NCBI GenBank assembly: GCA_022113835.1
Contig: JAILWY010000015.1
Coordinates: 7,788,501-7,852,500, forward strand
Reading direction: 5' to 3'
DNA: 64,000 nucleotides
Source of the DNA: Atopsyche davidsoni
Lineage: Eukaryota; Arthropoda; Insecta; Trichoptera; Hydrobiosidae
Shown one piece after another: positions 1 through 64,000 of this stretch. Positions within the stretch are counted from its first letter, which is position 1; every line of letters starts with the position of its first letter. The notes under the pieces were generated by a model. It made no database searches. It was not told the DNA's origin and saw only the letters and a program-made list of their open reading frames with translations. A program made the translations under genes and the position numbers.

Positions 1-227
1 AACCAGAAAAAATATAACATGTACAAATGTAGAGGGTTCGTAAAATCCTAATAAATCTTGTGATAAGGAGCTCCTGTATGTAATACCATTACAAAGACCT
101 CTTTTATAATAAAAATACATTTTTTAAATTTGGTAGCTGTTAGGTTGTTCAACAATTTAAAAAACTGTCAGAAGTATAAAGTTCAACCCGCATTCAGATG
201 TTGATAACAGTATAATTAATAACTTAC
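1..227. other. crbn intron 8, partial
   Basis: AT-rich sequence downstream (on the minus strand) of the exon 8 GTAAGT donor. I looked for the conserved NPHGYVHE and tryptophan-cage exon of cereblon on this strand and did not find it, so the intron runs off the window. Confidence 0.6.
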
Positions 228-330
228 CTATATTACAATAATTAGAATTGAGACCCTCCTTAGACATTGCAAATTGATCTTCTAATTTACATATTTCAGT
301 TATACAATAAGCACAACAAAGCACACAGAT
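228..330 (-). CDS. crbn: crbn coding exon 8 (start of CULT domain)
   Basis: 103 nt between TTTCAG and GTAAGT. Encodes ICVLCCAYCITEICKLED and onward. The CAYC pair (residues 300, 303) corresponds to human C323/C326, which hold the structural zinc. Ends in phase 1; the following exon is not found in bases 1-227, which look intronic. Confidence 0.88.
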
Positions 331-2705
331 CTGAAATAATTTTTATCATTTAAAAAAAACATATTACAAAAAGGACAATTCTTTTACATTATCATTATTG
401 GTTTGAATGCAAATAATGTTAAAGAAAAAATGTTATTGTAGTCAGTTCTTTTCTTTTTTCTTTAAGTAAATAAATGAAGTTTTAAAGGTAATTTTAATAT
501 TAGTTAGTCAGAGTTTTATTGAGAAAAAGAAAGAAATAATTTTCAGATATAAAGTAATCTGAAACAACAAGTATGCTAAATATTAACATCAAAAAAAAAA
601 ATACGCACCGTTTGTATGTGATTTAATTCCTTATATAAACGTAAAAGGACATTATCCAAAGAAAATAAGTCCAATCGATTTTTCAAAGACAGTGTTAGGT
701 TAGTTGCTACCCAAAATGAAAGCGATACAATATCATCTGGAAGGTTCTCTAAAAAAGATAAATCAAAATATATAATGTATGTTGTATATTTTGGAAATTG
801 AACTAGTGTATAATTATGCTGAAAAAATCTTACCTAAGCATAGACTCTTAAAATATATCTTGATTTTTCTAACAATTTCCTGAGCGTCAAATGTGTCATA
901 CACGAAATGAGGCCAGGGAGTGCTTATTGAGTCTGCCCTGCGAAGAGCCAGGTTGAGACTGCACAAAACATGTTTAATTTAAAAAATATATATTATTATT
1001 ATTGTGATGATATAAATAATTTTTAATAAAAAAATTATACTTTGTTTTTGGAGAATCTCTGTGCCGACCAATGCTAAAGAACCTCGAGTTCTTCAAGGGA
1101 TCGCATAGTACATAGTCAGGTAGGACTTTGATTTTGAGTTTCACCATGCTAAAAGAAATTAATTGATAAATAACAATATATCAATAACTTGCTAGCTATT
1201 CGTCATAAAAAATTCTTATCACAAACCAGATTTCCGATAGCTTCTCAGCAAAATGATTAAGATTATAAGATAGACGCTTTAAAAGTCAGTTTACAAAAAC
1301 TCTAATGACTCCACGTATATTATCTGTCCTCGTCATATCTCACTCTCACAAGGTTTGGTAGCACCTTGTCAATCAATTGCTATCTACAAATGCAAGTAAC
1401 ATGTTACTTACAAATTCGGAAACCTATGAATAAAGAACTGTTGCAAAGTCCGAAGCTGTTAAATGCCTATTTTGATAAATCTCATAAAAATAATTTTTAA
1501 AAGTCATTAAAATATTTTTCAATACATTTGTTGACATTATATGAATAAAATACTCACTATACGGTATTCTCCAGTAGCCTTCCTCTGTAGGGCTTCAGGA
1601 GCTTAAAGCGATGCCTGGCACGAGCTTTCAGGGCTAAAGTTTCACTTGCTTCAGGTTTAGATGCTTCCAGAACTTCGCAGAGGACACCATAGTTGGATGC
1701 AAAAACTTCTCCACCACTGAAATTTTACAGCCAAAAATAAAACCAAAGTTATCATATTTTTAACATCAAATCCTTTATATTCCAAGAGCTTCTAATACAT
1801 CACATTTCATATGATTTGAATATTCAACTTATATTTTTTAACTTCTTTGGCTAGTTGGGTTGATTACTTTTATAAAAAAGTTTACAAAATATGTCCTGGT
1901 GTCTGTAAATATTTTGTAAAATCTTATAGAAAGATAGTGATTTGAGAAAGGCATCATGAAGTAGTAAATTGTTAATTCTTACTCAACGAATACCAGGCCA
2001 AAGAGTCGATCAGTATTAATGGCCTCCATCAGGATTTGAGTGTCGTGGTATGTCTTGCGAAGCATGGGAACGGTCTCTCCGGGGAATACCACATTGTGGT
2101 ATACCCAACCTGGCACAGTCCCTTCCCAGCCTGCCTCCATCACGGTGCGACCCGGAACAGGCACCAGCCCTGTCAGGTACTGAAACCATCCTTCATAATT
2201 CTACTAATATATCAAAACCAAACATGTATGTTTATTTATCTATCCGAGTATTTCATTGTTTAACTATTCTAACTTTTAAATTTTTAGGATGCGAATAGGC
2301 TTTTTAGACGTTTTAAGACTTTTGCATTTCAAATTTATTTTATGACGAGGTTGTAACAATACAATTATATATAATCAATATTAATTTGTTTAAACTAACT
2401 TTAGAAAACTAAATTTATCACATCAAAATAAAACCATACAGAATGATGAGCAGGCAAGTTTATGTCGTAGCGCACTTCTTGATCACCATCAGATTCAACA
2501 TCATCATCCTCGACTTCCATGACATTGACAACATTGATTTCATCATTTGAATCATCGTCTGTAATAAAGAGAAAAAATTACAACTCGTTAGCCATCGACG
2601 ATATAATTTTCAACTAAAATGTGCACTGAAATAACATCAAAAATTAAATAAACAAATAATGTGTAACCAACCTGAGCCCAAAAATTGAAAATCTGGAATA
2701 TCCAT
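228..2705 (-). CDS. crbn: cereblon, exons 1-8 (3' part of gene lies outside the window)
   Basis: Substrate-recognition subunit of the CUL4-DDB1-cereblon E3 ubiquitin ligase. I joined eight exons by eye: 2672-2705, 2440-2558, 1983-2179, 1558-1716, 1041-1148, 834-958, 609-748 and 228-330, all with GT..AG introns and matching phases. They give 328 residues plus one base. Residues 12-45 are very acidic, as in animal cereblons. Residues about 46-290 form the LON-like domain; segments such as FPGETVPML, RHRFKLL, KIKVLPDYVL and STPWPHFVYD align with the human protein as I know it. Exon 8 begins the CULT domain with a CAYC zinc-binding pair (residues 300 and 303); the second Cys pair and the ligand-binding tryptophans would lie beyond base 1. 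The start is the first ATG, followed by a short MDIPDFQF leader. Nothing looks broken. Family assignment is firm; exact splice choices, especially the exon 4 donor, are inference. Confidence 0.9.
609..748 (-). CDS. crbn: crbn coding exon 7 (end of LON domain)
   Basis: 140 nt between a pyrimidine-rich TTTTTTAG acceptor and GTGCGT. Encodes LPDDIVSLSFWVATNL and LFSLDNVLLRLYKEL, equivalent to the helical end of the LON domain. Ends in phase 0 at residue 294. Confidence 0.85.
834..958 (-). CDS. crbn: crbn coding exon 6 (DDB1-binding region of LON domain)
   Basis: 125 nt between TGTGCAG and GTAAGA. Encodes STPWPHFVYDTFDAQEIVRK, matching the human segment with WPRWLYSLYDAETLM; this part of cereblon helps bind DDB1. 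Phase 2 in, phase 1 out. Confidence 0.88.
1041..1148 (-). CDS. crbn: crbn coding exon 5 (LON domain)
   Basis: 108 nt between TTTTAG and GTATAA. Encodes MVKLKIKVLPDYVL, equivalent to the family's AKVQILPECVL, followed by a polar linker. Phase 2 at both ends. Confidence 0.8.
1558..1716 (-). CDS. crbn: crbn coding exon 4 (LON domain)
   Basis: 159 nt after a TTTCAG acceptor. Encodes GEVFASNYGVL and the conserved RARHRFKLL core of the LON domain. I chose the strong GTGAGT donor at 1557 over a GTATAG five bases earlier, because only the former keeps the next exon in frame (phase 2). Confidence 0.8.
1983..2179 (-). CDS. crbn: crbn coding exon 3 (start of LON domain)
   Basis: 197 nt between TTTCAG and GTAAGA. 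Begins YLTG (human YLGA) and encodes the first LON strands, including NVVFPGETVPML and DRLFGLVF, which match the family's IPGQTLPL and DRTFAVLAY region. Confidence 0.9.
2440..2558 (-). CDS. crbn: crbn coding exon 2
   Basis: 119 nt between a TTACAG acceptor and a GTATGG donor. It encodes the strongly acidic segment (many D, E and S residues) and ends with LPAHHS in phase 0, equivalent to the LPTSHT of human cereblon just before the LON domain. Confidence 0.85.
2672..2705 (-). CDS. crbn: crbn coding exon 1
   Basis: 34 nt from ATG (2705) to TCAG, followed by a GTTGGT donor (2671 downward). Encodes MDIPDFQFLGS and ends in phase 1. No in-frame ATG upstream was preferred; the 5' UTR was not delimited. 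Confidence 0.8.
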
Positions 2706-3440
2706 CGTATGAATAATAAGTTTTAAATGTTTTTTGAGTGTTTATAAAAGTAATATGTATAAATAAATTAATTTGACAGCGCGTAAGAAGACACAAATAT
2801 TGACATCTTACATACTATCTCTGCACCTAACCATAGAAAATTACAACTACTTTTTTATCTTTATTTTTATGGCTACTAATCGAAACGTTTTATTAACGCG
2901 GTCTATATTTTTTTGTTTTATTTGCATTGTTCTAACAATTTGATTAATTTAAAAATAACATCAACTTTTAAAGCATTATGTTTATTCGTGTAAATAAATT
3001 TAGCGTTGTCTTTATATTTGAATACAATAAAAGAAAAGTTTTTTTTACTATTAATGCACATTTTATTACAAGTCTTGTGCGACATTTAAGAAATCATATT
3101 TTTATAAAACATTGTCGTTATAACATCAGACAGGTCAGAATTTTCGGTGTACAAAAATCCGAACAAAGCATATTAAAATTATTTCTTCATAATATTAAAA
3201 ATTTAAATATCACAAAGTAATAAATAAAAGCGTTAAAAATATCAAAACATACATAGCGTATCTGCTTTGAATTACTTCATCGCATATTTAAAATGCGATG
3301 AAGATTCCATTGTTTTATTATGCAGTTTTACTGGTGACAAGTGATATTAATTACTGGTTGTAAATTAAATTGAATATAAGAGTAATGTAAAATGTAGAAC
3401 GGAGGGTAATAAGTTATGATTAATATTGAAGATTAGTAGC
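2706..3440. other. AT-rich crbn upstream region
   Basis: Upstream flank of cereblon. Very AT-rich with no supported exon. A TATAAA on the minus strand at 2741-2746 is only about 36 bp from the crbn ATG, too close to be trusted as its TATA box. Nothing else is recognisable. Confidence 0.5.
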
Positions 3441-4060
3441 TATATAGGATAATTGAGCAGGGCGGCGAGGCTGGCGGGTGGCGCCGACCTGTTGGCGGGC
3501 CCGGCAAGCAGCTGTCGCCAGCCGCCAGCCGCCGGCGCGCATCGCGGCCAGGCCAGCCCGGCCATAGACTCACGCCGTCGGTCCAGTGGACGGGTCCATT
3601 TTGGAAGTAAGTAGGTGTGTGAAAACGCACGTAAGTGTGCACGCCGTATGTAGTGGACGTACGCACGGTCGTCTATTTAACTGTCCGATTCGACCCGTGT
3701 CGAGTGATGCGTGAGATATTTACTATAATAATAATAATTCAGTGATTCTAGTGGTGTTTCTCCGAAATGTATACGAAGATAATGCAGTGTTTATAATCAT
3801 GTAATGCATTTCAGTATGCTGGCTCGGAAGTGTATTGTCAGTGACGTCTCTATGTAAAATTAGATCAATCGTTTTTCTCGTTCTGTCAAGAGCGGAATTC
3901 AGTGTTGTGACAATCCGGGATACGCTGCGATCCCGTTTCAGATGAAAAGTGTGAATAAAATGGATGAGCGGTGTATCGGTTGGAAATACAATCTGGCTAC
4001 TGCAACACTGCTCGGCGGTGGCTCATGAAGAAACGACGGTGAGGACCTCTCGCTATGTTT
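3441..4060 (+). promoter_or_regulatory. CpG-rich island with possible promoter and 5' exon
   Basis: GC-rich block (3455-3620) about 750 bp from the crbn start and pointing away from it. It is followed by a TATTTAA box-like sequence at 3674 and a less GC-rich stretch that reads like a 5' leader. The stretch ends in a plausible GTGAGG splice donor at 4039; another GTAAGT donor-like site is at 3607. This could be the first non-coding exon of a large divergent gene. The evidence is composition and weak motifs only. Confidence 0.25.
3942..4028 (+). CDS. small ORF in possible 5' leader (28 codons)
   Basis: ATG to TGA, 28 codons, MKSVNKMDERCIGW and onward, ending GGGS. The second ATG (3960) has a good context (AAAATGG). 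The ORF ends ten bases before the candidate GTGAGG donor at 4039. It resembles no family I recognise. If the surrounding exon is real, it would be a leader-encoded small ORF; otherwise it is chance. Confidence 0.15.
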   Translation: MKSVNKMDERCIGWKYNLATATLLGGGS

Positions 4061-5480
4061 GACAGCTAGGCTGGCGCCGCGCTCCCGCTCCTCCCGCGGG
4101 AGTGCGCCCGGGCACGAGCACGAGCACGAGGATAAACACCACCCCGTCTCCGTCTCTGTCTCCGTATCCGTCTACCGGTTGAACGTCTCCGGGTGCCGTC
4201 GGCGGTCGGGCCCGACTTCCAGGCGGTCGCGGACTATTTACATTCTGTCAGCTCGGCTCCCGTTATCGCTGACCGATATTCCCTCGCAGGTCGAATTTGC
4301 GGATTGTTAATCGACGATAATGGCGATTGCCATTTCACCGCTTCGTATTATTTTGCTGTCGTTACTTTCTCTTGCGATTTCGCCTTTAACGCGAGACGAG
4401 GACGGCGATAGTTCGGTCGGAATGCGTGCAGAAGGTAACCGCCAAAGTGTCGAGCAAGCTATCTTCGTCTACGGCGAAAAGAGTAAGAAAGACGGAAACA
4501 GAAGGTCGGATGACGTACTCGCTGCTCGCGTATTTATGCATCGACATTCCGGCTGATGCCCGTGCCCGTGCCCGTGCTCGTGCCCGCCGCCCGCGCCCGC
4601 CACCGCCACCGCCACCGCGTCTCGCCCGCCTCGCGAGTGTCGCGGCTAATTATCCCGAGCCCGGTCTCTCTGGATCGCGACTTTTCCCCGCTCTCTCGGC
4701 GAGATCGACCGGCCATCCGATCGATCGCCTTCGGGAGCGATCTCTCGATCCCGGCCGGATCTCACCTGAGCCGAGCGACGGCGGAGACGGCCGGCCGCCT
4801 TTGTTTCTCCTTTCACTTGTCATCTCGAATATTCGAGGCTCGAACTCCGTCTACCGGATATCGGGAAAGTGTAATCAAATTTAACCCGTTTAGTCGTTTT
4901 GTTCAATATTTTCATCCTGCGATTGACCCCCGCGTCCTCGGCGAGCGGGACTCCCTAGAGAAGTTTCCGACCGAAACGATTCCGGAATTGCGCAATCCGA
5001 TCGCGAAGAATTATTATCCTCCGGCACCCTCGCGGATGCCTCCGCTTCGTTCTGCTTCGCTCTGGGACGGTCCCGAATTTTGTGCCCGGGATATCCTCTT
5101 GCGGTGCTACTTTTGTGTAAATTAATACCATCGATAGCGGGGGGGTCCGAACGACGTCAGGTGTTCATTATATTATTATCGAAGGCGGGACCTCGATGCC
5201 TTCATCCCGCTCTGGACGCATCGTCGAACGCCAATCGGTCTTACCTATTCGATATCATCAAATCTCTATCGAGACTCTGGATTTTGCTCGATTAGCGGTT
5301 CCTGTTGAAATATGTCATCGCATCATACCGGCGCACATCAGAGCTCTCGCCGTTTTCCCGCGAACCCACATTCAATCATCATATCAAATTTTGATAAGCG
5401 AGCGTTCCTCGGCACGCGAATAGAGCACCAACGAGGGCGTGCACCAGGAATAAGCGAGATAAAGCTACAATGTCCCCTGC
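4061..5480. other. GC-rich island with short tandem repeats
   Basis: Long CpG-rich stretch without a supported gene. It contains GAGCAC repeats (4100-4128), a CCGTCT/CTGTCT run (4142-4180), CCCGTG repeats (4557-4590) and CCACCG repeats (4597-4620). Overlapping open frames in several phases (for example 4426-4884 and 4556-5125, plus strand) come from the GC-rich composition and encode low-complexity Arg/Pro/Ala sequence. It may be a regulatory island or the start of a long intron. Confidence 0.4.
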
Positions 5481-5925
5481 ACGACTGATGTCGGTTGTCA
5501 TGGATACTTTCCAACGAGTTCTCCGCCCGTAGCCTCTATCGCGTTCAAATATCAACCATTCAAAGTCTTCCGATTCAAAAACAATTCACATGCATTTAAA
5601 TTAAAAACGAACGAAACTCTTCTAGCGCAAACGCGTCGATATTTTATTTTCAAAGATTTTACATTTTAAAAAAATCACAGCGCAACCGAGTTGCTCAACA
5701 GAAGTGTTAAAATGCACTCTTGCCCCACATTCCATGCCGATAACGAGTGGAAGCCTGACAAGCCGCCGGCCGTGCACGTGCGTGTGCGTGTGCCAGTGCC
5801 AGTGCCAGTGCCAGTGCATGCCTGCCTCCGCGGAGGTGCGAGTGCAGCGTCACGGCTGGGAGAGCCCGCGACCCTTATCGCATGGACTACCCGCCGCGTG
5901 TTTATCCTGATCGATCTGAGCCCTC
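5481..5925. other. mixed sequence with GTGCCA microsatellite
   Basis: No gene seen. A purine-pyrimidine run of GTGCGT followed by four CAGTGC units lies at 5774-5820; it explains the open frames found on both strands here. Confidence 0.5.
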
Positions 5926-6008
5926 TGCACCTGTCGCAAGTAGCGACACCACATGCAATTAGCCAATATATAGCTATTGGCTCATGTCGCTGCGGGTGTA
6001 GGCGGCTT
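5926..6008. repeat. fold-back element, short copy A
   Basis: Hairpin with arms GCGACACCACATGC..AGCCAATA and TATTGGCT..GTCGCTGCGGGTG, almost without a loop. It shares the GCGGGTGTAGGCGGCT flank with copy F at 63.3 kb and the AGCCAATAG core with the other copies in this window. It is a non-autonomous inverted-repeat element with no coding capacity. Confidence 0.6.
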
Positions 6009-6580
6009 TACTCCAGAGCCGCGGCAGGTGCGGTGCAAGTGCGGCGGCGCGGCCCTGTCAAATGCTATTCCGAACCGCATTATTTGTACATTTTCTGCCT
6101 TTCGGGCCGACACTGCCCGGCGAGCGCCCGTCGATGGTTTGTTTACGCAAAGTTTGCTCAAAGCCAAACAAATACCCTCGAAACATACTTTATTACTTTT
6201 ACACCGTGTTCGCTGGTTTTACAGCGTGTTGCGCTACTGCGAAACATTGCAAATATTTATGATTTGTAAAACATCTCTCCCTTAAATATGCGCCTGCTTC
6301 TTGTATGTGGGAAAATGACAACGAGCTCTTTTTGTTCGTGTAAGGTTTGCTTTCCATAAATAGAAAACATTGTTTTTTTTAATTATTGTAAAACACTGAT
6401 ACTATTATATGTTAATTCTTAAATATTTTATTCGTACGTTCAGGGTTACATCACAATAATACGTTTTCTAAATTTTGATAATTACAGTTCATAAGCTTAT
6501 CAAGGTCAACGAAGCTGTTTACCAATCAAAATTATAATGATACTGCACAAAATGTTCAACGCTACAATTACGCACGATTC
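6009..6580. other. no gene seen
   Basis: The GC content falls from the preceding island into AT-rich sequence. Short open frames at 6062-6285 are in several phases and have no recognisable product. Confidence 0.5.
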
Positions 6581-7200
6581 GGTTAGAATGGAAGCGGGGA
6601 CGATATGAACCGCCCGGTCGGTGTGCAGCGCTAACGAGCCCCACAGATTCCACCATGAATACCAGCGCAAACGAAACGAAGTCCGTTATGGTAAAATGTT
6701 CGGATCCGAGGGTTTTATTCGATGGTGTGGAGCCGGGGCGGGCCGGGCCCGGAGTCCCGTTACGGCCCGCCTGGCGCGAGCCACTTCGCAGGCCAATTAG
6801 CGCGCGGTCTGCGGATTCATTTTTGTTTATGGCAACAATCGTGTCGGATAGGTCAGAGGTTTAGGATCTCGTATAGTAGTGCGCGCCCTAAACTAGGTGG
6901 AAAAAAAAAAAAAAAAAAGGTCGATCACCGAAATCTTCCAAGGATGCGACTCGGATCCGCCAGTACATCGATGTCGCCTTGGTCCACTGTAAACTGCAAC
7001 TAATTGCATTTAATAAACATATTTTTTGTTTACAACACTTAACTTCTTCGTAAAGCAATCGATCTTACGAGCATCCCTCGATTGGCTGTCCGCTCTTGTG
7101 GCAGAGAAGTCCCGGGCGGAATGTGTGCTTCATCAGCCCTAGAACCAGGGAGGGCGGGCGCCTTGAGCGACATTGGGTAGGTTATTTTCATCCAAACATC
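6581..7200. other. GC-rich island
   Basis: CpG-rich segment 6590-7160 broken by an A18 run (6901-6918). Open frames on the plus strand are short, overlap each other and lack recognisable domains. It may be a conserved regulatory element; this cannot be tested without another genome. Confidence 0.35.
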
Positions 7201-8108
7201 ACTCGGTGACGTGTGTTGGCATCATGCAATAGTCGATATGCAGCTCACGGTTACGACTGGCCCTTCACTCGCCATTTGCATTTATAGGGTCATAGAATTT
7301 TGAAGGGCCTTTCTCTCGGAAAGCGAATTTTTAAACTTGGCATGCAGATTTGTAGTTTGCCAAAAGAAGCTCAGGTGTAAAAAAAAAGTCTATTAGAGAG
7401 TAAAATTGTACTAGAGGTAGGCATAGTTTAATATATCTTATAGTCATTTATGATAACCGATCGATTCGAATGATGAATAATCAAATTATCCATTCATCAG
7501 CTAATCATATATGGTTGGCTTCACACATTTAGGCGGAATGGATCAACTGGAATGCTTGAATATTCCAATAATTTATTTGATAATAAACGCTTTATGAATA
7601 GTTAATTATCAAAATAGTTCATTTATGAAAAGGTGAACGAATAACCACGTATCATACCACTGTCTCAAAAAATCTATCTGTCTGGATATAATTCTTTTTG
7701 ACAACTAAGACAAGGATAAATTCACGAAATAGCATTTTGTTATAATGATTTATTCGAATTATGTCTATTATCAAGATCTTTCGGCTGTGTTCATTGCCAC
7801 TGTGCACGCATATTTTGAGGTGTGGCCCACGGCCAACCTGGTGCATTGCCTGTTCACTCCTAGAACCTGGCAACCTTGAATCTTCAGGTGGTCCTGCGCC
7901 AAACGTGTAAACGTTTCAATTAAAATTAAATAATGATAAGTTACCTATCATCCGACATAATGTTTAACTATTAACCTGGTGTGGTTTAAAAGTCATGATT
8001 AAAAAAAAAGTATATTATAAAATTAATTTTATATTGATCACTCTTTTATTAGGTTTACACAGTAAATTGATGTCGCGCTCTTCGACGAGCGTTTAGAGCA
8101 AAAAAGAC
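7201..8108. other. AT-rich, no gene seen
   Basis: Ordinary AT-rich sequence. The minus-strand open frame at 7652-7873 has no recognisable product. Confidence 0.5.
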
Positions 8109-8180
8109 TTACCTGCGAGATTTCAACCCACAACTTGTTGCCGAACAAGGCATTACGCTACCGCCTCGGCCGCTCCAGAG
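8109..8180 (-). repeat. tRNA-like fragment (SINE head or tRNA pseudogene)
   Basis: On the minus strand the segment starts GGAGCGGCCGAGGCGGTAGCG, resembling the D-arm (A box) of Ser/Leu-type tRNAs. It ends in GGGTTGAAATCTCGC, a degenerate B box. The spacing suits a tRNA with a variable arm, but the acceptor stem does not pair, so a working tRNA gene is unlikely. Confidence 0.4.
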
Positions 8181-9351
8181 TGTAGGGCGAGTCAGTGGCG
8201 CACACAACAGGTAGCGGCTTAGTTCCAGAATGGGAACGCCGATTTTAATCTTTAAAAAAAACTTGAAGCACCTCCGAGCGTATAAAGTTCAACCGGTGGC
8301 AAGGCTCCCTTACAATTCGGTCCCTCCCACCGAGCAAATCGCAATCTCTCCGATCTATTTTTTCCGCATGCCATACTGTTGCGTTCCTTTTAAAAAAAGA
8401 ACTCTATGCGGGTATCCGTTTCGTCAGTTCCTTTCGTGACTTGTATAAAGTTCGCCCGCCGCTCGAGATTTCGGCTGATTTATTCGCATTGTTCGGCATC
8501 TTATATCACGGGGCGCTCTCGCGGGCCCGCGTTATCCAATCGCGGCGGCGCGCGGCCCCGATCATGCCGCCGAACTTCACACGCGAGCTGACGAACGAAG
8601 CCGACCGGGAAAACAATACAACGAAAGTAAAAGACGCCAAATCGCGCGGCCATTGTTCCACAGGCGACGAGCCGCTCGTCGGGGACTCTGCGGATCGCCT
8701 ATTCTCTGTCTCCATCGCGTCGGCCGTGGAAACACCAGAGGAACACCCGAACAGGAGTGGCGCTTCATACAGGTCACAAGACACTATTTAAACATGCTTT
8801 TGTATTATCACACTGCGTTGTTAATAGTTGCAATTTCATAAAATACAAAAACCAAAAAAAATACTGATAGAATTTATATATTTTAAATTCAAAACCGATG
8901 TGCTTATGAGAGTGTAGATAAATATGTTATGTACTCATAGAAATACATATTTTTTTTTACTCAAATTACAACCGAATAACAATTCCATTTAAAATTCAGC
9001 TTCTACTGCAAAGAGGATCAAAGCTTTGTGACTGCTCTTAACTGCCGTAATAACAATATAACGACTTGCTTATTATTTTATAACTTACCCCATCTAATAT
9101 TATAATTCGCCTCCCTAATGAGCAGAAGGGTTGGAGCCCCCACACCGCGAGTACATTTAAGCAACTCGACTTCCCGGCGCTGTATTTGTACTTTAAATTC
9201 AAACATTATCAATGAAGTAATCGAGGGCTCGATTCTAATGCGCGATAATACAAAGCCTTGCGTTAATTTATTCCTATTTGGCTGGTGCTCTGCAGAGAGC
9301 GACCAATCAACGTTACTTAAATTGAGATGATTGGCTTCATAAACTTATTTT
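8181..9351. other. island at 8440-8780, otherwise AT-rich
   Basis: A CpG-rich island (8440-8780) is open in several frames on both strands. None of these shows a recognisable domain and I do not call a gene. A second less GC-rich block lies at 9110-9330. Either could be regulatory. Confidence 0.35.
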
Positions 9352-9412
9352 TCGGGTGCATTTCCTCAGAAGAGGTTGGCGACCATTTCACTGAGCATAT
9401 ACTCATGCTGAG
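9352..9412 (-). mobile_element. LINE 3'-end remnant, copy 1
   Basis: About 61 bp that, on the minus strand, read YMLSEMVANLF and a stop. The same peptide ends the LINE-like remnant at 40.0 kb (FLSEMVTHLI) and copy 3 at 62.9 kb (FILSEMVADLF). This is a 5'-truncated tail of a non-LTR retrotransposon, identified only by the shared C-terminus. Confidence 0.5.
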
Positions 9413-10389
9413 CCAGTGTTCAAGGTTTTCTTGGGGAGAATAGTGTAGCGAGTCCCCGGGTCCTTCTACACCGCAATTTTATATTCGAAGGACAAGTCTG
9501 CGTATTGCTGCCGCTCAATGACATTATTATATAATCCTTTCCTTACAAAGCTCTGGTGTTTAGATCTGATACTGCAGAAACAATAGCAGGAGCCCCCCCA
9601 TAAACAGGGCAGTTCTATTTCATTGTAAACAGTAATTCAAGCCTAGAATCAGCTACTAATAAGTCAACGTGTTTTGAGAAATTTATACAAAAGATTGAAA
9701 AGTTTTAAGTTTCATTGTGTACAGCGACCTTTCTGTTTTATTTATTAGTTAGGCGTAGTATGATGAAACTGGTCGCTGAATGTATCGCGGTATTAAAAAT
9801 GACAAGTTTATTTGATCGTCTGTTTGTTCCGAACCATCAAGACTTACTCTGATATTTTTTTGTGTAAAACAATAAAACGATATGCTTTAATGGAGAAACA
9901 AAGCTTGTCCCCAAAATTATACATAGTATTTGTGCGTTATTGGAATCAGCTCAGCAACGCTATTTGCTACCAACTTCCCATGTCTATTAATTATATACAA
10001 ATTCGCTAGTCTTGTAGTTTAGTACCGTGATCGAGCGTGGTTTAGCTTTGCATTGAATTTGAATTATTACGAGTTATGTAAAATTATATTTGTTCACAGA
10101 TATGACGCGCAGTTAGTTTATTCCCAACGCCGGTCAATCAGCTTAAAAATCGTTTTTCCATTTCTTTGCAAATGTTTCCAATGGCTGATTTCCGTATGAC
10201 CAATATTTTCCGTGCAGTCGAGTAATAAGCCGACAAAGAGAGAGACAACTTCCCACCCGCTAAGCACCTGCTAAGCCCACTAAATTATGCTGTTTACACG
10301 GAGCGGTCGACTAAAAATTTAATTACTCATCCAAATTACTGGATACCACGATACGAGGCTGCGCGCCGGGATACTCGGTGACCGGTAGC
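9413..10389. other. AT-rich, no gene seen
   Basis: No supported gene. The plus-strand frame at 9812-10009 looks like random AT-rich translation. Confidence 0.5.
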
Positions 10390-10912
10390 CAGTGGCGTGC
10401 ATCATATTTTAAACATATTTTTATCTGGCTTTTCCAGCGGAACAGGAGGACTTTCACTCCCAACGACGTATTCTAGGGAGGTGTCGTTGAGATTGGAGGT
10501 TGTAATATAGTTTTAATCCGGTGGGTGTATAGGCACTCCTCGGAGTTGTAGTCGAAAAATTTTACCACCAGGTTATATTTTTAATTCATCTTTTGGCCAT
10601 CGCATTTTATCGCAGAGAAAAATATTACTATTGTAGTAAAAAATGTATTGAGATTTTTATAATTAGATTTAATTGCTTGTATAGCTAATTTACTAAATCA
10701 TGTTGCACTAAAGCAATACTGATCAACTATATAAATAGTTAGAAATCAGTGACGCTTAATGAAGTGCAGTTCTATTTATTAAATGGAAACAAACAGATAA
10801 CTGATTTTGAGAGTATCAATTTCGAATTAAAATTTTCCTAGTAAATAAAAAATATATAAATGCTATAAATGCTGTCTATGCAACCGATAAAACAAAATCC
10901 AGCACGCCACTG
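10390..10912. mobile_element. probable non-autonomous DNA element with CAGTGGCGTGC ends
   Basis: An 11-bp perfect inverted repeat, CAGTGGCGTGC at 10390-10400 and its complement at 10902-10912, encloses 523 bp with no coding frame. The CAGTGG end is typical of hAT elements. The flanks do not give a convincing 8-bp duplication. A lone CAGTGGCGTGC end also occurs at 14449-14459. Confidence 0.4.
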
Positions 10913-12000
10913 TTATCTTTTGATGTTGTAAATTTTGAAATGAATAATTAATATTTGCGATATAGTCGTATAATTATTTGACTTAAAATATAACGCATTC
11001 AATGCCCAGCAGTACAAACAATCATATTTTTAGCATACTATTTCTCGATTGCCTTTTATTATTTAACTAGAAATGTAGCCCGTCACAGAATGACGTATTC
11101 GATGAACGATTAGATGAATATTTGCTTTCATTTTTACACATATATTTTTAATAACTGGATATTAATTTCGAAAGCAAAGCTATTCTAAGAAATATTCATC
11201 ACAAATGAGTGGTACATACCATTTTTTTTAATTATAGGACTGTCTTGTTCCTTTTTTTTCTTACAATTCATTGCTTGACATTTCTGTCACATTTCGTGTC
11301 ACAAATAACGCATCACTTTCACTGCATCTTTATTTAATGCAGTCTTTATCACGTTCAATTGTGCAATTCTTTTTGAATTACGTTTGCTGTGCGTAGACAT
11401 TTTGTGTAATTAATGATGTTATTAATAATTTCTCACGCAATTTCGATAAAAAAATTAAATAAGTACTTCAAATGTCAAGCGGACATAAACTGGAAAATTC
11501 TACGAAGCATCAAAATTTGTTTTTTGTAAAAGTTCTGAATTTGAAATTTTTGCGGTGAACAACAGAATCCTATAACTCGTACATATTGAAACTCGCTAAA
11601 GCATATTTTATAGTTTTATTCAATTAGTTTATGAATGAAAATATTATCCTATCGTCTTGAAATTCGGCACATAGCTGTGAAAAAACTTACTGAACTTACG
11701 TTACGTACTTACGTTACGAACTTACGTAGCGTTGTATCTTTTAAGATATTCTATAGAGAACCAAAAAATGAAACATACACACACACCCACCCACACACAA
11801 TGGATATTATTATAGTAGATATTAATTTTTATAATTGCGATATCTGATGAACTTTCGCAAACACGGCGGAGATCTATACCGTGGATCGATTGATCAACTA
11901 TGTCCAGCATATTCCGATGATACTCGGAAGGAGTCATTCCCTGCATCGCCCGACACTGGCGCGTATAATCGAAAGCCGTAACGGCCGACGGGATAATGGG
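10913..12000. other. AT-rich, simple repeats only
   Basis: No gene seen. ACTTACGTTACGT-type repeats lie at 11693-11728 and an AC-rich run at 11777-11800. Confidence 0.5.
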
Positions 12001-12260
12001 GCGCAAATTATATCACAGCCCGGCGCTCGTCCCGCAAGCGGGGTCTCGCGGGTCTCGCGGGGTCTCGCGGGGGCTTGCGGGGTCTTGCGGGGGCTTGCGG
12101 GGCGCGGTCGATAGCGGGCGCAACAGCCCCGGCGCGGGTGAACCCCCTGCGACCAGACGCGCCCGTGTAAATGACCCATTTGTGTCGCGGGCCGCCACGT
12201 GGGCCGGCGCCTTGGCACGGGCCGCCCCCCGCCCCGGCCGATGATGCGATGCATTAATTT
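12001..12260. other. GC-rich island with G-run minisatellite
   Basis: A 10-bp unit, GCGGGGNCTY, is repeated about six times at 12038-12102, giving six runs of three or more G on the plus strand. Downstream, GTGTAAATGACCCATTT (12165-12181) is shared with the next island. Frames open on both strands (11881-12293) are products of the repeat. Confidence 0.5.
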
Positions 12261-12504
12261 TTTTTTTGTCTCCAGACGAAGCGTTTCTATCAATAAAAAT
12301 CATTTTGAACTTTTTTTTTCGCTCAAACGAGTTTAGTACATTTTTTTTTTTTTTTGCTGTTTTGGAGCACTCAAATCATGTGGAAAAAATATAAAATAAT
12401 AAAAAGTATTTTTTTTTTTTTAAATTAAACTTATTCTGTGGAATTGTATCTCCGAACCGGTAGAGATATAAGAATTTTTTTTTTTTTTACAGCATAAAAT
12501 AGAT
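12261..12504. other. poly-T rich spacer
   Basis: Several T9-T15 runs (12257, 12310, 12341, 12411, 12476) separate two GC-rich islands. Confidence 0.6.
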
Positions 12505-13620
12505 ATGTTTTTGAGAGTTAGCGCGGGGCCGCGGCGCCCCGGTGTAAATGACCCATTTACCCGAGGAGCTCCGCCGAGTTCAAGCGCCGCCGGCCGGTTG
12601 GATTTAGACCGGCGGGGTGTTGCCCCGCGCGCCTGCGATTCGTCCCGCGCGATCTACGCCATTCCGAAGGCCATTGTGCCCCCGCAGATTGGAAGCTGTT
12701 GCAAATTAAAACCCACGACAGCTGGACGCGGCTACCTGGGGTGGCGAATAGCCGCGCGGTGCACGGAACGATCGATCGCATATTTATCTTTTAATTTTTC
12801 ATACACCTCGCGGTGCATTGACCGTACCAAAGCGCGGCTTAATTGTATCGTTCCCGAGGCCTCGGGACGTTTCGGGAATTTCCCGTTTAATTATCAATCG
12901 TATTTATTTGTCTGCCGAGTGCCTCGTTACCGAGATCGCGCTCAACTTGTGTATTAATAGAAAAGGTAAAACACAATATTTGTTCAAAGCTTTGTTTGGA
13001 GATTATTGTGAAAGCGATAAACGACGCGGCCGCTGGGGAGAATGCGTATGCATTTATTTTATCTTTTTCCCTGTGAAATTTATACGTTTTATCAATGTGA
13101 AACATTTACATTACCAATATAAAAATTTGTTCCATTGATATACTTGCATATGACTAATCGTATTATTTTGCACACCCCCTTGCTCTGAGTTTGTAAACTC
13201 TTTATTGTTTGCGCTCTGTGTTCATTTAGTATAAACATGAATGAAAACTTTGGTTTAGAATCACTCGGGCACAAATGTCTTTGTAATTTTTCTTCAGGGT
13301 CGATTGATTGTCGCTCCTCTTCATACCTTCGCGCAATAATTATCATATTTTATTTAACCGTGAATGTAAATCGAGTCGGCACGTTTCGACACGGCAGGTC
13401 TTGCTGGCTTGTTTAATGTTTGCGGATCGAATTATTCGTGCCAGGATGAACGTCTTCCAACCCTCGTGTCCAATTACTGCAGCTCCTCTGAACACCTCAT
13501 CGTCGTGGGGAGTGTCTCTTCCGGTCACGGGGATACCGAACGCCCCGCGCGCATCACTCCGCGAGCCCGGCGGTTCATTGACCCGCCCCTTTGAAAAGTA
13601 AAACTTTATATATTATCTCC
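12505..13620. other. two GC-rich islands (12510-12960 and 13360-13600)
   Basis: The first island carries the second copy of GTGTAAATGACCCATTT (12542-12558). A plus-strand frame of 150 codons (12505-12957) spans it, but it starts in low-complexity sequence and shows no domain. The second island has overlapping frames on both strands. AT-rich sequence with TTTATT motifs lies between. I treat these as candidate regulatory islands. Confidence 0.35.
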
Positions 13621-15050
13621 TTGATAGCATCGGATTACACGAAAACAGGCTTTTATCTAGCGTCACAAACATTTTCTCAAATGTATTGCCTTTAAAAATA
13701 TAATATGCATATTTATAAATATTGTAGTAAAATATATTAAGCTCTCCGTGCGATTTGAGCGTTTCACAATGTACTGCTATTACACGATGATATATCAATA
13801 TTCTATTTCAATATATGAGAAAGAAAATGGAAATACTTTTAAGTTTTGAGAAGTAAGTATGTTTTTAAAATAGAATATTAGATAAAAGTAGAACTATAAT
13901 GCGTATCAATGCTAGTCGATAAAGAAGAATCAAACAGGTTTTTAATTTTTGAGTGCATTAATTATCTCATTCGAAGCTTCAGGCAATGAATGCGGTGAAG
14001 GTGATAATTACCTTCGAATAAGTATTGCTAAAGCGGCCGTAGTGCTTCCTTTCGATTTCCAACAAGTTCTGTGATCGTAATGCAGAGAATTCGTTTACAA
14101 ACATTTAATAGTCATTACTGTGTAGCCCCGATGGCCGCCGGATCCTCCGGGAGGGCCCGCCGTGAATAGGGCTCATTGTCAGACGGCGGCATTGTTCAGC
14201 GTTGAATGGAAACTAACACCTGCTCGCTAACTGGCTCGACTTCAAAACTTCTACTCCTCCGCTGAATACTTCAATAAAATCATAAACAGACCTGCTCACA
14301 CGCGGTACTCCGTGTTTATTTTGAACAATTATACACTTACTTGTGTGAATGTCACCATCACAGATCAGTGATCATGAAACCAATCACAGAGCAGTTTATT
14401 AAAAATATTTATACCTATTATTATTTTTTTTACAAATTCTGTATGTCAGTGGCGTGCGTTAAAAGAATAATAAATTAATTAAAATGTCCAGCGTCGCTCG
14501 GTGCGACCAGGTACCTCGGATTCTCCTGTTTGTTTCTGCGGTTTCGGTTATCGTGTGTTGTTTTGAGTTATAATCAACATTGGTTTCAAACAATACTGAT
14601 AATTATTAGTGGCACAATATTGATAGCGAATGACAATATCAACGTGAGAAAAATTGAGATCGGTTAAAATACTTTGGGCGCTCCAAGTTTTTATAATTAT
14701 ATAAATTGTTTGATAGAAACCTTAGTAGATAAGCATTATTAGAATAAAAAAACAATACACGATTTTCTTAAAGTTTTGATTATGTGCCTGCCTAATGTTT
14801 TCCGCAGCTCTCAATTTCTAACGAGCTATATCCGGTTTTCTTTTATTTAATCTGTATTTGACTCTGCACGTTCGCATGTAGGTACCCACACAAAACCGCA
14901 CCGATCAATCACATTCTTGTATTGAAATACATATTATGTCATTTTATCGGTCATTTACCTAAAGAGTGGACAACGCACGGATATTTTCGTTATTATTGAA
15001 GTATTTACTATACAAGCGGTTAGGTCACACGACGGAATCAATCCTGAAAA
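13621..15050. other. mostly AT-rich, small GC island at 14120-14210
   Basis: No gene seen. The block at 14120-14210 is GC-rich and non-repetitive. A single CAGTGGCGTGC end at 14449 may be the stub of a DNA element. Confidence 0.4.
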
Positions 15051-15260
15051 TCTCGCATTACCGCCGCGCGATCATATCGTCGTTTTTCCCGCGCACAACA
15101 AATTAGGGCCGATAATTTCCCCGCGGTGTAATTCTTCCCGCCGTTTTCAACCCCCGCCCCCTTGCCCCGCCCGGCTCGGGTGGCGGGGCAAGGGGGCGAA
15201 AAACGCCCCCGCCCTAATAACCGCTCGGCGAAATATTCAATTCCGTCATAATTCGACGGC
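15051..15260. repeat. GC-rich island with long perfect hairpin
   Basis: Arms 15155-15171 and 15182-15198 are perfectly complementary over 17 bp, CGCCCCCTTGCCCCGCC and its complement, around a 10-nt loop. Outside them CGTTTTC and GAAAAACG give a further imperfect pairing. No T-run follows, and no repeat family is recognised. Confidence 0.7.
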
Positions 15261-15990
15261 TCTCGGCCTGTCTCGATTTTTAATTATTTATCTCAAACAA
15301 TGCCGTCCCTTGAAGATTGCCGATAAATTATTTCGAGTGAATTGGTTTTTTTTTATCCACACACCTATATAATATATATAGATGTATAATTTACAAATAT
15401 ATGAATTGTGTTGATTGCGTATCAAATGGCCGGTTCCTAGTTTGTCGCCAGCCTCACCTTGGACTAAAACAACTTCGCTATGCTGTCTTGTCGGCTTTAC
15501 TGGCAAATAGCAACGGAAATAAGAAAAATGCAACAGAGGCTCGGAGCGCGGCCGCCCCGGAAGCGCCCGTCTCACCTGACAGAACAATATGAAGTATTAA
15601 TTATTATGTATGCTAACAGCTTAGAGTATATTGGCACGGGCTAACCGACTCGCCGGTCTTGTTGATTATCTGTGCTTATTATTATATAATAATAATAATA
15701 AACATTAATAACTAAGCGCAGATATCCAATGCTCAATTAACTTGATTGAAGCATTGCTATTTATGATATTTTTTTTAAGTAAACATTGATATTTTTACAT
15801 GCCGTTTACCTATCAATAAATTTCAATATAACCGAGCGACATTGGTATAAATATGAATGATTTTACGTTAGGTTAACTACATGTATATTTAGATTACATG
15901 TATTATAATGAATATATAAAGTATGTTTGTGTGTTTGCTGGGTGGTTTATGATTTTAATTTTGCAACAGGTATAGATCTATTGGTTTTAA
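15261..15990. other. AT-rich, no gene seen
   Basis: A small moderately GC-rich piece (15420-15590) is open on both strands with no recognisable product. The rest is AT-rich. Confidence 0.5.
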
Positions 15991-16293
15991 TTACGCAAAA
16001 CGGTATTGTATGCTTTTTTGACTGAAAGGATTCCCGATAGCTTTGTTAGAAAAATAGCGACGTTTTCTGGACAAATAGTTGAGCTGGATGATCCGCGCCG
16101 AGTATTGACGCAGTCTTATCGAGTGAAATCTGTATATTTTGAAGATCCAGCGCCAGCGAAGAAATCACTGCTGGGCTTGCCGGCCGCGGTAGATGGAAGG
16201 CTTTGTAAAATATACCGGAACAAACCGAGACCCGCCCAAGGCTACAGAGCCGTGGATGACAATGAATTACCTTTATCTGTCTTGAAATTCTGA
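15991..16293 (+). other. open frame without ATG, unidentified
   Basis: After a stop at 15988-15990 the frame stays open for 100 codons to TGA (16291-16293), with balanced composition (segments such as GQIVELDDPRRVL and RVKSVYFEDPAPAKK). There is no in-frame ATG at the 5' end. The nearest possible acceptor is TTTGTTAG at 16046. It could be a terminal exon, a decayed gene or chance. I do not recognise it. Confidence 0.2.
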
Positions 16294-17930
16294 TATTCGT
16301 TATGTACGATATTATGATAATTTTCAATTCTGACAAGTGCAGCGTTTCAATGCCACTAAAACACACGCAATATTGTATATATGCACATGTATACGATGTG
16401 TATATTTTCAAGGTCCTCGTGCTGCAAATCTGGAGTGACAATATGGCCAGCTGTATAGCGCAAATCCACGAGGTTGCTCGAGGATAATATACGAGGTTTT
16501 TTTTTTTATCAATGATGGTGTGAATAGTCTTCTATTACCTGCTGTACGATTTTTGATACATTTAATACAGTGGCTACTATCAAATTGAAATACTTAAAAA
16601 GTAAACTCTCAACACATCGAAGAGAATTCATGTTGAACGATTTTATTAAAAGATTGTTCATCATTGGCGTGTTCGTGTGCTTACACCAAGCGCGAGAACA
16701 ATCAAATAAAATATCCGCATTCAAATCTATAGGGTGTGAAAGTTATCCCAGTAGATACGTATTAATTAATTGTTTGTTGCGTGAATAATTTTCTTTGCAT
16801 GAGGAGGATGCGAAATTTAAATAGTATAAATATAAGTAGAAAAATATTTGATCAAGGTAACCCGAGCTTGTAGGCTTTTTGGTGAAGTCAGCTATCGGCG
16901 TTTAGGCCATGGGTAATCTCGGAACTTTCTGTCCCAGTAAATACTCGTTTGATTGAATAAGTGCTGTTTTCCCGGCGCGCTGCACGCCGTACTTAGGTAG
17001 ATTCACATGCTTATTTGCCCTTTGTTCCGCCGATTTGCAATGTCATCGAAACGAATTGATTGTCAAGGCTACATTGAGACGCAGAACCGCAAAACTCCAA
17101 TAACTCTGTATCAACTGGGCGGTGATGCAACTCGTAGGCACAATAGATAACAACTATCTGGCTTTTTTGTCGTTGAAATATTGAAACCAATATTTGACAT
17201 ATATACATACATATTTTTAGTAAATTATTGTATGCTGTCATATTTGAAACATTTGTGTTTATGCAATGGCGTGGACTACACTGCAAGACGGATGATGAGT
17301 CAAGAGCAATACTGCAACACAATCCTTGGCCGTTTTATGCAGTCGTCCACTAAAACAGATTATGTAATAAGTTAACTATGGTTCAATGGCGTCCAGCGAG
17401 CTTTTCATTTTAAAAGTCTCAAAATAAAAATAATAACAGCATTCTATAACGTCATTTCATCTCAAAATACATAAATAGTTACCCAAAAAAAACACTGTAT
17501 AAAACGGAAGTGTGAGAACAAGCTAGTACGTGTATTTAGCTCATATAAAAGTAACATTTAGGGCTAAATATCAAAGCGTACTTATCGTACGCCATTTCCT
17601 CAGCTTATTGATTGTATCTTAATTAACTCAAAGATGCAAGTAATATTCTGTGTCAGACGTCTCGGCACGCCACTTTCATAAACTACCCTATTTCCTTGTA
17701 TCGATGCTGTAGTGTAGATTGTAATTATATCATTATGATTACACGCTCACATGTAAGATAGACAAAAAGTGTACATCGGGGGCTTTATATAAAAAAACAC
17801 GACAGAACCAATCAATTTCCTTAATTAAATTTTACAGCAAAGCGGTGCTACGGATTCTGTGTGCCCCAAAAAATCCTCTATACTGTACTCACTCTCGCGA
17901 AAAACAGTTTTCGTAAATGCTGCCCGCATT
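16294..17930. other. AT-rich, no gene seen
   Basis: Short open frames on both strands at 16302-17375 have no domain. No repeats recognised. Confidence 0.5.
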
Positions 17931-18340
17931 AAACACCATCAATCATGCCGCCCACAATACCTTTCCCACTCCCAATATTGATTCGCAATTTAGTCGATAT
18001 GTCGCTCTCGTGCCCCTGGCAGGCCCCGACCCTGCGCCACGAGGCCCGGATTGATTTTCAATTATTAGGGACGCCACCGCCACCGCCACCGCCACCGCCG
18101 CTGCCCTGTCCAATTGAACGCCGCCGGGCGCGTGCAACGCTGCGCCTTTCACTCCGTTGCCTTGTTACGCTCCAGTTGTATCGCCGGCCTGAACTTTGGT
18201 CCCGTCTCGCGGCTCCGAGATCATCCGCGGGGAGATGCGGGGGATCCCCCGGCCGACTCCCGCGGACACGAGTGCGAAAGAGAAAGCACCTGCGTCGGCG
18301 TAGAAAAATCGCCGTGAATTCAAAATAGTCGTTTTAAATG
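17931..18340. other. GC-rich island with CCACCG repeat
   Basis: CpG-rich segment. CCACCG units at 18072-18103 match the short repeat at 4597-4620. The plus frame 17945-18328 and the minus frame 17943-18152 owe their length to composition. Confidence 0.4.
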
Positions 18341-20100
18341 TTGCACGGGACGGTGTCTTTAGAAAGTACTCGCCAAGTGTTTTTGAAGCTTAAATTTTTG
18401 TGCTACACTTACTGCAGCTTCTCACATTTTTCCACGGCCTTTCGCGGTGGTTTTGAAATTCAAACTGCATGTGCATAAAAATCCTGTAAAAATAATGTGT
18501 TTGTGATGGCAGCATATTATCTTACATTGTTACAAATTTGAGCGCTCGTTGAGATAGGTTGAATTCATATTTTGGTAGTTCTGTTAGCAACCCGTTGGTT
18601 ATCCCGTAACGTGGAACTATATAACTAGTGTCAGCCTGAGCATCGAGCCCCATCCGGATGCCGAACTGAAAAGCGAAAAAAAAACAGTTTAATTCACAGA
18701 ATTATTAGTGAAAGTGGTGGATCACTTACCCGAAACATTCTTGAACGTATTATATTTTTAAAATAAAATGATTTTATTATTCTTTTTTGACAAAAATCAG
18801 AGTCTCGCAAAACAATTTCACTTTCTATAGAAGTTATATTGGCGTTTCATCAAAAAGTCATCCTTTTTTACAAAATATCTATTACAAAATATGCAATGAT
18901 GTCCGTTGAAAAACACAGTTAACAGTTCAATGAAATACTCACATATTATGTAATAAAATTTATATTCCAATATAATAAGAAAAACTCTAGAAACCGATCA
19001 TTTTGCTATATTGTATTTTCGGTTAAAAAGCCCGCTTGCGTATGCCAGGTTTCTGATGAGCTGAAGCTGGTCTTTCGGAGCCGGTCTCCTCGGAGCTGGC
19101 GCCTCACATGCGGCGTGCGCCGCCGGGCAAGATGTGCAGCCAATCGATTATGCTGCATCTAAGCGATATGATTGAAATTGATTTTTTTTTAGTGGCTGTT
19201 AAAATCTATTTTAGTCTTGTGCGTATTATGCACTAGGTTATACTGTGGTATTGTACTTGAGAAATCACTAAGTAAAACAACATTTTTTATAATAAGTCTA
19301 AATTCCGCCGTGAAAGTATTTTTTTTTTTTTACTTGTTCGTATTTGCAGATTAAAATTCATGTTTTTGGCCATTAGTATTTTTTTCACTATATATTTGTA
19401 TATAATTTTTCGTAATTCTATAAATACTTACACAGATTTTTTTTATACTAACAATATTGATCTTTTGACTCCATTATCAATTGGACGATAGCACAATCGT
19501 TAGTGCAAATTGGTTGTTGCATAAATTTCTTTGAATGTAATCGGCGACCAAGACACATGCGTACATTGTTAATCGTACATTAAGCAATGTATCGGGACTC
19601 TTGTCTCGCGTATCCCCGAGATTTGATAATGGTGTTTTCCAAGTATTATGACCGGTCTGGCCGATGAGCGTCTGCGAGCTTCACTGCGGGTCTAATTCAA
19701 CTTTATATTTGTTTTTAATTTATGTCAAATTTGTTAAAAAATACTTCCAACCAACATGGGTTTAAGCTTTTTAAGGTTTGAAATCTCTGTCTCATTTTTT
19801 TTGTTGTACATCGTGAGCTATAATTTTTGAATCTTCCTTCGTTTTCAATACCTTCTTAAATAGACATTCATATATAATCCTACAATATTTATGTAGAAAT
19901 TTATTTGTAAGATTACACCTTGCTATAGTCACAAGAAAAGAACGCTGTTTTTTTTTGTTTTTCGTGTTGGAAACGTGCAATTAAAGAAGCGTCCCTGTAT
20001 ATTGCAACCAACGCACGCTACCTTTTTTGATTTTGTGGACGCAAAAAAATCCTTTTGCCGTATTTATCTTATAATGTGATCGCATGCGCTGGCCGACTGA
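18341..20100. other. AT-rich, no gene seen
   Basis: A small GC-rich patch (19030-19150) is the only departure from the AT-rich background. No supported gene or repeat. Confidence 0.5.
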
Positions 20101-20102
20101 AT

Positions 20103-20135
20103 TCTGCCGATTTCGTCCGAATGCAAATCGGCAGA
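20103..20135. repeat. 11-bp perfect hairpin
   Basis: TCTGCCGATTT at 20103-20113 pairs perfectly with AAATCGGCAGA at 20125-20135 across an 11-nt loop. It sits in a small GC-rich patch (20085-20180). Too short for a microRNA precursor. Confidence 0.6.
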
Positions 20136-22118
20136 GATCGGGGCCACTCGGAGTGTAACCCTAACCAACCCTAGCCGGCGATAGGAGAGTATCATGCTAT
20201 TATAATATGATTGGATAACTTATTAGGTATATTTTTTGTATTGAGTTACGACCTTGAATAAGAAGCACAAAGTCAAATTAAATTGCGAACCTAGAATCTG
20301 ATGTTACGATAGATATATCATGGTTTACCAGAATATTAACAAATCTTCACTTGTTTTGTATTCGCCTCCATTAGACATGAACGGACAAGTTTATTTGTTT
20401 CAAAAGGGAAACTGCTCCTCAATTAAACTCTCCGAACTGGGTCTTTAATGAACAGAACGGGCAACACTGGACAGAAAGAAACTTTGCCAATTGTTCGAAC
20501 AAACAAGCAGGCGAGTAAGCAAGCAACTGCGCTGCCGTTGTTTGTTCTCACAAATTAGATCGATACAGAAGGTCTGATGATAATAAATGCAAAGTAAATA
20601 AATTAAAACACCTGGTTTTGCTTAATTTAACGTTATGTACCTATCAGTAATTATACACATTTAAAAATAATATCTCAATCTAATAATTTGGACGGTCGGA
20701 ATTTATTTCCACACGCCTAAATATATAATATATTCACAAATATTAATACATATACTATATACGAGTATATTAGAAGTCGTAAACGGCATCAAAAAGCACA
20801 AGCATGAGATGCAGCTTCTTGTTATTCCTCGCATTTAATACACATATATTTATTTTGAAGAAACCTCTTCGATCAGATATACTTTTTTGGGTACCCTTAT
20901 AACAATAAGCAAGTTAGAGACGCTGGTTTACATTATAAAACCACGTAAATATAAACTGTATAGCGTTAAAAACACAAACATATGCTCTCACTAATATTAA
21001 TTTGAATACACTTGTATCGCGTGGCAACGGGACAAGACATTTAATTCGTTTAATATTATGTGCTAGTACGTATGTGTATAATAATTTTATGTTTAACCCT
21101 TTTTCTTGGATATGTTTGTCTGTACCACTTACCCATTTATATCGTTTACATTTATGGTTTTTATTATACCTACAATCACAATGGACGTTGATTGATTCGA
21201 TATCGTTCGAGTTAATAACCTCACTTACCATTATCCAAGTCAATTCTGTGGGCAAATAGTTCGAGTCTGCTTTGCGACTTTATGCCGGGAATGGCGAACC
21301 TTTATCAGGTAAACAGCTCACTACGGGCTCACAGTGGAGTCGAGAGCGCAGCCTTGCTGGAAACCGACTATAATTATAAACACAGTGCTCTCGAAAATAC
21401 AGGTTATCAATTCAATAGCGCGAAGTCGATTCCAAATCTCGTATAATTCTAGATACTCAATATAAAATATACTGAAAACAAAAATATTTAGAATATACCA
21501 CATTCCATTGAACTTCCATGGCTCGTTTTTTTGCGTGTTTTTTCTATTTTTTATTTATGAAAGTTTAGCTTTATAATTATACCAATTACGTGCAAATGCG
21601 AACGACGAGTTTATCAACCACAAGAACTCAAATTAGAGGTAACTGCACATATATGCAACTTGACACGTCTGGCAATTTCCCTTTGTTGTACGCATTCATA
21701 TCACAGAAAAATATTAGAGAAGGCTTTTTTAAATCTCAGGCCATTTTTTTTTTTTAATATTATAGTTATTCTTTACCCCTATCACATTATTATCACGTGG
21801 TTGGCTTCGATGGTTTCCACATTATTTGTAAGGATGTTTCAATTTTTTTTTACACTTTTCCATAGTAATGTGTAGCCTTTGTTCGTTGCTGCACTATATT
21901 TAAACCCCACCTGGCCGACGTACCAAACAGTATTGATTTATTAAAGCAATATTGAGCCGTGCGATTGTATAGGTACTTGTAATATTATTACTGAACTATT
22001 AACCGCAGAATATTGGGAGCACCCCGGAGTCGAATGCTTATCTCGGGTGTTGAATCTGTCATCATTTACATTTTATTATTTAAATATATTCACTGTGTCT
22101 TGTTTGCATTGGGTTCAT
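20136..22118. other. AT-rich, no gene seen
   Basis: No supported gene. Open frames at 20914-21259 overlap on opposite strands and are unconvincing. Confidence 0.5.
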
Positions 22119-22124
22119 TTCAGA

Positions 22125-22234
22125 ACGTAAGCGATGCAGTGCATTTCAAATGCCACGTAGAAACAGACCAGCTAGGAAATCCAGCTGGACCGAGATGTTC
22201 AGAACTTGCAACTAACATTCAATACATTACATAA
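22125..22234 (+). other. candidate 3'-terminal exon, unidentified
   Basis: A TTGGGTTCATTTCAG acceptor-like sequence ends at 22124. It is followed by 36 codons (NVSDAVHFKCHVETDQLG onward) and TAA. The peptide has a balanced, protein-like composition that differs from the AT-rich surroundings. The retrotransposon begins about 100 bp further on. No family recognised; evidence is weak. Confidence 0.2.
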
Positions 22235-22336
22235 ATTATGAAAATAATATGCTCATCTTTTATAAAATAATATCTTAGTAAATATTAGAATTCACAAGTT
22301 CAGGATTCATAATTTCAAAAAATATATATTTTATTA

Positions 22337-22340
22337 ATAC
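22337..22340. repeat. target-site duplication ATAC, left
   Basis: ATAC directly precedes the LTR and recurs at 28899-28902. Because the LTR ends in A, a 5-bp duplication AATAC is an equally good reading. The 4-6 bp length fits a gypsy integrase. Confidence 0.85.
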
Positions 22341-22678
22341 TGTAACGAGCCGGGTCTATAATTAAAAGATGATTTATTTGCACTATTTATATTTAACTTA
22401 TATGGTACAAAGTCTTCACAATTATTTATATTAACAACGTATTTATATCAACAACACTCCAGGACTGTCTCTTGCTCACTGCCGCCGGTCGCCTTGTTAC
22501 TCTCTCTGCAAGACCGCGTATTGTCGCCTCAGACGACGGTCGATCGATCATTCTAGAATCGCTCGGCAATGGATCGATAAGTTTTAGAACACAGAGTTGG
22601 AGCTCGGCAGAAGCGTCACGACCGATTCCATTTGTATGCCCTGTTCCGCGATCTTTGCCGCCGCGCTATCACGTAACA
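22341..22678 (-). repeat. 3' LTR of the gypsy element
   Basis: 338 bp, identical to 28561-28898. The first 95 nt in element sense (22678-22584) encode the C-terminus and stop codon of Pol. AATAAA at 22373-22378 is the likely polyadenylation signal. Confidence 0.97.
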
Positions 22679-25600
22679 TTACCCCCTCCTCAGGGATTGT
22701 TCCGTCCCGGAACACTCGTTGTCTTGTTCCGTGTAGGTAGCAGCAGTCTGGTCCACGTTTACATCCAATGGTTGCGTCAAAATAGCATTGAACCGTCTTT
22801 CGCTCCATTCCGCTGACCCAGGGATGATAACAGCATACTAAAATCTCAATTCCCGTATGCTGGAATAGTTCCTCGAGCATGCTTCGCACTATACGCCAGT
22901 CCAGGTAGCTCAACTTGGGCAGGCTGAACTTTGGGATCCCCTGCTCCAATAGCATTCTTCGCAGGCTTACCAGGCTATCCCATAACACTTGATAATCAGC
23001 CTCCTGGTGGGCTGTTCCTCTCGTAATTAGGAAGAACAACTCCCGGCCTTCGCGTTGTACTTGCAGAGTGTCCCCCAAATACGACTCTTGAGCTTCTCTC
23101 TTTATGTCTCCGTACCTTTGTTTTGTGACTCTCAAGATTCCTTTAGACATGTCCGAGTCTTTACTTATCACTTGAACCAGAGCATAATCTTTCGGTGTCA
23201 AAAATAAGTCTTGTCTCACTTCGGTGGTTACACCATACCTGGCCTTCCTTCCGGCACCATGTCGGATCATGAATTCGCCAAATGTTAATTCTTCTGCCGG
23301 CACTCGACATACTCGTACTGCCCGATCAGTTGTCTCATTGTTACTGCCCAAAAAAGGGCTCAGGCGGTTAAAATGAACAACTCTAGGTTTTCCATTCGGT
23401 CTCTTCCGGATGCGATATATTACATCGTTTATCCTCTTCATTACTTCGTACGGACCGTCCCACGCCCGTTGGAGTTTCGGAGAGAACCCCCTCCTTCTCT
23501 GGGGATTAAATAGCCAAACCAGGTCCCCGGCTTGGTGTCCACCTCCTTCAGCTCCCAAGTCGTATCGGTCCTTCATCCGATCACTGGCATCTTGGATGTT
23601 GACCCGTACTCTGTCATGAGTTTCGTTTAGCTGACGGCGTAAGTCTGAGACGTAGCCTTCTCCCACCAGGCTTTCTCCAGGTTTTCCTCCGAATTTCAAA
23701 TCGCACGGGAGGCGTAGTTCTCGCCCAAAAATTACACTAGCTGGTGTTTGTCTGGTCGCCTCGTGGATGGAAGAACGATACGCCAATAAGAACAGGTGCA
23801 GGTGTCGGTCCCAGTCTCTTTGATGATCAGCGACAACTTTTGATAAATATTTACCCATAGTCCGGTTCATCCTTTCGACCATTCCGTCAGATTGCGGATG
23901 TAGTGCTGTTGTCCTTGTCTTTCGAATGCCCAGAGTTTCGCACACTCCCTGAAAGACAGACGATTCAAAGTTTCTCCCTTGGTCAGAATGCAGCTCCATA
24001 GGAACGCCAAATCGGCAGATCCATTCTTTCACAATAACGTTAGCGACAGTAACGGCTTCTTGGTTCGGGATGGCGTATGCCTCCACCCATTTACTGAAGT
24101 AGTCCATCGTCACCAAGATGTATTTGTTTCCAGCTTCTGATGTAGGAAACGGGCCCGCTACATCGATCGCTATTCTCTCAAATGGGCTCCCAACGTTGTA
24201 TTGACGCATAGGTGCTCTTCGTTTGCGTTGTGGTCCATTGGCCGTTGCACAACACACGCACCTTCGACACCAATCGCGGACGTCTTCCTTGCAATTGACC
24301 CAGTAGAACCGTTCGCGTATCTTTTCTAGGGTTTTTCTGGTTCCAAGATGGCCTCCGGATGCTCCGTCGTGGACTAGTTTCAACACTTCGGCGACCCTCT
24401 TCCTTGGAACGACCAGCTGCAGCCTCTTTTGTGTCCCATCATTATTTTCCAGGATGCGCTTCAACAATTTACCTTCTAATGTCAAGGAGTTCCACTGTGC
24501 CCAATATGCTTTCACGCTTGGAGATAAAGAAGCGATTTCTTCCCAGATTGGCCGATGTCCAGCTCTCTTCCATTTGAGCACGTATTTTAACTCCGGATCA
24601 TTTTCTTGGTCTGTTAGCACATCAGTTTCGGACCACTCGTCATCACGTACAGTCACTCTTTCGACTGTAGCTGATTTTTCTTCTGCCCGACAGCAATGAG
24701 TACAGTTTTCATCGCAGGGCCTTCTTGATAGAGCATCGGCATTACGATGACTGGTTCCAGCTCGATGTTCAGTGTCAAAATCGAACTCTTGAAGTCTTTC
24801 GATCCATCTTGCTACTTGATTCTCGGGGTTTTTGAATCGTAGCAACCACAACAGTGCAGAGTGATCAGTTCGGAGAAGGAATTTCCTCCCGTAGAGATAT
24901 TTGTGAAAATGTTCCACGGACTTCACGACTGCGAGCAGTTCTCTTCGCGTTACACAATAATTGCGCTCTGGTTTTGATAAAACTTTGCTAAAGTACGCAA
25001 TCACTTTTTCATGGCCGTCTTGCATTTGCGATAAGACCCCTCCAATACCCACGTTGCTCGCATCAGTATCCAAGATAAATTTCTCGTCCGGTTTCGGATA
25101 GCTCAAGATGGGGGCGCTGATTAGTCTTTTTCTTAGCTCGTCAAATGCTGTTTGGCAGTCTTGGCTCCACCCAAATTCATTGCGTTCCTCGGTTAGTCTG
25201 ATTAGAGGTTTAGCGATGTCTGCAAACCCAGGAACAAATCGTCGATAGTACGTGCATAATCCTAGAAAACTTCTTATCTCGTTCTTGTCTTTAGGCTCCG
25301 GCCATTCTTTGACGGTTATTATTTTCTCGGGATCGACAGTAACTCCTTGAGCAGATATCATATGGCCGAGATATTTCACTGTCCTCCGAAATAAGTTGCA
25401 CTTAGATGGATTAAGTTTCAGACTAGCTTCTTGAAGTCGTCGAAACACTTGTTCTAAGTTTTTCAAATGATCGTCAAAAGTTCTTCCAACCACTATAATA
25501 TCGTCAAGATAAACGAGACAAGTTTCCCAGGATAATCCTCGAAGTACATTCTCCATTAGGCGCTCAAATGTAGCCGGCGCGTTGCATAGACCAAAGGGCA

Positions 25601-26999
25601 TTACGGTGAACTGCCAAAGGCCATTTCCAGTCGAGAAAGCCGTCTTTTCTTTATCTTTAGGATCAAGTTCGACCTGCCAGTAGCCACTCTTAAGGTCTAG
25701 GGTTGAGAACATTTTGCATCCAACTAAGGAGTCTAGAGTGTCGTCTATTCGCGGCAGAGGGTAGCTGTCTTTCTTCGTTACGTTGTTAAGCTGCCGATAA
25801 TCCACGCAAAAACGGGTTGTTCCGTCTTTCTTCTTCACCAGTACGACAGGTGAATTCCACGGACTATTTGAGCGCTCAATAATTTTTCCTTGGTCCATTT
25901 CTTGAATAATTCGCTCAGCCTCTTCCCTTCTTGCCAGTGGTAACCTTCTCGGTGCTTGTCGAATCGGTTGTGCTTCACCCGTATCTATTCGATGTCGCAC
26001 AATGTTAGTCCGGCCGCGTAATTCCTTCGAGCCTTCGAAAACATCTCGATACCGACGGATTAACTCTCCAATATTTTCTTTCTGTTTTGCTGTCAGTTCT
26101 TGACAGGAATCGTCCAATAGTCGCTGGAGATGTTCGGGCAGTTTCGTATTTACACCCGATGGGGTGTCTTTCAACTGTCGGACTATTGTGGATACGGCAG
26201 AATAATTTGCGAGTGGGCTGCCTTTCTTCAGATCCACAGGAAAGTCATTGATGTTTATCAAACGTACGGGTATCTCCTGTGTCGTACGTATCAGCGATTT
26301 AGCGACCAGGACTCCAGGAGCTTGCATAGTATTTCCAGGCTCGAGCATTAGTATCAGTCCTTCCGGAAGCTTGGCATTTAAGTAAGCTTGCACAATCATT
26401 TCGCTACGTTTTGGCACCACCGTGTTCATTGCGAGTATAACTTGTCCAGTTCCGTTCTCATTCGCCTCAAGGACAAGTTCTTCGCCATCAATTTTGACGA
26501 CTCCTTCTTTCAAGTCAAGCTTAAATCCCAACTTTGTCATAAGATCCATGCCAAGAATGACTTCTTCTTCTATTTCAGCCACTAACGCTATATGTTCGGC
26601 AGTGACTGCGCCAAATTGAAAAGTGGCGACCATCTCCCCGTGAACGCGAGCCGCTTCGCCTGTCGCAGTACGAAGTTTCCATCTGGAGGGAAACAAACGC
26701 TCTTTAGACATGACAATATCTGGCCGTAGGATTGTCATTGTTGCTCCGGTGTCCAATAGCAGTTTCCGGTTTCTTCCGTTGACCAATCCATTTACGAATA
26801 TGCTATCCGTGCGTCCCTTTAGTGTTGCGACTCTTGCAGAACGGCGCGGGAGGCTAGTAGTGCGGGTCGAAGGTTGCCCCTTCCCATCAACCCATTCTAG
26901 TTTTCCGAAAATTCTTGATGCCTTCCTCCATTTTGAGGTTTTCTGTGACAGCGAATTCGCAAATGACCAATCTGGCCACAATTCCAACACCGAGGTCTT
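22584..26999 (-). CDS. pol: Pol polyprotein: protease, RT, RNase H, integrase, macro-like domain, CCCH finger
   Basis: Replication and integration enzyme, about 1470 aa, probably made as Gag-Pol. Numbering starts at GTG 26990. Protease has LLDTGAT (D80). RT has FCVDYRQLN, MPFGLCNAP and YLDD (494-497). RNase H has D643, E684 and D709. Integrase has an HHCC finger (H874, H881, C908, C911), the catalytic triad D943, D1003 and E1039 with 35 residues between the last two, and a GPY motif (WDGPYEV, 1177-1183). Residues about 1254-1387 then fit a macro domain like TARG1/OARD1: QDLFLTPKDYALVQVIS, a KGI turn, LFFLITR and a final LDW..V..MLEELF..T.IEILV. The glycine-rich catalytic loop is shortened and the TARG1 lysine position reads R, so ADP-ribose hydrolysis is doubtful. 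A CX7CX5CX3H finger follows (C1402, C1410, C1416, H1420). No stops or frameshifts interrupt it. Confidence 0.95.
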   Translation of the reverse strand, partial: KTSVLELWPDWSFANSLSQKTSKWRKASRIFGKLEWVDGKGQPSTRTTSLPRRSARVATLKGRTDSIFVNGLVNGRNRKLLLDTGATMTILRPDIVMSKERLFPSRWKLRTATGEAARVHGEMVATFQFGAVTAEHIALVAEIEEEVILGMDLMTKLGFKLDLKEGVVKIDGEELVLEANENGTGQVILAMNTVVPKRSEMIVQAYLNAKLPEGLILMLEPGNTMQAPGVLVAKSLIRTTQEIPVRLININDFPVDLKKGSPLANYSAVSTIVRQLKDTPSGVNTKLPEHLQRLLDDSCQELTAKQKENIGELIRRYRDVFEGSKELRGRTNIVRHRIDTGEAQPIRQAPRRLPLARREEAERIIQEMDQGKIIERSNSPWNSPVVLVKKKDGTTRFCVDYRQLNNVTKKDSYPLPRIDDTLDSLVGCKMFSTLDLKSGYWQVELDPKDKEKTAFSTGNGLWQFTVMPFGLCNAPATFERLMENVLRGLSWETCLVYLDDIIVVGRTFDDHLKNLEQVFRRLQEASLKLNPSKCNLFRRTVKYLGHMISAQGVTVDPEKIITVKEWPEPKDKNEIRSFLGLCTYYRRFVPGFADIAKPLIRLTEERNEFGWSQDCQTAFDELRKRLISAPILSYPKPDEKFILDTDASNVGIGGVLSQMQDGHEKVIAYFSKVLSKPERNYCVTRRELLAVVKSVEHFHKYLYGRKFLLRTDHSALLWLLRFKNPENQVARWIERLQEFDFDTEHRAGTSHRNADALSRRPCDENCTHCCRAEEKSATVERVTVRDDEWSETDVLTDQENDPELKYVLKWKRAGHRPIWEEIASLSPSVKAYWAQWNSLTLEGKLLKRILENNDGTQKRLQLVVPRKRVAEVLKLVHDGASGGHLGTRKTLEKIRERFYWVNCKEDVRDWCRRCVCCATANGPQRKRRAPMRQYNVGSPFERIAIDVAGPFPTSEAGNKYILVTMDYFSKWVEAYAIPNQEAVTVANVIVKEWICRFGVPMELHSDQGRNFESSVFQGVCETLGIRKTRTTALHPQSDGMVERMNRTMGKYLSKVVADHQRDWDRHLHLFLLAYRSSIHEATRQTPASVIFGRELRLPCDLKFGGKPGESLVGEGYVSDLRRQLNETHDRVRVNIQDASDRMKDRYDLGAEGGGHQAGDLVWLFNPQRRRGFSPKLQRAWDGPYEVMKRINDVIYRIRKRPNGKPRVVHFNRLSPFLGSNNETTDRAVRVCRVPAEELTFGEFMIRHGAGRKARYGVTTEVRQDLFLTPKDYALVQVISKDSDMSKGILRVTKQRYGDIKREAQESYLGDTLQVQREGRELFFLITRGTAHQEADYQVLWDSLVSLRRMLLEQGIPKFSLPKLSYLDWRIVRSMLEELFQHTGIEILVCCYHPWVSGMERKTVQCYFDATIGCKRGPDCCYLHGTRQRVFRDGTIPEEGVMLRDSAAAKIAEQGIQMESVVTLLPSSNSVF
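22679..22696 (-). promoter_or_regulatory. polypurine tract
   Basis: In element sense GAGGAGGGGGTAA directly precedes the 3' LTR. It is the usual primer site for plus-strand DNA synthesis. Here it is also translated, as part of Pol (PEEGV). Confidence 0.85.
26897..26999 (-). other. gag-pol overlap, probable -1 frameshift zone
   Basis: The pol frame is open from 26999 (after TGA at 27002-27000) and gag stops at 26897. Pol lies in the -1 frame. No canonical XXXYYYZ heptamer is present. The best candidates are G GAA AAC at 26906-26900, directly before the gag stop, and AGA AAA in the zinc-knuckle region. No pol ATG exists at the start of the frame; the first codon often taken as start is GTG (26990). 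Confidence 0.7.
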
Positions 27000-28162
27000 T
27001 CAGACTTCTTAGATTTAAGCGCTTCCAATACGCGGTGAACTATTTCTTCTATCGAAAGGTTCGACGGGGCTTCTTCCACGCCCTCCATGGCCCGGACGCG
27101 AGGCTGGCTTCTTAGTGATTGCTTGACTGCCTCAAACTCAAGGGCTTGAGTCAAGGCGTCACTCAATATCTTCGGGCGGGCTAATTTTACGGCCTGTTGT
27201 GTCTCTACTTCTCTCAGACCGTCTAAAAATTTTTCTACCGCCAGGCTCTCATAGACGTCATCGGGAACAGTTGGGTAAGCGCTTCGCACCAATCGCACGA
27301 TGTCCGCCTCGAACTCTTGGAGTGATTCTGTTGGTTTCTGGTAGCGGTTCTTCAACTGGGACCGGTAAATCTGTTCCATATGCCGATGACCAAAGCGCAT
27401 ATCAAGTCGTTTGGTCAGCTCAGTGTAGTTGACCCTGTCCTCCAGCGGAATCGTTTGCAATACCCTGAGGGCATCGCCACGCAGTAATAGACTCAATATG
27501 GATGCTTTTCTTATAACTGACCATCCATTGATCATGGCCGCCGTCTCGAATAGCGCCAAATACTCCTCCCATACGGTTTTCCCATCAAAAGTCGGCAGAT
27601 CACTTCTGATGCTGCAATTTGTCGCTTCGTGCTTGTGGTCATGTTGGTGAGTATTTTCCAATGGTTTCATGTCAGTACTACTTTTTGTATCCATATTTCC
27701 AGAGTAACTCGCCGTTTCTTTCGCTTGCCCGACTAACCTCTTTTCCATGTCTTGAATGACGTCCTTAATCCTTCGGTCAACCGATTCGTTCAATTCTTCT
27801 ATCTTCGTGTCAAACTTGATGGTTTGTTTTTCAATCCTCGCGTCGATTGATTCCATTATCTGGTACTTCATTGAATCTAGATTTGTCAAATGATCCGCCC
27901 GCTCAGTCCTAATCTGTTCCCGTAACTCATTTGATTGTTTCTCCATCTTGTTCTCGATTCCGACCATCGTTTTGAATAAATCAGTAATGCTGTACGGCAC
28001 TTCAAAGAGGAACTCTTCTGGGTTGTGGCCCTCTTGCGCCAGGAATTCCTTCAATCTTAGCACAAGGGCTGGCTTCGACCCTGAGGTTAACAGATCCCGA
28101 TCTTCAAGTTCTCTCTTCAGATCTACTATTTTGAGGTCACTCACATTTACGTGCTTAGCCAT
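26897..28162 (-). CDS. gag: Gag polyprotein with N-terminal SAP domain
   Basis: 421 aa structural protein that would package element RNA. Residues about 8-42 fit a SAP domain (LKIVDLKRELEDRDL, then a second helix LVLRLKEFL), a DNA/RNA-binding helix pair unusual at this place in Gag. Residues about 65-155 are rich in E, K, R and regularly spaced hydrophobics, suggesting a coiled coil. Residues about 190-355 resemble the retrotransposon capsid family (LPTFDGKTVWEEYLALFE, YRSQLKNRYQKPTESLQEF). Residues 392-405 are a CX2CX4HX4C zinc knuckle (CWNCGQIGHLRIRC). The stop overlaps the pol frame, which stays open from 26999, by 103 nt, so Pol is probably made by -1 frameshifting. The ATG at 28162 follows the duplicated leader. 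Confidence 0.93.
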   Translation of the reverse strand: MAKHVNVSDLKIVDLKRELEDRDLLTSGSKPALVLRLKEFLAQEGHNPEEFLFEVPYSITDLFKTMVGIENKMEKQSNELREQIRTERADHLTNLDSMKYQIMESIDARIEKQTIKFDTKIEELNESVDRRIKDVIQDMEKRLVGQAKETASYSGNMDTKSSTDMKPLENTHQHDHKHEATNCSIRSDLPTFDGKTVWEEYLALFETAAMINGWSVIRKASILSLLLRGDALRVLQTIPLEDRVNYTELTKRLDMRFGHRHMEQIYRSQLKNRYQKPTESLQEFEADIVRLVRSAYPTVPDDVYESLAVEKFLDGLREVETQQAVKLARPKILSDALTQALEFEAVKQSLRSQPRVRAMEGVEEAPSNLSIEEIVHRVLEALKSKKSERPRCWNCGQIGHLRIRCHRKPQNGGRHQEFSEN

Positions 28163-28538
28163 TTTTATAAATTTATTTATTTATTAATTTAAGAATTATT
28201 TAATACCAAATATTTATATATATTAAAAAAAATATATTATTATAATAACTAATATTAAAAACTAGATATTAAACACTATAACATAGATTTATTTATTATA
28301 ATTAGGTCTATTAAAGAGTAAAATTTAAATTATTATTTATTTATTTTAGCCATTTTTATACATTTATTTATTTATTAATTTAAGAATTATTTATTACCAA
28401 ATATTTATATATATAAAAAAATATATATTATTATAATAACTAATATTAAAAACTAGATATTAAACACTATAACATAGATTTATTTATTATAATTAGGTCT
28501 ATTAAAGAGTTAAATTTAAATTATTATTTATTTATTTT
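28157..28538 (-). repeat. 191-bp tandem duplication in the element leader
   Basis: Two AT-rich copies, 28157-28347 and 28348-28538, differ at only a few positions. They fill nearly the whole leader between primer-binding site and gag. The copied unit includes the first bases of gag, so an extra start codon lies in the upstream copy. Confidence 0.93.
28336..28353 (-). other. upstream mini-ORF in the leader (duplicated gag start)
   Basis: Reads MAKINK and a TAA stop codon that would end at 28333. The ATG (28353-28351) is the duplicate of the gag start (28162-28160), whose product begins MAKHVN. A ribosome scanning the full-length RNA would meet this ORF first. An effect on Gag output is inference. 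Confidence 0.75.
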
Positions 28539-28540
28539 TG

Positions 28541-28558
28541 ACCCCACATCTGACGCCA
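28541..28558 (-). promoter_or_regulatory. primer-binding site
   Basis: Starts two bases inside the 5' LTR and reads TGGCGTCAGATGTGGGGT in element sense, so it would pair with a tRNA 3' end ...TGACGCCA. A G before CCA (discriminator) is usual for tRNA-Ser, but I cannot name the tRNA from memory. Confidence 0.75.
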
Positions 28559-28560
28559 AT

Positions 28561-28898
28561 TGTAACGAGCCGGGTCTATAATTAAAAGATGATTTATTTG
28601 CACTATTTATATTTAACTTATATGGTACAAAGTCTTCACAATTATTTATATTAACAACGTATTTATATCAACAACACTCCAGGACTGTCTCTTGCTCACT
28701 GCCGCCGGTCGCCTTGTTACTCTCTCTGCAAGACCGCGTATTGTCGCCTCAGACGACGGTCGATCGATCATTCTAGAATCGCTCGGCAATGGATCGATAA
28801 GTTTTAGAACACAGAGTTGGAGCTCGGCAGAAGCGTCACGACCGATTCCATTTGTATGCCCTGTTCCGCGATCTTTGCCGCCGCGCTATCACGTAACA
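28561..28898 (-). repeat. 5' LTR of the gypsy element
   Basis: 338 bp, TG..CA ends (element sense TGTTACGTGATAG..CTCGTTACA). Identical to the 3' LTR. A polyadenylation signal AATAAA lies at 28593-28598 in element sense, about 33 nt before the LTR end, so the region after R is very short. Confidence 0.97.
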
Positions 28899-28902
28899 AT
28901 AC
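28899..28902. repeat. target-site duplication ATAC, right
   Basis: Matches the left duplication at 22337-22340. Confidence 0.85.
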
Positions 28903-29820
28903 TTTCATGTTGTCATGTTTAACGGTCGCTCCCATTTCGTGTTTAAACATTAAACAACAATTCTCTACAAAATAATTAGTTTTTGCATGAAATATTTAAA
29001 TGCGGTTTATGATAAATTTAATTTTAAATTTGTGGCAATTCGTAACATCACCAAGTGCAATGGCACAGTACCTACTGAGAGCGTGCTCAGACCGAGCCCG
29101 CTGCGTCCAGTGTTGGTCTCTATGGTGGTCGCATAGTCGCATGAAATTTTTTTGTAAATCCCCCTTAGGCCGATTGACCAACGTAAAAAATCGCCACTGA
29201 AAAACTATGATTTTGCATTTTGGAATCATTACTTACGTACAAAAAGATACCACATCGCAATTTATTTATTATCCCAAATCTTACGGTGTCGGATCGAATA
29301 TTTACCATCCCGTGGCTCTTTTATACCTGACTGAATAATCGACAGGGTGAATATCCGGAATATTGCGATAACTCTCGATAAAGTAGGGCGATTATGGCTG
29401 GCAGTGAGCATGATTCGAATTTCACGTTTTTTTCGGTCGGTTTTCTCCATTTTCTCGTAAATTTTACGCATTTATTTTCTTAGGAATTATAAGTCTGTAT
29501 CGAAAGGTATTTCGCCACAGAGTGCGGTAATATAACTGTGTCACTGCTCACTCGTCAATCAATAGCAGGTCAGTTGCAATATTTATTAATTTATGAAAGT
29601 AAATAAATATGTTAACATTTGTACGGTTCAATTGATTAGTATATAAAATTTAATAATATACAGTCCTTGGACGGTGTTTATACCCGTCAATTTGATGTAT
29701 CACATTCACGTGATTGTTATTTTAATTATTTGAATAAATTTATTTTCATGCTTACTCATTTGCAGTCAAATAGAATTCTTTAAAAATATTTTAGGTTCAA
29801 AATTATTTTTTGTCAGAAGT
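28903..29820. other. AT-rich, no gene seen
   Basis: Flank of the retrotransposon. A small GC-rich patch lies at 29075-29130. Open frames near 29000-29230 occur on both strands and are unsupported. Confidence 0.5.
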
Positions 29821-31330
29821 TGGCAACTGCAACCCCCCCAAGCACGCCATTACCATGACTGCTAGGAGGAAGAAGCTCCATGACGGTCCTCGGTGCCTGG
29901 GAGCAGCGTTGGGAAAACGTCAGTGAGACACGGTCGATAGGTAGACTCGCACGGTCTCAGTGTACATTGATGACGAAGAAGATAAAATCTGGAATCTAAA
30001 TTAAAAATTTCGGCTCCAATTATAATTGGATGAGATTGAACGCCTATTATTTGAATAATCCAACGCGGGTGAGAAGACTCGGCGGGTGTTTTAACGTAAA
30101 CCTCGCCTCCCCCCGATCTAGTAGTCAGGATTCACCGGTCTGTGGCAGCCTCGCGTCAGTTTGCTCACCTGGTGAACAATTATTTATTATTTAAACAAGA
30201 CGGCACGAGAGTTGCTGGGTTTCTACGCCGGCTCGTGGCTGAATACAAATTATGCTTCACTTGAAACGGCGACGCCGGGGTCGAGGCGGTTGCAACTGAA
30301 TTGATATCCCCTTAATTTATAACTGATGCTAAATTTAACACAATTATACCACGTTGCATTGTTTTTTTACCAATACTAAACAGGTGAAATGTGTTTTTTT
30401 GAATTGCGATCGCATAAACGAGAAAAAATCTTATATTTCTGCGCAAAATACGAATATGCAAATATTTGTTTATTTTCGCCCGAAAACCTGTTCGTTGAGT
30501 GGACCTGCCCAGTATCCGAAGGATGTCATGAAGGACGTGGCAGCTTTAAGCTCGGGCTCATTTCAATTTCATCTTCTACCGTGACTTTCTTTCCTAAAAC
30601 AGGTTACCCCGGTTTGAATAAAGTGTTTTTTTTTTTTTTCTGTAATAAATATTTTAGGCAGTGCTAATATTTCTACCACTAAAAACATGTAAATAAATTT
30701 ACTAATACAAAATCCCCCTTACCCAATAGGAACTGTACAGACTTTTTTTTAACTGTCATTATAATAATATCATGGTGTATTTGTTGGTTAACTTGACTCA
30801 TATTCGCTGTTAATTTTTTTTTTATTTTTGATCGAAATACAATAAAATTTATAAACAAATAAACTGCTAACATTAAACTTCAAAAGTTAATGCTGAGGAC
30901 TTGGCTTATATTGGTATTTCTTTTAGATATTTAACCGTGAATATGTGCGGCATCGTATACTTCCATGTGCAATAAAGACCAGCGGATCCAGCCAAGGACT
31001 ATCCACCCGCCGACATAAGCCAAGCCCGGAAAGCGAACCTCTTGAAGCTCGCAAGTCTCGTTAACCAACTGGCACCCCCCTGGGGGGCTGTGCAGATATT
31101 TTTTTTTGACGTGGCAGTGATTGGTGATGTTATGCATTTCAGGCCGATGTTGGAGGGCGGGGGGCGCTTTATTTAGATGTCGCACCGGCCGCCGAAGAGC
31201 GCCGTTGCGGCCCCGAGCGCAGTAATCGCTGTCGGCCAATGCGGGTATCGTTCGTTCCCTCTTGAAACACCACTGCCTCCTGTACACCAGATTGTCACCA
31301 CTGCATTTTTTTTTTATTTTGCGCATTAAT
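29821..31330. other. GC-richer stretches (29830-29960, 30055-30290, 30950-31280)
   Basis: No supported gene. A minus-strand frame of 131 codons (30931-31326) covers the last patch; its end reads protein-like (LAYVGGWIVLGWIRW) but it starts in K-rich AT sequence and I see no family or splice support. Candidate regulatory islands. Confidence 0.35.
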
Positions 31331-33050
31331 TTTTATCAGTGCTTTGTGTAAGATATGCTGTTTTATCCGATCAACGCGAAGGCACGATTTTTACACCAGT
31401 TTCTTTTTTTTTTTTTTTATTGCGTTTCATTGGTATGCTGAATTTCGTCCATCATCATGAAAAATATTTCCTAAATCTATACTTACTGGTGTTGAATGGT
31501 TCTTCTGTTAGTTCGGGATCAGAATCGACAGTTCGGTCCCCGTCTAGCAGACGAATCACTAACTGATATGCAATCGGACTTGTTAGGGTCAAATTAAAAA
31601 GAAATTCAGGTATTGGTATTTTTTTTAAATTACAAAATTGTCAATTGCAGTATGAAAATATATTTAATTCAGTTTTTTTATTATTTCGTGTGTGAAAGTT
31701 TTTTTTTTCTGTGTTATATTTTATAGTATCAAATTGATTTTTGTAAATTAAAAATAAATGTACAATATGTTGCTTTGATTACAAATTGCACATTCTTTGT
31801 TATTTTATTTTCTATAACACAAACTAAATGTAGTCGCTGGTTAACTGAGAGTTTATTGTTAAACAATACTTTTGATAGGTTCTCGGTTCGGCTAGAATAT
31901 ATTCCGTGTTCTCTTCTTACTGTAACGGGATAAAATATTTAAAACGAATCATAACACCTACAAAAAAATAAAAAGTGTATTCGGTGTACCGTACCGTCTG
32001 CGCAATTAAAGTTGAATTATGAAAATACAATGGCTAAGTATGTTAAGAAATCTATAAGCCTACTAAATGGCGATATAGTAGGCAGTTATCAATACGTTAA
32101 TATAACGTTAACGTTCTCAAATTTCATTGCATGACCTACGTTTCTTACAAATCATCATTTTGCATCATTCATCCAGGATGAAGGGTTCGACGAATTGGCT
32201 GACGATGCTCCTTACTTCTTAAGATGTGCAGGTCCACTGTGATATATTACATATCCTAACCTGGTTACGAGTCTCTTACGATCTTTGCATGGCATGGCCG
32301 ATACCACGCGGTAGCGAGTTGTTCAAAACCTCCCTCAGAATGGATCGCGATCCGGTTCGTACTTTATCTTCAGCATGTTGCAGCAATAGTTATAACTACA
32401 GTTACGTGGTAAGTTTCCCTTAACTGTTTGGAGAGCTTTGAAGCAGTCTACTGAAACTATTTTCTTTTCTATGTAAACATGTAATATTTATGTATATTCT
32501 TAGTTAAATAAAAATATTTGATAAGTAATATGTGTTGTGAGAAATCTCTGGTGTTATATTTGCAAGAGTCAAACTCGTTAAATTTCTTTGCAAAATTAAT
32601 TTGCATATTGAAACACTGTACAGTTTGTGATTCATTTAAATATTTTAATGTATGCATTTAAAAATAACAGTAAGGTTGAAATAATCGCGCGGATTTTTTA
32701 AATATTCACAATTTGACTTTGGCTTCTTCAAAGAACCTCTAGGTTGTTGAAAGTTCCAAATATTCCGCTGGATCGCAAGATCTTCGCTGGCTCTTCAGTC
32801 CCCCTGCCTCCTCAGGCTTTTCGGGTGGCATCAGCTGGTCGCGCCTTGGAACGGCTCCATGCGCTTTTCTGCACATCTCCTAGTGACAAATATCAATAAA
32901 TTACATTTCTAATATAATAATGATAATTTATAAAATTATTGTTTTTTATATACTTGATTTTGAAATCAGAAAATATAATACGTGTATCTCTTTTAAAATG
33001 ATTGATTTAGTATTATTTACGTTTGATACAATGATATCGTTTCAACGCGG
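31331..33050. other. AT-rich, no gene seen
   Basis: T-runs and ordinary AT-rich sequence, with a modest GC patch at 32770-32880. Nothing recognised. Confidence 0.5.
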
Positions 33051-33610
33051 ACCGATGCGAGTTCGGGCTTGAGCAGGAAGGAAGAGAGTGGCGGGTGGGT
33101 GAGGTACTTAACAAATTCCAATATAATAACTTAACAACGGCCCCGGCGCCGCGACCCCGTGCCGGATCGATCCCGGAGACCAGAAGCAATCTTCCACTTC
33201 GCCGGGAGAAATTCTCAAATCTGAAAGTTGGCAGTCCTCCAAGGCGCTCGGCCTCCACCGGGCACCAGTGCACCGGCACACCATCACACCATCACAACAT
33301 CACACCATCACACCATACACCACCACACTGGGTGCACTCGCCGGCGTCCATAGCTAAAAATTCAACTCGCCTTACTATAATGTCACTCTTTCAAGCAGCT
33401 CGCTACTTTAATATGGTATATCTTAAAATTCACGTTAATCTGAAATTGATCCACACAGCCAGTACAGGTGGGCCCTCAGCACTATATCTGGATATATCTT
33501 TTATATATTATGGGTTATTGTGTTATGTTTATCATATGGGTGTTCGTTCGCTCGGTGTGATTCCACGGGCTTGCCTTGCCGCTGAAGCTACAAATCGCCC
33601 CTGCTAACGT
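33051..33610. other. GC-rich island with CATCACAC repeat
   Basis: Island 33040-33360. A CACCATCA-type microsatellite lies at 33277-33328. The 170-codon plus-strand frame (33095-33607) passes through the microsatellite and has no domain; I do not call it. Confidence 0.4.
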
Positions 33611-36234
33611 GAATTTAAACTTCGTAGACCTGGTGCTCTCAGCATGACACTAACGCCTAAAAAACATCTTATCAACAAACAAAAAATATTTTGCAACGAA
33701 CGCATCATTGCCGTTGTGGTAATAAAAAAATATATTATATCTGCTGTACATATTTGATAGAAAGCATCTATTTCCAATCTTTAAATAAATTTACTTATAT
33801 TTTTTTCAACACCAGGTAATTATCCGATTAAATGAGTACCCTTTGTCAAAGTCAACACATGTTTTTTTTTATGCGATGGGTGTTCGGGAAGCTGTTAAAC
33901 TATGCTCAAAGTACTAATTATTTTTATAAGTCGTTTCGTTCGCCCAGAAGTTTGACAATTTAACCAACTACAATCATTAATCCGAACCGAGATGTTTTAA
34001 TCACTTTCAAATAATTAGATATTCCAAGTTAATCGAGCGCTTCCTGGTTTTATGTCCAGCATTCGATCTATACGGCCGTCAATAAATAACTATTTAAGTA
34101 TAAAAGTTTTTTCGATCGGTAAAACAAGTGTTTTTTCTATATTTTTATTACTCTTCCTTATCAGCTGCAATTTTTGAATATGTTGACGTTTTTTATAATT
34201 CAATTTAATTCACACTGAAGCTTGCTGGAGAGTTTTTACTATCTCGGGTGATGAGAAGATGGTGTCGACGATGTGCCGCCGCTGGCCAACTCGTGTGTGA
34301 CGCACGGCATGAAAGTTATGATAACAGCCGTCGTTCGTGCTATATTTGAGCTGTCAAAATACATTTAGATTACATAGAACAAAATGGAGTAACGCTTTTT
34401 TTTATTCCATATTAAATACCATAAGCATCTGCTTTGATATGAATCGAACTTATGGTTTATATGTAAAAGGAAAGGGCTACACTTATAGGCGCCTGATAGG
34501 TGACGGGTCGCTCGCCGATCTTTCAACTATCATGATTATATAATTTATTTAATAATATTTTGACATGGCCAAAATTGATTCCTACCCTCTTGAATTGATT
34601 GATCTTTAAACATCAATTGCATAAAATAAACGTCAATTTTATTTTGTATTTTTAATTAATAAGTAAATAAACTACTAAGTTGTTGCATATTTTGTTTGTT
34701 TTGTAAAACAGATTTGATATATCTTTTTTCAATAGAGGTCTCTTATACACGGATAGTTGAGCATTTCGCGTATTAAATTATCTTTTGGAGTTTGCCAGGT
34801 GATATTTCAACTGCGATTTTCTTTTTATCAAAATTTACCTATGGGGATCGCACCCTCGACTTTTAAGAGATTCTAAAATAATACTATTTCCCCACTTTTA
34901 TTTCGGCTAAGTCGAATATGATTAATGTGAAATTAAATGTGCCGTTAGAGGTTTTTTTTAATTAACACCTATTTATTGTACCTCGCACGAGCTCGCAGAT
35001 GTAGTTCAGCTGTCTACATTAGACCGTTTCCTTTGTTCAATCGTTGAACAGCAGTTGCTAGAGATAACCAAACATGATTACAAATCAATTCAACAACCCA
35101 TCGATAATATTCGCAATCGGACACTTTAATGGTTAAATATTAAAACAGTGTAGATATTATTGAAGTATGTGCGCGCTATCGCACAGATGTGCCGTTTTTG
35201 TGTGTCTTTGAATAGCGATAACGAATTTATCGTGACAAAATAAAAAATCCTATATTTATAAATAACCACCCAGCATATTATAATTATTTATTATCATTTC
35301 AATGTTTTCACTGATAGCATACAATTTAAAACCGACGTATCTTTCTTCGATAATTCAACACCACAGATATTGATTATTCTATAATATGATTCAATTAAAT
35401 CTTTTGATTAAGTACCTTCGGCTCGTTCCTTGTGAATATTACAACATTTTAGTATATAGAAAAAACATCACAAGAGTAGCTTCATGGTTCACCGTTGCGC
35501 GGTTAGTGTTGGCGCTCTGAGACTTCCAACACGGAGAACGAGAAGTTACAAAGTTAGGAGTGAATTTCAAAGGTTGCATTTATCCAATTAAATTTGGTTT
35601 CGTAGGAAGTATGAGTAAATGTGAAGGAACCTTCAAGCCCGTTTGGGGAATTCGCGAATCCCTCCCTGCCTGACTTCGGTTTTGCTTGCTGCTGAGCTCT
35701 GAATCTCTGCTCAAAGAGAATTTGCTTATCCCCATTTCATATGACTTGATTCGATCCACGTTCTGCGCCCCTTTCTCACTAAACTTAAGTGTTACTATAA
35801 TTATTATACTGCTTATTTATGTACAATAAGTATTACGATACTTAATCAAATTTACAAACTACCGCTGTAAATATTTTTGGTTCTCTATATCGATAGCAAA
35901 TCTGAAGCTATCGCAAAGGCAACGATAAAAAAAAACGCCATGACAAATTGCAGAAAAACTATTAAAATACACCTTGACATCAATAATATCGTTTTATATT
36001 GATCTATTTCCTTAGGGCGTGTGCTTCCCCGTGTTCGATACAAAGCAGCAATGAATTTTTAAAACAATCTGTAAATATACTTATAAAACTAAAGACGTCA
36101 ATCACACTACAGTGTATTTATATTAGTATAATGAGTTTTTATTGAAAGTGTGACCTTTAATGTGAACATGTGTTTTTTTTTTTTGTTTTTATTAATGATA
36201 GGGTGTTATAGTAAAAGCATATTTCAGATGTTTT
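33611..36234. other. AT-rich, no gene seen
   Basis: Long AT-rich stretch with small GC patches (34240-34340, 35480-35560, 35630-35770). No gene or repeat family recognised. Confidence 0.5.
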
Positions 36235-36420
36235 CAAATGCACGGGTCGCATTGCCTCGTCGGGTGTCACCCTTGCAGCGAGCCAACCCCTGTGGCTCGT
36301 GGTGCTGTAGAGGTAATGGTACTCCGTATCAGTACTAAACGCATTATCCCCCCCCCCCCCCGCCCTGCGCTCACCTGCGATATTAATTTTGAACGCGCTG
36401 AAGGCGAGCGTATTAATTAA
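36235..36420. other. small GC-rich island with poly-C
   Basis: Non-repetitive GC-rich sequence followed by C14 (36348-36361). No recognisable product. Confidence 0.45.
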
Positions 36421-39400
36421 CTGTAATCAATTTAAACTCACCGTTGTCACTTTGGCGCTGTAATCGTGATCTACAGGGTGCTTCCCTGCGAAATATTCTG
36501 ATATAACGTTGTATGAAGCATAATAATTATATAGTAATAATTAATTATAGAAACATACACTACTCTCGGTTAAGTACTTTTTTTACACTGATTTTATATA
36601 TATTTTTCATATTAGATTTCACAATCTACATAGCACATATGTACGTAAAAAAACATTTTTTCCGGTTTATTTTTAGTTGTGATTAAGAAGTGAAAGTATT
36701 TGATTTTATGTTAAAACGATTCTGGGAGTATTATGATGTGAAATAGGAACTCGTTTTTTTTTAAATTTATTTCCGAGTATAGCTAATTTTCAAGAAGTAC
36801 AATTGATACAGACGGACGTAAGTGCATATACGTTTTTGGTAAAACAACGCCCCCGAATTACATTCTTCCACAGTGGAGCAGATCATCGCGTATACGTATA
36901 TTTTTATTTAATTTATATTATAATACACGCTGTATATCAAAAAATTCACCATCCTCTGTGGCGTCAAATTTAACGGGCATGCTGTGTTAATATTTTAAAT
37001 GTGACAGCTATGTCGTAAATTAACAAAAAAAAAAGAAAACTATTCGCCATGCATCGGTTGGGCCGTGGTTATTTCACGTCAAATATAATTTTAAATATAC
37101 AGCGGCAAATTGAATGTGGATTTTAAATTTTTGAATTGAAGCCGTTTTGCCGAAATGTCGAATGTCAAATGCAGTTCTTTGTTGTTATATTTTACACCTG
37201 TGTGCTTTATGACTAAATGCTGGCTTTCGTCGTGAACGTTAAGTGTAATTTATTGTTTTGGTCGTCTGCACACAGTGGCTTTATTGTTATTTGAAATTAT
37301 AAAATTATTATTTTAACGCTATTAACTAAATTTGTCAACTGCTTCTTTCTTTGCTTTCTCTCTCGGTGTGACGTCTCTCTTTTTCCAATAAATACACTGC
37401 TTACACGTCTTTGATATTCTTCATGATTTAGGTGTTTTTTTTTGTAGCGAGGTGTCTCCGTCTCTTTTGACATGACCATCTGCTCGTATTTTGCCAGACA
37501 CCAAACTTCAGCAGCGCACGCTCAAAAATGTTTGTAATAATTATTTTATGACCTAATTATTAAGCTGTTATAGTTTCTGCGAACTCTTTGCCTGACATGC
37601 GTTCCCAGATGTTAAAGGGATGAAACAATATATATATGCTTTTTCTCTTCTCGCTTATTTGTCGATGTGACCTACTTCTGTTATTTAGATTGCAATAAAT
37701 TTCTATACGAATTATTCTTTATATAAATCGTTAAATGTACTCAAAAGAATGTTACGTTAAGAATAAAAATTCTAGTTTTGATTTGTATAAAGTAGGTCCC
37801 TTACCCTACTCACAGTATTTGTACGCGGATAGATTGTTATTTCCATATCGTGACATACTTACGGCAATTCGTTTCCTATAATAATTGCCCAAAAACTAAC
37901 CGTATTTTTGTTGTTTCCTTATCGCTTTATAATTGTCAACCGTTCGTATTGAGCCCACAGAATCGTAGTTTATTCCCAAAGCGACGATCAATTAGATATC
38001 AGGACTGTAAGTGGATTATACCAATTAACTCCACCCCCGCCCTTATCTGGGTCCGATACCGCTCATGACACCTCGCCACTGCGTAAAATATTTTCCTGAA
38101 AATATAATATCTTCGTCTTCAGGTGCCTCTCATGAGTGGAGTTTGGTGGCCATCTCATTGAACATATCTCTATCCTGGGCTAGTCTTATTAGTTTGCCCT
38201 ACTCCCTAAAACGTAAGGTATCCTATTTTGGCAATATTTTCAGAAATACCAAAAAAGAAATTCGCAAAGTTGTGAATTACTAGACTTAGTTATACGAACC
38301 CTATAAAGCGATGAACACAAAGTATCACTGGCTTGGAGTGAGCGACAAATCTTGACTAAGTATATCTTATATATAAAGTAATAAAATAATATATATTCTC
38401 TGAAAATAAATACATTTTATTATTATAGCTACAGATTTGGAACTCGGTATAAAGATTAATAAGATTCAGAGGTCTTATTGTATTAAAAAAACTAGTTCGT
38501 TTTGTGTATCATATAGTCGGAATACTACTAATATATTATGGTTGTGCCATCAACGGATCATTTATTTCTCAAGCCTGTTTTATAATGACGGAGTCCAGAC
38601 ACTACATTTTTCCTTTATTTTGTTGGTCTTTGACTAGAACATTTATATTACTCCTGGATTTGTTGGAATGTATTTTTTTTTAATTTTATTTGAAACTTTC
38701 AAATTATAATAACTCCAGAAAAGAATATTTCTCAATTGTATTTGAGGATTTAATTATTGTATAATACAGAAATGCGACACGTATATTTCAACAATAAACG
38801 TGGCGTTGTTAGTGTTTAATATTTTAATTTATGAAATTGCGTTATTTTGTGTTTACATCTCACACAAGCTATTTATTAGATACTTATTATAAATTATCTT
38901 TTATCGCAGGGTCTTTGAAATATATTAAGTATCGACCATGTTTTTAAAGTAGTCATGCAAACTTATTAGCTTTGCATTACGACTGATAATATTGCTTTCC
39001 ACCTATATCCTTGATAAATTTATTCCTCGATTAAACTGATATTTATATCGAATTTGAGATATTTGTTTTTTTAATGAGACAATTTTTGCTGAACTCAAGA
39101 AGATTTTATGAACTAACTCGTGTATTTCAAAGGCCAGAATTATGCGATGGCATGCGAGCTTCGAATAAAATGCTCTATTTATTATTATTATTCATTCTTA
39201 TATCACCACGTACAGAATATTGTTTTTAAAGTAAAGTTTTTTTTCATTATAAAATAGCCTGTATACGATCTACGCAAAATAATCAAAACCTGTATTATCT
39301 ATTACATTTTGTTTATCAAAATATACATATGTGTACATCAAAAGTTGATTATCTAATCACTGCAGGTGGACGCCCCATTTACAAGGTTAAGGAGAAGTGT

Positions 39401-39950
39401 CAAAACTACAAGTACCAGTATATTATTGTAGAATCCTTTTACGGCTCAATATATATTCATTTCAAATTCATATAATAATAAGTGATAAGTAAGTACATGT
39501 GCAGATATACACGCAACAATGCTTATGAGTAATTTGTTGTTTGACGGGCAAATTTCACCGCCGGTTTTAAACCGAGTAAACAACCGCTCTTGCGGATAGT
39601 TAATCCCATGTGAATGCAAGTCCACATTATTTCTCAATACAATATCCACCGAGCAGGTATTCAGTTTACAGCGACTGGGCTGCGGTCAGCCGCGCTGTCG
39701 AGTGGGGGCTTTTACCTGACAGACGGATTTCTCAGAACACTGCTGCATTATGTGTATTATCATTTCAACATTCAACGCTGATTTGCAAAAAAACGCTGTC
39801 GCTTTTACGTGCCGTCTATTAAATATAACGATTTAGGTTTTATTTTCATCTTCGAAGAGTGTTGGCTAAAGTTCAAATAGCGTTGATGACAATTTGTTAT
39901 ATATTCACTTATTAAATATATTATTGATATTTTAAATATAGCGCATTACA
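36421..39950. other. AT-rich, no gene seen
   Basis: No supported gene. Open frames are below 80 codons and look random. No repeat family recognised. Confidence 0.5.
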
Positions 39951-40135
39951 GCTGATTGCCTGGGGAAAGATCCAAGAAAAGAGGAGTATTGAAAATATAA
40001 AGATAACGTGGATACGGAATTTGCGCCAGTGGCTGGAAGTCGGGAGTACAGCCAAATTAGTAAGACTGGCCTAGTATAAATATTTTCTCAGTGAGATGGT
40101 CACCCATCTCATCTGATTAGATGCACTTGAATAAG
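39951..40135 (+). mobile_element. LINE C-terminal remnant, copy 2
   Basis: Plus-strand reading gives IAWGKIQEKR...WIRNLRQWLEVGSTAKLVR, stop, then YKYFLSEMVTHLI. The NLRQW..G.ST..L.R pattern resembles the C-terminal ends of insect non-LTR reverse-transcriptase ORFs, as I recall them. FLSEMV is shared with the tails at 9.4 and 62.9 kb. It is a dead fragment. Confidence 0.45.
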
Positions 40136-42535
40136 AAGATATAAATATATCTAAGCTATACGAACACTGATTTAAAAAATATATATTTTAAATTATACTC
40201 GGTTTATTTTCTAACCTTTAAAACAATACTAGCGACGTCTATTATTTGGTGCAAATTCAAATTTCATTGATTGATTTACGAATTATTTTTATTATATGCT
40301 AAAAAAATACGATATATTTCATAGCCTTTAAATGCTATGTGTGTATTTAATGTACATTATTGTATAAATAATTGTCACCTGAATGTCGGTATAAAGTATA
40401 ACGCAACTTTTGGGGTTGATAAAACATCGTCCCTCTTTTAGTTATTCGATAAAGCTAGCAATGACGTCACTGTTCAAAATAAACGTTCCCAAATGCACGT
40501 CATGTGATGTGCTGCTTCATAGATATATACACCGCGCGGGTATCAGTGACCTATAAAGGTCTTGTAAAATTATATTTAAGTGGGCTGTGTATACTTCATT
40601 TTTCATTATTTTGTGGTACATGTCTGCTTTCATTCAATATTCACTTAAAATTCGAAAATGCCACTGATCTAAATTGATATTCATGATTGCTTTACTTTCT
40701 ATCGCAGAATTTGGCTTTGTTATATGATATCAGTATTTGAAATTGATATTATGCTGAAAAAAATATCGAAGATTCTTTGTTAAATATATTATAGCTTATC
40801 TTAGCAAATGCTTGATTTTTTTTTTAATATTCATCATTTAAAATATTTAAAATTTTCAAAATTGTGTGTTCTAAACATTATACATATACTAATATAAAAA
40901 TGATGGTCAATAGCACTTCACTGGGCGTGTCATGACACATCTCCAGGGAGTTAAAACCTCGTCGTTCCCGATAGAACACTTCATGGGTGTAAGTTGGAGC
41001 ATGATAAGTGGATTCTGCTTTAGCTGTGATGTAAATTTGCTATCATCTTCGCGTTGCGATTATCATATTCACCGTAATATATTGAGAATATCTAGAGGTC
41101 GTATTTGGATAATTTATTATGTGGTGCTATTGACTGATTTGATTTTTGCACTGTTGTTACTTATCGCTTATCATTCAGTTATCACGGTTTATTGAAAATG
41201 TTCTGATTTATGGCGCAAGCAGCTTTACGCATCGCGGTATTCTAGAAAATGAACACAGTAAACTGATGCAATAGCAGATTAAAATAATTAATTACAAGTG
41301 TGATACTATAAGCATGGTGTTATTTAAAAAATTATTAACATACTGCAGATTCATTTTTTTTATAAGTCTGTATTCGCTCTTTTTTGTAGCCATTTTTGGC
41401 CCTTTTTCAAAGAGAGGCGGCATCGATCTTCGCTCGAGTCTGCAACTCTTCGATTCTGATAATCCAGCATACCTCAGCTCATTATTCATCGTCTTCCCTT
41501 GTGTTCGTATTTATGTGTTGCTAAAAAAATAGTTTTTGACTTATGTTGATCGTCGATGCGGTACAGATGACCGCTGTCACTCACATTTTTTTTTTTTTTT
41601 TTTAAATAATTATGATTTATTTTTAATTTCTCTAACGCCAAAGAAACTTTAAATCCAATCGTGCTCTTTGGTAGTAGTGTCAAATGTCCATGGTGTTTTT
41701 TTAAAACTGTGTCTACACATTAGACAGTTTGCCATCAGAAAAGATGTCGTGCCCTCTCGGAAATATCACGATCCAAAGCAATTTCAATTTAAACGGTTAA
41801 TGTGTAGGTGTCTCGGTGGTCTACCCGCCGACCAGTGAAATGGATATTTGTGTAGAATAACAGAACTTTTGTACGACATTGTGGCTGCGAGAGACTGATC
41901 GATAATTTTCGAATAAAATGCCACCAGAGAGGATAGTTCTTTGTGTCGAGCAAACCTATAAACCCTTATCTATCCGCGTACTCCTTCTTTATGGAAATAT
42001 ATTAGGCAATAAGAGTTTCTTTCATTGTGTGCTTTTTATATTTATGTGTTCCCCTTTATAAATACATGAAATACTTATACAAATATGCCTACTTAACTAT
42101 TTACATAAATACATAACAACGTGTTCCATCTATATCATGATGCGTTCCCGTGGGGGGATGGTTTCTTTCAGAACCATAAAACTAAAATGCCAATAATATC
42201 AAGGAAAAACAGGCTCGCTTATATTGAATCTTTCCATCGCAGATTTTCTTATGGAAATTGTTACTTTTTGTTAAGAAAATATAAATATATAAAATCGTAG
42301 GAAAATCTTTATACTTATCTTTTTGTGAACCTTTTGATTCTTGTTGTTTCAATATTTTTTTGAAAATTTTAGAATATTGCATTGCACTATGAATAAAAAA
42401 ATCTATAGATTTATAAAACTAAAAATAGTAAATACGACGTTTTAAAACTATGAAACAGCGATTTCACATCCGTTTTAAAAAAATATATATTAATTAGAAC
42501 TTTCGCAAGTTTCTACGTAACTTTTAAATTTATGT
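40136..42535. other. AT-rich, no gene seen
   Basis: Ordinary AT-rich sequence, with a T21 run at 41586-41604. No supported gene. Confidence 0.5.
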
Positions 42536-43250
42536 AAACTACAAGCCCATTTCCGTGACCGCTGCAGGTTCAACAGACAGCTTATTCAGCCGAGTGTGCG
42601 ATCCGAGCTTCCCACGCAGCCTGCCCAGACGTCTAGAAAATTCTCTTAATAATTAATAATCACATTCTTTTGTGTTTATCGATCTGTGTACCGCGGAGTG
42701 AGCGCGGGGGGCGCTCAGCGCACACGTACGATTCTTAATTTTGTCAATTGATCGTCTCCTGTCCACTAATCACTAAAACCACTCAAAATACCCACTATGT
42801 ATAATACTATAAGAACCTAAATTGCAATAATTAGCATTTAACATATATTTGTTACAAACAAGTTGCTTTAGAGCTGTTAACATAACCCACACGAGTTACG
42901 TCTCTTGAGATTTTAATATAAACATTTGTCGTATGCATGACATAGGTTATCATAAAAAAAAAATTGTTCAATGTAAAACATTTAAAAAAATGTCTGCCTC
43001 CTATGAATTTTGTTTTTAATATAATGTATTTTATTATGTTCGTGAAGATTTGATGTAGTTTATGTGAAATATTGGCGTATGATATAATTCCGAGTGCACA
43101 GTGGGCGCCCTCGTGTGTGGCCGCCTTGCGCGCTCATTGGTCGGCGGCTAGAGAGGTTACCATAGCGAACTGGGACAATAACTTAGTAAACAGGCGATGT
43201 TTGCTTGCCGACGTAACAGATACTGCTCATTTCCGTAACCATTAGTCTCA
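42536..43250. other. two small GC-rich patches (42540-42740, 43090-43220)
   Basis: Non-repetitive patches in AT-rich DNA. The second includes GCGCGCTCATTGGTCGGCGG, with an inverted CCAAT box, and could be a regulatory element. No gene seen. Confidence 0.35.
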
Positions 43251-45124
43251 TTCTATCTACTCCAAAACATCACCTTTTTGTTAACCTGAAATGTATTTTA
43301 TTGTGACTCCGCACAGCACAGAAACAGCTTCTACTACATTTTCCAAACAAAAACATTACGTGTTCGCAGGTTTTGGACAGCGTCATTGATAAACTATTTT
43401 CTCGGGTGTTATGCCGCGTTAAGGTTTTTCTTTCGTCTTTCGACGTTTCGTCACGCGCACTGGAACCTTTATCAGTGAAAATTAATCCAGTGCGAAAAGC
43501 AAAACGACAATACAAACTTTATCTTGCCGCCTCACAACTTAAACATAAAAAACCTATTTATAATATTTTTTACCAAAAAAACAGCAAATACACAATGACT
43601 TACGACTATTCATTGAGTATTCTATTATATTATTGGAACGTAAACTTCAGCTAAATATATGTTAGATCAAATATAAATACAAATACCGCGTTTCGTTGTA
43701 CACAATGCGATAGCATTAACCGCGCATATTTTGACGTGTAACTTATTTTGCTCATATTACAATAAATAAATCATATCATGCGGATTATATATTTTTGATT
43801 CGATGTTTACATCAAAGCCACCCTGTCATGGATTAAAATAAACGGTCTCTTCGATATGATTAATCGTTAATCTGTTTATTTAAATATGACCCAAATAAGA
43901 TAAATATCAAATACAGTGTCATTCGTTGGACACTTCGAAATTTACAAGCGTTAACTTGTTATGTACAACTTGCACAAAAACACCATCGATTTTTATAACA
44001 TTGCTTATAAAACGTAGTAGTTATTTAATATGGAAATATATAAATTATGAACTTTGTGCTTATTTTTTTTAATCAAAGAATATACGAAGGCGGGAATACA
44101 TAGATGTGATAAATTTGCATTACTTTGTTACTTGAAATACTTTGACACACCTTGTAATTAGATTTAAAATATTTTTAAAAGATTCATTAAAATAACTCAG
44201 ATATTTATTATGTGCCTTCTTAGAAGTGTCTTCTATGAGAGTACTTGAGCATGAGGGAGCGTATTGAGTTGTATTGATTTTACGAGGATAATTATGTATT
44301 TACATATTATGTAATGATTTTCATTCGGCGTGTATGTCGCAGGCGCAGATCAAAGAAGCCCCAAAGCTTAGAAAAGACTAATAACATGGTATTTATGAAT
44401 ACACGGTTTAAGATTCTCTTCTTTTAAATAAAGATAAGCATGCAGAATAGATAATATTTCATACACGAGAGAACTGTAGACTTTATTCTTTAATATAAAA
44501 TTTAAAACCTTCCTTTCACAAATCCCCTTCAATGAAAGGCTTTATATTTTTATGGCAGCTTCATATTGAAATATTATACTCTGCATATAAATTGAGATAA
44601 ACATTTGTTTTTTTTTTTTTTTTAGTATTACGATTTTGTTGTATAATGAATTTCGTAAGTCCTCCCGCACTTTGGATGAATAATAAATTAGCTCGCGACG
44701 GATAAAATTTTGTACGCGATTGATATTTTTTAATTTGATTGCTCGAGCCTCACTTCGGATCGAGTGATATCAGCCGGCTCGGCGGCGAGTCAAAAGTGAA
44801 CCAAATAATACGGATGATGAAATATCTCAAACTTCGGAATAAGGCGTAAAATAATCGTATTATTTTAATAATTATTTCAGTGTTTTTTTTTTTTTTTTTA
44901 ATTCCCGTAAGCAAGTTTTTAGACGAGAATAAATTATCTTATTTAAAAGGGGGGGGTTAAGCCATGGAGAGTACACGGAGAGGGTCAATGACGTTTTTTT
45001 TTTATTGTTATAAAATAATTTACATTTAAAAGTAGGATTATTTCCCCTTTCTATAATAACTCGCGATGCTTTGAAACATTAAAAAAACTATCGCATTTCG
45101 AAAAACAAATGTATTTCTTTCGTA
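43251..45124. other. AT-rich, no gene seen
   Basis: No supported gene. T-runs at 44610-44625 and 44882-44899. Confidence 0.5.
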
Positions 45125-45566
45125 ATGTTTTTGAGTAAAATACTTGAGTGATTTTCCACATGTTCGTTTTTATTTGTGACCGGTTTCGCCAACCTTTCAC
45201 GTTGGCATTATCAAACAGAGTGAGATTTTATATAATAATAATCAATTAGGTAAACAATTGTTAGAAGGAGAGGTTGTTGGAAAGAGAGAGAGTGATTGTC
45301 AGGTGGTAAGGGCTAATGTGATTTTAATGTACCTGACAAGTGGAGGATTCTATATAATTGCAAATTTTTGTGAACAAATGTTTTTATATTAATCTTATCT
45401 AAGTAGTGGCTTTGAGGTGTAGCAGCAGTCATCCTGTGTTGGGGTTTGTCCTGTAGTGTGTTTATCTGTAAATAATAGGTTTTTGCGCAGTAAATGATTT
45501 TTTAAAGATGTGATTTAGCAATAGGGAATAATATGCTGATTTAGCAAGTATTTTACTCAAAAATAT
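45125..45566. mobile_element. TA-flanked inverted-repeat element
   Basis: 442 bp with 22-bp terminal repeats (45125-45146 and 45545-45566), 21 of 22 bases matching: ATRTTTTTGAGTAAAATACT plus TG. It is flanked by TA on both sides (45123-45124 and 45567-45568). This fits a Tc1/mariner-type MITE. No coding frame. A hammerhead-like motif lies inside on the minus strand. Confidence 0.65.
45176..45220 (-). ncRNA. degenerate hammerhead-ribozyme-like motif
   Basis: Minus strand: TTGATAA (consensus CTGATGA), a stem GCCAAC/GTTGGC, GAAA, then ACCGGTC with a GTC cleavage-type end. Arrangement and very short stem III match hammerheads found at the ends of Penelope-like elements. Two core bases differ from consensus, so activity is unlikely. 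Confidence 0.35.
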
Positions 45567-46208
45567 TAAAATGGAATTCCACCGAGTACTCTCTGTCAAA
45601 AATATTGAATTTCTTACGTTTTTATCTTTGAAGTTGTTATAAAATTTGTAAAAGTTCGTGTAGTTCGGTGTACTTTTTTAAATTTACACAATCGTATTTT
45701 ATGTATATTTTAGATTCAAAATATTTATATAAACGTGGTGTCACAGTGTTGCTCAATCCCCTTTGATGGCATTAAAAAATTCGAGACTTCGTTATCTATA
45801 CACCGACGGTTTATTCAACTCCGCGGCTGTCCGCGTGATCGCCGAGCTGAGCGGCCGCCTAATTCGTACGGGCGATGCGCGGCCGCGGCCGGTGGCTCAG
45901 TAATGCAGCATTCTTGGCGTATTGATTGGTGTACAACTGAAATTACGACACGAATGCCCCCCAACGCAACGTTTTGTGTGGCACGCGATACACCGGCGGA
46001 GTCCATTCCGATGTCCCTCCGCGACTTGTCACTGCGGACTGGATCGCGCGGCGCGAAACGGGGACATACTTCATTTAAAAAAAAATCAAATCGATTCAAA
46101 CTAGAAACGATTATAATGATTACCTAAATGCTCCCATTAACATATTTTTACATATAAAGTGTATCTCACACGTATATCCCTGTCCCCACGTAGGATGCGT
46201 AAAACACG
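45567..46208. other. GC-rich island 45810-46070
   Basis: No supported gene. The 130-codon plus frame (45735-46127) and 94-codon minus frame (45815-46099) overlap across the GC-rich island and neither shows a domain. Confidence 0.35.
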
Positions 46209-46260
46209 CCGAATTACAGCCGAATGTTAACAAGCCAATAGCGTCTTATTTCGCGTTGTT
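46209..46260. repeat. fold-back element, half copy G
   Basis: A single arm with AGCCAATAGCGTCTTATT, matching the arm core of the fold-back family. The opposite arm is not convincing. Confidence 0.4.
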
Positions 46261-47445
46261 TACTAAGCATTAACCATAAAAATTACTCAACCGGATTGTT
46301 GGCTGAGATTTAAAAAAAATAAATCTCGCGTTAAGTGAACGATATCAGTGTGCAACGAGTGCGGACTCGGGAAATTTGTGTTATTCGCATGTTGGATAAA
46401 GCACATTAATTATCACGCCGGTCGTCGATAGACGTCACAATAGTGTTATCTTGCGTTTTTGATTAATTATGGCCGTGTGGATATAAATGACATTATGTGT
46501 TTTAGTCACAAACAAAGCTGTGTTTCTTTTTCGCAACCTCCTTAACAAACCCTTCAGGTGATCTTTGCTATGACGTGGTATAATTCTTGAACGGGATGAT
46601 TTTTTGCAAGTTAAAACCTCCAGCTTGAAATTGCATTATTTTAACTAGACTGCTGAATTAAAAGTAAGATTTGCGTTTCTCACGATCTGGCGCTAATTGT
46701 TAATTAGTAGCATTGAGCAATATTAGATTCCGGCCACTTTTGCGCTGAAAGAGCGGACCATCTCGTCGGTGCAAAAGGCTACCCGCGCGCCACCATTGTG
46801 AAATTACAAAGAGCCTCTTTTTTGACTTTTTCTCCGGGCTTGTCTAGTTTATTTATGGAGTCCCCGGGTATAGGCGCCCACAAAAAAAAAACCCCATTAA
46901 ACAGTGATACAGTTAAAGTTTACCGTAATCGTGTAATGTAGTCTGTACAGAATTAGAATTACATTATCTCTCCAGCATTCTTTCGATTTTTGTGAATAGT
47001 TAGTAAGTTATGGTGTTTAAAATATTTAAAACTTTGTCTTTTTTTAATGATATATAATAACATCGTTCTTAGTAATATTTTTAAATCATTCTGATATTTG
47101 TAAAAAAATGTAAAATACCTTAAAGGTAGCAAAAACTAATGTGAACGTGTAAGGTGAGTTAAACTGCCAATTTACACAAAAAAGGCAAAGTTTGGAGACT
47201 TAAACTGAAGAGTTGTAAAGACTGCATTTTGTATATATCTGTTTAACATTTACTGCAATTAACGAACCAACCAAAAGTAAAACTATTCAGGTTTATAACT
47301 ATTATAATTTATAATTTTATAATTTAAAAGTGCAATTCCACTTGTCGGAGGTACTTCCAGCAGGAAGCACGTCCGCGGCCGCTTCGTGTCTAGTTAACCC
47401 TAACGGTAGCGCAAGCGACAACATGTCGCCTGTCGCTAAGCTGAT
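46261..47445. other. non-repetitive GC patch at 46720-46870 in AT-rich DNA
   Basis: No gene seen. The patch contains CCATTGTG (Sox-like) and TTTAT motifs and could be regulatory. Confidence 0.3.
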
Positions 47446-47570
47446 TACACACGCTGCGACACAGCCGACAACCGAACGGTGATTGACCGACAGCGGTTTC
47501 TTATTTTGGGTGCATTTATGATTATCGACGTTATTGGCTAGTTATCGGTTGTGTTGCAGCGTCTGTAGCC
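47446..47570. repeat. fold-back element, copy B
   Basis: Arms GCTGCGACACAGCCGACAACCG and, inverted, CGGTTGTGTTGCAGCGTCTG flank a short middle with GACGTTATTGGCTAG. Same family as the copies at 49.4-49.7, 53.0, 55.9 and 63.2 kb. Confidence 0.6.
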
Positions 47571-48320
47571 AATTTTTATAACAACATCACACAAAGCGAT
47601 TTATCAGATAAGATATTTTGTTAAAATTTACTACTTTGTATCAAACAGGTATGCTATTTTTGTCTTTGACCGGTTTCTTGTTTGCATTATATGCATGCTT
47701 AGCGGATTTACTCAAATTCCTTCACCTCTTCGATATATACCTTGTTTAGTAATGTTGATTTTATTCCAGTCACTGTATCGCCTAGTTTTCTAAACGACAT
47801 AATTAGTAAACACGAGTGCTCTTCGGATGAATGGTAGTCTCCGCCGCCTCCGGACTGGCGTTTGTACCGAACCCAGCGTAACCCACTTCAGAAGCGAACC
47901 GAACTAAACATCAACAAAACGCTCACTTCTTCTTTGAAAAATTTGTAAGAAAATTAATTTACACCAAAACAGATTATCGACAAGTAAACACTACGTCTTA
48001 GTAATGATTTACAAATTTTAATTCACGCTGCCACGCCAAATGAAACTTATTTTTACTATATACGTAAAGATGTAAACATCTTGTGAAATCGTCTCTAAAA
48101 TACAAACTACGATGTTATTATTTCAACAATTTCCCGTCAATACATCGCATGTTAACATTTATACGTTGAATAAATAAAACACCGTGTAGGGCCTCACTCC
48201 AGATAAGCCAATTGGCGTATGTTTTACCTTGTTTCATTCGTTCCCACTAGCGTTTTCATTCGAGCGAGGGCGCAAGACTTACTTACACATGTGCGCTGTG
48301 CTCTACAGTATTATATTAGT

Positions 48321-48363
<43 letters not shown>

Positions 48364-48554
48364 TAATATAATTAAAATTAATTATTGCATTAATGCAACG
48401 TTTAATTCATATGGCTATTTTTTGGAATACTTTTTTTTTTTTTTTTCTCTTTTCGTTAAAATATGATCTTTCATATGTATGATCGCATACAGAGGAGGTG
48501 TCGACTTGTGTGTAGATAAGAGTGATTTGATTTTATTACCCACACGGAGAAAGT
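47571..48554. other. AT-rich with TA microsatellite
   Basis: (AT)18 at 48324-48359 and T20 near 48431-48446. No gene seen. Confidence 0.6.
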
Positions 48555-49407
48555 AATGCCGCGTCTATCGAGCAGGCCGACTCGTGGAAGTGGCCAAAAG
48601 GCCGCCCGGCGACCTTCCGGAAGCCTCCGCCGCTTCTGTGGAACGAACCGCCCGGCCATTTTTATTGTTTTCGTTTTTAATCGCAAACCTTTTTTAACCG
48701 GCCGCACCGGCGCAGAGGTTGTCGGCTGCGCTCGTTTTTACCTCCGCGGGTCATTGAATGGGGGAACCCTTCGTAATTCCACCTTTATTATTTGCTATGG
48801 TAGTTTTTTTTTGGACCCCCTCGATACATGTGCGCAAACCTTCCTCAGACTTATGCGCCACTTGATAAAGAAACACAATCCGAACTATTTTTATTACTTT
48901 TATTTATCTCATAAGATAGCCTTCATGTTGTAAAAAATAGTTTATCTTTAATTTGTGTATATTTTCTTCGGTCTGTAGCTCTCAATTAACTTTTAATAAA
49001 TAAGTCGTTACCGCTAAAACACTAGTTTTTAATTACATGCGACGATGTGCATACGTAAAAAAGCTAACGAGCGGCCATAAATGTATGCTAAGGTGAATTT
49101 TATTCAATAATAACAGGTCCGATCAAAGAAGTTCCTATGGAAGCCGAGACTGACGGCGGCCAAACATTACGAAACAAAATGATCAACAACAATGGCCGCT
49201 GCAATATCTATCATTAAACACAATCGTCTATTATAATTTCCATTGAATGTGAGTATTTTTGGCTCGCTTTCGATTCCGTCAATCTCGTATAGTTCTTTTT
49301 GTATTGGATTTTTTTTCTTCGCTGGCCATTTTTTACCGTCGGCGGTGCTCGGTTTTTAGAAAGCGTAACGCCGCGCGGCCGCAGCCTGCCTCGGCGCCCG
49401 GCAAGGC
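48555..49407. other. GC-rich island 48555-48780, then AT-rich
   Basis: The 125-codon plus frame (48556-48933) has a basic, low-complexity start and no domain; a minus frame overlaps it. No supported gene. Non-repetitive sequence at 49125-49205. Confidence 0.35.
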
Positions 49408-49540
49408 GGCACAGCCGGCACAGCCGACACCGCTGGCAACCGACTTGCAATTAACCAAGAGCGTCCTTTTATTTTGTGGCTTAGCCTAACTAAATAACGC
49501 TAAAAAAGACGCTAATGGCTAGCGACCGTCGGCGGCCGGA
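49408..49540. repeat. fold-back element, copy C1
   Basis: Left arm CACAGCCGACACCGCTGGCA..ACTTGCAATTAACCAAGAGCGTC, right arm GACGCTAATGGCTAGCGACCG. It sits immediately beside copy C2. Confidence 0.6.
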
Positions 49541-49568
49541 GGCGCGACAGAGGAAAATCAATGGTCCG

Positions 49569-49722
49569 GCTGCACCCGCAGCGACACGACTGACAACCGA
49601 CTTGCAATTAGCCAATAGCATTCTATTACTTTGGGTATTTTTTTGTAGCTTAGTTTAAGTTAATAACGCAAAAGAAGACGCTATTGGCTAGTTAGCATTC
49701 GGTTGTTAGTTGTGTTGAACTT
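49569..49722. repeat. fold-back element, copy C2
   Basis: Arms GCAGCGACACGACTGACAAC..AGCCAATAGC and GACGCTATTGGCTAG..GGTTGTTAGTTGTGTTG. About 55 nt of AT-rich sequence forms the middle. The clearest full-length copy, with copy F. Confidence 0.7.
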
Positions 49723-51359
49723 CGTGCGTAAATAAATAATTTTACAAGGATTGTGAAAAACTTTATATGCATGTTTATTTATCATTTTTCTAGTCAGTAT
49801 TCAATATTTATCAAAGTCGGCAATGTTTTCTATTTATATGTATAATTTAATCGAATAACTCAAAACCGGTGGGTATCATCCTTTAACTTTTTATCGTTAA
49901 TATTTTTAGGCACAATACGAACCCTTTGGTTGCTATTAAATCTTTAATTTACATTTTGTTTTTAATTAATGTTATACGTAACAAATTATTCTGATTTTGT
50001 AATAGCTATTGCTAAATCTGAGTACACGTGTGATAATAGTTAACAAAAAGTAGTAGCAATACATAACAAATGTAGATGATGCCGATAATACTAACAGCAC
50101 AGTATAATATTTAATGGCATTTTCTTAAATTGATCGAATTATGAAACTAGAACCATTCTTATAACCGCAGTCTATATGAACCGGTAAACGTTGTTGACGA
50201 GAAATATTAGATGCATTTATGTTACTCCCTCCCTCTCAATTTGAAAAATGTCGTGTTAATCAATCGTGAAAATTCAGTGACTTACTTTATACGACCAATA
50301 CTTTCTAATGAACTCATTCTCATTAGCTCGTTTCGTCCACACCCTCGTTTGCAATCTCGCGTTAAGGGTTCGACAACACCGCAATACGGTAATAACGCAT
50401 GTCATCCACTCGCTTCGGTAATAAGTGTTGGCCGGTCGTGAAAAAGCCGCCATCAAAAATGTTGCTCGATGCCCGATGTCTTGTCCCAATGCCGTGAGCA
50501 CACACCGAATAACAATTAGCCGCCTTGCACGCGATCGATACCCACCGCTGAAAACTTCTACAAAATTATAACACGGGCCTATAATTTGATTCGGCGGAAT
50601 CATGAGAATTGTTATCCGTCTCCGGGAAGCAGTATTCACGGAGCGTTATCTCTCTCGCTCTTATCGACTTTCGCGTATGGATTTTGCGAATTATGTTTTT
50701 TTTTTCTTTTGTGGCCGGCAAATTGATTACACAGCGGACGGGGGCGTCCCGATGTACAATAATGTTCCAGTTTTACGATGCGTTTTATTTATCGGGGTGG
50801 GCCGCTGCGTGCTCTGAATAAGGGATAAGCGGGCGGACGCCGGCGGACGTTTTGTCCGTGACATTCGGGCGCAAACTTCCACTCAAATGTTACATGTCAT
50901 TGAATATATTACCATTACGTATGAAATGGATCAAGGTGTACCGCGCCGGAGAAAGGCTACGCTTCTGTTCTATCGTGGACAATGAGACGATAATAGACCC
51001 AACGAGAGACGAAAGCCGGCTAATGTATTATACCCCTTTTATTTCAACAATAGAAGAAACGTATTGTTTTAGTTTTTTTGGTGCATTCTGTAAAAATGCA
51101 ACAAATGTGTTCACCGAGCAGAGATAACAATATCACAATCGTACCTGCCTAGTTTTTGTTTTTATCTTGTTGATTTATTATAAGTGAGATTGCGCGGATG
51201 TGTATTTTTGATATAAAATATAATTTCTTCAAAAATATTATTTGAAGATACTCGCAGACTTCACGCCTGTATTTTCGTTTCAGTATTATAATTTAGACCT
51301 TTTGGTTATTTTAAAGTTTTTATTGGAATATTTACTCACCCTTTCGTTTGAAGGGGGGA
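49723..51359. other. AT-rich, GC-richer at 50300-50960
   Basis: No supported gene. Open frames at 50211-51127 on both strands are short and have no domains. Confidence 0.45.
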
Positions 51360-51935
51360 TATCGATTTTGAAAAGTCTCCGCACCGTACCCGAGGCCTCA
51401 ATCAGAGTCTGAAAGTCTACCCTTTCGGGACGAACTTTCCGCGTGTATGTAAACACTTACCCGGCTGATTGATCGAGAAATTTCGTTTATGGCAACACTG
51501 AATTATGAAGTTTTTTTTTTGTTAGTTTACCGTGCCATTGGTGCCGTATTATTTAACAACTCGACTAATTGTGTCGTTAATGCCAGTTCTGTCGACGAGC
51601 ACGCCGGCTTATGCAATATTTCAATTCGCTTCGAGTCTAACGGAGAACATCCCAAAGCGGCATGCAAATTTCTTTGGACTATTTGAAAACAAACAGCCAA
51701 GGGATTCGATCGAGTAAAACACCCGAGTATCGCCACAATCTGCTCGGATGTACGATTCCCGTAACAAAGGACGCCCCGTGGGATATCGTGACCTACATTC
51801 TGCGCTGGAAGAAAGCGCTCCACGGGCTCGGAACTAACTCCGTCCATAATGTACTCCACTGGCGGCCGACTATGCAAATGCGTTTCACTCTCTACTGTAC
51901 ACGGGCACACCGTGCACCTGGAATCTAACGCTAAT
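51360..51935. other. non-repetitive GC-rich block, possible regulatory element
   Basis: Open on both strands (minus 51527-51949, 140 codons; plus frames 51489-51928), which is more typical of constrained non-coding DNA or chance than of a gene. Contains a POU-type octamer ATGCAAAT (51875-51882, with TATGCAAATG). No protein family recognised. Confidence 0.3.
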
Positions 51936-52720
51936 GAATACTTATTCAATAACCATTTAAAGATAATTCATTTTATCGGCTTGTAAATCACCAAGCATAA
52001 TTTTCCAATCTTAAACTCCTTTCTTCTCTTTCCTTACCGACTCAGCCCCCCCCCCCCCCCTTAATCTGTTTGCAATCAATACTGTTGAGTTTTCTAACAA
52101 AGGTGTACACTTGAAAACGAGAGAGTAAATTCCCGAAACTAGTCGTCCGTTTGTAGCTTACTATCGCATGTATTATTAGGATTCTGCACAGACTCGTGTT
52201 CAGGGCTATCGAAGCGAAATAATTTTTTATTTTAAAAATGTTTTTAAATGCATAACAATTCTATGCAAGTAGTTGGTACAACTGCACTCAGTTGTTTATG
52301 TTGCATTATTGCCGAGTCGGCGAGTGATAACCTTGACACCTGCGAGAGGCGATTAAGCGAATTTCCAAGAAAAAGGATCACTGCGGTTTTGTTAAAAATA
52401 TACAGCAAAAGTTTGCTCAGTATCGAACAAAACCGACAATAGAACGAACCGGCAAACAAAACGATCGCTCAGACGTGCTTCTATTCAATTTGATAAAAAA
52501 CGTAATTACTTTTGACTTCAAAAAAAAAAAACATTTCAACAATGCATTACTGAGGATCGCTGTCTAGTGCATGATTTAAATTGTTTTTATATTCGCAAAA
52601 AAAATATTATCCGAATCAGGGTTGGCAAATATCTAGTTTCTGAAAATATCATCACTTTTTTTTTTTTAGTCATATATGATTATTTACATTCGATCACAGT
52701 GTTTTAATGTATTGCGCAAT
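51936..52720. other. AT-rich with poly-C
   Basis: C15 at 52046-52060. No gene seen. Confidence 0.5.
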
Positions 52721-53047
52721 CGAATCGCCGGTGTCGGGTTTTGTTATTATTGCGCTCGGGGAAAATAATCAGTCGCGGCGGGCGGGGCTGGCGGGGCTGG
52801 CGGGGCGGGCGGGGTGGCCGCACGTTTGGCGGCGCGTAAAGAAATGACCGGCGGGCGACCCACTTCGCGCGGCCTTGCGCTGCCATTGGGCAAGAGCGCG
52901 ACGCTCGCCCCGCCGCGCTATACCGCTTCGGGCGGGCGCCGGGCTGCCCCCCCCCCCCTGCCCCGCGCCCCCCCCTGCCCCCCTGCCCCGCGCCCCCCCT
53001 GCCCCGCCCCCCGCCCCGCGCCCCGCCCCGCGCACTCCGCGGCTCCC
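52721..53047. repeat. G-rich and C-rich minisatellites
   Basis: GGCGGGGCT units on the plus strand at 52776-52817 and a CCCCTGCCCCGCG-type C-rich array at 52945-53033. Both could form four-stranded structures, the second on the minus strand. Long frames here encode only Gly/Arg or Pro/Ala repeats. Confidence 0.7.
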
Positions 53048-53246
53048 AAGTCTCTTGCGACCGATTGCAATCACCCAATAGCGTCCCTTTATCATCAGTA
53101 ATTTTTATAGTTTTGCCTAAAGACCGCTTCGCAGGTCGCTACCCAACATGCGACCACTTCCAATTACCCCCCAACGTTACGCGTCGCAAAAAAAAAACAC
53201 CCAAAGTAAAGAGACACTATTGGCTGATTGCAAATCGGTCATGAGA
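53048..53246. repeat. fold-back element, copy D
   Basis: Arms at about 53052-53091 (CTTGCGACCGATTGCAATCA, CCAATAGCGTCCCTTTA) and 53206-53245 (TAAAGAGACACTATTGGCTG, ATTGCAAATCGGTC) pair along about 40 nt. The right arm is also the start of the 139-bp tandem array. Confidence 0.65.
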
Positions 53247-54050
53247 CACCATTTTGCATTGAAGATCTGCAATAAAGACCTGCACACCCGTAGTAACCAA
53301 TCGTGCTAACAACTTGCAGCTAGAGCCATAAAAAAACACCCAAAGTAAAGAGACATTATTGGTTTATTGCAAATCGGTCATGTGCCACCATTTTGCACTG
53401 AAGATCTGCAATAAAGACCTGCACACCCGTAGTAACCAATCGTGCTAACAACTTGCAGCTAGAGCCATAAAAAAACACCCAAAGTAAAGAGACACTATTG
53501 GCTGATTGCAAATCTGTCATGTGCCACCATTTTGCATTGAAGATCTGCAATAATGACCTGCACACCCGTAGTAACCAATCGCGCTAACAACTTGCAGCTG
53601 TAGGTTGTCCCAAAATTAACGCAAGATTTGAATTTGTCGCCATTTTTGCGGTAAAGTTTTAGAAGGCTGCCAAGCTTTCATTATTTTTTAAATATTGTTC
53701 AATAATGAAGACACGCTGTACTATCGTGTAACGCTCCATTTTTAATAACCCTATACTGTCAGCTGGTGTTCCCAAAACTTTACGTCAAAAATGGCGACAA
53801 ATTCAAATCTTGCGTTAATTTTGGATCCCTTTAGAACCATAAAAAAACACCCAAAGTAAAGAGACACTATTGGCTGATTGCAAATCGGCCATGTGCCACC
53901 ATTTTCCACTGAAGATCCGTAATAAAGGCCTGCACATCCGTAGTAAACAATCGCGCCAACAACTTGCAGTTAGAACCATAAAAAAAACACCCAAAATAAA
54001 GGAACGCTATTGGCTAGTGAGAAAACGGCCTAGTGCATCAAATAAAGATG
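53198..54050. repeat. 139-bp tandem array interrupted by a MITE
   Basis: Units begin CACCCAAAGTAAAGAGACAC at 53198, 53337 and 53476 (exact 139-bp spacing), then 53848 and a partial unit at 53988. A DNA element at 53603-53831 splits the third unit. Each unit carries both a right-arm-like ATTGGCTGATTGCAAATC and a left-arm-like ACACCCGTAGTAACCAATCG, so the array derives from the fold-back element before it. Confidence 0.9.
53603..53831. mobile_element. mariner-like MITE inserted in the tandem array
   Basis: 229 bp flanked by TA (53601-53602 and 53832-53833). Arms 53610-53660 and 53774-53824 are almost perfectly inverted for about 51 bp, starting CCAAAATTAACGCAAGATTT. The TAGGTTGTCCC end is like insect mariner ends. 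No transposase frame. Confidence 0.8.
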
Positions 54051-54063
54051 GAATCATCTAGCA

Positions 54064-54172
54064 CAGTGGCTCCCAAAGTGGTTCCTACAGATCTCTGGGA
54101 TCATTCAGGAGTCCTTAGAAAATTAAAATCGATTTGGAGGTCCCTGAAAAACGTCAGAGGGTCCGCGCAGGG
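54064..54172. mobile_element. truncated hAT end
   Basis: CAGTGGCTCCCAAAGTGG and about 109 bp that match, inverted, the right end of the hAT MITE at 55438-55536 (shared AAATTAAAATCGATTTGG). The other end of this copy is not found. Confidence 0.65.
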
Positions 54173-55106
54173 TTAAATATAAAATTAATATTGAAGTTAA
54201 AATAAATTACATTATCATGCTAGAATTCTCAGACTACACCTATTTAGGTCATTGGAGCATATCCTGAGAAACGAGGCCCTCAAAGACATGATCCATTTAA
54301 AAATGACTAGGTGGCAACCAGTAATAGATAACGAGGAAATGTACAATATTTAATAAAATAAAATCATTAAAGTAAATAAATTCTTTCACGCCTAAAAAAA
54401 CGAACAAACTTTCGGGTACACCTACTAGCATTCTGGTATTTCAAACGTTTTGCATTGTTTTTTAACACCTAGCAAAATAATGAAATCAAATTTAAATAAT
54501 GATTTACATGAGTATAAATGAGCAATTCTACACTAAATTAACTGGTATGATTATTTCCGCTGGTGCTATTATGTATAAGTTACTATCTAGCTTATGTAAT
54601 ATATCTACTTTATTAATTACACACTATAATGTGCATAATATTGATACCTATTTCTTGGAAAAAAACTAGCTTGTCGACTTGTTATATACCCATAACTGTT
54701 ATGTTACTAGAGTGTAAGACTCACGTGTATTATACAAAATTTTGATAATTGTATATTTACACCATTTACATCTTTTTAAAACTCTTTTTATATAATAAAG
54801 AATTTTATATTCTATTAAAGCGAAAAAAAAAACGGTTACACCATTCCTTGCACTTTTTTAAATTTAATTTAATTTGCAAATATTTTTTTTTATAAGAATT
54901 AATACCCAGGCAATAATGATCATCTGTGGTAATAATTTTGAACAATGAAATGTGGTTTATATTTAATAAATCCCCACTTATCGTAATCAAAATACGTCGC
55001 CACAACAATAAGCGTTATCCTGCGACGCTATATAAATATATAAATATTGGTTTAAATGTAGTTTTATCACAATTTTTGCATATCAAACTCTCAAAACACT
55101 GAGATC
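54173..55106. other. AT-rich, no gene seen
   Basis: Lies between two hAT ends in opposite orientation. No transposase frame, so I do not read the whole as one element. Confidence 0.5.
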
Positions 55107-55114
55107 GGCTAGAG

Positions 55115-55536
55115 CAGTGGTTCTCAAACTCTTTTGGCCCGCGGACCCCCTTTCATGGTCAAAACTTGTCCACGGACCCCCTTTCATAGTCAAAACTTGC
55201 CTACGGCCCCTAGATGAAAAACTACATAAATTCATATTATAGACTAGTTGGTGCAAGTATCGACTCTATTGGGTTCCTGTATTAACCTACCTGACTCACT
55301 GTTTTTACATGTTTTTTATGCATCTGTCTATATTTATATTTTACTTAGGACGTAAAAATCGCTAATAATGTATTTATTTTAACTTTATTAATAAATTAAT
55401 AAAAATGTGTCACAACTTTTTTATTTTATATTAAACCTTGCGCGGACCCCCTGACGTTGTTCAGGGACCCCCAAATCGATTTTAATTTTCTAAGGACCCC
55501 CTGAATGGTCCGTAGGGACCACTTTGAGAAGCACTG
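55115..55536. mobile_element. hAT-type MITE
   Basis: 422 bp. Ends CAGTGGTTCTCAAACT and, inverted, CAGTGCTTCTCAAAGT. Flanked by GGCTAGAG (55107-55114) and GGCCAGAG (55537-55544), 7 of 8 matching, the 8-bp duplication expected of hAT. GCGGACCCCCT motifs recur inside. No coding capacity. Confidence 0.85.
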
Positions 55537-55544
55537 GGCCAGAG

Positions 55545-55839
55545 GAAGAAACGCTATTCAAGGTTTATCATATTCGATGGTTTGGCACAATTGTTTGGGC
55601 ATTTCACGTATTTGCATTTGCATAGCCGGCAGCGCTGTGGGATTCGTATGGAGAGGACCTTCAGCGCGCACACGCGGACAGCCTCCGAGCACAGTTAGGT
55701 AACTGGACCATTAAAACGCGCAAAGTGTTACGCGACCTTAGCACGGATCAAACTGACAGCCGACTTTCCGCCTCGGCGCCCCCCGCGGGCGTCCCGCCGC
55801 CCCTGCACAGAGGAGGAGCGCCCATCTCCTTGCTCAACA
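55545..55839. other. GC-rich stretch, no gene seen
   Basis: Non-repetitive CpG-rich sequence (55620-55830). Open frames are short and unsupported. Confidence 0.4.
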
Positions 55840-55982
55840 CGTGCTGTCGATCACAATCATCGCCGGCTAGCGACACATCCGGCGACCGGCCAACAACTGA
55901 CTATACTTTTTTTGCGATATTGTCGAAAAAAATCCCAATAGCAATTTTTTGTTCGGTCGTCAGTTGTATTGCAACGTGTGTA
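55840..55982. repeat. fold-back element, copy E (degenerate)
   Basis: Right arm CCCAATAGCA..GTTCGGTCGTCAGTTGTATT and GCAACGTG. Left arm CACGTGCTGTCG..GGCGACCGGCCAACAACTGA pairs imperfectly. Same family, decayed. Confidence 0.5.
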
Positions 55983-56940
55983 CTGCGCTTTGATTTTTAT
56001 TGCTCCGGATAAACGCTTTTTTTATCACTGTGTGGATCAGCTGGTTAAACTTTTTTCATTGTTCTTGCTTTACGGCTCTTGTATAACTAGTAGCTGTGTC
56101 GGTTTATATGTTAATAATATCTAGAAAGGAAGCATCTTGGTGTAGTGTTGAACCGTATATGCTAGGTGAAGCCATACATTACTTGCCACAATAAAATAAC
56201 ATCGCGCTGACTACCCTAAAGGTAATATGTTTCTTCGTTTTTTTTTTATTATTCATAATAAAAACTAAATTTGTTAACACGTTTTAAAAAATGCAATCAT
56301 TTTTTTAAATCTTTGTCTAATATAAAATCTTCACAGCGTAAAAAACACAATTGGGGTTGATCATATACAGAACCGTGGGTCACTTCAGGTTCAACTTAAT
56401 TTATTTTTATGCATGAGACGTCGGAATTCTAACATCAATATTAATTAAGAAATGCCTGCGATATCCTATTCTTCTACTAACACTCGCGCAGTTGCTCGCG
56501 GTAAGGCTTCGTTTGGAGTATTTTTATGCGCAGTAAAATTTATAAAAAATCGATCGGTATAATTTTACCGGTCGACAAAATAAATAAAAAAAATGTATGA
56601 ATATAGATAATACGGCTGCGTGGATTCTAATCTTGTGAAATAAATTAACCGAATAATTTATTTAAAGACGGATAATGATACAGAGGTATACCCACATAGC
56701 GTCGGAATACTAATTGGACAAATTATTATTGAATTAGTTAATCGCGTCAGAACACGGAGATTAATACGCAGAACGTAGCGATAAATAATTCCCGGAATAT
56801 TAATATTTAATCTGGAAATATTTCACGAATCACCAAATAATAATACCGAAATGCAAGTACACGAACCCACTTGAGGCGGCCCTAAATCACGATTCTCCGC
56901 TCGCTTTTAATTTAGTATAGCGGAATAATAAAAACTCCAT
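55983..56940. other. AT-rich, no gene seen
   Basis: Nothing recognised. Confidence 0.5.
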
Positions 56941-57400
56941 AATCCCGGCGGGTCGGGGGGGCGGGGGGCGGGGGATGAGGGATGAGGAGAGCCTCCATCC
57001 CGCCCCGGCTTTCGGTACAATTTGTTCTGGAATCATCCATTCCGCTTTAAATTTGAAGACACCCACCCCCGGCGCCTTCCCGGAAAACACGCCCGGCTCC
57101 GACTTTCCCCGTCTATCTGCGCAGAGTGGTCCGAATTATATCGCTAAGCCGGGCGGCGGCGGAGTCTCATTACTGATTACTGGCGGGGGCGAGGGGCGAG
57201 GGGCGCTACGTGCTAATTTATCAACTCGCTTATTGGAACAACAACCCTGTTGTCGTCCGCTTTATATACTCGAGGCTTTGTTTGCTAACCGGGCGTTGAA
57301 TCATCAAAAGTACTGCGTGCACCTACTGCCAGATGATTCAATTAGACTAAGCTTGTCAGGTAAACGTTTCGTGACTTTTCTGGTAGTTCTGACATTCCAC
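56941..57400. other. GC-rich island with G-quadruplex motif
   Basis: 56950-56981 has five runs of three to seven G with loops of one to four bases. A second G-rich run lies at 57182-57206. The 143-codon frame 56975-57406 shows no domain. Confidence 0.5.
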
Positions 57401-57462
57401 GCTTAAATATGTTTTATTGCAATAAAATTGCCATTTCTTAAAATATAAAGACAAAAATATTG

Positions 57463-57680
57463 AAAATTGATTAAAGAAACTCTATTTGTGTGTGGGATTT
57501 GAACCCCATTAATTGGCATAATAAGTACGTTGTTTCACTTATAGGATATGATTGTTAAAAATTTCAGTGATTCGTTGGTATAATTGGTAATGCACCGGTC
57601 ATGTAAGCTTGGGGAAATCCCACACAAATCACGATGAAATTTTTCTGAGAGTTTCTTTAATCGATTTGAAAAAATGTACT
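57463..57680. repeat. inverted pair of tRNA-like (SINE) fragments
   Basis: 57463-57508 and 57608-57676 are inverted relative to each other: both read GGGGTTCAAATCCCACAC or its decayed form, followed by GAGTTTCTTTAATC. The right copy is preceded by TTGGTATAATTGGTAATGCA, a tRNA A-box-like sequence. Fits two head-to-head SINE pieces. Not a working tRNA. Confidence 0.5.
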
Positions 57681-60600
57681 TAATCATTATCAACCAGTAA
57701 AACCTGTATAGGCAAAATCGTACTTCCTGTGAGACGGTCTTCTCAAAAATCAATAATATGTTGAATTAAAACTTCAATTTTGTATTTTTTTTTATGTATT
57801 GAATGCTTTATTAAAATTTATTTATTTACATTAGTACAATAGCAACTGTTTTTGTTTTTATCTTATCAAAAAATAGTAACGTGAATCTGAATATTGCTGC
57901 TAATTTTTAAAATTGTATTTTAGCAAATTATGTATGCTATTGTGTATGAAATATTTATTAGGAGTAACGCAGATTAATAAATCACACGCGGGACTAAACC
58001 AACAAAGATTATATCGCACCAAAAATAAATAACGCACTCAGTTTGTACTTTAACGGTAGTTATCTACTGAAATGATTTTCCTTTATATTTACAGTTTTGT
58101 TTTTTTTTGTTTTGCGTATTTAAACAAATAACTAAGCTTCAAAAAAATTTGGTTGCATACATTAAAGTGTTGCTGTCAATTTTCATTACGTTTTATGGAC
58201 TATAAAAGTTTATTTTTTATTAAAAATAAAAATGTGCATAACACGTGTTTTGATTATATTTTTTTATGATGTTTAATATAATGTATGTAATGTAACCGTA
58301 ACGTTTCGGGGCTAGTCTAAAATTTATTTTTAAAAAAACTCTATTACATGAACTGATTCATTGATGTGTTTTTTTTTCGATGGGTGTAATTACGCGATTT
58401 AGTTATGAATGTGCTCTGACTGTTTATGTCCGTAATCAAAACCGATAAACCCGCGACGTGTTGGACTCCCTTCACATTAACAATATCAACAAATTACTTT
58501 CACGCCGCGGCTCGTATGCCGAGAGCTCGGGCATCGCTTATTGATTCTTCATTCTTATTATGTGCTACTGTAATATTTATTTTATAAACAAGACCTACAC
58601 CACCGCCACGCTTCATAATTCATGATAAACAAAGCACAAGCGGTTCGGATAAGTGGCTTATTGTTTATTTACACATGTGGATAACATTGTATCTAGTACA
58701 AAAATACCTTAGCGAATATGTAAAGCTGAGCACAAACCGGCGGATGGCTGGAAACGATTTATTTTTAAATAGTTGTATCTAATGATAACGTTATTCTTTG
58801 TTATCATTAATTACATAGTTATTTTACTGTGTTCAAGTACTCAAATTAACTTAAACTTTACACACTATTTTTTTAAATTTAAAATTATATATGAAATATT
58901 TACCTGTTATTTCTAAAAAAATTAATGGCTCTGAATACATGAACCTTGTTTAGCGGCAGGTTTACGGAGGTAATTTTATTTTCTTCGCGTGCTCATTCAA
59001 ACCGCAGCTTCCAACCAGCGCCCGGTCTATGCCATGCTTTATTATCAAAGGGAACGAAGCAAAGCAGCTCCTTGTGTTATTATTGTATTATTAAATTTTG
59101 ATTATCTAATCGCCATACCGCTGGAGCGAGACAGTCGCAGAGAATTATATTATTGTAATGAATTGTTAAATATCTGGCGTGGTATAAATTATGGCGGCTT
59201 ACTTATTTTATTGTTAGTGAATCATTAACATAAATCATTTCCGGCCATCCAATATTCGAAATTGGTTTTGCTGCCATAGACAATGTACCAGCGCGGCTGA
59301 ATATTGTAACATGGTTACGTCTTCAGCAATAAAAAACTTCATTTAATATTTTAATAATTGCTTTATTATTTATAGGTATTTATTTTATGTTAACCTAAAC
59401 TAATATGCTAAAATGCTCGTATGATATAACAATTTTTTTTATTGGGTTTTTACCAAAACTAGGTCAAAAGGAAAGACAAAAAAAAATTACTCCTGATTTG
59501 GTAGGAATATGTTTTTTTAAACTATGTTATCGGTTTATGTCAAATATAATTTTATAAATAATGAAATACAAGTCAAATCTGATTTCACTTCTAAAGATAT
59601 GCGTAACTTACAATATTTTTTTGGGTCTGGAAAATTAATAACGTCTGTCATTGTTTGTTTCCTTTGTAGTTTTTATTGTATTTATGTGTTATTTGTTTTC
59701 AATGTAAATTTTCATCGCATTATATTATATTTTAAAAATTATGAATATTTATCGTTTTGTAGGTAGCCATTTAGGCCAATTCGTTGTCGTTATGCGGAAA
59801 AGTTGCGTTTTTTGTTGTTTTTAATGTTATCGCAATCAATTAAGAAAATAATATATATTTCTACAGCAGCCATTGTTGAAATTCAACTGTTGCTATCTCA
59901 AACGGTTATATGGTAAATTATTTTCTTACGCAAGAGCTACCTACCTAAATTCTGACAAGTAAAAAGTGTTGAATAATTTTGATGAACCAATTGTAGTATT
60001 TTGAAAAGAAATATTTAATTGGTATAAGAACTTAAATTCTTTATTTTATCGATTTTTAGAAAACGGTTAATAATGATATATTTTCCTTTTCTCACGGTTG
60101 TTTTGATTGTGTTCTCTTAAAAACATGAATCTTTGTAAATATTCGTACTTAAATGTACATTAATATTTTTTAAAGCGAGACAAGGTCGGAAAATAATTAT
60201 CAGATTCGGCCTTACATACTCTTCCAGTTCCGACGCCCTTGACGCCCGGCACGAGCGCGAACAGTCGTCAGAACAGAGTCGATTCTCGCAACCCACTATA
60301 GTCTTTTCATATTTTCTGACTGGCCTATGGATATAATAATATAAACGAAACCATAAATCACACTCGCTTTTTTGTATTTACGTATCTTACAAGTAATTTA
60401 AAATTGTTTTTGATCTACAGTATATTTTATGGTTAAAACATATATGAGGTAATATTTTAGGAATTCTTTCTATTTTTCTTTAACTTTTCAAAAAATATAT
60501 ATATAAATTTTTTTCTAATATTTAATAATCAACTTCAGATATATAATCATACGGGCTCAATAACTTGTCACATATTAAACCTATGTTAAATACTAAAATT

Positions 60601-60820
60601 TGGTAGTTTATTCAGTTTTTTAGATTTTACATTACAACTAGTAATTTCTTGTAACACTGTGCTAATTTCCAGTCCAAATACGCTATAATAATCTTTGTTC
60701 TATAAAAGTGTTTTTTTTCCTAGAATTTCCTCACATCAGTGTTCCGTTAATCTACAGATGTTTAAAAATAATTTGTCTGCTAACCTAAAATATTTTATGG
60801 ATTTTATGCTATTGTACAGG
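57681..60820. other. AT-rich, small GC patches (58440-58620, 60200-60290)
   Basis: No supported gene and no recognised repeat. Confidence 0.5.
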
Positions 60821-61445
60821 AAATATGAAGTACACTATAATTGGTATTCTGTTCCATGAGCTATCGACCAATCCGGCTAGATGCCGCATGACATCATCAC
60901 CGGAGATGAAAAACACGGGTAGTTCTTTACAGTGCATAAATTATGTACACTCGATTGGGCACCCGGTCGTGGCTCACTCGGCAACAGGGCTACCGGGTTC
61001 GACACCGCTTGCGGTTTTTGATCCTGCACAGCTGTTCAAGGCGATTTAAAACGGTATCGCGATGCACGGTAACAAGTTTCTTGTTTTTGATATGATCACA
61101 TTACCTGATGGGCACCCAAAAATTTGAGGCTGTCTCTCGCAATATAAACTTCATTCAGTCCATAATTTGATATGGACTCTCCTTGCATTGTCGTCGTGAG
61201 ATGTTACAAAACAAAACGCAACCGTTGTAATAGTCGCCGGTTGCTTTGAATTTGATTTGGTTGATCATTTAAACTTAGTCGGTTAGACAAGGTTAGTCGA
61301 GGGCGACATTTAATAAGTGTCGGTTAACCCTATGGTGCCGGTACGCTGGCACTGCACGCCCCTGAGTCGACCAGCAACCCCAACCCCCAGCCATGCGCCG
61401 GGCGTGGTTGACGACTAGGACGTCGCTCGAGCACTAGCTCAGACA
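60821..61445. other. non-repetitive GC-richer block
   Basis: 60825-61049 is open on the plus strand for 74 codons from an ATG, without a domain. 61310-61440 is GC-rich and contains inverted pieces GAGTCGACCAGC and GGTTGACGACT. Function unknown. Confidence 0.35.
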
Positions 61446-62491
61446 TATTTCAGTAGCTGGAAAAACTTTTAGACCCAATAGCATACCGATTTAAAAAAAA
61501 AAAAAAAAATGAGATCCAAAAATATAGATTATTTATTGTGTTAACCCTGTAATCTTCTAAAATTATACTGTAACATTTTTCAATGTTTTTCCTATGCTCG
61601 TATTTCGAAGCAATGCTTATAACAGTTTTATTTAAGTGTTGTATATTAAGGTGCAGTTTTTTTGTATTATATTTTAATTTAATTATGTATGTACATTTTT
61701 TTCCTTCAGAAAAAAAAACAATAAATATACTATGCTTTGTATTGAACATAAAAAAATGTATTCCTCTATAACTCTTATCAGATTGTATCCGTGTTATGCA
61801 GTCATTTGCTAAACCTTTAATGACGTCATGATCCACTTTTATTTTGATTATACAACCTTTACGCCTGAACACTCATACCGCCATAAACTAAACATTTTTT
61901 TTGTTTGTTGTCTGTCTCAAAAGTTATCCGAATGCTTTTCTGTACTATACTTTTTTTTTTTTTTTACGAATTCACTTATACACGGCTAACATATGTTTCC
62001 ATTGTTTTTGTTATCCGCGCGGACTTCCGAGCACAATTTGCTGAAAGTGCGTGCGCCTGGATTGTTGCTTATTACCGTTATGTCGCAAAAAAAATATTCG
62101 CATTGTCACACGGCGTGTTGTGTCGCCCATGCGATCATCTCGGCGAGCGTCACTCGGTTGACGGATTGTGTGTTTTCCGAGCGCGAAAGTGAAATGCGCG
62201 GCTCTGCTTTCTCTTCTGCGCGGATCGGGAGCCCCCGCGCGGGGCGCCCGCGGAGCCCCTGCCCCACCGGCCGATCATCTTGCTGCCATTGTGCAATCGT
62301 ATTACGCCATGTGCTCACAAACACACAAATAACCCATATTTGTGGTTTAAATAAACAGTAATACAAATTAAACCAGGCTGGTGTGCATAGATTTAAAATA
62401 GGTACTTTTTTTTTTTTTTCTTCAAGAATACTTGTTCTTACTATTGTTTTGTCGTCATTGCCCATAAATATAATATTAACTATTTCATTCA
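61446..62491. other. AT-rich, GC island 62000-62290
   Basis: The 140-codon minus frame 61450-61872 is random AT-rich translation. The island has short overlapping frames on both strands. No gene supported. Confidence 0.4.
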
Positions 62492-62854
62492 TAGGTTCCC
62501 AAACTATTTTGTCCCGTCGACTTCAATTATATTTTTGACATCTGATATACAGGGTGCGCCATATTTTATGTCGGTATGTAAACATTGAATATCTTTGACA
62601 TTTATCAACCGATTGACTTGAGTAAACATGTTTTGAAACAATAATTCAGTACAATTTTTATCATGCTTCACAATGAAACAACGCGCCAAAATAGTACGCT
62701 GTACATTGAAAATAGTCGTTCAGTTGTGTTAACTCCACTCTTGTAGACCCCCATTTACAGTTCATGGACCCCCAATTTAATTTTTTGCTGTCATCGACCC
62801 CTTGCAGGGCGGAATCGACCCCTGGGGGTCGATATTGACCACTTTTGGAACCTA
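62492..62854. mobile_element. probable hAT-type MITE
   Basis: Ends TAGGTTCCCAAACTATTTTG and, inverted, TAGGTTCCAAAAGTGGTCAA, with GACCCC motifs near the right end, as in the element at 55.1 kb. A clear 8-bp duplication is not visible. A different short sequence (ACAGGGTGCGCC onward, 62551) may be nested inside. Confidence 0.5.
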
Positions 62855-62878
62855 CGATTTAATTAAAATTCTTCTTCA

Positions 62879-62938
62879 TCGGGTGCCTATCCTCAAAAGA
62901 GGTCGGCGACCATCTCACTAAGTATAAATTTATGCTGG
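62879..62938 (-). mobile_element. LINE 3'-end remnant, copy 3
   Basis: Minus strand reads FILSEMVADLF and a stop, about 80% like the tail at 9352-9412. 5'-truncated LINE tail. Confidence 0.5.
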
Positions 62939-63188
62939 ATTTGTAGATTGATTTTCAGACCATTCATTTAATATTGAGTGCATCAAAATGCAGCAATTTT
63001 GTGCGAGAAAGCGATGTGGGAATCCGAGGGACCGGCGCTCTAATTGCAGTCGCCTCGAGCCGCTCGGATCGCCGCTAACGATTCTTGCGAGACCGAGCTG
63101 CAAGCGTCGCGGGGGTTCCCTGTATTCTGCGGCGTCGGTAAACAGCACGCCTCTCGTGCACTTGTCACCGCACTCACCTGCCTGCGCA
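62939..63188. other. GC-rich island, no gene seen
   Basis: CpG-rich sequence open in several frames on both strands (up to 148 codons at 62930-63376 on the minus strand), but the frames run through the adjacent fold-back copy and lack domains. Confidence 0.4.
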
Positions 63189-63361
63189 TTGAAGCCCCCC
63201 ACACCCGTCGCGACACCACTTGCAATTGGCCAATACCGCTCTAATTTGCGTTGTCTTTTCAAGCAAAATTTATTTAAAAAAATACACAAAATAATAGGGA
63301 CGCTATCGGTTGAATGCGAGTCGGTCGCTAGTTGTGTCGCAGCGGGTGTAGGCGGCTGTAC
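63189..63361. repeat. fold-back element, copy F
   Basis: Left arm CACACCCGTCGCGACACCAC..TGCAATTGGCCAATACCGC, right arm GGACGCTATCGGTTGAATGC..GGTCGCTAGTTGTGTCGCAG and CGGGTGTAGGCGGCT. AT-rich middle of about 55 nt. Confidence 0.7.
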
Positions 63362-63558
63362 TGCTGCGAAATGCACTGTTGAAGGAAACGCAGAATTCTC
63401 CGAAACATTAAACGCCGAGAGCTAATAATGGCTCTGCAGATAATTGGTATTTTATGTGGATATGACTGGTTCTGCAGTGAACCTTAGTATCACTGCGAGT
63501 GTAGAGGGCTTTAATTGCATTGTTGTGGTACTTGGTAAATATAATTATTTCTTTAGAT

Positions 63559-63719
63559 CAGTGATTTTTAACCTTTTTGAATACGCAACTTCTTTATAAG
63601 TTAAAAATTTCTGGCGACCCCCTAAGCCTAGGGCCTTAAAAGAACTATTTCAGTGAAAGACTAAAGACAAACGATTGTGTTTTTCTTTTACCCGCGACCC
63701 ACAGGTTAAAAAAACACTG
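63559..63719. mobile_element. short hAT-type MITE
   Basis: 161 bp with ends CAGTGATTTTTAACC and, inverted, CAGTGTTTTTTTAACC. GCGACCC motifs lie inside. Flanks CTTTAGAT and CTGTAAGT match at five of eight positions, a decayed duplication. Confidence 0.65.
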
Positions 63720-64000
63720 CTGTAAGTAAACAGAATCTTGTACTAAGATATTTCAATTAACTGTGTATTCATTATTTGTTTGTCAATAGATAAAATAATG
63801 ATATAAATCAAGCTAGTAAAAGTTGTTGCGAAGTTCTCGATTCATTGGCGAATATCCTTTATTTGAATGATTGTCGCATTTCGTGATGTTTTTTCTTCCT
63901 TGTGTCTTTTTTGTACATTACTTTTTTCACCATTTGAATATTTTTGAAAGCAATTATAAACTCAACAAATTAATATTACATAATAATTTGCGCATTTCAG
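63720..64000. other. AT-rich, no gene seen
   Basis: The last bases (TTGCGCATTTCAG) could be a splice acceptor, but this rests on a single weak motif at the window edge. Confidence 0.3.

Follow-up and report, generated by a model that had tools for sequence, protein, structure and literature searches.

Architecture of the element and its Pol tail

The window, the whole 64,000-nucleotide stretch of Atopsyche davidsoni DNA analysed here, carries an LTR retrotransposon on its minus strand. Its 5′ LTR (28561..28898, 338 bp) and its 3′ LTR (22341..22678, 338 bp, TGT..ACA) are identical in sequence, and a 4-bp target duplication, ATAC on the plus strand, lies outside both; thus, the insertion is young. 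Between the 5′ LTR and gag sits a 191-bp tandem duplication (97%; window positions 28155-28345 and 28346-28536). The Gag ORF (26897..28162, minus strand) encodes 421 aa with an N-terminal SAP domain, a type known to bind DNA (Pfam, 35.5 bits against a cut-off of 23.9), accompanied by a PNMA-like stretch and a CCHC knuckle that both stay below their Pfam cut-offs. The Pol frame (22584..26990, minus strand, 1468 codons from a mechanical GTG start) is in the −1 frame relative to gag, overlaps it by 94 bp, and comprises protease, RT, RNase H, integrase and a macro tail, with Pfam matches to protease, RT, RNase H, H2C2, rve and p58_C. LTRs, gag and the order PR-RT-RH-IN identify a Ty3/gypsy LTR retrotransposon. 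As the ORF and LTR coordinates place the final ~31 Pol codons (22584..22678, minus strand) within the 3′ LTR, the element has no room for env, and an errantivirus-type env ORF behind pol is absent.

The tail was analysed on the C-terminal Pol piece P0001 (22584-23741, minus strand). The integrase C-terminal p58/SH3 (GPY) domain (23355..23456, minus strand; PF22938, 50.8 bits) covers residues 96-129 of this piece. Behind it lies a TARG1-type macrodomain with a dismantled pocket (22836..23228, minus strand; residues 172-302 of P0001, 1255-1385 of Pol), followed by a CX7CX5CX3H motif (22731..22787, minus strand) formed by C319, C327, C333 and H337 of P0001. A chromodomain was not found behind the integrase, the Pfam matches in the tail being p58_C, SH3_Tf2-1 and zf-CCCH only (E up to 1).

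Protein database searches with the Pol piece and with the macro piece returned no match at E 0.001. Relatives, 1844 proteins of which 120 were listed, were found only with an alignment that combined the macro piece and four phage proteins. Stand-alone TARG1-like proteins occur in the Lactobacillus phages LpeD and LP65, the Fusobacterium phages Fnu1, FNU2 and FNU3 and Bacillus phage G (10 records, several annotated as hypothetical or only numbered). Against the 120 listed proteins the macro piece reached 77.1 bits at best and exceeded 25 bits with 119 of them, compared with 8.2 bits for the best of 200 shuffles and 0.8 bits for an integrase piece of the same size. The AlphaFold2 model of the tail, which was steered by 82 TARG1-like rows in its alignment, adopts a macro fold with TARG1 as the nearest PDB relative: the structures 4j5r and 4j5s are matched at 31-33% identity over 134-138 aligned residues, with strands and helices in the same order. 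Pfam and NCBIfam made no Macro call on the tail. As three plain phage TARG1-like proteins also score low with Pfam Macro (14.4, 22.1 and 24.3 bits, cut-off 22), we do not read this as negative evidence. The data thus support a TARG1/OARD1 (ALC1-like) macrodomain, in frame behind the integrase of a young env-less Ty3/gypsy element, and the tail originates from a cellular or viral TARG1-like gene. The original prediction, which had recognised TARG1/OARD1 motifs behind the integrase and had proposed profile search and structure prediction as a check, is borne out in its motifs, its placement and its fold.

The zinc finger predicted next to it fares less well. The motif itself is good: CX7-8CX5CX3H is present in three copies scored, and C319, C327, C333 and H337 are all kept in the subfamily B copies that were translated (see below). 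A functional unit is unsupported, as the three copies reach 18.1 (window), 14.6 and 13.5 bits with PF00642 (cut-off 20.5), the AlphaFold pLDDT of the region is below 50, and the motif alone has a dN/dS of 0.56 (95% 0.13-2.26; window versus the subfamily B copy L002), which does not reject neutrality.

Copies, selection and the ADP-ribose pocket

In the 370.7-Mb genome (80 contigs), the DNA of the stretch matched at least 41 places, many of them partial. A protein search yielded 23 copies with a nearly full tail, namely the window element and 22 members of a subfamily B that is 86-87% identical to it; in 21 of the 23 the Pol frame spans 1426 aa or more. Selection was estimated by the Nei-Gojobori method from one pair, the window element and L002, with 500 codon bootstraps. 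The dN/dS was 0.05 for the integrase part, 0.25 for the macro part (95% 0.11-0.56; Fisher p 5e-4), 0.47 (0.14-1.60) for the stretch holding the CCCH motif and 0.83, not different from 1, for the final Pol codons. The macro part is therefore under purifying selection between the two subfamilies, less constrained than the integrase, and related elements with the same selected tail, which the original prediction had proposed to search for, do exist in this genome.

Four long-frame copies of the family, added by an integrase search, lack the macrodomain (C20, 1268 aa; C78, C79 and C80, 1111 aa each). Since part of the integrase C-terminal region is missing from every one of them too, we regard them as broken copies rather than macro-less working ones. 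Three of them (L093, L094 and L095 on C79, C78 and C80) lie on contigs of 16-23 kb and share the same break point inside the integrase, which could reflect duplication of a single locus. Among the 80 rows of the tail search, 43 match only 23-26 residues at the query end. In seven of these (L028-L034), 555 bp of integrase are joined to the tail end and the macrodomain is deleted; no RT, RNase H or gag match was found within 3.2 kb of each, so this type probably represents high-copy, non-autonomous derivatives.

Many core positions remain in the window module, and so does the Asp of the DLF motif, which contacts adenine in macrodomains. Of 39 positions that are at least 85% conserved among the 120 listed TARG1-like proteins, 31 are kept by the host TARG1 (two exons in L078), 21 by the window module and 19 by subfamily B. 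The losses include H, C, G, A, N, K84, KPT, IGxG and D125, and the glycine phosphate loop IGxGLD is deleted in the window module and in subfamily B alike. K84 and D125, the binding and catalytic residues of TARG1 according to the excerpts of PMC5087735 and PMC9411070, are replaced by R and S, respectively. Absence of this pair alone is no proof of inactivity, because SCO6735, a TARG1 relative devoid of K and D, still hydrolyses its substrate in the excerpt of PMC9411070. Combined with the loss of the phosphate loop, it makes hydrolysis by the window module appear very unlikely, and from its sequence ordinary ADP-ribose binding is doubtful as well. The original prediction of a shortened glycine loop and a K to R exchange was correct for the lysine; the loop is missing altogether instead of being merely shorter, and D, H, C, N, K and P are gone in addition. 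Likewise, its proposal of binding without catalysis, or a new role, stands as far as the sequence argues against hydrolysis. The binding part is weakened because the ligand-holding loops have gone as well, and a role independent of the pocket appears more likely for the window module.

A second macrodomain arrangement in the same genome

Protein searches, run with the tail and with the first relative, revealed other gypsy elements of this genome in which a TARG1-like domain follows RNase H and precedes the H2C2 part of the integrase. These gypsy/errantivirus-like elements of the ERV1/ERV2 type comprise L065 (C11:7575255-7575719), L066 on C3, L067 on C14, L068 on C24 and eight ERV2 copies (on C25, C1, C6 twice, C9, C10, C24 and C4); L074 and L075 also belong to the ERV1/ERV2 type. 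The L065 frame of 1311 aa matches Pfam Macro with 27.6 bits (cut-off 22) and is followed by a Baculo_F-type env frame (PF12259, 62.2 bits, cut-off 24.1) as in errantiviruses; L065 was the one ERV1/ERV2 element in which this env was sought. Its macrodomain finds TARG1 in a single-sequence phmmer search (8e-18), and its AlphaFold model, built with TARG1-like rows in the alignment, has a pLDDT of 87.4 and a Foldseek match to TARG1 of 1.4e-13. In gypsy elements of the ERV1/ERV2 type, at least one of them with a baculovirus-F-type env, the TARG1-like domain thus occupies the stretch that separates RNase H from integrase; this is new, no description of it being among the papers listed by the text searches.

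ERV1 (L065 and L066) keeps H, K, D, KPT and GCGLD and retains 25 and 24 of the 39 conserved positions; its DLF aspartate, the Cys and the Asn are missing. Its macrodomain has a dN/dS of 0.08 (0.04-0.16; Fisher p 4e-18), the preceding linker 0.36 (0.13-1.22), rough values from one pair with a dS near 0.9 that is higher in the flanks. ERV2 has a frame of 1312 aa in five of eight copies, and the copy compared keeps K and D, has lost H, KP and a loop glycine, and retains 11 of the 39 positions. In 13 rows the match is confined to the initial portion of the ERV1 domain, and two of these (L076 and L077) are devoid of most of the integrase. Three host TARG1-like loci were also found (L078, C18:6139400; L079, C24:5272500; L080, C18:6130950), two of which, L079 and L080, have altered GSGLD or KPT motifs and may represent paralogues in decay.

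The integrases closest to the window family are those of ERV1/ERV2 copies (163-181 bits; a partial copy on C24, 133), whereas those of macro-less lineages reach 140 bits and lower. The RT ranking places the macro-less C14a lineage (47-48%, 193-203 bits) slightly ahead of ERV1/ERV2 (47%, 187-191 bits), which speaks a little against a single macro-bearing clade. The RNase H-integrase spacers of C14a and C25:3246500 hold no macro remnant detectable by HMM (below 1 bit; for C14a below 0 in three frames). In macrodomain trees of 40 and 39 sequences, a clade of window and ERV1 has a p-AU of 0.478, ERV1 with the host 0.168 and all together 0.34; window and host TARG1 are joined at only 37/65 support, on long branches. 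In a 15-row integrase tree, one macro-bearing clade has a p-AU of 0.102 and a log-likelihood lower by 8.3. One capture with a subsequent move and two captures are both compatible with the macrodomain and integrase trees, which neither establish nor reject either. As a tentative scenario, gypsy elements may have captured a TARG1 eraser and kept it active in the enveloped lineage, while kin lost catalysis and moved it to, or recaptured it at, the integrase end as a tether. If so, a single genome would contain a graded series from an anti-PARP enzyme to an integrase targeting domain.

The macro-less lineage with 47-48% RT identity to the window has 12 whole-RT rows once ERV1/ERV2 are set aside, nine of which are found no more than 40 kb from a large contig's end (C1:10498, C2:12980488, C3:4931, C3:14075396, C5:16845, C8:17681, C15:5792, C24:8952952 and C26:21224). 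These positions suggest subtelomeric insertion.

Possible roles of the tail and known systems

A tethering role on the integrase fits best, at a probability of roughly 45%: selection would have kept the fold after the pocket was lost, leaving a non-enzymatic interaction surface. The dead macrodomain would occupy the slot in which chromoviruses carry their chromodomain, and might anchor Pol or the pre-integration complex on a protein or nucleic acid of the host; the adjoining CCCH motif may assist in this. Homology, predicted fold, reading frame, selection and loss of pocket residues were computed; loss of ligand binding, tethering and any partner are what we infer from them. The fivefold weaker selection on the macro part than on the integrase (0.25 versus 0.05, one pair) argues against tethering, as it leaves room for a minor role or for partial decay; the retained Asp of DLF and the SCO6735 precedent (excerpt of PMC9411070) argue against lost binding. 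Also against tethering, the 3′ flanks of subfamily B, located by anchor for 18 of the 22 copies, gave no sign of unusual targeting or special regions. They show a short ATA-type site, with ATA in 17 of 18 followed by T (12), C (4), G (1) or A (1), and an A+T content of 53-77%.

The main rival, which we consider doubtful, is that a TARG1 fragment is simply tolerated at the Pol end and selected only for folding, since a misfolded tail would harm the integrase. The gap in dN/dS between macro part and integrase would be expected in this case, as would the values for the CCCH motif (0.56) and the final codons (0.83), neither different from 1, the loss of the pocket and the existence of a macro-less relative (C14a). 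However, the macrodomain is present in every one of the 21 copies whose frame reaches 1426 aa or more, although a tail search cannot see tail-less copies, and the macro-less copies on C20 and C78-C80 are broken in the integrase too.

Rather than tethering through another surface, the module could read ADP-ribose, weak binding of ADP-ribose or PAR bringing the integrase to PARP-marked chromatin or nicks. The macro fold, its purifying selection and the retained Asp of DLF are compatible with such a reader. So is the effect of PARP-1 loss in Drosophila, which in the excerpt of PMC7712786 is mostly an increase in mobile elements, many belonging to the gypsy superfamily, possibly in an indirect manner. 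Nevertheless, both subfamilies lack the IGxG loop and have replacements at H, C, G, A, N and KP, which renders this reading unlikely.

RNA virus macrodomains serve as counter-defences against host ADP-ribosylation. By analogy, the tail could actively erase host ADP-ribose marks in response to a PARP-type defence; the original prediction had named the countering of host PARP-type silencing as one possible role. For the window element, with K to R, D to S and a deleted loop, an eraser is highly improbable, and a role against PARP silencing finds no support. Related elements whose pocket is more intact are better candidates, such as ERV1 with its H, K, D, KPT and GCGLD and a dN/dS of 0.08, although the DLF aspartate, the Cys and the Asn are missing even there. 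In a viral structure library, TARG1-like folds occur in Kadipiro virus VP8, negev- and virga-like viruses and an entomopoxvirus. Given such folds in insect viruses and the fly PARP-1 data (excerpt of PMC7712786), an active eraser is a natural guess for ERV1. If it were correct, ADP-ribosylation would likely be part of insect defence against retroelements. That the tail is no macrodomain at all, by chance or as another Rossmann-like fold, is practically excluded: the missing Pfam Macro match would agree with it, but the shuffles and the PDB comparison oppose it, and plain TARG1-like proteins are weak in Pfam too.

Scanning viral contigs with the window and ERV1 macrodomains gave no confirmed match, and none of the best 50 of 83 rows in the viral structure library (E up to 0.001) was named Metaviridae, many rows being nameless. 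A text word search of PMC6338049, PMC6085415, PMC12992720 and PMC8672886 gave no relevant mention of macro. The original claim that no gypsy element with this arrangement has been described agrees with the matches listed from the open-licence PMC literature, among which we found no gypsy element with a macrodomain; the nearest are retroviral macro ORFs of fish, as mentioned in the excerpt of PMC4977317.

TARG1/OARD1/C6orf130 shares the whole fold with the window module, which differs in its fusion to the integrase, the exchanges of K84 to R and D125 to S and the deleted loop. The ERV1/ERV2 elements resemble the window element in a TARG1-like macrodomain within Pol, near integrases and an RT identity of 47%. 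They differ by its position between RNase H and integrase, by the K, D and loop kept in ERV1 and by the Baculo_F-type env of L065. The genome also offers a ready comparison between an active-looking and a dead-looking macro form. Chromoviruses are Ty3/gypsy elements with a chromodomain behind the integrase; like them, the window element has an extra chromatin-type domain behind GPY/SH3, but this is a macrodomain and not a chromodomain. With its fold kept and its pocket lost, it would represent a novel type of integrase tail alongside chromodomains, with a bearing on integrase site choice. Some lentiviruses carry a dUTPase between RNase H and integrase, the Pol slot of the ERV1/ERV2 macrodomain, which is a different enzyme in a different family. 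Fish epsilon-like endogenous retroviruses with macro-domain ORFs were reportedly described by Basta in 2009. Accessory domains in retroelements are known as such (excerpt of PMC6338049), and in the excerpt of PMC4977317 these fish retroviruses have the macro domain in common with the window element, but as additional ORFs and in another virus family.
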